From IMG/VR virus record IMGVR_UViG_3300042691_003980, positions 1 to 32,964 of that record: a stretch of 32,964 nt of DNA; one strand, written 5' to 3'. The position numbers and the translations under genes were made by a program. Of this stretch, positions 1 through 32,964 are shown piece by piece; positions within the stretch are counted from its first letter, which is position 1, and each line of letters opens with the position of its first letter. The notes below the pieces were generated by a model. The model had not been told where the DNA came from. It saw only the letters and a program-made list of their open reading frames with translations, and made no database searches. Source of the DNA: a virus.

Positions 1-20
1 GCCAAATACAGGTTTTGACT

Positions 21-428
21 ATGCCAAAAAACAATGCATCAATAGCCAAGTCTTTGAAGGCGGCTGGTTTTTATGAGCCAAACAAAAAAAAGTCTGAGCG
101 GCTAAACATCGTTAAAAAAGTAACAACCAAGCCTCAACGGGTAAAAATTGTTGACGAGGTGTTTGAGGGCAAGAAATTTAAAGATGGCGGTCCGTCTCTT
201 GCCATTGGCCGAGGTGAGAAGTTGCCAGCCAAGCAAGGCGCTGGATTGACGGCCAAAGGGCGTGCAAAATACAACCGTGAGACTGGTTCAAATTTAAAGG
301 CTCCACAGCCCCAAGGGGGTCCCCGTAGGGATGCATTTTGCGCGAGAATGGGGCCTGTAGCAGAAAAGAGCGAAAAGGGCAGCAGATCGCGTGCTTCGAT
401 GCAGCGCTGGAATTGCCCCGGCTGGTGA
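21..428 (+). CDS. Conserved phage head-region protein of unknown function
   Basis: A 135-residue basic protein. The N-terminal half is Lys-rich (KKKSERLNIVKKV). The C-terminal half has the pattern GLTAKGRAKYNRETGSNLKAP, then FCARM and a terminal RSRASMQRWNC. I recognise this Cys/Arg/Trp-rich tail as a recurrent signature of small phage proteins encoded near portal, capsid and adaptor genes, but no function is known to me. ATG at 21 is chosen because an AGG lies 8 nt upstream; a TTG at 15 is in frame, and no stop separates it from the window edge, so a longer form cannot be excluded. The adaptor gene follows after 14 nt, which fits a head-completion or virion-associated role by inference. Two cysteines in the conserved tail could bind metal, but this is unproven. 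Confidence 0.75.
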   Translation: MPKNNASIAKSLKAAGFYEPNKKKSERLNIVKKVTTKPQRVKIVDEVFEGKKFKDGGPSLAIGRGEKLPAKQGAGLTAKGRAKYNRETGSNLKAPQPQGGPRRDAFCARMGPVAEKSEKGSRSRASMQRWNCPGW

Positions 429-442
429 GCGAGGACAAAGAC

Positions 443-1504
443 ATGGCATATTCAGGTTCAGTAGGCACTACCGTCGTAACGGTGCAAACGCTAATTGATC
501 ATGGCGCACGTCGCTGTGGGAAGTTGGCCGAAGAGCTAACCTCTGAGCAGGTCTTAAGTGCCCGCGAGTCGCTGTTTTTCCTGCTGTCCAACCTGATCAA
601 CATCGGCATCCAGTATTGGGCCATCAACAAGAAGGTCTACGGCTTTTCGCCTGACCGCGCAACGTACCTGCTGCCCCTTGGAGGCAACGACGTGCTCAAC
701 GCCCTGTATCGCTGGATGAACCGCCCTGATGGCTCCTATACGTCGTCTGCTGGGGGTGTTTTGGGCAACGTGTACGACCAAGACGTCGAGACAATTTGCA
801 CCCAGAATGCAGCCAACGGCAACATTTCGGTCAACTACGGACCCTCGAACCCCATTTACATTGGCTCAATTGGTTTCTTGCCTGCTGCAAGTGGCACTTG
901 GTCAATTATTTACGAATACTCGTTAGACAACGTGACTTGGTCAACTTTGGTCGACCTTGGAACAATCACCGTGGTGGACAACGACTGGGTTTGGACTGAC
1001 ATTGTCAATGGCCAAACAGTGCCCTACTACCGCATTCGCGCCTACAACGGCACGACGCTGAACCTGCGCGAGTGGTACTTGGGCAACAACAGCACCGAAA
1101 TCACAATGTCGCGCCTGAACCGTGATGATTTCACCAACCTGCCAAACAAAAACTTTACGGCAAACCAGCCGTTCCAGTATTGGTTCAACAGGACCATTCC
1201 TCAGAGTCAAATTACGCTCTGGCCTACGCCTCAGAACGCCTTCTACCAGATGACCATTTGGTACTCGCGCCAGATCATGGACGTGGGTGACTTGTATGGC
1301 GAGCTGGAAGTGCCACAGCGCTGGTATGAGGCTGTCGTGATGATGCTGGCTCACAGGATGAGCCTCGAGTTGCCCGGGGTCGACCTCAATCGCACCCAAT
1401 ACCTCGAAGGCCAAGCCGAAAAGTACCTTGCCATGGCCGAAGAGGAAGAGCGCGACAAGTCGCCTATCTACTTTGCGCCTAACATTTCCGTCTACACGAG
1501 GTGA
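443..1504 (+). CDS. Head-tail adaptor-like virion protein with discoidin-like insert
   Basis: 353 residues. The N-terminal helical part (residues 1-95; TVQTLIDHGARRCGKL, then ESLFFLLSNLINIGIQYWAI) and the C-terminal part (LNRDDFTNLPNK, PQRWYEAVVMMLAHRM) follow the pattern of phage adaptor/connector proteins that sit between portal and tail. Between them, residues about 97-217 read like an F5/8 type C (discoidin) beta-sandwich: SSAGG, D..ETIC, SLDNVTWSTL, YYRIRAY and LNLREWYLG. ATG 443 is chosen over upstream ATGs (open from 338) because GAGG stands 8 nt before it and upstream codons overlap the previous gene. It is 4 nt from the next gene. A virion structural role is well supported; the adaptor label comes from family resemblance and gene order, and the ligand of the insert, if any, is unknown. 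Confidence 0.75.
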   Translation: MAYSGSVGTTVVTVQTLIDHGARRCGKLAEELTSEQVLSARESLFFLLSNLINIGIQYWAINKKVYGFSPDRATYLLPLGGNDVLNALYRWMNRPDGSYTSSAGGVLGNVYDQDVETICTQNAANGNISVNYGPSNPIYIGSIGFLPAASGTWSIIYEYSLDNVTWSTLVDLGTITVVDNDWVWTDIVNGQTVPYYRIRAYNGTTLNLREWYLGNNSTEITMSRLNRDDFTNLPNKNFTANQPFQYWFNRTIPQSQITLWPTPQNAFYQMTIWYSRQIMDVGDLYGELEVPQRWYEAVVMMLAHRMSLELPGVDLNRTQYLEGQAEKYLAMAEEEERDKSPIYFAPNISVYTR

Positions 1505-1507
1505 CCG

Positions 1508-1870
1508 ATGGCCATCTTTCTGGACACCGAAGGCTACTCAGACATCGCAATTGCGATATGCGACCGCTGCAAGATGAAGCGCCCGCATGCGGTGATGCGC
1601 AATGATCCCAACTTCCCCGGCCTCCGCGTGTGCAACGAAGGCTGCGCAGATCAGCTCGACCCCTATCGTTTACCTGCTCGTAAAACCGAAAGGATAACGA
1701 TTCGGTTTCCACGTCCTGACCTCCCACTCAACGCTGGCGACAACTATTTGGTCACGGGTGGTGAAACCAACGTGTTCCAGATCTCGACCGAGGGTAATAC
1801 CCAGACGCCAACATCGACTGGAAACAAGGACACTATTGCACCGAACCCACCAGACAATACGAGCACATAA
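1508..1870 (+). CDS. Small Cys-rich (zinc-finger-like) protein in structural block
   Basis: 120 residues. The first half carries four cysteines as CDRC (C18, C21) and CNEGC (C42, C46), the spacing of a small zinc ribbon, with H27 between them. The second half is Pro/Thr/Asn-rich and probably disordered. It starts 3 nt after the adaptor stop, and its TAA overlaps the ATG of the fibre gene (TAATG), so it is translated with the structural genes. Zinc binding is inferred from the cysteine spacing only. A role in virion assembly is suggested by position; regulation of late genes is an alternative I cannot rule out. I do not recognise a named family. Confidence 0.7.
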   Translation: MAIFLDTEGYSDIAIAICDRCKMKRPHAVMRNDPNFPGLRVCNEGCADQLDPYRLPARKTERITIRFPRPDLPLNAGDNYLVTGGETNVFQISTEGNTQTPTSTGNKDTIAPNPPDNTST

Positions 1871-4074
1871 TGTCCGCACAAGTAACCATACTCCAACTGC
1901 CAGCCGCAGGTGCTATCACAGGCACTGAGGCGGTTCCTATTGTCCAAAATGGCGTGACGGTGCAGACGACCACGGCTGCAATCGCTGCATCCCCGTCGCA
2001 ACCCTACACCTACCTGACAGTCACCCAGACGCCTCAGTTGGCCAACAGCCGCTATGTGGGCGCAACCAATGGCTTGGTGATCACTGACGGTGGCGCTCAA
2101 GGACTCTTTAATATCGGCACTACAGGCGCTTTGTTGTCTCTGGTGAACTCTGGTACTGGGATACAGGTAAAAACGTCTTCTACGGCCATTACAGGCCGTT
2201 CTATCGCTATTGCCAACACAGGCCTGAGCGTGACCGATGGCGACGGCATTGCAGGCAACCCAACGCTGTCCTTGACAGGTCAAGCACTAAACCTTGCAAA
2301 CGCCAGCTTCAATGGCTTCATGGTGCTGTCAACGGCTGGCGCTGTGACCTCGACTACCTTGGTGGGTACAGCGAACCAGATTGGCATCACAAACACCAAC
2401 GGCGTGGGCAATCCTGTTTTCTCGATTGCTGATGACGCGGTGTTCCCCGGGGTCGGTGCGGTCACCCTTCCTGTCGGAACCACTGGCCAGCGCGGCGCTG
2501 GTGTTATTGGCAAAATGCGCTACAACTCCACCGACGGGGCTTATGAAGGCTATTCTGCGGGTGCATGGCGTCAATTCTCTCTGTCTGGTGGTGTCACTCA
2601 AGTCGACACTGGAACAGGCCTCACAGGCGGACCTATCACAGGCACAGGCACGATTTCGATTGCCAACACCACGGTGACTGCTGGGTCCTATGGATCTACC
2701 ACGCAGGTGGGCACGTTCACCGTCAACGCCCAAGGCCAACTGACTGCCGCAGCCAATGTGGCAATCACCCCTGCTGGCATCGGTGCGGTAGCGTCCGTTT
2801 CTGGCACAGCAAACGAAATAACCGCAACAGGCACAACGACCGTTGTTTTGTCACTGCCTACCGCGCTAACCTTCACAGGCAAAACGGTAACAGGTGGCAC
2901 GTTTAACGCAAGCGCGGTGACCGTAGGCGGCGTAGACGTGGTGACCCTGAATGGCACGCAAACGCTGACCAATAAAACGCTGACGTTGCCTGTCATTTCG
3001 CAGATCAGCAACACAGGCGTGGTGAGCTTTCCAACGACCACCGACACCTTGGTGGGCCGCGCAACGACCGACACTTTGACCAACAAGTCGATCAGTGGCT
3101 CGACCAACACGCTGACCAACATTGCCAACGCAAGCCTGACGAACTCGTCGCTGACTATTGGAACAACCAGCATTGCGCTAGGGGCCACAAGCCTGACCTT
3201 GGGCGGTCTGACATCGGTTACGGTAACTCAAGACCCAGTCAGCAACTTCCAGTTGGCGACAAAGCAGTATGTCGACACCTTAGTCGCCTCAGGTATTCAC
3301 TTCCACACGCCTGTTCGTGTTGAGTCCCCAACTCCGCTGAATGCAACCTACAACAACGGTGCATCTGGTGTCGGTGCAACTCTGACTAACGCAGGCACAC
3401 AAGCCGCCTTAGTTATTGATGGCGTGACTGTTGCAGTCAATGACCGCGTGCTGATTTATACCCAGACCAACGCAACGCAGAACGGCATCTATGTGGTGAC
3501 GGACGTAGGATCTGGGTCAACCAATTGGGTGCTGACTCGGTCATCCGATGCGAATACCTACGTCATCAATAGCGCCAACGGTTTAAGCGAAGGCTCCACT
3601 GTTTTTGTCCAACAGGGCACGACTGGCGCTGGCGAGACTTACACTTGCAACACGTCTGGCGTCATCACGTTTGGCACGACCAACATCACTTTTGTCCAAA
3701 TCTCTGCAACGCAGATCTATTCTGCTGGCACTGGTTTGACGCTGACTGGCACAACGTTCTCAATCAGCAACACCGCTGTGACTGCGGCAACCTACGGCTC
3801 GGCCTCCGCTGTGCCTGTTTTTGCTGTAAATGCGCAAGGTCAGCTCACAAGCGTCACAAACACAAACATCGCAATTGCCGCGTCTCAAGTAACGTCTGGC
3901 ACTCTAGCCGTTGCTCAAGGCGGAACAGACATCGCCTCGTACACAATTGGTGATACGCTTTACGCAAGTGGTGCAACAACTTTGTCTAAACTAGCGCTTG
4001 GCACGCAGGGGTATGTGCTGACAGCGGGCGCAACTGGGCCTGTTTGGTCTGGCATCTCTGGCGGAACTTTCTAA
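1870..4074 (+). CDS. Tail fibre / receptor-binding-type structural protein
   Basis: 734 residues, Thr/Gly/Ser/Ala-rich and almost without Cys, typical of trimeric phage fibres. Repeated beta-rich modules are visible: TGTGLTGGPITGTGTISIAN followed by VNAQGQLTAAANVAI (about 245-300) recurs near 615-675 as AGTGLTLTGTTFSISN and VNAQGQLTSVTN. Repeated NGTQTLTNKTLTLPVI and TDTLTNKSISGS phrases resemble fibre-shaft repeats. A central domain (LATKQYVDTLVASGIHFHTP onward) is one I recognise from other phage fibre proteins. The C-terminus (GDTLYASGATTLSKLALG) resembles a module at the N-terminal side of the next gene. It starts at TAATG with the upstream stop and ends 9 nt before the next gene. Host attachment is the likely role; the receptor is unknown. 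Confidence 0.75.
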   Translation: MSAQVTILQLPAAGAITGTEAVPIVQNGVTVQTTTAAIAASPSQPYTYLTVTQTPQLANSRYVGATNGLVITDGGAQGLFNIGTTGALLSLVNSGTGIQVKTSSTAITGRSIAIANTGLSVTDGDGIAGNPTLSLTGQALNLANASFNGFMVLSTAGAVTSTTLVGTANQIGITNTNGVGNPVFSIADDAVFPGVGAVTLPVGTTGQRGAGVIGKMRYNSTDGAYEGYSAGAWRQFSLSGGVTQVDTGTGLTGGPITGTGTISIANTTVTAGSYGSTTQVGTFTVNAQGQLTAAANVAITPAGIGAVASVSGTANEITATGTTTVVLSLPTALTFTGKTVTGGTFNASAVTVGGVDVVTLNGTQTLTNKTLTLPVISQISNTGVVSFPTTTDTLVGRATTDTLTNKSISGSTNTLTNIANASLTNSSLTIGTTSIALGATSLTLGGLTSVTVTQDPVSNFQLATKQYVDTLVASGIHFHTPVRVESPTPLNATYNNGASGVGATLTNAGTQAALVIDGVTVAVNDRVLIYTQTNATQNGIYVVTDVGSGSTNWVLTRSSDANTYVINSANGLSEGSTVFVQQGTTGAGETYTCNTSGVITFGTTNITFVQISATQIYSAGTGLTLTGTTFSISNTAVTAATYGSASAVPVFAVNAQGQLTSVTNTNIAIAASQVTSGTLAVAQGGTDIASYTIGDTLYASGATTLSKLALGTQGYVLTAGATGPVWSGISGGTF

Positions 4075-4083
4075 GGAAAAATT

Positions 4084-7000
4084 ATGGCTGCAACAAATTA
4101 CACACCGATCCAACTTTACTTTTCAACGACTGCATCTGCCGTACCTTTGGCGGCAAATCTTGCACAAGGCGAGCTGGCGATCAACATCACTGACGGCAAG
4201 CTGTATTACGAGGACAACGCTGGCGTTGTGCAGGTAATTGCAACCAAAGGTGCTGGCACGATCGGCGGCTCAAACACGCAAATCCAGTACAACAACGCAG
4301 GCGCGTTGGCTGGTAATGCGGCCATGACGTTCAACAGCGCAACAAGCACCACTACGCTAACCACGCTGAACCTCACCAATGCCCTTGGCGCGATCTATGG
4401 CGGCACTGCGCAGTCTACCTATGCTCAAGGTGATGTGCTTTACGCATCAGCCTCCAACACGCTTGCAAAGCTTGGTATTGGCGCTGTCAACTACATCTTG
4501 ACATCGACTGGCTCGGTTCCTCAGTGGTCCGCTCCTTCAAGCATTTCGGTTCTGACGGCCACAAACCTTGCTGGTGGCCTTGCTGGTTCTGTTCCTTACC
4601 AGTCTGCCGTTGACACAACCACTTTCTTGGCCATCGGCGCTGCAAACCGCGTCATGACCTCTACAGGTACTGCGCCTCAGTGGGTGACCTCTTTGACAGG
4701 CCTTACAGGCGTTTCCAGCTCTAGCATCACCAACACTAGCTTGACCTCTGGTCGCGTCGTTGTGAGCACTACTGGCGGCGCTCAGGCTGATGATGCTGAT
4801 CTGACCTTTGACGGCACAACTTTGTCGGCTGGTGGCTTCTCAACAGTTGGCCTGACCAATCTTGTGAGGACTGTCAAGATCGGTGACAGCAACTTCAGTG
4901 GCGTCGCTGTGTTTGCTCCATCAACCCCTGCCAAGCTGTATCTCGGCACTGGCACGGTGACTGACACAACTTCTGCAATTGGTGCGACCAACGCAACAGG
5001 TGCAATCGCTTCTTTGGCCATCACGCCAATTGCTGCGACCAACACCAGTGTCACCTACACCAACGCAGCGACTTTGTACATCGCAGGCGCTCCAAGCGCT
5101 GGCACGAACGTCACACTGACCAACCCATACGCTTTGTATGTGAATGGAGGCGCTTCGTACTTCGGTGGCGGCATTACTCTTGACGGTGGCACAGCCAACG
5201 GCGTTTTGTATTTAAACGGCTCTAAGGTTGTTACAAGCGGTTCTGCGCTTACTTTTGATGGGACTAACTTTGCAACTACAGGATCAGGTACTTTTTCGGG
5301 ACTTTTAAGTCGTATTCATGCACAAGGTACAGACGCATATATTACAAATACAACGACAGGAAAAGCAAATACTGTCATGGGTTTTAACGACTCTGGTTCT
5401 ACAAATGGACAAGGAATTCCAACAGGGTATTCGTATTATGGAAGTCTTCAAACATACCCAATAGGCTTTACTTCTAGTGGATATTTAACCAACTCAATTA
5501 GTTCTACTAACCATATTTGGAATATTACAGGCTCAGAACAAATGCGCCTAACCTCTACAGGTCTAGGTATTGGTACAAGTTCACCTGCTACTAAACTACA
5601 AGTTGTTTCTGATACACCAATTAGATTAAACAATGCCGCAAGCACTTCACAAGCAGATTTGTCTTTTGCGGATTCTGGTGCAACACTAAAAGTTGAAAAC
5701 TTTTTTGGTACGGGTTCAGCAATCACATTTGGCACTAATGCAAATGGCGCTGGAGTATTGGAGCGTATGCGCCTCGACTCCTCTGGCAACCTTGGATTAG
5801 GAGTTACTCCTAGTGCTTGGACAAGTGGTACTTACAAAGCATTTCAAATTTTTGGTGGTGGCGCAGTTTCTGGTTCTAGCGGTCAAGTCAATTTTTCACA
5901 AAACTTTGTTGGTGAGTCTGGTGGTGAAAAATATATTGCTACCGCCGCCGCATCTTCATATTCTCAAGTTGCTGGTTCACATCGCTGGTACAACGCCCCA
6001 TCAGGCACAGCAGGAAACGCCATTACCTTTACTCAGGCAATGACTCTGGATGCTAGTGGGAATTTGGGGGTTGGCACAACCTCTCCCGGTGCGCGAGTCG
6101 ATGTTTCTGGCTCTGGTTCTAATGCGGTAGCTTTAATTCAGGCGACCAGAAGTGATTTGAGCATCACAACCGCAATGGGCAGTGATGGTGGATTGTCTGG
6201 CGGTTTTATTCGTACCACTACTAACCATCCACTTGTATTCGGAACAAACAACACCGAACGTGCCCGTATAGACTCAAGCGGTAACTTGCTTGTGGGGACT
6301 ACGACTGCTGGCGGTCGCTTGACTGTTGCAACTACCACAGCAGTGGATGCAACGCTCACAGTTAAAGCTGAGGCGGCAAACTATGCGTCAATCATAAACA
6401 TTGAAGCCCAAAACGATAACGGTGCTATCTATAACTACATTGCCTCAAACACAACTAGCGTTACTCAACATTGGAAAATTAGTGGTGGTGCGGCAACCAA
6501 CACAATGGCGTTTTCTACCGGTGGGACGGAGCGCGCTCGTATAACTTCAACGGGTGAATTTTTAGTCGGCACAACCGTTTCACCAGTTGCTACATACAAC
6601 TGTTTTAGAGAAAGTGGTGCTGATGTTCAGTTGCTGTTGGAACGCACTGGTGGCGGTGGTGGTGACGGGTTCGGTGGTATTGGTGGAAACCTTGCTAACG
6701 CACTGACCGTTTATTCAGGTGATAGCGGGACGTTGGTAGGCCCAAGGTTTAACGTCACTCAAGGCGGTTCATGCTTCAACACAACGGGTACATACGGCAC
6801 TATCTCTGACATCAAAATTAAAGAAAACATTCAGGATGCCCGTGGGTATCTTGAAGACCTGTGCCGAGTCCGTATTATTAAGTATTCGCTTAAAGCCGAC
6901 GCCAAATCTGCACCCGATAAGTTGGGCGTGATTGCGCAAGAGTTGGAAGAAATCTTCCCCGGAATGATTTACGAAAGCCCTGATGTCATCAACGGCGAGG

Positions 7001-7128
7001 AAATGGCAGGTACAACCACAAAAAACGTAAAGTACAGCGTGTTTGTTCCTATGCTGGTAAAAGCCATGCAAGAACAACAAGCAATCATTGAATCACTCAA
7101 GGCACGTTTGGATGCCGCTAATCTTTAA
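4084..7128 (+). CDS. Tail fibre/tailspike with C-terminal S74 intramolecular chaperone
   Basis: 1014 residues. The N-terminal part shares the GDVLYASASNTLAKLGIG type module with the previous gene. The middle has many fibre phrases (RMRLDSSGNLGLG, ERARIDSSGNLLVGTTT, ERARITSTGEFLVGTT). The last ~107 residues are a Peptidase_S74/endosialidase chaperone domain: SDIKIKENI places the Ser-Lys dyad at S908 and K913, followed by KLGVIAQELEEIFPGM and KYSVFVPMLVKAMQEQ with a terminal coiled coil. By analogy with endosialidase spikes, the chaperone would drive trimer folding and be cut off just before S908. RBS AAGGAAA precedes ATG 4084. Bases around 5220-6060 are clearly richer in A/T than the 5-prime part, suggesting an exchanged receptor-binding module. 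Confidence 0.88.
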   Translation: MAATNYTPIQLYFSTTASAVPLAANLAQGELAINITDGKLYYEDNAGVVQVIATKGAGTIGGSNTQIQYNNAGALAGNAAMTFNSATSTTTLTTLNLTNALGAIYGGTAQSTYAQGDVLYASASNTLAKLGIGAVNYILTSTGSVPQWSAPSSISVLTATNLAGGLAGSVPYQSAVDTTTFLAIGAANRVMTSTGTAPQWVTSLTGLTGVSSSSITNTSLTSGRVVVSTTGGAQADDADLTFDGTTLSAGGFSTVGLTNLVRTVKIGDSNFSGVAVFAPSTPAKLYLGTGTVTDTTSAIGATNATGAIASLAITPIAATNTSVTYTNAATLYIAGAPSAGTNVTLTNPYALYVNGGASYFGGGITLDGGTANGVLYLNGSKVVTSGSALTFDGTNFATTGSGTFSGLLSRIHAQGTDAYITNTTTGKANTVMGFNDSGSTNGQGIPTGYSYYGSLQTYPIGFTSSGYLTNSISSTNHIWNITGSEQMRLTSTGLGIGTSSPATKLQVVSDTPIRLNNAASTSQADLSFADSGATLKVENFFGTGSAITFGTNANGAGVLERMRLDSSGNLGLGVTPSAWTSGTYKAFQIFGGGAVSGSSGQVNFSQNFVGESGGEKYIATAAASSYSQVAGSHRWYNAPSGTAGNAITFTQAMTLDASGNLGVGTTSPGARVDVSGSGSNAVALIQATRSDLSITTAMGSDGGLSGGFIRTTTNHPLVFGTNNTERARIDSSGNLLVGTTTAGGRLTVATTTAVDATLTVKAEAANYASIINIEAQNDNGAIYNYIASNTTSVTQHWKISGGAATNTMAFSTGGTERARITSTGEFLVGTTVSPVATYNCFRESGADVQLLLERTGGGGGDGFGGIGGNLANALTVYSGDSGTLVGPRFNVTQGGSCFNTTGTYGTISDIKIKENIQDARGYLEDLCRVRIIKYSLKADAKSAPDKLGVIAQELEEIFPGMIYESPDVINGEEMAGTTTKNVKYSVFVPMLVKAMQEQQAIIESLKARLDAANL

Positions 7129-7145
7129 CCCCCGAAAGGAAAATC

Positions 7146-7475
7146 ATGGCTAATACATACACTTGGACAGTCACAGCAATGGACTGCTACCCACAAGAAG
7201 GCGGCAACACCGATGTCGTGTTCACCGTTCACTGGACTTGCTCTGGTACAGACGGCACATACAGTTCTTCTGTCTATTCCACTTGCGGCATTCCTTTGAC
7301 CTCTGGCACATTCACCCCCTACGCACAGCTTACTCAAGCTCAAGTATTGGGTTGGATCTGGGCTAACGGTGTTGACCAAGCCGCTACTGAAGCCGCTGTT
7401 GCACAGCAGATTGCAAACCAAGTGAACCCACCCGTGGTCACTCCTGCACTGCCTTGGGCAGCGCCTGCGGCATAA
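7146..7475 (+). CDS. Small conserved phage protein (likely DUF7936-type)
   Basis: 109 residues. The layout MANTYTWTVTAMDCYP, then VVFTVHWTCSGTDGTYSSSVYSTC and LTQAQVLGWIW is a small beta-rich domain I know from many phages directly after fibre genes. I believe it corresponds to the family named DUF7936, but that name is from memory. The C-terminus is an Ala/Pro-rich tail (PALPWAAPAA). A good ribosome site (CCGAAAGGAAA) sits before ATG 7146, and the same 11 bases precede the HTH gene at 28883. No signal peptide or membrane segment is seen. Its position between the fibre and the lysis cassette suggests a virion accessory or fibre-assembly role, by inference only. Confidence 0.75.
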   Translation: MANTYTWTVTAMDCYPQEGGNTDVVFTVHWTCSGTDGTYSSSVYSTCGIPLTSGTFTPYAQLTQAQVLGWIWANGVDQAATEAAVAQQIANQVNPPVVTPALPWAAPAA

Positions 7476-7490
7476 TTGCAAAAGGGCAAA

Positions 7491-7509
7491 CCGCTGGCCC
7501 TAACAGCGG
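7491..7509 (+). other. Small hairpin between two short genes
   Basis: CCGCTG (7491-7496) pairs with CAGCGG (7504-7509) across a 7-nt loop, just after the stop at 7475 and before the ribosome site of the next gene. No T-run follows, so it is not a classical terminator; it could be an RNA processing or stabilising structure, or chance. Confidence 0.3.
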
Positions 7510-7528
7510 CAATTACACGGAGAGTTTC

Positions 7529-7687
7529 ATGCAAAAAATCACCCTTTCAACCGAACTGGTCAACGCAATTCTGCAATATTTGGGCAATCAGCCCTTTGTT
7601 CAGGTACAGCAATTGATCAACGGCATCCAGCAAGAAGCCCAAGCCCAAGCTGCACCCGCAGCCCCTGAAGCACCTGCTGCTGAGTAA
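7529..7687 (+). CDS. Short conserved phage protein, unknown function
   Basis: 52 residues: MQKITLSTELVNAILQYLG, a helical QVQQLINGIQQEAQ segment, then an Ala/Pro-rich tail ending APEAPAAE. ATG 7529 is preceded by CGGAGAG with good spacing; the reading frame stays open upstream to 7454, but those codons cross the hairpin and overlap the preceding stop region. The pattern LVNAILQYLGNQPFVQVQQLI is one I recognise from small phage proteins located beside structural genes. No membrane segment is present. The function is unknown; a small helical oligomer acting in assembly would fit but is speculative. Confidence 0.7.
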   Translation: MQKITLSTELVNAILQYLGNQPFVQVQQLINGIQQEAQAQAAPAAPEAPAAE

Positions 7688-7713
7688 ACGTCTAGTTGAG
7701 CGGAAATTGACCG

Positions 7714-7929
7714 ATGGAACCGATTCACGAACTTGCTACGGAAACGGACAAGCGTCTGAGTGTTCACGAGGCAATTTGCGCTCAACGATATGAGGGCATT
7801 CAAGCCCGCTTTGACGACGGTTCCAAGCGCATGACCAAGATCGAGTACCTCTTGTACATTGTGATTGCGGCTGTGTTGCTTGGCCCCGGGGTCGCCGCCG
7901 AATTTGTTAAAAAGATTTTAGGACTTTAG
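7714..7929 (+). CDS. Small membrane protein, holin-accessory or XhlA-like
   Basis: 71 residues. An N-terminal charged amphipathic helix (ATETDKRLSVHEAICAQRYE, then DDGSKRMTKIEYLL) leads into one membrane segment at about 45-63 (LLYIVIAAVLLGPGVAAEF) and a short basic end (VKKILGL). This layout resembles XhlA/hemolysin-type phage lysis proteins, which attach to the membrane and assist the holin, but the match is by architecture only. It is the first gene of the lysis cassette that ends in the M15 endolysin. The start is weakly defined by a GCGGAAA upstream. Alternative: an antiholin. Confidence 0.65.
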   Translation: MEPIHELATETDKRLSVHEAICAQRYEGIQARFDDGSKRMTKIEYLLYIVIAAVLLGPGVAAEFVKKILGL

Positions 7930-7963
7930 TTTTTGGCTAGAAAGTATTTGAGATTTTTTGGTC

Positions 7964-8464
7964 ATGATCCCAATAGACCCCATAACAGCGTTAGAAGGAC
8001 TACAAAGTGCAATCAGCGTAGTCAAGAAGGCTAGTAAGGTCGCAAGTGATCTAGCAGGCTTGGCTCCATCCATCTCGCGGCTTTTCGATGCCAAGAGCAC
8101 CGCTACCAAAGCGATGCTTCAAGCCAAGCGTACAGGCGGTAAATCTAACCTTGGAGCGGCGTTACAGATTGAGATGGCGCTTGATGAAGCCAAGAGGTTT
8201 GAAGCCCAGTTGCAACTGCTGTTCATGCAGGCTGGCCGAATAGACGTGTGGAACGCCACCAAAGCTCGACAAGCTGAGATGGACAGAGATGACGCCAAGG
8301 AAATGGCGGCGTTGAAAGCTGAAGAAAAGAAACGCAAAGAAGAAGAACAAGAGCAGATGGCGTGGGCGATTGGCGTTGTCGTGATCGTGATGCTCTTAGG
8401 CGCAGTTGGTTGGGGCATCGCTGAGATACAAGACTACTGTGCCAAGACAAGGTGTGGTCGGTGA
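7964..8464 (+). CDS. Conserved phage protein with C-terminal membrane anchor
   Basis: 166 residues from ATG 7964 (the frame is open from a TTG at 7958). The N-terminal part is an Ala/Ser/Lys-rich helix (LQSAISVVKKASKVASDLAG). The centre carries GGKSNLGAALQIEMALDEAK, then FMQAGRIDVW. A highly charged coiled coil (ARQAEMDRDDAKEMAALKAE and a KKRKEEEQEQ stretch) precedes one membrane segment (WAIGVVVIVMLLGAVGWGIA) and a Cys-containing tail. I recognise the family as a widespread uncharacterised one in podoviruses, usually near structural or lysis genes. It has almost no Shine-Dalgarno and a TTT-rich leader, suggesting low or coupled translation. The stop overlaps the GTG of the next gene by 4 nt. 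A lysis or DNA-ejection role is inference. Confidence 0.75.
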   Translation: MIPIDPITALEGLQSAISVVKKASKVASDLAGLAPSISRLFDAKSTATKAMLQAKRTGGKSNLGAALQIEMALDEAKRFEAQLQLLFMQAGRIDVWNATKARQAEMDRDDAKEMAALKAEEKKRKEEEQEQMAWAIGVVVIVMLLGAVGWGIAEIQDYCAKTRCGR

Positions 8465-8610
8465 ATGAGTACCAAAAGCAGTTTGACCAATTCCTTAAAA
8501 TCTTTGTACGGTTGTGCATTGTTTGGTGGGTGCTCGGACTGCTCCGCTTCCTGCCTGATGAGTTGGCCGATAAGGTCGTGACCAAGATATTGGGGATGTT
8601 TGGACTATGA
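8461..8610 (+). CDS. 49-residue membrane protein with GTG start
   Basis: A short gene easily missed because it begins with GTG and is under 60 codons. It overlaps the upstream stop as GTGA (8461-8464) and the downstream start as ATGA (8607-8610), so it is coupled on both sides. The product starts with a charged helix (NEYQKQFDQFLKIF), has one hydrophobic segment (VRLCIVWWVLGLLRFL), then DELADKVVTKILGMFGL. The ATG-initiated alternative frame at 8465 gives a Cys/Ser-rich peptide with no membrane logic and is rejected. Its position within the lysis cassette suggests a pinholin, antiholin or holin partner; no family name is offered. Confidence 0.72.
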   Translation: MNEYQKQFDQFLKIFVRLCIVWWVLGLLRFLPDELADKVVTKILGMFGL

Positions 8611-9218
8611 GTGATGAAAAGCCATCAGACGTATTGAGCAAGGTGCTGTCCTATGTTGACAGCCCGTTCAAGCTGTTTGCGCTGATACTCATGGCGATTT
8701 TTGCTTTCGCTGGTTACTTCGTCTGGCAGAACCAAGAACTGTTAGTGGGGGCTTACAAAGAGTCCAAGCGAATGCCAAGCATTGTTGAGGACAGAGTGGA
8801 AGACGCTGCCGCCCACCTGTTCAAAACCACCAATGCCACCATTGTGGCCGTGTTCAAAGTAAACCCCATGTTTGGAACCCGAGTGCTGTACCGCGCTTAC
8901 ACCAAAGAAGGCCGAGACAAAACCAATGACGGGCTTGATGTTGGCCTGTTTACCCAGAACGCAAAGAACAACGCTGACGTGGTCAGCCTTATGGCCAGCG
9001 AGGTTCCTTGCGGTGAGTACCGCGCAGCACAGTCCGAGATGGGCCTGTGGTACATCGCCAAAGGGGTTACCTACACCTGCCGAATCAGCATCCCACCTGA
9101 TCCAAGCCGTTTTGTTGGCCAAATTACTGTTGGCTGGGATAATGAGCCTGCCGACATTCAGGTGGCAAGAACCATGATGGAAATTGCAGCAACCATGCTT
9201 TCAAGGAGCAAACAATGA
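8607..9218 (+). CDS. Membrane-anchored protein of the lysis cassette, unknown function
   Basis: 203 residues. There is a short cytoplasmic N-terminus (MSDEKPSDVLSKVLSYVDSP), one membrane segment at about 22-41 (FKLFALILMAIFAFAGYFVW), then a ~160-residue soluble domain. That domain alternates strands and helices (NATIVAVFKVNPMFGTRVLY; EMGLWYIAKGVTYTCRISIP; GQITVGWDNEPAD) and ends with an amphipathic helix. The pattern is somewhat GAF/PAS-like, but I cannot confirm this. The soluble domain could face the periplasm. Two cysteines (in VPCGEY and YTCRIS) might form a disulphide. It is coupled by ATGA on both sides, between the 49-residue protein and the holin, so a lysis-timing, spanin-like or superinfection role is possible. 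It lacks the lipobox and coiled-coil design of known spanins. Confidence 0.75.
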   Translation: MSDEKPSDVLSKVLSYVDSPFKLFALILMAIFAFAGYFVWQNQELLVGAYKESKRMPSIVEDRVEDAAAHLFKTTNATIVAVFKVNPMFGTRVLYRAYTKEGRDKTNDGLDVGLFTQNAKNNADVVSLMASEVPCGEYRAAQSEMGLWYIAKGVTYTCRISIPPDPSRFVGQITVGWDNEPADIQVARTMMEIAATMLSRSKQ

Positions 9219-9622
9219 TCGCACTCGACGCACTTCTAAACGTGGGCGGCAAGCTCATTGACAAACTAATTCCAGACCCAGAGGCCAAAGCCAAGGCGCA
9301 ATTAGAACTTTCTAAAATGGCTCAAGATGGCGAGTTAGCCAAGATGGCCAACGAAACAAAGCTGTACGAGACTGAGCAAAACAACCTCACACAGCGCGTT
9401 CAGGCCGATATGGGGTCTGACTCTTGGTTGTCCAAAAATATACGTCCTATGACGCTTATATTCCTTTTGCTGGCCTATTCTGGCTTTGCTATTGCATCAA
9501 TTTTTGAGTATGAGACGCGCGGCGCTTATGTTGAGTTGCTTGGCCAGTGGGGAATGTTGGTCATGTCGTTTTACTTTGGTGGCCGTACCATGGAAAAAAT
9601 TGCAGACAGGATTAAAAAATGA
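9215..9622 (+). CDS. Holin, 3TM/GTA-type superfamily
   Basis: 135 residues. The N-terminus GGKLIDKLIPDPEAKAKAQL is the hallmark start of the Holin_3TMs (gene-transfer-agent release) family. A charged helical stretch leads to SKNIRPMTLIFLLLAYSGFA and a second hydrophobic stretch GMLVMSFYFGGRTMEKIADR, matching the family C-terminus (FYFGGRS/T). Two membrane segments are visible (about 79-95 and 105-122). The amphipathic N-terminus may be the third membrane-associated element. It would form lesions in the inner membrane to let the adjacent M15 enzyme out. The gene overlaps both neighbours by 4 nt and immediately precedes the endolysin. Confidence 0.85.
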   Translation: MIALDALLNVGGKLIDKLIPDPEAKAKAQLELSKMAQDGELAKMANETKLYETEQNNLTQRVQADMGSDSWLSKNIRPMTLIFLLLAYSGFAIASIFEYETRGAYVELLGQWGMLVMSFYFGGRTMEKIADRIKK

Positions 9623-10047
9623 ACCTCACGCCACACTTCACACTTGAAGAATTAACGCACACGGATCACCGTGAATTTGACAATATTCCAAATGAAAAAG
9701 AACTTGAAAACATTCAAAGACTGGCCGAATTTCTTGAAAAACTCAAAACTGTACTTGGCGGAAAGCCCATCATGGTCAATTCAGCCTTCCGCAGTAAACA
9801 AGTCAATGATGCTGTGGGCAGCAAAGACACTTCTCAGCATCGCATCGGCTGTGCTGCTGATATTCGTGTTCCCGCCATGACGCCAGACCAAGTGGTGCGT
9901 GCCGTAATAGCCTCAGATCTTGAATTTGACCAAGTAATTCGTGAGTTTGACCGCTGGACGCACATCAGCATTCCAAACCAAGATGACGGAAAGCCCCGAA
10001 AACAGGCGTTGATTATTGACAAAGCTGGCACAAGACTGTTTGCTTAG
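9619..10047 (+). CDS. Endolysin, M15-family zinc peptidase
   Basis: 142 residues. It matches the Peptidase_M15_3 domain over its full length: the N-terminal TLEELTHTDH start, NSAFRSKQVNDAVG, SQHRIGCAADI and DRWTHISIP. Zinc ligands are expected at H74, D81 and H115, with E109 as the likely catalytic acid. These enzymes cleave peptide cross-bridges of peptidoglycan (L-alanyl-D-glutamate or D-Ala-D-Ala carboxypeptidase type). There is no signal peptide, so it depends on the holin gene that overlaps it by 4 nt. It is the last gene of the lysis cassette; a 45-nt gap and a candidate promoter follow. Base composition here is more A/T-rich than in the following adaptor gene. Confidence 0.9.
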   Translation: MNLTPHFTLEELTHTDHREFDNIPNEKELENIQRLAEFLEKLKTVLGGKPIMVNSAFRSKQVNDAVGSKDTSQHRIGCAADIRVPAMTPDQVVRAVIASDLEFDQVIREFDRWTHISIPNQDDGKPRKQALIIDKAGTRLFA

Positions 10048-10068
10048 AGCTAGCTTAGGCATTAAAAT
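10040..10068 (+). promoter_or_regulatory. Candidate sigma70 promoter before second tail block
   Basis: TTGCTT (10040-10045), a 17-nt spacer and TAAAAT (10063-10068) give a plausible -35/-10 pair in the only clear break between lysis cassette and tail block. The -35 matches consensus at 3 of 6 positions and the -10 at 5 of 6. It could give separate expression of the tail genes; no experimental support. Confidence 0.35.
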
Positions 10069-10092
10069 GAACAAAAGAAGGGATGCCACCAC

Positions 10093-10728
10093 ATGACAGT
10101 CGCAGCCGTAATGACGTATGACTCTCTGGTCAACGACATCCAGACCTATCTGGAGCGTACTGATCAGCAGACTTTGGACAAAATTCCGCAGTTCATTATG
10201 CTGGCGGAGCAGATCATTGCGGCTGAGATCAAATTCCTTGGCAACCTGACTGTGGCCACAAGCACCATGGTCCTTGGCGAAAACGTCATTCCAAAGCCTG
10301 CCCGCTGGCGCAAGACTGTGTCAATGAACGTGACCGTGGCAGGCCAGCGCCAGCCTGTATTGCTGCGCACATACGAGTACATCCGCGAGTATTGGCCAAA
10401 CCCAACTTCAACCGACGTGCCGCTGTTCTTTTGCGACTACGACTATGAGCATTGGCTGATTGGTCCTACGCCTTCATTAGGTTACAACTACGAGGTGCTG
10501 TACTACGAGCGAGTGCAGCCCTTGGACTCCTCGAACCAATCAAACTGGTTCACCCAGTACGCGCCACAAGCGATGCTGTACGGTACTTTGTTGCAGGCCA
10601 TGCCGTTCCTCAAGAATGACGAGCGCATGCCAATGTGGCAAAGCAATTACGACCGAATTATTGAAGTCCTGAAGACAGAGAACGTCACACGCGGTGCTGA
10701 TCGTCAGGCGATTGCGAGGGATTCATGA
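10093..10728 (+). CDS. Phage head-tail adaptor protein (SU10/gp6-type)
   Basis: 211 residues. The start, TYDSLVNDIQTYLERTDQQT, with the following IPQFIMLAEQIIAAE is the characteristic first helix pair of podovirus adaptor proteins. It is followed by PARWRKTVSMNV, RTYEYIREYWPN, a strand-rich part (YEVLYYERVQPLD) and C-terminal helices (YAPQAMLYGTLLQAMPFLKN, DRIIEVLKTEN). These proteins form a dodecameric ring under the portal and carry the nozzle. Ribosome site AAGGGA precedes ATG 10093; a 9-codon open frame (10067-10096) overlaps the start as ATGA. The gene overlaps the next by 4 nt. It is the second adaptor-like gene in the window, shorter and without the discoidin-like insert of 443-1504. 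Confidence 0.82.
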   Translation: MTVAAVMTYDSLVNDIQTYLERTDQQTLDKIPQFIMLAEQIIAAEIKFLGNLTVATSTMVLGENVIPKPARWRKTVSMNVTVAGQRQPVLLRTYEYIREYWPNPTSTDVPLFFCDYDYEHWLIGPTPSLGYNYEVLYYERVQPLDSSNQSNWFTQYAPQAMLYGTLLQAMPFLKNDERMPMWQSNYDRIIEVLKTENVTRGADRQAIARDS

Positions 10729-12221
10729 GTTTCAATAGCCCATTTACTGGTCAGGTAATTCAACCGACCGACGTCTCATACCGCAGCATTACGCTCGTTG
10801 CTGACGAAACCCTGTCGTGGCCAATCAATGGCAGCGACACAGACAACGCAGCCGCACGAGTTATGGACGTCACGTCGCTCTCAAGCGGCGCAGTGCTTTC
10901 TGGCGTTACAGTCACAGGCACAAATGGTCAGTGCTCTTGCACCACGACTCCAAGCCTGTTTGTTGGCCAAGCTATCGTCGTGACTGGTATTTCCACTGGT
11001 ACGTCAACAGGCATCACTACTGGCAACACTTACTACATTATTGCCACCAACGGCTCGACGACCTTCACGGTGTCCTCTACCTTGGGTGGAGCTGCGGTGG
11101 CCACCACGGCTGGCACAACTACTGGGTTGACGTTCACGCTTGACTCGTTCACGCTGGACATGCCCCCTGCAAATCAGGCGTCTGTGGGTATTGACGCGCT
11201 GTTCCGCAACGTGGGGTCCTACACCTTTACGGTCAGGAACTATGTGGGTGGCACGATTGTGACGATTGCCCCCGGTGAAGCAAAGTACATCTACCTCACC
11301 AGCAACACCACCACAGCAGGCACATGGGGCCTCATTGCTTTTGGTGTGGGCACATCCAACGTCGACGCAGCTACTCTTGCTGGTTTTGGTCTGAAGGCTA
11401 TTTCCAACACGCTGAATTCTGCTAACAACGTCGTCACCTTTGCTTCAAACTACACCGCTCTGACCACTGACCGTGCATCAACTCACGTTTGGACTGGTGG
11501 CTCAGGCACGCTGACCCTGACCTCTGCTGTCACCTTAGGCAACGACTGGTACATGATGGTCCGCAACGGCGGATCTGGTACTTTGACCATCGCCCCCTCT
11601 GGTGGCATTTTGATCAACGGCGCATCGACAATTTCCTTGCAGCCTGCTGACTCTTGCGTGATCTGCTGCTCTGGCGCTGCATTTTTCACCGTAGGCTTGG
11701 GCCGCAGCACCCAGTTCAACTTTACGCAGCTCACCAAGGCTGTGGTGACTGGCAGCTATACCCTGACAGCCTCAGAGGCGGCCAACACAATTCAAAAGTA
11801 CACAGGCACGCTGACAGGCAACGTCACCGTGGTCCTACCGCAGACGGTGCAGGTGTACTACATCACGAATCAGACCAACGGCGGAGGCCCCGGCTACCAG
11901 ATCACCTTCACCACAGGCGCAGGTGGTGCAACTGCCACGGTCCCCGCTGGCCAGCAGGTGATCTTGCTGTGTGACTCGGTCAACTTGCTCAACGCCTCGA
12001 CGATCGCTGCTGGTGCGGTGAACGTGTCGCTGGTGGATGGCACGGTGGGCGCTCCATCGCTGAACTTTGCGACGGAGACGTCAACGGGTATCTATCGCCC
12101 CGGCTCTGGTGAGTTCGGCATCTCAATCTTGGGCGTCAAGTTGTTTGGCCTAACCTCGACAGGGCTGAACATCCCGGGCACGGGGAACTTTACTGGGGGT
12201 GTTCAGGGCGGGACCTTCTAA
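10725..12221 (+). CDS. Virion structural protein with beta-rich modules
   Basis: 498 residues. The N-terminal domain (PFTGQVIQPTDVSYRSITL, LSWPINGSD) is interrupted at about 48-150 by a module with the phrase VTGTNGQCSCTTTPSLFVGQ, NTYYIIATNGSTTFTVSSTL and AGTTTGLTFT. I recognise that module as a mobile one in phage structural proteins. The original domain resumes with DMPPANQASVGIDALFRN and VTIAPGEAKYIYLTS. Later parts resemble fibre-tip repeats (TSTGIYRPGSGEFGISILG). It ends in GGTF, like the fibre at 1870-4074. The gene sits between adaptor and nozzle candidate, overlapping them at ATGA and TAATG, so it is probably a tail or head-fibre component. Its exact role is unknown. Confidence 0.7.
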   Translation: MSFNSPFTGQVIQPTDVSYRSITLVADETLSWPINGSDTDNAAARVMDVTSLSSGAVLSGVTVTGTNGQCSCTTTPSLFVGQAIVVTGISTGTSTGITTGNTYYIIATNGSTTFTVSSTLGGAAVATTAGTTTGLTFTLDSFTLDMPPANQASVGIDALFRNVGSYTFTVRNYVGGTIVTIAPGEAKYIYLTSNTTTAGTWGLIAFGVGTSNVDAATLAGFGLKAISNTLNSANNVVTFASNYTALTTDRASTHVWTGGSGTLTLTSAVTLGNDWYMMVRNGGSGTLTIAPSGGILINGASTISLQPADSCVICCSGAAFFTVGLGRSTQFNFTQLTKAVVTGSYTLTASEAANTIQKYTGTLTGNVTVVLPQTVQVYYITNQTNGGGPGYQITFTTGAGGATATVPAGQQVILLCDSVNLLNASTIAAGAVNVSLVDGTVGAPSLNFATETSTGIYRPGSGEFGISILGVKLFGLTSTGLNIPGTGNFTGGVQGGTF

Positions 12222-14434
12222 TGGCGGCCAAGGTTTTCTCACTCGACACGCAGCCGGGCATCCAGCGCGATGGCACAGTGTTCGACAAAATGTTCTACAA
12301 CGACGGCGAGTGGGTCCGCTTCCAGCGTGGCCGCCCTCGCAAGATCGGTGGCTTTCGCGTCATTTCGGACCAGCTCACAGGACCCTCACGCGGGATCTGG
12401 GTCAACCCACAGAACGCCTTCACGTCCATTTTCAGTGGCTACAACAACGGCCTTCAGGTCCTGACCATTGACAACAATGGCGTGGGCGCTGGTGTGGGTG
12501 ACTTCACTTTGTCCAACTTCACGCCATCCAATTTGAACCTGTGGCAGTTTGATGGCTTCTACGACGTGACAGGGACGGGGTTGCAGTCGTTGATAGCGCA
12601 CCCGGGGCAAAACCTCGCCTCCATCGGCAACGACAACAACACCCCTGTGCTCATTGGCGACATCACCGCCTTAACCATGAGCCAAATTGGTGTCTTTACT
12701 GACTCTGGCACTACAACAAATTTGAGTCCCACAGTGACTTTGGCTGCGGCCAATCCTCTGATTGGTGCGGGCCAAACTGTGACAGGCACGGGCATTCCTG
12801 CCAATACCACGGTGGTGTCAATATCCACTACCACGTTGACTTTGTCAAACAACGCCACGGCCTCTGGTACGGTGGTGCTGACATTCAACAACAACATTTC
12901 AGTTTCTGGTGGCGTGGTGTCGCTGCACCCTTACCTGTTCGTGTATGGCAACAACGGCCTGATCCAGAACTGCTCGGCTGGCAACACCAACGACTGGGTC
13001 TCTGCGGACGCCAACGCGGTCAATGTGGCCTCTGGAAAGATTGTCCAAGGGCTACCCGTCAGGGGTGGCTCAAACGCGCCTTCTGGCCTGTTTTGGAGCC
13101 TTGACAGCCTGATCCGCGTGTCGTTCATTGGTGGCACAGGAACGCCCCCTCAATACTGGCGCTATGACATCATCAGCAGCCAATCCTCAATTCTGTCTTC
13201 GCAGTCGGCCATTGAGTACGACGGCGTTTACTATTGGTGCGGTGTTGATCGCTTCTTGCTTTACAACGGTGTTGTGAAAGAAATTCCTAACACCATGAAC
13301 CAGAACTACTTTTTTGACAACCTGAACTATGACCAACGTCAAAAGGTTTGGGCGACAAAGGTTCCGCGTTTTGGTGAGATTTGGTGGTTCTACCCTCGTG
13401 GCGATGCAACAGAATGCACTGACGCAATCATCTACAACGTGCGCGAGAACACTTGGTACGATGCAGGCGAGGCCCGTGGTGCACAGCGCTCCGCTGGTTA
13501 CTTCTCACAGGTGTTTGCTTTTCCCGTTGCGGCTGACTGGCACACTAGCACCGCCGAGACCGTGTTCACTGAAACTTACAACGAAGTGTCTGGCAGCGTG
13601 TTCCTGTACAGTGACACCTACAACACTCAAGTGGCTTTGCGTCAGGTCATATCTGGCTCCAACATCCCCACAGGCACGACCGTGGCGGCGATCACCACTA
13701 GCAACCTTAAGACGCTTGGAGCGATCACAGGCGGCTCTGGGTACGTCAATGGCTCCTACGTCAACGTAACCCTCACAGGAGGCTCAGGATCGGGCGCTAA
13801 GGCCACGATCGGTGTTTCTGGAGGGGCAGTTACCACCGTGACCATTACGGCCCGTGGAGCGGGCTATGCGGTCGGCAACACCCTAAGTGCCACGGCAGCT
13901 AGTTTAGGTGGCTCTGGTGCTGGCTTTTCAATCCCTGTGACGGCAATTTATCTTCAAGCCATTCAGATGTCAGCAGCGGCTACTGGAACGGGCGCGGCAG
14001 CTCTGACTTTTTCAATCCCTGCCAACTTGATTTCAATGTATCAGCATGAAATTGGCACTGATGAAATTGCTGGTCAAAACGTGCGGGCGATCCTAAGCTC
14101 ATTTGAGACCAACGATTTGAGCTGGCTTGGCGGTGGACCTTCTCAACCAGCGGCAGAAGGTCAAAACCGATGGATTCGCGTAGAGCGTATTGAGCCTGAC
14201 TTTTTGCAGTCTGGCGACATGAACGTTGTTGTGACTGGCCGCCCATTTGCGCAGGGTGAAGACAAAGAGTCTGATCCTTACGTCTTTGGACCTAACACAG
14301 GCAAGATTGACATGCGTGAGCAGCGCCGTGAATTGCGATTGAGGTTCACCTCTGACGTGGCTGGTGGAAACTATCAGCTTGGCAAATTGGTTCTCAATGC
14401 CGAGATCGGCGACGTGAGGCCATATGGCCCTTAA
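12221..14434 (+). CDS. Tail nozzle / DNA-stabilisation protein candidate (P22 gp10 / T7 gp12-like)
   Basis: 737 residues. The start, LDTQPGIQRDGTVFDKMFYN followed by DGEWVRFQRGRPRKIGGF, and the later beta-propeller-like repeats (LFVYGNNGLIQNCS; EYDGVYYWCGVDRFLLYNGV; TDAIIYNVRENTWYDAGEAR) match the P22 gp10/T7 gp12 type nozzle that closes the portal and stabilises packaged DNA. Two insertions are visible. An Ig-like module lies near residues 160-228 (VTGTGIPANTTVVSIS to TVVLTF). A second copy of this module, starting at ISGSNIPTGTTVAAIT, is itself split by a GGSGY module (about 494-580). The C-terminus (MREQRRELRLRFTSDVAGGN) is typical of the family. TAATG joins it to the previous gene; the next start overlaps by 11 nt. 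The function is assigned by pattern and position. Confidence 0.75.
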   Translation: MAAKVFSLDTQPGIQRDGTVFDKMFYNDGEWVRFQRGRPRKIGGFRVISDQLTGPSRGIWVNPQNAFTSIFSGYNNGLQVLTIDNNGVGAGVGDFTLSNFTPSNLNLWQFDGFYDVTGTGLQSLIAHPGQNLASIGNDNNTPVLIGDITALTMSQIGVFTDSGTTTNLSPTVTLAAANPLIGAGQTVTGTGIPANTTVVSISTTTLTLSNNATASGTVVLTFNNNISVSGGVVSLHPYLFVYGNNGLIQNCSAGNTNDWVSADANAVNVASGKIVQGLPVRGGSNAPSGLFWSLDSLIRVSFIGGTGTPPQYWRYDIISSQSSILSSQSAIEYDGVYYWCGVDRFLLYNGVVKEIPNTMNQNYFFDNLNYDQRQKVWATKVPRFGEIWWFYPRGDATECTDAIIYNVRENTWYDAGEARGAQRSAGYFSQVFAFPVAADWHTSTAETVFTETYNEVSGSVFLYSDTYNTQVALRQVISGSNIPTGTTVAAITTSNLKTLGAITGGSGYVNGSYVNVTLTGGSGSGAKATIGVSGGAVTTVTITARGAGYAVGNTLSATAASLGGSGAGFSIPVTAIYLQAIQMSAAATGTGAAALTFSIPANLISMYQHEIGTDEIAGQNVRAILSSFETNDLSWLGGGPSQPAAEGQNRWIRVERIEPDFLQSGDMNVVVTGRPFAQGEDKESDPYVFGPNTGKIDMREQRRELRLRFTSDVAGGNYQLGKLVLNAEIGDVRPYGP
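13700..13957 (+). other. GGSGY module nested inside an Ig-like module
   Basis: Residues about 494-580 of the nozzle candidate contain two related halves, GGSGYVNGSYVNVTLTGGSG and GAGYAVGNTLSATAASLGGS. They interrupt an Ig-like unit whose flanks (IPTGTTVAAIT before; MSAAATGTGAAALTF after) align with the uninterrupted unit near 12770-12890. Confidence 0.55.
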
Positions 14435-14684
14435 TCCAGCACAGATCTATGATCCACGCTATCACACGTTTGAGTCGTGGGCGTCGCTCATGTGCGAGCT
14501 TTATGCTGCTCAAAATCTCCAGATCCCTGATGCACAGACGGATTGGCGGCTGTGGGGAAATGGCTTGAACGCCATTGACGTATTTTCAAATGAGGCCACG
14601 CCACGCACAGACCAGTACGAGAACTGGTTTGATTGGGCTGAGGCCATGGTGGCTGCTGTTAATCCTGCAACGCAAACAACGTAA
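14424..14684 (+). CDS. Small acidic conserved phage protein, unknown
   Basis: 86 residues, acidic and Trp-rich: [57 protein letters not shown] recognise this compact helical protein as one that regularly follows the nozzle gene in related phages, but no function is established. It starts 11 nt inside the upstream gene and ends 5 nt before the giant protein gene. It has no membrane segment. The Trp-containing segments DWRLWGNG and YENWFDW are the most conserved-looking parts. A chaperone or minor tail protein is possible, by position only. Confidence 0.72.
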
Positions 14685-14689
14685 GTAAT

Positions 14690-17600
14690 ATGGCTCCACA
14701 GAATTTAACCATAGACAACGTTTGGGATTGGTATAACGCAAATCCAAACGCCGAAATAACGCCTGAAATACAGAAGTTGTTTGACGATTATTTTGTTAAA
14801 AACCCAATTGATTTGTCAGATTTAGAATATGCGTTTGGCGACTTTAGCCTTAACAGCGGCTTAAAGTTAAATTCGCCAGAAGAGCAAGTAAAAGCCAAAG
14901 CCATTGGCGAGATGAAGAAAAAAATTCTTGCGCAAGGCACATCTGACAAATGGACTGGTCAAGGATTTGGCAACAAAGACCTCAACGCAAAGGCCATGGC
15001 TGAAGCCTTGTACAACAACGGCATTACAAGGCTTGAAGATTTTGGCAAAGTTCCAGCGTACACACCTGTTACAACTAAATATTACTATAACGGACGCGAG
15101 CTTCAAGTAACAGGCGCAGACGAATATGGCTACGGTGGTGGCGATTATTTCTATAGAGAGCCAACAGGTGGCTATGATTATGATGGCAACCAAGAATTTA
15201 GAACCGTTATGGTTCCTAAAAGCGCCACCTTAGAACCTCGTTATTTTAAGACTGTTGACGCAGGAACGGATTCAGAAGGGTATCCTCTTACGTCGCTTGC
15301 ACCACTTGCAAGCAACGAAGTTATAACAAAAGACGGCCAAAAAGTTTACAAAAGCGGCGAAACTTTTGGCAACAAAGTAACAGGTAAAGCAATCCCTGCA
15401 AATTACAGCAGAGCAGGTGGCGACATTTGGTCTGGTACTTTTGCGGGTGATGGCTCTACAGGTTTTGGCGTGCAGTTTAATGAACTAGGCATGCCGATCT
15501 TCTACACGGCGTATGGCGGCTCAACGAGTGACTGGGGCATCATTTCCCAGATATTGAGCGTCGCGTCGATGATCCCGGGGCCGCACCAGCCCTTCACCAT
15601 GGCCCTCAGCGCAATTGGAAACGCTGCCAATGGCAACACCGTAGGCGCAATTTTAAGTGCCCTCGGTGCTGCTAATGCATATGGCCAAGCATTCAATACG
15701 CTGCCAACAACCCTTGGCACACAAGCATTTGACATTGACACACTTGGTAGTTACGTTGCAGCGGGCGTAGATAACACAGCAGCAAACTGGCTTGCAACCA
15801 ATGCAGGTTCAATTAGAACGGCCACGCAAGGCGTGCAGCTTTTATACGCATTAGACAAAAAAAACCTACAAGGCGTCCTCTCTTCTTTAATAGGCATATC
15901 GCCGCAGATCGGTATCACAATACCTGAAGATTTAATGCGGCCCGTGCAATACGCGGCTGTTGCTTCTGCTCTTGGCAAAGGCGACTTTACAGGTGCTACT
16001 TATGCGGCTGCAACTCTTACAAACAATTCAGACGTAAAGCTTGCAGCTAGTGGATTAAACCTTGTCAACGCTTTGAAGTCAGGCGATCCAGCCGCAATGA
16101 TGTCTGCATCAATTGACTTTGCAAGGCAGACTCAGTTGAATGCATCGGTGATCAAAGACGCTGCAAAGCAAATGGGCTTGCCGCTGTCAGACAAGCGTGC
16201 AAATGAACTTTTGACAATGTCAGCAGGTGAGGCCGATGCGCACATCAAAGATTACTACAAGCAAATCAACGCTGTAAAAGCAAGCTATTTAGATCAATTT
16301 GGTGAGCCAATTTCTGATGATTTGCTTGCATCATTTGGTAACGCTGACAGCTACACCACAGGTTTTAACAACTACGTTAGAAACTGGAATGACGACAGAA
16401 ACACAACGAATCAGACTGAGTTAACTTCATATCTCAATAGCGTAGGGTTGAAATTTGAAGACTTAACGGCTGATCAGGTGTTTTCAGCTTTGTCGTTAAG
16501 TGAGGCAAACGCAAAGACATACGCGCAAAACCTTGCCGATATCAAGTCAGTAACGTTTGATGGTAATGGGTACAAAACAAAAGAAGAGGCTTTGAACGCT
16601 GCTCAAAAAGCAGGGTACAACACCTTTGAGCAAAACGGCATGACCTACACGTTTATGCCAAGCGATCAAGCAAAGGTTGTTGCCAAAGCTGCCTCAGAAA
16701 ATAAGTTGCCTAGTGTATCGACACAAGACTTCCAAACTATCACAGGCCAGCAATTTGATTGGGTTAGCGAAAAAGACATTCCTAGAATTGTTATTGTTGC
16801 AAAGCGTATAGAACCACCTTTGTATAGTGATGCCAAGGCTTACGCAGAGTATCAGCAATTCATCAAAGACCATGGCGGTGTTAAGTTTCCAAAGTGGTTA
16901 AGCGACCAACTAGCAATTGCAACAGAAGCGTTCAAGGGTGCGCCTGATGGCTCTGTTGCAAACGTCATTAAGAACGGCCTTGCGTTTGGTGCGCGTAACT
17001 TTGGCAACCTTGCAACAACGCTGCTGCGTGGTTCAGAGGCTATGGGCTTGAGTCCAGAAAACTCCGCATTAAAGGTTTCTCAAGCCTTTGAGCGCTGGGG
17101 CAAATTGAATCAATCCAAAGGCATCATGGATGCTGAAAAAGCATTCTCCGATGGCATAAACAACATCAGCAAAGCAACGGTAGCAAAAGAGCTAGGCGTT
17201 CCTGAAAGTCAAGTCAAAGACTGGCAAGTTGCTGCACGTCAGCTTAAAGAGTTTGGCAAGCAGGCAGTAAACAATCCTCTTGGCACATTGTCAGTTGTTG
17301 GCGGCGAGGCGTTGCAAGAGATCCCGTTCTTGGTTGCGTCTGCTGGCGTGGGTTCAGTTGCGGCAAAAATGGTCAGCAGGGCTGGAGCTTTTGCTGTTGC
17401 TCGAGGTACTGACGCAGCACTTAATGGTTTTGAATCGTTCAGTGGGAATTACGCTGAAGTCAAAGACTATTTAATTTCAAGAGGCGTTCCTCCTAGCAAA
17501 GCTGAAGCACGAGCGCTTGCCTCTGGTCTTGAGGCTATGGCAGTGACTGCCGCAACAAGCTGGGTCGGAGATACGGCTGCGCTTAGAGTGCTTATGGGAG

Positions 17601-20600
17601 ATCAGGCCCGAATTGCAGCAACTGCTGTGGTGGGCGCTAGCTCTAAAGAATTTGTGATGGGCTATGTTGAGGGCGCAGCTCAAAACATTAGCGCACAAAT
17701 TGGTAAATTCGGTGAAGTGCGCAACATAGCAGAGGTCACAGCCTCTGGAGCGCTAGAAGGCTTCATTCAAGGTGGATTGACTGCTGGTATTGTCTCTTCA
17801 AGTGCTTTGTCTCAGGTTGTGGCCAAGGGTTATGACGGTGCATCAGTAACGTTAAATGACATCATTACTGGTGCAAAAACATTTGACCCATCAACACTTG
17901 TGCGGTCTGCTGTTTTGGCTGGTGGGATGACCATCAACAATGCGCTTCAGTACAACAATTTGTCAAGTCTTGGGCTGCAATCAAGCCCAGAGCAATACAC
18001 ACAGATTGTCAAAACGTTTCAGTCTGAAGGGTATACGCCTAATGACGCTGAAATACTTTCTATTGGAAACAATAACCCTGACGCAAGCGCTAGCGATTTG
18101 ACCGCTGCCGTCACAAGATATGCAGATCCATTAAATACCACTGAAGACGAAGCAAAAGCGTTTTTCAAAGAGGTTTTTGGCGTTGATCCAACTGCTGAAC
18201 AGTTAACAGCGTTTGTTGGCAAGTCAGAGACAGCATCAAAAAATCTTGTAACGCAACAGTTTGACGCTGCAAATACGAAAAAAGCAACCGATGCTGGTTT
18301 CCCAGACTTTGCAACCTACACGCAATACAAAGGTGATAAAGCCGCATACGACGCTGCCAATTCTACGGCGGCGAATATTAAGTTAGCTACTGATGCAGGC
18401 TTCCCTGACTACTCATCTTACAAGCTGTTCAATGGAAATTTGGAGGCTTATACCGCAGCCAAAACAGCGGCTGAAACCGCTATAAAAATGGCTGTTGGCC
18501 GCGCAGATACGCCACTTGATTTGCGCTATGACGTAAACAAAGATGGCAAAGTAAATTCTGCCGACGGCTTATTGCTTGCAAAAGGCACTGCGCTTAGAAC
18601 TGACATTGATGCCTCTGGTGCAAAAACCACGGCTACTCTTGATGCTGAGGCAAAAGCAGCAGGCTTTCCTAATAACGCAGCCTTTGTTCAGTACGGTGGT
18701 GATCTAAACGCTTACAACAGCGCTGTGACCGCTGCTGCAAATACTAAAACGGCAACCGATGCAGGCTTTCCTGACTTTGCAACTTACACACAGTATGGTG
18801 GAAGCAAAACAGCATATGACGCTGCACTAGTAGCAAATGCAAATAAGAAAACTGCAACAGATGCAGGGTTCCCTGACTTTGCGACTTACACCCAATACAA
18901 CGGTAATTTAGCTGCTTACAACACTGCTAACACTGATGCCGCAAACATCAGAAAAGCTACGGACGCTGGCTTTCCTGACTACGCTACGTTTCAGCAATAT
19001 AACGGCGACATTGCCGCGTACACAGCAGCAAAGACCGAGGAAAAAAATAAAGCAACTGCGACTGCCGCAGGCTTTCCTGATTTTGCAACTTACACGCAAT
19101 ACAACGGTGACAAGGCTGCATACGCTACTGCCCTTTCTACTGCCGCAAACACCAAAACGGCGACCGACGCAGGTTTCCCTGACTACGCAACGTACACCCA
19201 GTACAACGGCGACAAGGCGGCTTACGACGCAGCAAAAGCAACTAGCACAGGCACTGGAACGGCTACTGGCACAGGAACAAGCACGGGAACAGGTACTGGC
19301 ACGCAAACAGGTACTCAGACAGGGACGGGGACTCAGACGGGTACGCAAACTGGGACTGGCACACAAACTGGAACTGAAACGGGTACACAGACAGGCACTC
19401 AGACAGGAACACAGACTGGCACAGGAACGCAGACGGGGACTGGAACTCAGACTGGTACTCAGACTGGCACGCAGACTGGTACAGGTACTCAGACGAGCAC
19501 AGGAACTCAAACTGGTACTGAAACGCAGACGGGAACGCAAACAGGAACCGTTGACGCTGTTACTCAGGCTATCAATACTGCAATTGCTGGAATTAAATTC
19601 CCAGTAGGAATTACTGCTGCCGATGTTACTGCGGCCATCAAGGCTGAGTTAGCTACACGTCCAAATTTAAGTGTTGCGGATGTAACTAACGCCATTTCTG
19701 CTTACATGACGGCTAATCCAGCCCTTACTGCTGCTGACGTCAACACAGCAATTTCAACAGCTACTCAAAATTTAGTAACTAACACAACGTTAAACACACT
19801 CTTAACTGGCGTCAATGAAAACGTCCGAACTAAGTTTGAAACGCTAAATCAAGGACAAAGGGACTTGGTTGCGAGAATGACCCAGCAGGGTGTTGACTTG
19901 ACGCGGGCTATTGACAATGCCGCTTTAACAACGACCAATCAGATCAACACTGTAAAAACTGATCTGACCAAAAACATTACTGACGTCCAAACGCAATTCA
20001 ACACCCGCGTAGACGAGCTGATGCTGCAAGGTCAGACCTATCAGGCCGCTACCAATCTAGCCTTGAAAGAGCTAGGAACAGGCGTTACTGGTTTGCAGAC
20101 TGGATTTGACGAATATAAAAAGCAGCAGGAGGAGGCTGCAAAGCAGGCCTCTTTACAAGCAAAGCGGACAGCTAACACGGCAAAAACGGCAAGCAACCTT
20201 GCTGGTGCTTTGGCGCTTGTTGCGCCTGCGGCGGGGGACTTGGTGGACACCTCCACCCCCGGCTTCAAGGACATTGGCCTCAAAACCACAGGCGAGGCAA
20301 AATTTGAAGGCCCCCTTGAGCAATACCTCAAGATGGTCAAAGAAAATGCTTATGTGCCCAAACCAACACAGCAAGAAACTCAACAACAAAACCAGCAGGT
20401 GGCCCCAGTGCAAGATGAACTCTCAAACCCACAGCAGCAGCCCCAACAAGGGACTGACTATTTCGCCTACGGCCAACAGAACGAAATTGACGATCTGTTA
20501 GGCGGAAATCAGATTCCAAATCAGCCCTTCAAGGCTGGTGGTCTTGCAACGCCCCTGTTCGCTGGTGGTGGCGGAACGACCCGCTATGGCCACTACGCAG

Positions 20601-20917
20601 GGGGTGGCTTGAACGTGGTTGAGCACGCTGGCAAGGCTCGGCTGGACTTCCGTTCAGGCAACGCGGTTACGGGAGCAGGGGACGGCCAGTCCGACGACAT
20701 CCCTGCCATGCTAGCTGACGGTGAGTTTGTTTTCCCTGCTGACGTGGTTGCTGCACTAGGAAATGGCTCAACTAAGGCAGGAAGCGATAAACTATACGAC
20801 ATGATGCACTCCATTCGGGCGTATCACAGGTCGGCCAAACCAAAGGACTTACCGCCTCCAGCGAAAAAGTCACCTTTGGACTACCTTAAAAAACCCGCTC
20901 GCAAGGCTAGGAGATAA
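14690..20917 (+). CDS. Giant repeat-containing internal virion / ejection-type protein
   Basis: 2075 residues, the largest gene. The N-terminal ~1150 residues are a mixed helical region with hydrophobic stretches (about 283-340, 876-915 and 1020-1045) that could enter membranes. Next come eight ~34-residue repeats built on [18 protein letters not shown] (1199-1517) with a dockerin-like calcium loop between units 2 and 3. A Thr/Gly/Gln-Thr-Gly tract follows (1518-1620), then a coiled coil (about 1705-1835). The basic C-terminus carries [20 protein letters not shown] and [20 protein letters not shown], a signature I know from large phage virion proteins. With the next three genes it forms the set expected for DNA-ejection proteins in a podovirus. 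Alternative: a long tail appendage. The ribosome site is poor. Confidence 0.75.
18284..19240 (+). repeat. Eight-unit 34-residue (about 102 bp) protein repeat
   Basis: Units keep the core A(T/K)(D/A)AGFP(D/N)(F/Y)ATYTQY(N/G)G, then a helical AAYDAA.. segment. Units begin at about residues 1199, 1235, 1324, 1357, 1391, 1425, 1459 and 1493. Units 4-8 are strictly 34 residues apart. Nucleotide identity between units is lowered by many synonymous changes, so the array is not fresh. Confidence 0.85.
18530..18565 (+). other. Dockerin-type EF-hand calcium loop
   Basis: Residues 1281-1292 read [12 protein letters not shown], with ligands at loop positions 1, 3, 5, 9 and 12 (D1281, N1283, D1285, N1289, D1292) and the Gly at position 6. 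This is the exact pattern of a dockerin type I loop, followed by the helix [10 protein letters not shown]. Only one loop is present, whereas classical dockerins have two. Confidence 0.7.
19241..19549 (+). repeat. Thr-Gly / Gln-Thr-Gly low-complexity tract
   Basis: About 103 residues made almost entirely of [10 protein letters not shown] and TQTG units (residues 1518-1620). Codons for Thr, Gly and Gln vary freely (ACA, ACG, ACT, ACC; GGA, GGC, GGG, GGT). It is likely a flexible or extended linker between the repeat array and the coiled coil. Confidence 0.85.
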
Positions 20918-20919
20918 CC

Positions 20920-21969
20920 ATGGCAATTACTCAAGGTGCACCGTTACCAGATATTAAAACGACAGAGACGCGCACGGACACCGCGCCGTCGTACTACACC
21001 GACTACCTGTCTGGGCTTTCCAAGGCTGGCACAACGGCTTTAGGAAAGTCGCCAACCCAGTCAGTTGCTGGCTACGACCCCTTGCAGGTCATGGGCTACA
21101 GCAACCTGCCTGCCTCGACATCGTCTTATCAGCCTGACTTACAGGCCGCTCAAGATACCGCCGCACAAGCTGCGAAGGGCATTACACCAGAGCGCATTCA
21201 GGCTTTGATGAATCCTTACACCAGTAACGTGGTGGACGAGATGGCTCGCCTGTCTCAGCAGAACGTGCAGCGCAACCTATTGCCGACCATGAAGGCTGGC
21301 TTCGTTGGCACTGGTGGCCTTGGTAGCCAACGCTACGCTGGCGCTTTAGGTCAAGGCATGGCGGACATTCAAGCAGGCTTGACAGGCCAGCAATACGGCG
21401 CACTGTCAAAAGGCTACAGCGAGGCTTTAAAGGGCGCTCTTGACGAGGCTCAATTGCAGAACTTGGCCGCTGGCACTCAAGGCAAGCTTGCGCAGCAAGA
21501 GCTGGATACAGGCTTGACCGCTGCTGGCGCGTTGACTAAGGCTGGCGCAGAGCGTCAAGCATATGAGCAGAGCAAGCTAGACCAGCCCCTCAAGACCGCA
21601 ACAGCAGCGTCTGGACTCATGCGTGGGTTTACCGTGCCGCAAAGCCAAACGTCTACGTTTGTGGGTCCAAAGGCTGGCGCGTATCAAAAATCAGATTTGG
21701 AGCAAATGCTTGGCGTTTTGTCGATGCTTGGCAGCACGGCTGGTGGCAAAGGCATGCAAACTGTTGCTGGCGCTGGCGCTGGGCTTATTGACTACCTCAA
21801 AGGCATCAGCACTGGCAACCAAAACATTTTTGGCAACTTCACCATAGACCCAAGCGAATACGCTGGTGTAAACGCTGGCGGCAGGGGAGTTTATTACGAC
21901 ACCGCATCAGGCAAATACTACGACTCCGCTGGCGGTGTAGTCCCGATCACTGGCGGTGAAGGGGAATAA
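20920..21969 (+). CDS. Putative internal virion protein
   Basis: 349 residues, Ala/Gly/Gln-rich. It has a Tyr/Thr-rich start (TAPSYYTDYLSGLSKAG), a long helical centre (NPYTSNVVDEMARLSQQNVQ; GQGMADIQAGLTGQQYGALS; AQQELDTGLTAAGALTKAGA) and a C-terminal segment (GGRGVYYDTASGKYYDSAGG). The pattern NPYTSNVVDEMARLSQQN with AGFVGTGGLGSQRYAGALGQ is one I know from phage virion proteins of unknown detail, always next to the giant protein and the hydrolase. A strong AGGAGA precedes ATG 20920, 2 nt after the upstream stop, and the gene ends 1 nt before the next start. DNA-ejection or internal-core function is inferred from the neighbourhood. Confidence 0.72.
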   Translation: MAITQGAPLPDIKTTETRTDTAPSYYTDYLSGLSKAGTTALGKSPTQSVAGYDPLQVMGYSNLPASTSSYQPDLQAAQDTAAQAAKGITPERIQALMNPYTSNVVDEMARLSQQNVQRNLLPTMKAGFVGTGGLGSQRYAGALGQGMADIQAGLTGQQYGALSKGYSEALKGALDEAQLQNLAAGTQGKLAQQELDTGLTAAGALTKAGAERQAYEQSKLDQPLKTATAASGLMRGFTVPQSQTSTFVGPKAGAYQKSDLEQMLGVLSMLGSTAGGKGMQTVAGAGAGLIDYLKGISTGNQNIFGNFTIDPSEYAGVNAGGRGVYYDTASGKYYDSAGGVVPITGGEGE

Positions 21970-21970
21970 A

Positions 21971-23743
21971 ATGGCCGAAGCAAAAGCACCCACCGCAAGT
22001 TATTTGTCTGGAGATGATCCAGACATTATTGACGCTAACCGCCGCTATCAAGAGGCGCTTGCAAGGCTAACTGAATCGCTGGATGTTCGTAAAAATCGAT
22101 TTTTTGATCCAACACTTTTAGCTGTGGCAGAGGGGTTTTTAGGCCCCACTCAAACAGGCAGTTTTGGTGAAGCGCTTGGGCGTGTTGCTGGCAAGCTTGG
22201 CCCTGCTGAGGCCGCTGCTGCTAAGGAAAAGCAAGAGATCGCTCAACAGCAGCTTGGCGTGGCCACTCAAGGCCTAGAGCTTCAGCGCTTGAAGTCTAGA
22301 GATGCTGATATTGCAAGGTGGCTAGCTAGCGATCAAAAGACTCCCCCACCAACAGGGCCTCTAGCAGGCCCACAGGCGGCTGCAGTTGCTGGGCCTAAGG
22401 CTGGGCCACTGTCTGCCGTGCCCGCGCCAGCAGAGCCATCTGAAGCCCCTGTAGGCGCTTTAACGCAAGCTGCTGCACCTAGCCCTGCCGCAACGCTTCC
22501 AGCGGTTCCTGAGGCTCCTGCTGCGGCTCCACGGCCAACCCCACAAAGCACGTTGCCTGCTGCGCAAGCTCCAAAGGCCCCGCCTGCTGCTCCCCCTGCA
22601 CCTCCAGCAGCTCCTCCAGTTGCAAAGGCTCCTGAGGGCATTCAGATCATGCAGGGCAATCCTGCGTTCATGACGCAAAAAGAGTATGTGGCATTGAACC
22701 GCAACGACAAGACCAAAACGCTTGCAGAGCTTTTGGCTAAGGGCGCTGAGTTGGAGTCTAAGCGTTACGAAAAAACTGAGGCTGGTATTACAGACTTACG
22801 CACTGGTGTATTTAATCCATTCTTGAATGGTCGATATGTTGAAGTGCCGATCATGGGAGAAGGTTACAACGGCAGTAGCTTTAAGATCCCAGAGAATGTT
22901 GCAATGCAACTTCAATATCTTGCAAACCAAGACAACTGGGCTGGCTACAAAGCCTTGGCTGACAAATTTACTGGCAAAGCGTTTGGTGTTGATGATGGCT
23001 CTGTTGAGGCTCGAGAAAGAAAGAAAAAGCTTGAAGAAGCCAAAATTGCTGAAGAAATTGAAAATAGAAAAGATTTCAATCAGCGTAGCAAAGATGCTAG
23101 CGAGACCTTGGCCACAGCTAACGTGATGCGCCGTTTCACGGATGATCCAAACTTCAAGAAAATGACTGGCATCTTGAACAACGACAAGGTTTCTTCTGGA
23201 ATTGCAAACCTTATTCGAGACGGTATCGGCGGCAGAGGATTTACGATTGGTATTCCTGCCATTGAAGATGTTATGAGAAATGCCGATCTGAGTCCACAAC
23301 AGCAGGCAACATTCCGCACGTTCTTGATGTACACAGCCCAGATGCAGTTGAATGCAGAAAAGGCTATGAAAGGCTCAACCACAGAGCGTGAGCGTTTGAT
23401 TCTTGGCAACGCAAACATCAGCCCACAGGACACTGCTGAGACTGTACGTCGTAAGGCTGACCTGTTAACTGCTAAGGCACAATTTGATCGTCAATCTGCA
23501 AGAGAGTTTAAGAAGTCAAAGATGACTGCCGAAGAGTTCTTAGACTCAGATCAGTACATGAAGATGTACGACAAATACTACGAAGACATTCAGGGTATTG
23601 CAACAGGTTTGAAAACGTATCCAAGCCAAGCGCCTGCTTCATCTGGTCCCGCAACAGCGCCGCCAGCGGGTGGTGCTCCAAGCGCTGGGTTCATCCGCGA
23701 CCCAGTCACTGGTCTAATTCGCCGTAAGCGGGCAGGAGAATAA
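21971..23743 (+). CDS. Putative internal virion protein with Ala/Pro-rich linker
   Basis: 590 residues from ATG 21971 (a GTG at 21956 is in frame but overlaps the upstream stop). There is a helical N-terminus (IIDANRRYQEALARLTESLD; FFDPTLLAVAEGFLGPTQTG; GRVAGKLGPAEAAAAKEKQE), an Ala/Pro linker at about 118-225 (PAPAEPSEAPVGAL to PPAPPAAPPVAKAP), then a helical C-terminal part (EARERKKKLEEAKIAEEIEN; ILNNDKVSSGIANLIRDGIG; STTERERLILGNANISPQDT). It ends with a second short Pro/Ala stretch and basic residues (RRKRAGE). No enzyme motif was found. It lies between another internal-virion candidate and the cell-wall hydrolase; the four genes are almost contiguous and likely co-assemble in the capsid core. 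Confidence 0.72.
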   Translation: MAEAKAPTASYLSGDDPDIIDANRRYQEALARLTESLDVRKNRFFDPTLLAVAEGFLGPTQTGSFGEALGRVAGKLGPAEAAAAKEKQEIAQQQLGVATQGLELQRLKSRDADIARWLASDQKTPPPTGPLAGPQAAAVAGPKAGPLSAVPAPAEPSEAPVGALTQAAAPSPAATLPAVPEAPAAAPRPTPQSTLPAAQAPKAPPAAPPAPPAAPPVAKAPEGIQIMQGNPAFMTQKEYVALNRNDKTKTLAELLAKGAELESKRYEKTEAGITDLRTGVFNPFLNGRYVEVPIMGEGYNGSSFKIPENVAMQLQYLANQDNWAGYKALADKFTGKAFGVDDGSVEARERKKKLEEAKIAEEIENRKDFNQRSKDASETLATANVMRRFTDDPNFKKMTGILNNDKVSSGIANLIRDGIGGRGFTIGIPAIEDVMRNADLSPQQQATFRTFLMYTAQMQLNAEKAMKGSTTERERLILGNANISPQDTAETVRRKADLLTAKAQFDRQSAREFKKSKMTAEEFLDSDQYMKMYDKYYEDIQGIATGLKTYPSQAPASSGPATAPPAGGAPSAGFIRDPVTGLIRRKRAGE

Positions 23744-23744
23744 T

Positions 23745-25325
23745 ATGGCCAACAAAAACATTGAGCAATTTATTGCAACTTATGGGCCTGTTGCACAGCA
23801 GGTCAGTAAAGAGATCAATGTTGATCCCAATGTGTTGCTAAGTCAGTGGGGCCTTGAGAGCCGTTGGGGCCAAACCGAGATGGCCAAGAAGTACCACAAC
23901 TTGGGCGGCATTAAGGATTTCAGTGGCGCTGGCTTTGAAGCTAAAGACAACAAGACTGGGTCCAAAGACAAGTACGTCAAGTTCGAGGACCCTGAGGTCT
24001 TCGGCATGTACTACGTTGACCAGATCAAGCGCAATTTTCCAAACGCCCTTAATACTGGCCCAGATGCTGGAGCCTTTACTCGTGGTTTGGCGTCAGGAAA
24101 AAAGGGATCATATTTTGAAGTCCCCATTGAAGAATACGAAAAATCATTGTCTAGTGCTCAGGCATCAATCCCTGAAAGCAAGATGCTGCCTTTTGAGCCA
24201 ACAGTTCAGCCTAAAGAAAAGCTAGCGCAAAGTGATGGCAATATACCTTTAGTGGATGCGCCCCCACCTCCACCTCCACCGCCTCCAGCAAGTGACAAGT
24301 CAAATGCAAGCCCAAGCGAAAAATTCCTTTATGGTGGCGCTGGCGCTGCTACTGGAACAATCGCTGCTGGCAAAAACGCATACGACGTTCAGAAAACAGC
24401 AACCCTTGCAAAGCGTGCAGGTCTTGAGGAACGCGCTCGAATTGCTGCACAGCGTTCTGCTGGTGTTGTGCCTCCAGCCGCGCCAAGTGTTCCTACGACC
24501 GTGCCTGCTACCACGCCTCCTTTAGGCAGCACCATCATGCGTCAGACGCCACCTGCTACTGGTGGCTTGACGCCACCCATGGGGCCTGCTGATGCGGGCC
24601 GAATGCCCAAAGGTCAAACAGGCGTCATCCCTTACAACACCGCTAAGGCGCTTGGTTTGACAGACATCGAAGCGGCACAAGCTTTGACTAACACAAAGCA
24701 AGAGGGTGGCGCGTGGGATCTTTCCAATAAACGTGGCGAAGCAATGAGTAAGCTTCGGGGTATGGGTATAACCAATTATGCCGAAAACCCAATGTATGGC
24801 GGCATCTTGACGGAGCAGCAGGGTGTTGGTGGCGGCCCTCGTGAGTCATTTACCATGAAAGCCTCTGTTGCACCTAGCCCAGACCTTCCACAAGGCCAAG
24901 CAGGTGGCCTGTCGCAGCTACCCCCTAGACAAATTGTTCCAACAACGCCACCACCACCTACTACAGGCATGCGTGCAAAGGCGGGCCTTGATTGGATCAC
25001 AGGTAAGTTTGCAAACATGATGCAGCCAGTTGTAGGCGCTGCTGGTACTGTTGGAAAAGTTGTGTTGCCACCTCTTGGCGGCCTTTCTGCTGGCTTAGAC
25101 GTTGCTGACATTGCACACGAATATCGCAAGCCAGTAGACCAACGAGACCTTGTAAAAATGGGCTTGAAAGGTGCTGGCGTTCTTGGTGGCGTGATGTCAA
25201 TGTTCCCAGTCACAGCGCCTGTCGGTATTCCGTTATCGATTGGTACAGCAGCAGCTCAAACCTATCGAGAAGACCCAGAATACTTCAAAGAAAAAATGAA
25301 GGAATACACTGGGTATTCCCCCTAA
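23745..25325 (+). CDS. Virion-associated peptidoglycan hydrolase (glucosaminidase-type)
   Basis: 526 residues. Residues 1-140 form a glucosaminidase/lysozyme-like domain: VSKEINVDPNVLLSQWGLES with the likely catalytic acid E38, RWGQTEMAKKYHNLGGIK, and YVKFEDPEVFGMYYVDQIKR. It would cut glycan strands during DNA entry, distinct from the M15 endolysin used for lysis. A poly-Pro run (about 171-179) starts a long Pro/Ala/Thr-rich linker with a hydrophobic patch near 195-205. The C-terminal ~90 residues contain small hydrophobic stretches (VVLPPLGGLSAGLDVADIAH; VLGGVMSMFPVTAPVGIPLS) that may interact with membrane. AGGAGA precedes ATG 23745, 1 nt after the upstream stop. It is the last gene before the terminator. 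Confidence 0.82.
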   Translation: MANKNIEQFIATYGPVAQQVSKEINVDPNVLLSQWGLESRWGQTEMAKKYHNLGGIKDFSGAGFEAKDNKTGSKDKYVKFEDPEVFGMYYVDQIKRNFPNALNTGPDAGAFTRGLASGKKGSYFEVPIEEYEKSLSSAQASIPESKMLPFEPTVQPKEKLAQSDGNIPLVDAPPPPPPPPPASDKSNASPSEKFLYGGAGAATGTIAAGKNAYDVQKTATLAKRAGLEERARIAAQRSAGVVPPAAPSVPTTVPATTPPLGSTIMRQTPPATGGLTPPMGPADAGRMPKGQTGVIPYNTAKALGLTDIEAAQALTNTKQEGGAWDLSNKRGEAMSKLRGMGITNYAENPMYGGILTEQQGVGGGPRESFTMKASVAPSPDLPQGQAGGLSQLPPRQIVPTTPPPPTTGMRAKAGLDWITGKFANMMQPVVGAAGTVGKVVLPPLGGLSAGLDVADIAHEYRKPVDQRDLVKMGLKGAGVLGGVMSMFPVTAPVGIPLSIGTAAAQTYREDPEYFKEKMKEYTGYSP

Positions 25326-25327
25326 TT

Positions 25328-25347
25328 CAAGCGGCTCTCCCCGCTTG
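25328..25347 (+). other. Hairpin immediately after the hydrolase stop codon
   Basis: CAAGCGG (25328-25334) pairs with CCGCTTG (25341-25347) over a 6-nt loop, 2 nt after the TAA. It has no T-run on either strand, so it may protect the 3-prime end of the late mRNA together with the terminator downstream. Confidence 0.45.
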
Positions 25348-25386
25348 GATTGCCGTGGCTTTGCCAGTTGCCTGCGGCATCTTCTG

Positions 25387-25415
25387 CCCCCTCCTTCGCG
25401 GGAGGGGGTCTTTTT
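25387..25415 (+). terminator. Rho-independent terminator of the late operon
   Basis: CCCCCTCC (25387-25394) pairs perfectly with GGAGGGGG (25401-25408) over the loop TTCGCG, followed by TCTTTTT. It ends the rightward structural block. The T-run overlaps the TAA (25414-25416) of the convergent gene. There is no T-run on the other side, so it acts only on the + strand. Confidence 0.92.
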
Positions 25416-25641
25416 ATGGACGCTGGTTTTGTAGGCCGTTGGCCACTTCGCGGTTCATGTGAGCCACGATGGTGACGCACCGCTTGTGCTCTTCAGCCGC
25501 GATCATGGGCCGAAGCACAGCCTCAAGCTTTTGTGCAAATTGCAAGATGTCTACCTCGTCAGCGATCAGCGGATCTGGCCGCTTTTCATCGCTGTAGAAA
25601 AAGACTTGTTTGACGAGTTCTTCACTTAGCAAGGATTTCAT
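25414..25641 (-). CDS. Short early protein, unknown
   Basis: 75 residues, helical, last gene of the leftward operon: LLSEELVKQVFFYSDEKRPD, EVDILQFAQKLEAVLRPMIA, HKRCVTIVAHMNREVANGLQ. No motif is recognised. The ribosome site GGAAG stands 8 nt before the ATG (at 25641), inside the upstream gene, which it overlaps by 20 nt. The stop codon lies in the T-run of the late terminator. A small DNA- or protein-binding helper is possible but speculative. Confidence 0.65.
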   Translation of the reverse strand: MKSLLSEELVKQVFFYSDEKRPDPLIADEVDILQFAQKLEAVLRPMIAAEEHKRCVTIVAHMNREVANGLQNQRP

Positions 25642-25843
25642 TTTTGGACTTCCATAGTTCCCAGTTGACGACAGTGTTACGGGCCATTGAGCGGTGTGCG
25701 TGGCCAGTGTAGGGGTTGAGTTTGCTGTCTAAGAATTCGTCAACGACGCTCTCTTTTGACAACATCATGTCATGCTTTTCGGCTGCTTCTTTTGTTGAAA
25801 ACAAAGTGCCGTCAGACGTTTGAAATGCGGTGACTGGTTTCAT
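25622..25843 (-). CDS. Short conserved phage protein, unknown
   Basis: 73 residues: MKPVTAFQTSDGTLFSTKEA, then AEKHDMMLSKESVVDEFLDS and a Trp-containing end (VVNWELWKSKNEILAK). The N-terminal pattern (V-T-x-F-x-T-x-D-G-x-x-F-x-T-x-x-E-A) is a strand-hairpin-helix that I have seen in small early phage proteins of several families. Start ATG at 25843 overlaps the stop of the nuclease gene as ATGA. Function unknown; coupling to the PD-(D/E)XK nuclease suggests a role in DNA metabolism or its control, by inference. Confidence 0.68.
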   Translation of the reverse strand: MKPVTAFQTSDGTLFSTKEAAEKHDMMLSKESVVDEFLDSKLNPYTGHAHRSMARNTVVNWELWKSKNEILAK

Positions 25844-26610
25844 GAGTGTTGATTCTTGAGTTGCCAGAATTTAAGCAGTGAGCAGAACATCTCCCAGCCG
25901 CGCTGAAGATCTTCTTCAGACCATTCCTTCACGACCACGAGGCCTGCCACACTGCGCGAGACAAACACGTTGGCACAGCGAGCCTTAGGGATGCCAAGGC
26001 CAACACGGTAGGCTGCCAATTGCATGAGGTGGTCATCATACGCATCAAACTTGTTGCCATCCGTAAACTCTTTGGTTTTGACGTCAGCCACAATGCCGTC
26101 GCCAGTGGTGCAGTGCAGGTCGCACTTACCGCCGAAGCCGTGGCTGTGGCCAAAGGCGCGTTCAGCGATCCAAGGCTGCTGGCCAAAGATGGTGTCGAGT
26201 GCGGCCACCGTGCCCTTGACGTGAGCCTCGTGGCGTGTGATCACCTCACCCTCGTAGAAGCCTTGGATTGATGCGTGGATGTCCGTGCCAGCGTCTGCTG
26301 CGGCGCGGCCCTGCTCCTTGCTGTCGTCAATGATGCGGGCGATGTACTCGTCCTCTGGTTCATTGTCTCGGCGTGGCAGGGTTAGCGCAGCCATGAGCAC
26401 CTGCTTTTGCAGCCACTGCATGAGGGCAGGCTTGGCCATCACGTTCAGGACCGTGGTCACGCTAGGCACAAGGTTTTCGGTGCGGGCATCGCGCAGCGTG
26501 GTGTTGCGCTCTTTGCCGTTCTTGCCGATCACTGTGTAGCGTGGCACACCGTCGCGGGTGTACCAGTGATTGCTCTCGCTGGCGCGTGGTTCTTTTGCTG
26601 TGATGCTCAT
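25840..26610 (-). CDS. PD-(D/E)XK nuclease (phage exonuclease, Cas4/RecB-like)
   Basis: 256 residues. Core motifs occur in order: a helix with AGTDIHASIQGFYEG (H112), PWIAERAF (E150), GFGGKCDLH (D164), IVADVKTKEF (D176, K178) and MQLAAYRVG (Q197). This is the classic H...D...DXK...Q arrangement of RecB/Cas4-type exonucleases used by phages for recombination or DNA end processing. Here the usual E of E-X-K is replaced by D, so the DXK triad is D176-V-K178. There is no four-Cys iron-sulphur cluster as in Cas4. It is preceded and followed by ATGA overlaps, in the same operon as the SSB-like protein. A recombinase partner was not found in the window. Confidence 0.85.
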   Translation of the reverse strand: MSITAKEPRASESNHWYTRDGVPRYTVIGKNGKERNTTLRDARTENLVPSVTTVLNVMAKPALMQWLQKQVLMAALTLPRRDNEPEDEYIARIIDDSKEQGRAAADAGTDIHASIQGFYEGEVITRHEAHVKGTVAALDTIFGQQPWIAERAFGHSHGFGGKCDLHCTTGDGIVADVKTKEFTDGNKFDAYDDHLMQLAAYRVGLGIPKARCANVFVSRSVAGLVVVKEWSEEDLQRGWEMFCSLLKFWQLKNQHS

Positions 26611-26981
26611 TTGATGTTCCTCAGTTTGCGCAGCTCGTTGGCCGCGTGCAGGTAGTAGTTGTGGTTGCCATCGGTAGAAGCATGCATGCCTTCTAATAGA
26701 TCGCAGCAGGCGTCCAGCTCTGACTTGCGCTCTTCTTCCAGTCGGTCATGGAAGGCATTGGCCACGCAGTCAACAAGCACTTGAGCAGACTCGGCAGCAT
26801 CGCCTTCAAAAACCAGCTCAGGGCCGTTGAAGTCAAACTTGCCAACCTGCTGGCCATCCCGATGAAAGGTGAGGTTGTAATTGGGCTTGAAGCTGGCAAA
26901 ACTCAAGTGCATGTCGCTGGGCACAGCAAGATTGGTCTCATGCCACCCAGCCATTTTGGGGAGATCTTCAAAGTCTTCCAT
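26607..26981 (-). CDS. Early protein of unknown function
   Basis: 124 residues from ATG 26981 (a longer open frame reaches 27062 but overlaps the 55-residue membrane protein in another frame). It has an acidic N-terminus (MEDFEDLPKMAGWHETN), a strand-rich centre (DMHLSFASFKPNYNLTFHRD; KFDFNGPELVFEGD), then helices (QVLVDCVANAFHDRLEEERK; LDACCDLLEGMHAS; YYLHAANELRKLRNIK). No named family is recognised. It starts at TGATG with the upstream stop and ends in ATGA with the nuclease gene, which implies matched synthesis with the nuclease. The CC pair near residue 87 might bind metal, but this is weak. Confidence 0.7.
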   Translation of the reverse strand: MEDFEDLPKMAGWHETNLAVPSDMHLSFASFKPNYNLTFHRDGQQVGKFDFNGPELVFEGDAAESAQVLVDCVANAFHDRLEEERKSELDACCDLLEGMHASTDGNHNYYLHAANELRKLRNIK

Positions 26982-27148
26982 CAGAACCACCCAAACCAAA
27001 CGCCAGTGCCGTGAATCCAAGCGATGGGGAACAGGATAGCCCCAGCGATCAGGAAGCCCCACGCTGCCGTTTTAAGACATATAGCGATGTGCGTGATCCA
27101 TGCGGCCACAACCCACACGACTAAAATTTTTGCAAGTAAATCATCCAT
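26981..27148 (-). CDS. 55-residue two-segment membrane protein
   Basis: A short gene below the usual length cut-off. The product begins MDDLLAKILVVWVVAAWITH, with a first hydrophobic helix, then ICLKTAAWGFLIAGAILFPI as a second, ending in WIHGTGVWFGWF. The start shares TAATG with the upstream stop (27148) and its TGA shares TGATG with the downstream start (26981), so both junctions are coupled. It is rich in Trp. Small inner-membrane proteins in early phage operons often act in superinfection exclusion or host takeover; that role here is inference. Confidence 0.75.
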   Translation of the reverse strand: MDDLLAKILVVWVVAAWITHIAICLKTAAWGFLIAGAILFPIAWIHGTGVWFGWF

Positions 27149-27528
27149 TACGCAATCCTCATAAGTTCGACGACCTGCTTAGGCCTGTTGATCGTCGTGG
27201 TTACTGAACCTTTTTTCCACATCTTGTGTGCAGCAGACGTGGCCGATGCTTGCACATCGAGAGCGTCATATTTGCCAAAAGGAATATCGACAACGTCACC
27301 AACCATCATTGGGTTGAGATGGGTGCGGACGTAGGTCGATCGCTCGCCATGTGGGTGCTTTCGGACCCCACTGCGCACAATAGGCTCTTTGACGGCTAGG
27401 AGGCCGTGTTTGTTGCCAATAGGGTCAATGATCGCGTAAGAGCATTTCATGCCCTCCAGCAGCGCTATAGCGCGTTTGAGCGCCACTTCTTGGATCTGTG
27501 ACATCTGTAAAACTGATTGCTGGCTCAT
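27148..27528 (-). CDS. Conserved early phage protein, unknown
   Basis: 126 residues: a helical N-terminus (MSQIQEVALKRAIALLEGMK), then CSYAIIDPIGNKHGLLAVKE, HPHGERSTYVRTHLNPMMVG, VVDIPFGKYDALDVQASATS and a C-terminal GSVTTTINRPKQVVELMRIA. The pattern recalls a family common in early regions of freshwater phages, without known function. The alternation of a helix with a strand-rich basic part, and the S-x-T-T...I-N-R segment, suggests nucleic-acid binding, but this is weak. ATG 27528 has GGAG 7 nt upstream and overlaps the upstream stop as ATGA; the ATG at 27540 is inside the upstream gene and lacks a site. Confidence 0.7.
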   Translation of the reverse strand: MSQQSVLQMSQIQEVALKRAIALLEGMKCSYAIIDPIGNKHGLLAVKEPIVRSGVRKHPHGERSTYVRTHLNPMMVGDVVDIPFGKYDALDVQASATSAAHKMWKKGSVTTTINRPKQVVELMRIA

Positions 27529-27809
27529 ATTGCCCTCCAAACTCGTTGTGATCGTCCTGACTCTCCTGTGTGTTCCTTTTCGGTTGGCTCCGCATAGCCT
27601 GCTTTTTGCAGGTCAGGGAGCCGTCGCCAGATCTGGTCTGGACGCAGCCCAAGGCGGGCCGCGAGTTGCTCAAAAGTGCCATCGCCTTTTTTGAGTTCTT
27701 GGTAGATCTTTGAGCAAATGTTGGTGGCGAATTCATCGACGCGAAGTGCAGCCTTCTTTGAGCTGCTTGGATCTTCGAGTCGCGCCAACTTGCGTGGTTC
27801 GATGTGCAT
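27525..27809 (-). CDS. Winged-helix/HTH-like DNA-binding protein
   Basis: 94 residues from ATG 27809 (AAAGG upstream; earlier in-frame ATGs lie in the SSB-like gene). The centre reads GTFEQLAARLGLRPDQIWRR followed by LPDLQKAGYAEPTEKEHTGE, which is helix-turn-recognition-helix then the wing of a MarR/winged-helix fold; the ending SGRSQRVWRAI forms the last strand. The family is frequent in phage early regions. It may regulate early transcription, or participate in replication as a small DNA-binding protein. The N-terminal half is basic and helical (SSSKKAALRVDEFATNICSK). It is located between the SSB-like gene (16 nt gap) and an unknown gene (ATGA overlap). Confidence 0.75.
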   Translation of the reverse strand: MHIEPRKLARLEDPSSSKKAALRVDEFATNICSKIYQELKKGDGTFEQLAARLGLRPDQIWRRLPDLQKAGYAEPTEKEHTGESGRSQRVWRAI

Positions 27810-27825
27810 GCCAGTTGCCTTTAGG

Positions 27826-28485
27826 TCAGAACGGAATATCATCATCCATGTCATCAAAGCCCGAACCTGTGTTCGTGGGCTTTCTTACTGGCGTTTGCTC
27901 TTGGCCACCATTACGGCCACGCCATTCTGGTGAGCCTTGGATCTTTTCCTTCAAGCTATTGCCAAAGGTCTCAAACAATTCCATGTCAGGGTTTTCAATC
28001 ACAAACATGGCCAGCTTGTTGAAGCCTTCAGGCAGCCCAGCCTTTTTGATTGCAGCAGGCACAGGGTTGATCGACATGATGTTGGTGTACTCTTTGCCGT
28101 TGTTGCCCATGGACTTGGCCACGCTCAACATGCACCACGCGCCAAGCACGTTCTTCAACTCAAAGCCACGCAGCTCGTCGGCAGTGAAGTCACGGCCACG
28201 CCAAGCTTGCAGGTCCTTGCGCAGTGTGGCCTTCTCAGCCAACGACAAGGTGAAGTTCTTGCTGATTGACATTGGCTCGCCTTTGGCTGTCACCAGCGCT
28301 TTGCCACTGTCGTCTTCGCCGTGGACCTCAAACTGGATCATGACCTTTTGAAGGTGCTTGACCTGTCCTTGGTACTCGGACTTCTGTGTGCCCAGATCCA
28401 CAATACGGTAGCACCGTGCGAGGTGCATCCCTGCGGCTACTGGGGTAAAGCTTCCGCCGCCGCTGTCTTTCGCTGTCAAACTCAT
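27826..28485 (-). CDS. Single-stranded DNA-binding-like protein
   Basis: 219 residues. The N-terminus (AGMHLARCYRIVDLGTQKSE; GQVKHLQKVMIQFEVHGED) reads like strands of an OB fold, followed by RGFELKNVLGAWCMLSVAKS. The end, GSGFDDMDDDIPF, is almost identical to the acidic tip of bacterial SSB (DDDIPF), which recruits repair and replication proteins. This is strong evidence for an SSB-type role although the OB domain differs from bacterial SSB. The gene overlaps the upstream gene as ATGA and is separated from the HTH gene by 16 nt. It shares an operon with a PD-(D/E)XK nuclease, so recombination-dependent replication is a reasonable inference. Confidence 0.85.
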   Translation of the reverse strand: MSLTAKDSGGGSFTPVAAGMHLARCYRIVDLGTQKSEYQGQVKHLQKVMIQFEVHGEDDSGKALVTAKGEPMSISKNFTLSLAEKATLRKDLQAWRGRDFTADELRGFELKNVLGAWCMLSVAKSMGNNGKEYTNIMSINPVPAAIKKAGLPEGFNKLAMFVIENPDMELFETFGNSLKEKIQGSPEWRGRNGGQEQTPVRKPTNTGSGFDDMDDDIPF

Positions 28486-28658
28486 TTATCGCTCCTAGTT
28501 TCAGATTTAAAAATAGACGCCTTGGGCACGCCGCACTCCGTGCAAATCATCTCCCAATCGTCCTGTGTGGCAACGCCTGCGATCGCCCTGCGAAGGGCCT
28601 CCTCAAGCATTTGCACTCGTTCCAGCATGAGCTGGTGAAATTCGGCTTGGTCACCCAT
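28482..28658 (-). CDS. 58-residue protein with CxxC
   Basis: 58 residues: a helical first half (EFHQLMLERVQMLEEALRRA) and a second half QDDWEMICTECGVPKASIFK with a CTEC pair (C39, C42). ATG 28658 lies 1 nt after the stop of the 34-residue membrane gene; the longer frame to 28727 would overlap that gene. One CxxC could bind zinc in a dimer, or be redox active. The gene overlaps the SSB-like start as ATGA, so it is co-translated with it. No family is recognised. Confidence 0.68.
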   Translation of the reverse strand: MGDQAEFHQLMLERVQMLEEALRRAIAGVATQDDWEMICTECGVPKASIFKSETRSDK

Positions 28659-28659
28659 A

Positions 28660-28764
28660 TCAGTTCTTGGCCAAGTAGTAACCCAAAGCAACAAGCACAA
28701 TGACAAAAACACCGTGCCCTGCACCAAGCAAGAATCTAAGAATCGCTGTAAAAATATCTTTCAT
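28660..28764 (-). CDS. 34-residue membrane protein, first gene of leftward operon
   Basis: A tiny gene: MKDIFTAILRFLLGAGHGVF then VIVLVALGYYLAKN. It is a single hydrophobic helix with charged ends. The weak ribosome site CGAAAGCG precedes ATG 28764. The stop is 1 nt from the next start. Its place as first gene after the leftward promoter candidate, in a compact operon, argues that it is a real gene and not chance. Function unknown; small early phage membrane peptides commonly modify the host envelope. Confidence 0.65.
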   Translation of the reverse strand: MKDIFTAILRFLLGAGHGVFVIVLVALGYYLAKN

Positions 28765-28776
28765 AATTCGCTTTCG

Positions 28777-28809
28777 AGTTAAAGTTTCGCAACTGTATCA
28801 AATTTAACT
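28777..28809. promoter_or_regulatory. Candidate operator: 7-bp inverted repeat
   Basis: AGTTAAA (28777-28783) and TTTAACT (28803-28809) are perfect inverted copies separated by 19 nt. Their centre (28793) falls on the -10 box of the leftward promoter candidate. A dimeric repressor such as the adjacent HTH protein could bind here and block leftward transcription. Confidence 0.45.
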
Positions 28810-28820
28810 TGGAAGTACAA
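28792..28820 (-). promoter_or_regulatory. Candidate leftward early promoter
   Basis: On the minus strand TTGTAC (28820-28815), 17 nt, then TACAGT (28797-28792), preceded by TGA to give an extended -10 (TG-A-TACAGT). It would start transcription about 20 nt ahead of the 34-residue membrane gene. Confidence 0.5.
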
Positions 28821-28825
28821 CCCCC

Positions 28826-28853
28826 TTGCGCAAATATTTTTTTAATGTATGAT
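28826..28853 (+). promoter_or_regulatory. Candidate rightward early promoter
   Basis: TTGCGC (28826-28831), 16 nt, TATGAT (28848-28853; 5 of 6 match to the -10 consensus), 29 nt before the HTH gene start. The -35 overlaps the palindrome TTGCGCAA (28826-28833), another possible binding site. Confidence 0.55.
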
Positions 28854-28882
28854 GCGCTTAAACCAACACCGAAAGGAAATGC

Positions 28883-29092
28883 ATGACACTTGATGAATTT
28901 TTTGAAACAAAGCCACGAGGAGCGAAGCTGGCCATGGCCACTAAGCTAGGCGTGAGCAAGACGTGGTTGAGCCTCGTCATCTCAGGAAGGGCGCTCGCTA
29001 GTCCTGAGTTGAGTGGGGCCATCGAGCGCTACACCAGAGGTCAGGTGACGCGCAAAACATTACGGCCTGACATCTTTGGAGACCTAAAGTGA
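28883..29092 (+). CDS. Cro/YdaS-like helix-turn-helix regulator
   Basis: 69 residues. GAKLAMATKLGVSKTWLSLV followed by ISGRALASPELSGAIERYTR is a compact HTH of the Cro/YdaS type: helix 2 (KLAMATKLG), turn, recognition helix (SKTWLSLVISGR), then a helix and the terminal RKTLRPDIFGDL, which resembles the V/T-R-x-x-L-R-P-D-x-F end of YdaS-like proteins. It has a strong CCGAAAGGAAA ribosome site. As the first gene of the rightward operon next to a divergent promoter region it is the natural candidate for controlling the switch. No CI-type repressor with a cleavable C-terminal domain is seen in the window. It overlaps the next gene as GTGA. Confidence 0.82.
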   Translation: MTLDEFFETKPRGAKLAMATKLGVSKTWLSLVISGRALASPELSGAIERYTRGQVTRKTLRPDIFGDLK

Positions 29093-29751
29093 TTTGGTAC
29101 AAATTCCACCTTGGTGACTACATCACCCACACCACGCATCTTAGCGATGCAGAGGACTTGGCTTACCGCCGCCTGCTGGATTTGTACTACATGAGCGAGA
29201 CTGAAATCCCACTCAATACCGAATTGGTTGCACGCAAAATCCGCCTTGATTTGGACATAACCGAATCGGTTTTGGGTGAGTTTTTTGAAAAGACCGAAAA
29301 AGGCTATTTCAACCATCGTTGTGATGCTGAAATAGCACGTTACAACAAACAAGTCGAAAATAATCGATCCCTTGGGAAGCGAGGCGGCAGGCCGAAGAAA
29401 ACCGAATCGAAATCGAATCAAAACCGAAAGTTAACCCTAACAGAAGAAGAAAAAGAAATAAATACCATATCGTCGCAAGCGACAAAATCGCGATTTGATG
29501 ACTTTTGGGCTGTTTGGCCACCATCAAAACGAAAAGTCGCTAAATCGGCCTGTGAGGCGAAATGGAAGCGTCAAGCACTAGACCCCTTAGCCGACAAAAT
29601 TATCGCCTCTGTGACCCGTTTAAGGGCCTCTGAGCAGTGGTTATCGGGGTTTGATCCCGCCCCACTAACGTACCTGAACCAAAAACGGTGGGAAGACGAC
29701 TCAGAAACCAATTCGGTTAACGGTTCGGTTTTTGCTCGGAGGGTGATATGA
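29089..29751 (+). CDS. DUF1376 (YdaU-like) replication-region protein
   Basis: 220 residues with GTG start (GTGA overlap with the HTH stop). The N-terminal MIWYKFHLGDYITHTTHLSD, then AEDLAYRRLLDLYYMSETEI is diagnostic of DUF1376/YdaU, a winged-helix-like domain related to replication initiators. A basic linker follows (SLGKRGGRPKK). The C-terminal part (FDDFWAVWPPSKRKVAKSAC; TYLNQKRWEDD) is the helical domain found in replication proteins that load helicase or bind DnaC-like factors. It most likely helps start phage DNA replication. It is upstream of the primase zinc-finger and helicase genes. Confidence 0.85.
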   Translation: MIWYKFHLGDYITHTTHLSDAEDLAYRRLLDLYYMSETEIPLNTELVARKIRLDLDITESVLGEFFEKTEKGYFNHRCDAEIARYNKQVENNRSLGKRGGRPKKTESKSNQNRKLTLTEEEKEINTISSQATKSRFDDFWAVWPPSKRKVAKSACEAKWKRQALDPLADKIIASVTRLRASEQWLSGFDPAPLTYLNQKRWEDDSETNSVNGSVFARRVI

Positions 29752-30182
29752 CGCCTATCGAAAACCTGATCTCGCGTTTGGACAAAGTTAAAGGTCGTAA
29801 CGGTTCATGGACCGCCCGCTGCCCAGCTCACGCTGATAAGGGTCCTTCGCTGGCCTTGCGTGAAAACGAGGATGGCCGCATTTTGCTGCATTGCTTTGCT
29901 GGTTGTGAGACGGCTAACGTGTTGGGTGCGTTGGGCATGGACATGACCGACCTGTTCCCACCAGACAGCAAGCGCCGCGACTACCCAGTCGAAGGCAAGC
30001 CCAGTATGAAGCCCGCATTCTTTGCGAGCGACTTAATGCGCATTATTCATTTTGAGGCGCTGGTGGTTCAGATCGTGGCCTACGACATCGCCAACAACAA
30101 GATGCCAAACGAAGAGACCCGCGAGCGCATGCTTACGGCCTACCAAAGAATTGACGAAGCAGTGAGGTATGCAAATGTCTAA
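29748..30182 (+). CDS. Stand-alone primase zinc-finger (CHC2-type) protein
   Basis: 144 residues. The zinc site is CPAH (C25, H28) and HCFAGC (C49, C53), the phage variant of the CHC2 finger that recognises the primer start site on template DNA. The flanks NGSWTARCPAHADKGPSLAL and ADKGPSLALRENEDGRILLH match the usual order, as does GALGMDMTDLFPP after it. No TOPRIM catalytic domain is present: the rest (FFASDLMRIIHFEALVVQIV) is helical. So it may act as an accessory to a polymerase or to the adjacent helicase, or as a remnant. Strong GGAGG stands before ATG 29748; ATGA overlap with the DUF1376 stop. Confidence 0.85.
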   Translation: MTPIENLISRLDKVKGRNGSWTARCPAHADKGPSLALRENEDGRILLHCFAGCETANVLGALGMDMTDLFPPDSKRRDYPVEGKPSMKPAFFASDLMRIIHFEALVVQIVAYDIANNKMPNEETRERMLTAYQRIDEAVRYANV

Positions 30183-31185
30183 CGTAAGCGCAATTGAGCA
30201 AAGAGCACGCGCCCTTGATGAGGCCCGCAAAGTTCGTTTAGTGAAATCTCAGGACATCGACACCGAGAAGTACCTGAAGGCTCACGACGTGACCCACAAG
30301 GTGCACGAGGCATCGGTTTGGCTGGAAGAGTTGCAGCGTGACTTGGTGACGCCACCTGAGAGGGACATGAGCACCACGATGCCATGGGCAAAGACTCACT
30401 CTACGTTTAAGTACCGCCCCGGGGAGGTCACCCTGTACGCAGGCAGCAACGGCGGTGGCAAGTCGCTGGTGACTGGCCAAGTGGCCATGGGCCTGATCAA
30501 GCAAAAGCAAAAGGTCTGCATCGCCTCGTTTGAAATGAAGCCCAAGCGCACCCTGTACCGTATGCTGCGCCAGTTCGCTGGCGAGAACATCGACTTCCCA
30601 CGCTACACCGACAAGGCCACCTACATTGGCCGCTTGCTTGGCCGCTTCATTGACTACTCAGAGCAAGGCTTGTGGCTGTACGACCAACAGGGAACCACGT
30701 CAAGCCAACAGGTGATCGCCATGGCACGCTACTGCGCAATGGAGCTAGGCGTGCAGCATGTATTCATTGACAGCTTGATGAAGTGCGTGACAGGTGAGGA
30801 CGACTACAACGCGCAGAAAAGTTTTGTTGACGAGCTGACAGCGCTGGCGCGTGACCACAACATTCACATCCACTTGGTCCACCACATCCGCAAGCTCGGC
30901 AGCGAAGAGATTCAGCCTAGCAAGACGGACATCAAAGGGTCTGGCGCGATCGCTGATCAAGTGGACAACGTGCTGCTCATGTGGCGCAATAAGAAAAAAG
31001 AGCACGACATTCAGAATGGCCAGATCCCTGACCACAAAAAGCCAGACGCCTTGCTGATGTGTGAGAAGCAGCGCAACGGTGAAGCAGAGGAGTGGTACAG
31101 CCTGTGGTTCAACCGTGACAGCCAGCAGTTTGTGGACGAGAGCGGAGGTGTGCCAATGTCATTTGATGACAAGGGGGCATTTTGA
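30175..31185 (+). CDS. Replicative helicase, DnaB/T7 gp4-type RecA core
   Basis: 336 residues. Walker A is GSNGGGKS (90-97), the catalytic glutamate motif is ASFEM (E120), Walker B is VFIDSL (197-201), the next sensor-like motif is LVHHIRK (234-240), and an arginine-finger-like CEKQRNGE is at 296-303. This is a SF4 helicase that unwinds DNA 5-prime to 3-prime at the fork. The N-terminal ~80 residues are short and lack a primase domain, which is instead encoded separately just upstream. ATG 30175 is chosen because GAGG lies 7 nt before it; the ATG at 30169 would be only 1 nt from it. It overlaps the primase-like gene by 8 nt. Confidence 0.9.
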   Translation: MSNVSAIEQRARALDEARKVRLVKSQDIDTEKYLKAHDVTHKVHEASVWLEELQRDLVTPPERDMSTTMPWAKTHSTFKYRPGEVTLYAGSNGGGKSLVTGQVAMGLIKQKQKVCIASFEMKPKRTLYRMLRQFAGENIDFPRYTDKATYIGRLLGRFIDYSEQGLWLYDQQGTTSSQQVIAMARYCAMELGVQHVFIDSLMKCVTGEDDYNAQKSFVDELTALARDHNIHIHLVHHIRKLGSEEIQPSKTDIKGSGAIADQVDNVLLMWRNKKKEHDIQNGQIPDHKKPDALLMCEKQRNGEAEEWYSLWFNRDSQQFVDESGGVPMSFDDKGAF

Positions 31186-31425
31186 ATGGCGAAGGCGAAG
31201 GACCAGACGAGCATCGTCACCGTTGTCTCGTTCGGTGGGTCATCAAACGACGCATACAGGATCGCGATGCAGCGCACCGATGGCTCCACGGTCACACTGA
31301 CCACACTGGCCGTTATCACAAAGGCTGGAATGAGCTACATGAAGGCTCTCGACTTGAACAAGATGTTCGGGATCAATGGAGTAAAGGTAACCGAGGTAAC
31401 GAAGGAGAATGGAAATGAGCTTTGA
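31186..31425 (+). CDS. Short unknown protein
   Basis: 79 residues, directly after the helicase stop with AAGGGGGC upstream. The sequence (TSIVTVVSFGGSSNDAYRIA; TDGSTVTLTTLAVITKAGMS; NKMFGINGVKVTEVTKENGN) is strand-rich at the start and helical in the middle. A competing open frame at 31182-31418 encodes a His/Arg-rich sequence without hydrophobic pattern and is rejected. Function unknown. It overlaps the next gene by 11 nt. Confidence 0.6.
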   Translation: MAKAKDQTSIVTVVSFGGSSNDAYRIAMQRTDGSTVTLTTLAVITKAGMSYMKALDLNKMFGINGVKVTEVTKENGNEL

Positions 31426-31675
31426 GAAAAATATTTTTTCGCAGGGTCAAACCCTGTTCACGCAGGATGAATTCAACAAGGCGTTGACCGAGGCTAAGGC
31501 AGAGATCATGTCGGTTGCGATTCAGACCACTAAGCAGGCGATGTTCCTTGAGCGGAGGGCTTGCGCCCAAATGCTTCTTGACATGGCTGACATGGAAGAC
31601 GAGGGCGTTGCTTGCGCTGTCCTGCGTGATGCCGCCGCAAATATTATGAATCGCGTACCGTCGCAGAACCAATGA
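31415..31675 (+). CDS. Short helical protein, unknown
   Basis: 86 residues from ATG 31415: AGGAG ends 7 nt upstream, whereas the ATG at 31409 is too close to it. Largely helical: LFTQDEFNKALTEAKAEIMS, AIQTTKQAMFLERRACAQML, EGVACAVLRDAAANIMNRVP. No motif or membrane segment is visible. Position between the helicase and RusA genes and ATGA overlap with the latter suggest an accessory of DNA replication or recombination, by inference. Confidence 0.68.
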   Translation: MSFEKNIFSQGQTLFTQDEFNKALTEAKAEIMSVAIQTTKQAMFLERRACAQMLLDMADMEDEGVACAVLRDAAANIMNRVPSQNQ

Positions 31676-32073
31676 CTTTAGAAGAATTGCAAAAGCAGCT
31701 TGAGGACGTGATTAGCAAAAACGAAAATGCGATCACTCTCACGCTACCGTGGCCGCCAAGCGTAAACAAATACTGGCGCACGTTCCAAGGCCGCATGATC
31801 ATCAGCGCTGAGGGCAGGTCCTACCGTAAGGCGGTGGCCGACCAAGTGTTTATTCAAAGCGGTGCAAAGAACTACACAGGCAAGCTGCGTGTGCAGATCG
31901 AGGCGTTCAGGCCAGACAAGAGGCGGCGCGATCTTGACAACTTGCTGAAGGCGGTCCTTGATGGCTGCACTCACGCAGGTGTTTGGGAAGACGACAGCAA
32001 CATCGTTGACCTGCGAATTTATTGGGCCGACACAGTCGGTGGAATGTTAAAAGTGAAAGTGAGCGAAGTATGA
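31672..32073 (+). CDS. rusA: RusA-family Holliday junction resolvase
   Basis: 133 residues. It has the RusA core: LPWPPSVNKYWRTFQGRM at the N-terminus, then RRRDLDNLLKAVLDGCTHAG and VWEDDSNIVDLRIYWA. The three catalytic acids correspond to D87, D89 and D108, with the same 21-residue spacing as D70, D72, D91 of the E. coli enzyme. RusA cuts four-way DNA junctions made during recombination or fork collapse, here probably to prepare phage DNA for packaging. The first ~20 residues are an extra helix not in the minimal family. It overlaps both neighbours at ATGA. Confidence 0.92.
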   Translation: MTLEELQKQLEDVISKNENAITLTLPWPPSVNKYWRTFQGRMIISAEGRSYRKAVADQVFIQSGAKNYTGKLRVQIEAFRPDKRRRDLDNLLKAVLDGCTHAGVWEDDSNIVDLRIYWADTVGGMLKVKVSEV

Positions 32074-32276
32074 GCACAGCGTTAAAAGTGAAATGGTTTG
32101 AAGGTTCTAAAGGCAAGATCGGCATTGCAAAAGTGCAGAACGAGGACGGAAGTTATGAATTTCGCATCAGCTCGGTCGATGGGTTTTTAGAGCACATGGA
32201 CGTGCAGCAGATTGTGGCGTGGGGCGCACCCTTTCCCGACGCTGCTGGCTACCCATTGTTTGCGGAGGCGGCATGA
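32070..32276 (+). CDS. 68-residue protein, unknown
   Basis: Starts at ATG 32070 (ATGA overlap with rusA); a longer frame from 32022 overlaps rusA. The sequence begins with a basic strand segment (STALKVKWFEGSKGKIGIAK), then EDGSYEFRISSVDGFLEHMD and an acidic end. The strand-rich, single-domain layout is seen in small phage early proteins, but no name fits. Its TGA overlaps the next ATG. Confidence 0.65.
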   Translation: MSTALKVKWFEGSKGKIGIAKVQNEDGSYEFRISSVDGFLEHMDVQQIVAWGAPFPDAAGYPLFAEAA

Positions 32277-32449
32277 AAGACGATCCACAATTGGTTGACA
32301 TTTTTGCGATGGTTGCGATGTATTCTTTTTTAAGCACCGCTCCCAAACACGCACAGCCGCAAGAAATTGCATGGGCGGCTTACGACCAAGCGCAGGCCAT
32401 GATGAACGAGCGCAGATTACGCAACAGCGAAGGAGAGCTAGATGACTGA
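32273..32449 (+). CDS. 58-residue protein, unknown
   Basis: From ATG 32273 (ATGA overlap). The helical sequence MKDDPQLVDIFAMVAMYSFL, HAQPQEIAWAAYDQAQAMMN, ERRLRNSEGELDD has a hydrophobic patch but probably no true membrane span. It overlaps the next gene by 8 nt. No recognisable motif. Confidence 0.62.
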   Translation: MKDDPQLVDIFAMVAMYSFLSTAPKHAQPQEIAWAAYDQAQAMMNERRLRNSEGELDD

Positions 32450-32786
32450 AAAACTGATTGACCCACAAGCCGCAGTCGATTTCATGATTGCAAAGTCCAA
32501 GGTGTACGCACAGGCGGAGGCCAACAAGGTGTACATGGAAGAGCTGCGCAAGACCATCAAGGCCGAGCAAATGATCGAGGCCGAGAACATGGGCCATAAG
32601 ACCGCTGCCATGCAAGAGCGCGAGGCGTATGCGTCGACCAAGTACAAGGATCACCTGCGTGCCCTTCAAGAGGCCGTGTCGGTACGCGAGGAGTTGCGCT
32701 GGATGCTTATCGCTGCACAGGCCCGCATCGAGGTGTGGCGCTCCCAAGAGGCTAGCAACAGAGCAGAGGGGAAGGCAACAATATGA
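32442..32786 (+). CDS. Helical conserved phage protein, unknown
   Basis: 114 residues, strongly helical and charged: DPQAAVDFMIAKSKVYAQAE, ELRKTIKAEQMIEAENMGHK, EREAYASTKYKDHLRALQEA, EELRWMLIAAQARIEVWRSQ. I recognise this pattern (helical protein with the Y-x-x-H-L-x-x-L-x-x-A-V segment) as recurrent in phage early/middle operons next to recombination genes; the function is unknown. AGGAG precedes ATG 32442, and the end overlaps the next ATG by 4 nt. A coiled-coil scaffold or DNA-binding helper is possible. Confidence 0.72.
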   Translation: MTEKLIDPQAAVDFMIAKSKVYAQAEANKVYMEELRKTIKAEQMIEAENMGHKTAAMQEREAYASTKYKDHLRALQEAVSVREELRWMLIAAQARIEVWRSQEASNRAEGKATI

Positions 32787-32956
32787 CCAAACAAGATGAC
32801 GATGACATTCAAGACTACGTTCGCCCTTGGGTTGGGCTGACGGATGAGGAGATAGTGGAGTTGCACCACGAAATTAAAGTGCAACTTATGGGCACATACA
32901 AAACCGAAGACATTTACCGCGCCATTGAAGCCAAACTCAAGGAGAAGAACACATGA
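32783..32956 (+). CDS. 57-residue acidic protein, unknown
   Basis: A short gene with ATGA overlaps on both sides (32783 and 32953). The product starts MTKQDDDDIQDYVRPWVGLT, continues DEEIVELHHEIKVQL and ends in a helical YKTEDIYRAIEAKLKEKNT. The region DEEI...E.H..IK recalls small early phage proteins of unknown role. No motif is recognised. Confidence 0.65.
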   Translation: MTKQDDDDIQDYVRPWVGLTDEEIVELHHEIKVQLMGTYKTEDIYRAIEAKLKEKNT

Positions 32957-32964
32957 GTGATGGC
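32953..32964 (+). CDS. Start of a further gene, cut by the window edge
   Basis: ATG AGT GAT GGC follows the previous stop in ATGA overlap, with GGAGAAG upstream. Only four codons (MSDG) are visible, so nothing can be said about the product except that the operon continues rightward. Confidence 0.6.

Follow-up and report, generated by a model that had tools for sequence, protein, structure and literature searches.

Which protein controls a short stretch of DNA between two divergent phage operons, and through which sites? This question is raised by the window (the whole virus record that was analysed, 32,964 bases in length), in which leftward genes for an exonuclease, a phrog_862 protein, and small ORFs occupy 25.4–28.8 kb. 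From 28,883 on, the genes run rightward and encode a YdaS-like HTH protein, a DUF1376 protein, a CHC2 primase piece, and a DnaB-type helicase. The YdaS-like gene is the first of this early rightward operon, and the divergent promoters lie in the adjoining intergenic region. As an earlier note had it, 118 nt separate the two operons, from the start of the leftward 34-aa ORF at 28764 to the HTH start at 28883; close relatives have a similar small hydrophobic ORF bordering the region on its left. The same note proposed a two-way switch run by the adjacent HTH protein, acting on an inverted repeat around the leftward -10 box and on a palindrome over the rightward -35. Our comparison of related phages indicates that this compact region is probably controlled in both directions by that protein, but that the sites had been chosen wrongly (Table 1).

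Table 1. Features of the divergent control region and the genes beside it, in window positions
Feature	Positions	Strand	Remarks
34-aa small hydrophobic ORF, predicted membrane	28660..28764	-	First gene of the leftward operon
O1, weak candidate for a third operator ATTCGCTTTCGAGTTAAAG	28766..28784		Over the P_L start; contains the left arm 28777-28783
P_L -10 TACAGT	28792..28797	-	Extended TG at 28800-28799
O2, candidate 19-bp operator ATTTAACTTGGAAGTACAA	28802..28820		Overlaps the P_L spacer and -35; contains the right arm of the repeat
P_L -35 TTGTAC	28815..28820	-	TTGTAT in most relatives
P_R -35 TTGCGC	28826..28831	+	TTG invariant, C 88%, rest variable
O3, candidate 19-bp operator ATGTATGATGCGCTTAAAC	28845..28863		Overlaps the P_R -10 and start; GTGTATGAT... 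in most relatives
P_R -10 TATGAT	28848..28853	+	TAACAT or TAATAT in other clades
YdaS/Cro-like HTH repressor (predicted), 69 aa	28883..29092	+	Pfam PF15943; predicted recognition helix, residues 26-33
DUF1376 primosomal-type replication protein	29089..29751	+	PF07120, E 1.8e-20; second gene of the P_R operon

Using the HTH protein as a query in IMG/VR, 46 and then about 90 loci were collected, and 59 distinct versions of the region were aligned once duplicates had been removed. Conservation was expressed as pairwise identity among distant pairs, i.e., phages with HTH proteins below 80% identity. Such pairs agree at 38% of the four-fold degenerate sites in the HTH gene; the -10 and -35 boxes of the rightward promoter P_R reach 84% and 75%, and those of the leftward promoter P_L 70% and 64%. 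The promoter-like -35/-10 pairs reported previously for both strands are indeed present, and judging by their conservation both back-to-back promoters are real. P_L has a spacer of 17 nt and an extended -10 (TGA-TACAGT), with A28792, T28796, and A28797 invariant; the spacer of P_R measures 16 nt, and 5 nt separate the two -35 boxes. A generic sigma-70 scan called neither promoter. MerR-type activation was rejected since the spacers are 15–17 nt and not 19, and a host IHF site was discarded because its consensus was unmet on inspection.

Outside the promoter boxes, the blocks 28802-28809 and 28858-28867 are 74% and 69% identical in distant pairs, while the sequences flanking them show 28–37% identity. 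Because these blocks are held as constant as the promoter boxes amid drifting flanks, they are, on this comparison, two real further elements besides the promoters. The earlier suggestion to compare related phages for conserved repeats thereby led to promoters and two blocks that are kept, but the repeat and the palindrome are not. Annotated phages gave no DNA match, and in the nearest YdaS phage (MW202545, 46%) no clear operator match was seen by eye.

Sequence comparison places several pseudo-palindromic sites of about 18–19 bp over the two promoters, namely the candidates O2 and O3 and the weak O1. The right arm of the repeat, inside the first conserved block, forms one half of O2, and in clade B this site becomes a near-perfect palindrome (TGTAATTTnAAATTACA) at the same place. 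The second block is a half of O3, the site covering P_R, which had gone unnoticed in the earlier note. O1 is the third-best position of the intergenic region (1.3 bits), ranking 14 in the window, 3 in G026, and 6 in G012, and it is absent in several clades; the left arm of the repeat is at best half of this weak third site. Within the intergenic region the symmetry is modest (4.6 of 9 pairs for O2 and 4.75 of 9 for O3, with other centres scoring alike), and such counts, taken within this region alone, leave the register undecided. For O2, a register of 20 bp was dropped, as the distal sites described below and clade B fit 19. The 13-bp palindrome CAARTTTAAYTTG at 28799-28811 was likewise set aside: the extended -10 TG of P_L accounts for its CA, and the distal sites do without it. 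In one relative that was read directly, a 76-aa gene is inserted on the same strand between the control region and ydaS (L077:2680-3000), and the divergent control region, O2, O3, and the operon are retained despite it; L076 and L081 carry the same inserted sequence.

Sites of the same kind occur well beyond the control region. When five relatives (53–56 kb) were scanned with P_L and P_R matrices, each genome showed one P_L, one P_R, and weak matches elsewhere that share GTTTAA-N7-TTAHAC. More generally, a palindrome-like 19-bp site, RTKTAA-N7-TTAHAY, is found at further promoters of the longer relatives, mostly 4–10 kb downstream of P_R. The intergenic rightward promoters with such sites lie 3.6–9.5 kb downstream, and most distal sites of the five scanned relatives fall in gaps just upstream of rightward genes (4.9–9.2 kb downstream of P_R). 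In one example, TTGACTTCGTTTAACTTTGAGTTATACT, the 19-mer covers the spacer and the -10, and a search by -35/-10 only recovers many of the distal sites. The window ends 4.1 kb past P_R, so its own distal sites are not seen. The pattern [AG]T[TG]TAA-N7-TTA[CTA]A[CT] has 35 matches in 15 SKTW-type records and none in base-reversed controls. Not every match need be a site, as some are inside coding sequence or a long way from P_R.

A symmetric matrix built solely from 16 distal sites places O2 first and O3 third among 32,946 window positions, a ranking that is partly circular as it was weak matches to the P_L and P_R matrices that first drew attention to the distal sites. A pair resembling O2 plus O3 was reached in 0.06% of shuffles of the intergenic region. 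In three relatives that contributed no training sites, O3 and O2 rank 1 and 2 (G026) or the two sites rank 3 and 4 (G012 and G028).

Farther away, an operator-like 19-mer (GTGTAATGTGAACTTAAAT and variants) is found at +15579 in G007, +15820 in G009, and about +15730 in G019 (if circular), relative to P_R. Because the GTGTAATGTGAACTTAAAT-type 19-mer stands just before an 846–850 aa portal/structural-like gene in G007 and G009, control by the YdaS-like repressor may extend to where the structural genes begin. In G003 (the L009 record) the contig has its distal site 47 kb leftward of P_R, a position compatible with +5.6 kb in a circularly permuted genome. G024 (the L065 record) carries another palindrome, TAGCAAGTTGCTA (or TAGCAACTTGCTA), in two promoter spacers at +8279 and +9190 from P_R, perhaps the site of a second regulator.

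The link between these sites and the adjacent protein comes from clade C (e.g., L037 and L094). Its YdaS-like protein has TKQWMAA in place of the SKTW(M/L)SL of the others, with changes that include T27Q and S30A, and in the structure model this segment falls at the recognition helix. The distal promoters of clade C, found by -35/-10 alone, carry GTGAAATATGGTGTTACAC, GTGAAATACGGTGTTACAC, and GTGAATTACCGTGTTACAC, and its O3 reads GTGTATGATCAAGTTTCAC; GTGAAA stands in place of GTTTAA at orthologous distal promoters and at O3. The two long clade C records, G011 and G018, have GTGAAA-type sites at three promoters each and GTTTAA-type sites at none, and no GTGAAA-type sites were found in the 15 SKTW-type records. 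The genes behind two clade C distal promoters, and behind a third (the G018 copy), are orthologous to genes behind GTTTAA sites, and a 254-aa protein, 78–81% identical, is encoded under GTTTAATTCCAGGTTATAC and GTTTAAGTTGGTGTTAAAC as well as under GTGAAATACGGTGTTACAC. A distal-site matrix for clade C ranks O3 first in G022 and G023, clade C fragments that supplied no training sites. The P_L spacer of this clade retains TTTAACTT despite the changed half-site. Of all the evidence that the YdaS-like protein would be the one reading these sites, this co-variation of half-site and helix is the strongest, and it amounts to one evolutionary event. As for the genes themselves, a conserved gene of 254–256 aa, located under promoters 6430 (G007), 5952 (G019), and 6765 (G011) downstream of P_R, encodes a HELAHVVLGH-like zinc-peptidase motif, and its product presumably resembles ArdC-type proteins.

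The 69-aa protein itself matches the YdaS HTH domain PF15943 with 42.5 bits against a cut-off of 30, and its AlphaFold model has a pLDDT of 91.7. The best structure match is the N-terminal domain of CP-933P YdaS (8co2, TM 0.87, 41% identity; sequence E 3.6e-11). CP-933P YdaS represses both promoters of a 97-bp divergent region to which it binds; 18-bp palindromes with the half-site GTTTAGTAA lie in the footprinted region over both divergent promoters, the exact binding sequences still having to be determined (PMC8630535). The window protein shares its family and fold with YdaS of the cryptic prophage CP-933P from E. coli O157:H7 (and with Rac YdaS). Both the window and CP-933P have divergent promoters in a region of about 100 nt and 18–19-bp palindromes over both promoters, with 9-nt half-sites starting GTTTA (PMC8630535). 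They differ in that the window system is without a CI/PaaR2 partner, has the half-site GTKTAAYTT instead of GTTTAGTAA, places replication/recombination genes and not an immunity operon on the leftward side, and, in its relatives, has additional sites at a number of distal promoters that all point one way. Because the fold matches that of CP-933P YdaS, which represses both divergent promoters, the window system would, by sequence and analogy, work as a Cro-type repressor. As with lambda Cro (OR and OL), a small HTH protein is the first gene product of the rightward early operon, and the candidate operators lie across core elements of two divergent early promoters; in contrast to lambda, P_L and P_R are adjacent, without cI between them and without tripartite operators. 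Mycobacteriophage L5 maintains lysogeny through one repressor, gp71, which acts on many dispersed operators/stoperators along the genome. Sites are numerous in both systems, but here they lie at promoters and not within operons.

In 18 records, no S24 peptidase (the CI-type repressor) was found, and no CI gene stands divergent from the cro-like gene as in lambdoid phages; HTH_3 gave no matches over the cut-off, and those listed appear to be the YdaS-like genes. A tyrosine integrase or serine recombinase, the mark of a temperate phage, was likewise absent from these 18 records, five of which are 52–56 kb long and which are possibly incomplete. We infer that the phage group is apparently virulent. 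Distant relatives of its helicase (50–56%) reside in Burkholderiales prophage-like loci, where an S24 repressor is found beside a YdaS/Cro gene. A search of 84,980 genomes with a narrow pattern returned no HTH relatives. A 27-kb contig in a Limnohabitans MAG (L140, CAMDXR010000008.1), which shares the control region and encodes a helicase with 95% identity, is a lead to Limnohabitans as the host genus.

Taking together the promoter geometry, the conserved half-sites, the shared distal sites, and the co-variation of half-site and helix, we consider it quite likely that this is an early control region without CI, where a YdaS-like repressor acts on O2, O3, and the distal sites as a negative-feedback timer. 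P_L would drive the leftward operon (small membrane ORF, phrog_862 protein, and exonuclease) and P_R the rightward one (YdaS/Cro-like repressor, DUF1376 protein, primase piece, and DnaB-type helicase). As the first product of P_R, the YdaS-like protein would bind as a dimer to 19-bp pseudo-palindromes with a half-site of about GTKTAAYTT, thereby occupying the -35 and spacer of P_L (O2), the -10 and start of P_R (O3), and the -10 boxes of distal promoters in the longer relatives. Such binding would exclude RNA polymerase, so that accumulating repressor would lower transcription from P_L, from P_R as its own promoter, and from the early promoters farther on.

Other readings have to be weighed against this one. 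If the repeat singled out in the earlier note is the operator, a repressor dimer or tetramer would use a single site made up of the arms AGTTAAA (28777-28783) and TTTAACT (28803-28809), centred at 28793 on the leftward -10. The 7-bp inverted repeat is indeed perfect and straddles the -10 in the window, and 11 of 57 distinct versions have both perfect arms. However, when the 118 nt are dinucleotide-shuffled, a perfect 7-bp inverted repeat with a gap of at most 40 arises in 39% of cases, the arms of relatives are spaced by 19, 20, or 26 nt, and the left arm is lost in many clades (GTTAAA is kept in 25/57 versions, and the arm is 50% identical in distant pairs). Moreover, the right arm belongs to a 19-bp site that is found elsewhere without the left arm, and we regard the single operator as very improbable. 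The palindrome TTGCGCAA, present at 28826-28833 over the P_R -35 as described, shares this fate as a control site: it coincides with the -35 itself, where TTG alone is fixed and the sequence varies freely afterward, it occurs in 13/57 versions, and an 8-bp palindrome appears in 59% of the shuffles. For one 118-nt sequence, both repeat and palindrome are within chance expectation. One could go further and see unregulated, constitutive divergent promoters whose repeats arose by chance, a view that the shuffle test on the single sequence favours; the non-promoter blocks are nonetheless conserved like promoter boxes across 59 versions, which makes this extremely unlikely.

The blocks might also serve a phage-modified polymerase or sigma factor as promoter elements, or an activator as binding sites, and the distal sites do always lie in promoters on the strand of P_R. 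Against this, the position relative to the start runs from about -35 to -17 at P_L, from -15 to +4 at P_R, and from -26 to -8 at the distal promoters; such a varying register to the -10 fits an operator and not a promoter element. In addition, both -35 and -10 look sigma-70-like, and activators rarely lie across a -10 or start, so that we regard this option as very improbable. A different phage-encoded or host regulator could bind the sites instead of the YdaS-like protein: further HTH-like proteins exist, such as that with a weak winged-helix match at 27528-27857, and co-variation was examined for the YdaS-like protein alone. Yet, the switch in half-site coincides with T27Q and S30A in the predicted recognition helix encoded by the very gene that adjoins the sites, and the homologue of known structure recognises a half-site that is alike (GTTTA start) and arranged in the same way, leaving some chance, albeit a low one, for another regulator.

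With the YdaS-like repressor as the preferred reading, it seems probable that a CI-less, Cro-only circuit times early infection in an apparently virulent freshwater phage family. Its operators would lie at P_L, P_R, 2–6 distal early promoters, and possibly the start of the structural genes, and it would have undergone a natural specificity switch (SKTW to TKQW, GTTTAA to GTGAAA) at all its promoters. Cro has usually been studied as the antagonist of CI. A Cro-like protein with its set of candidate operators, in phages where no CI was found, would thus offer a natural test of what Cro does alone, i.e., feedback shut-off of early genes, and the paired change of helix and operator at orthologous promoters would allow specificity within the YdaS family to be compared cleanly.
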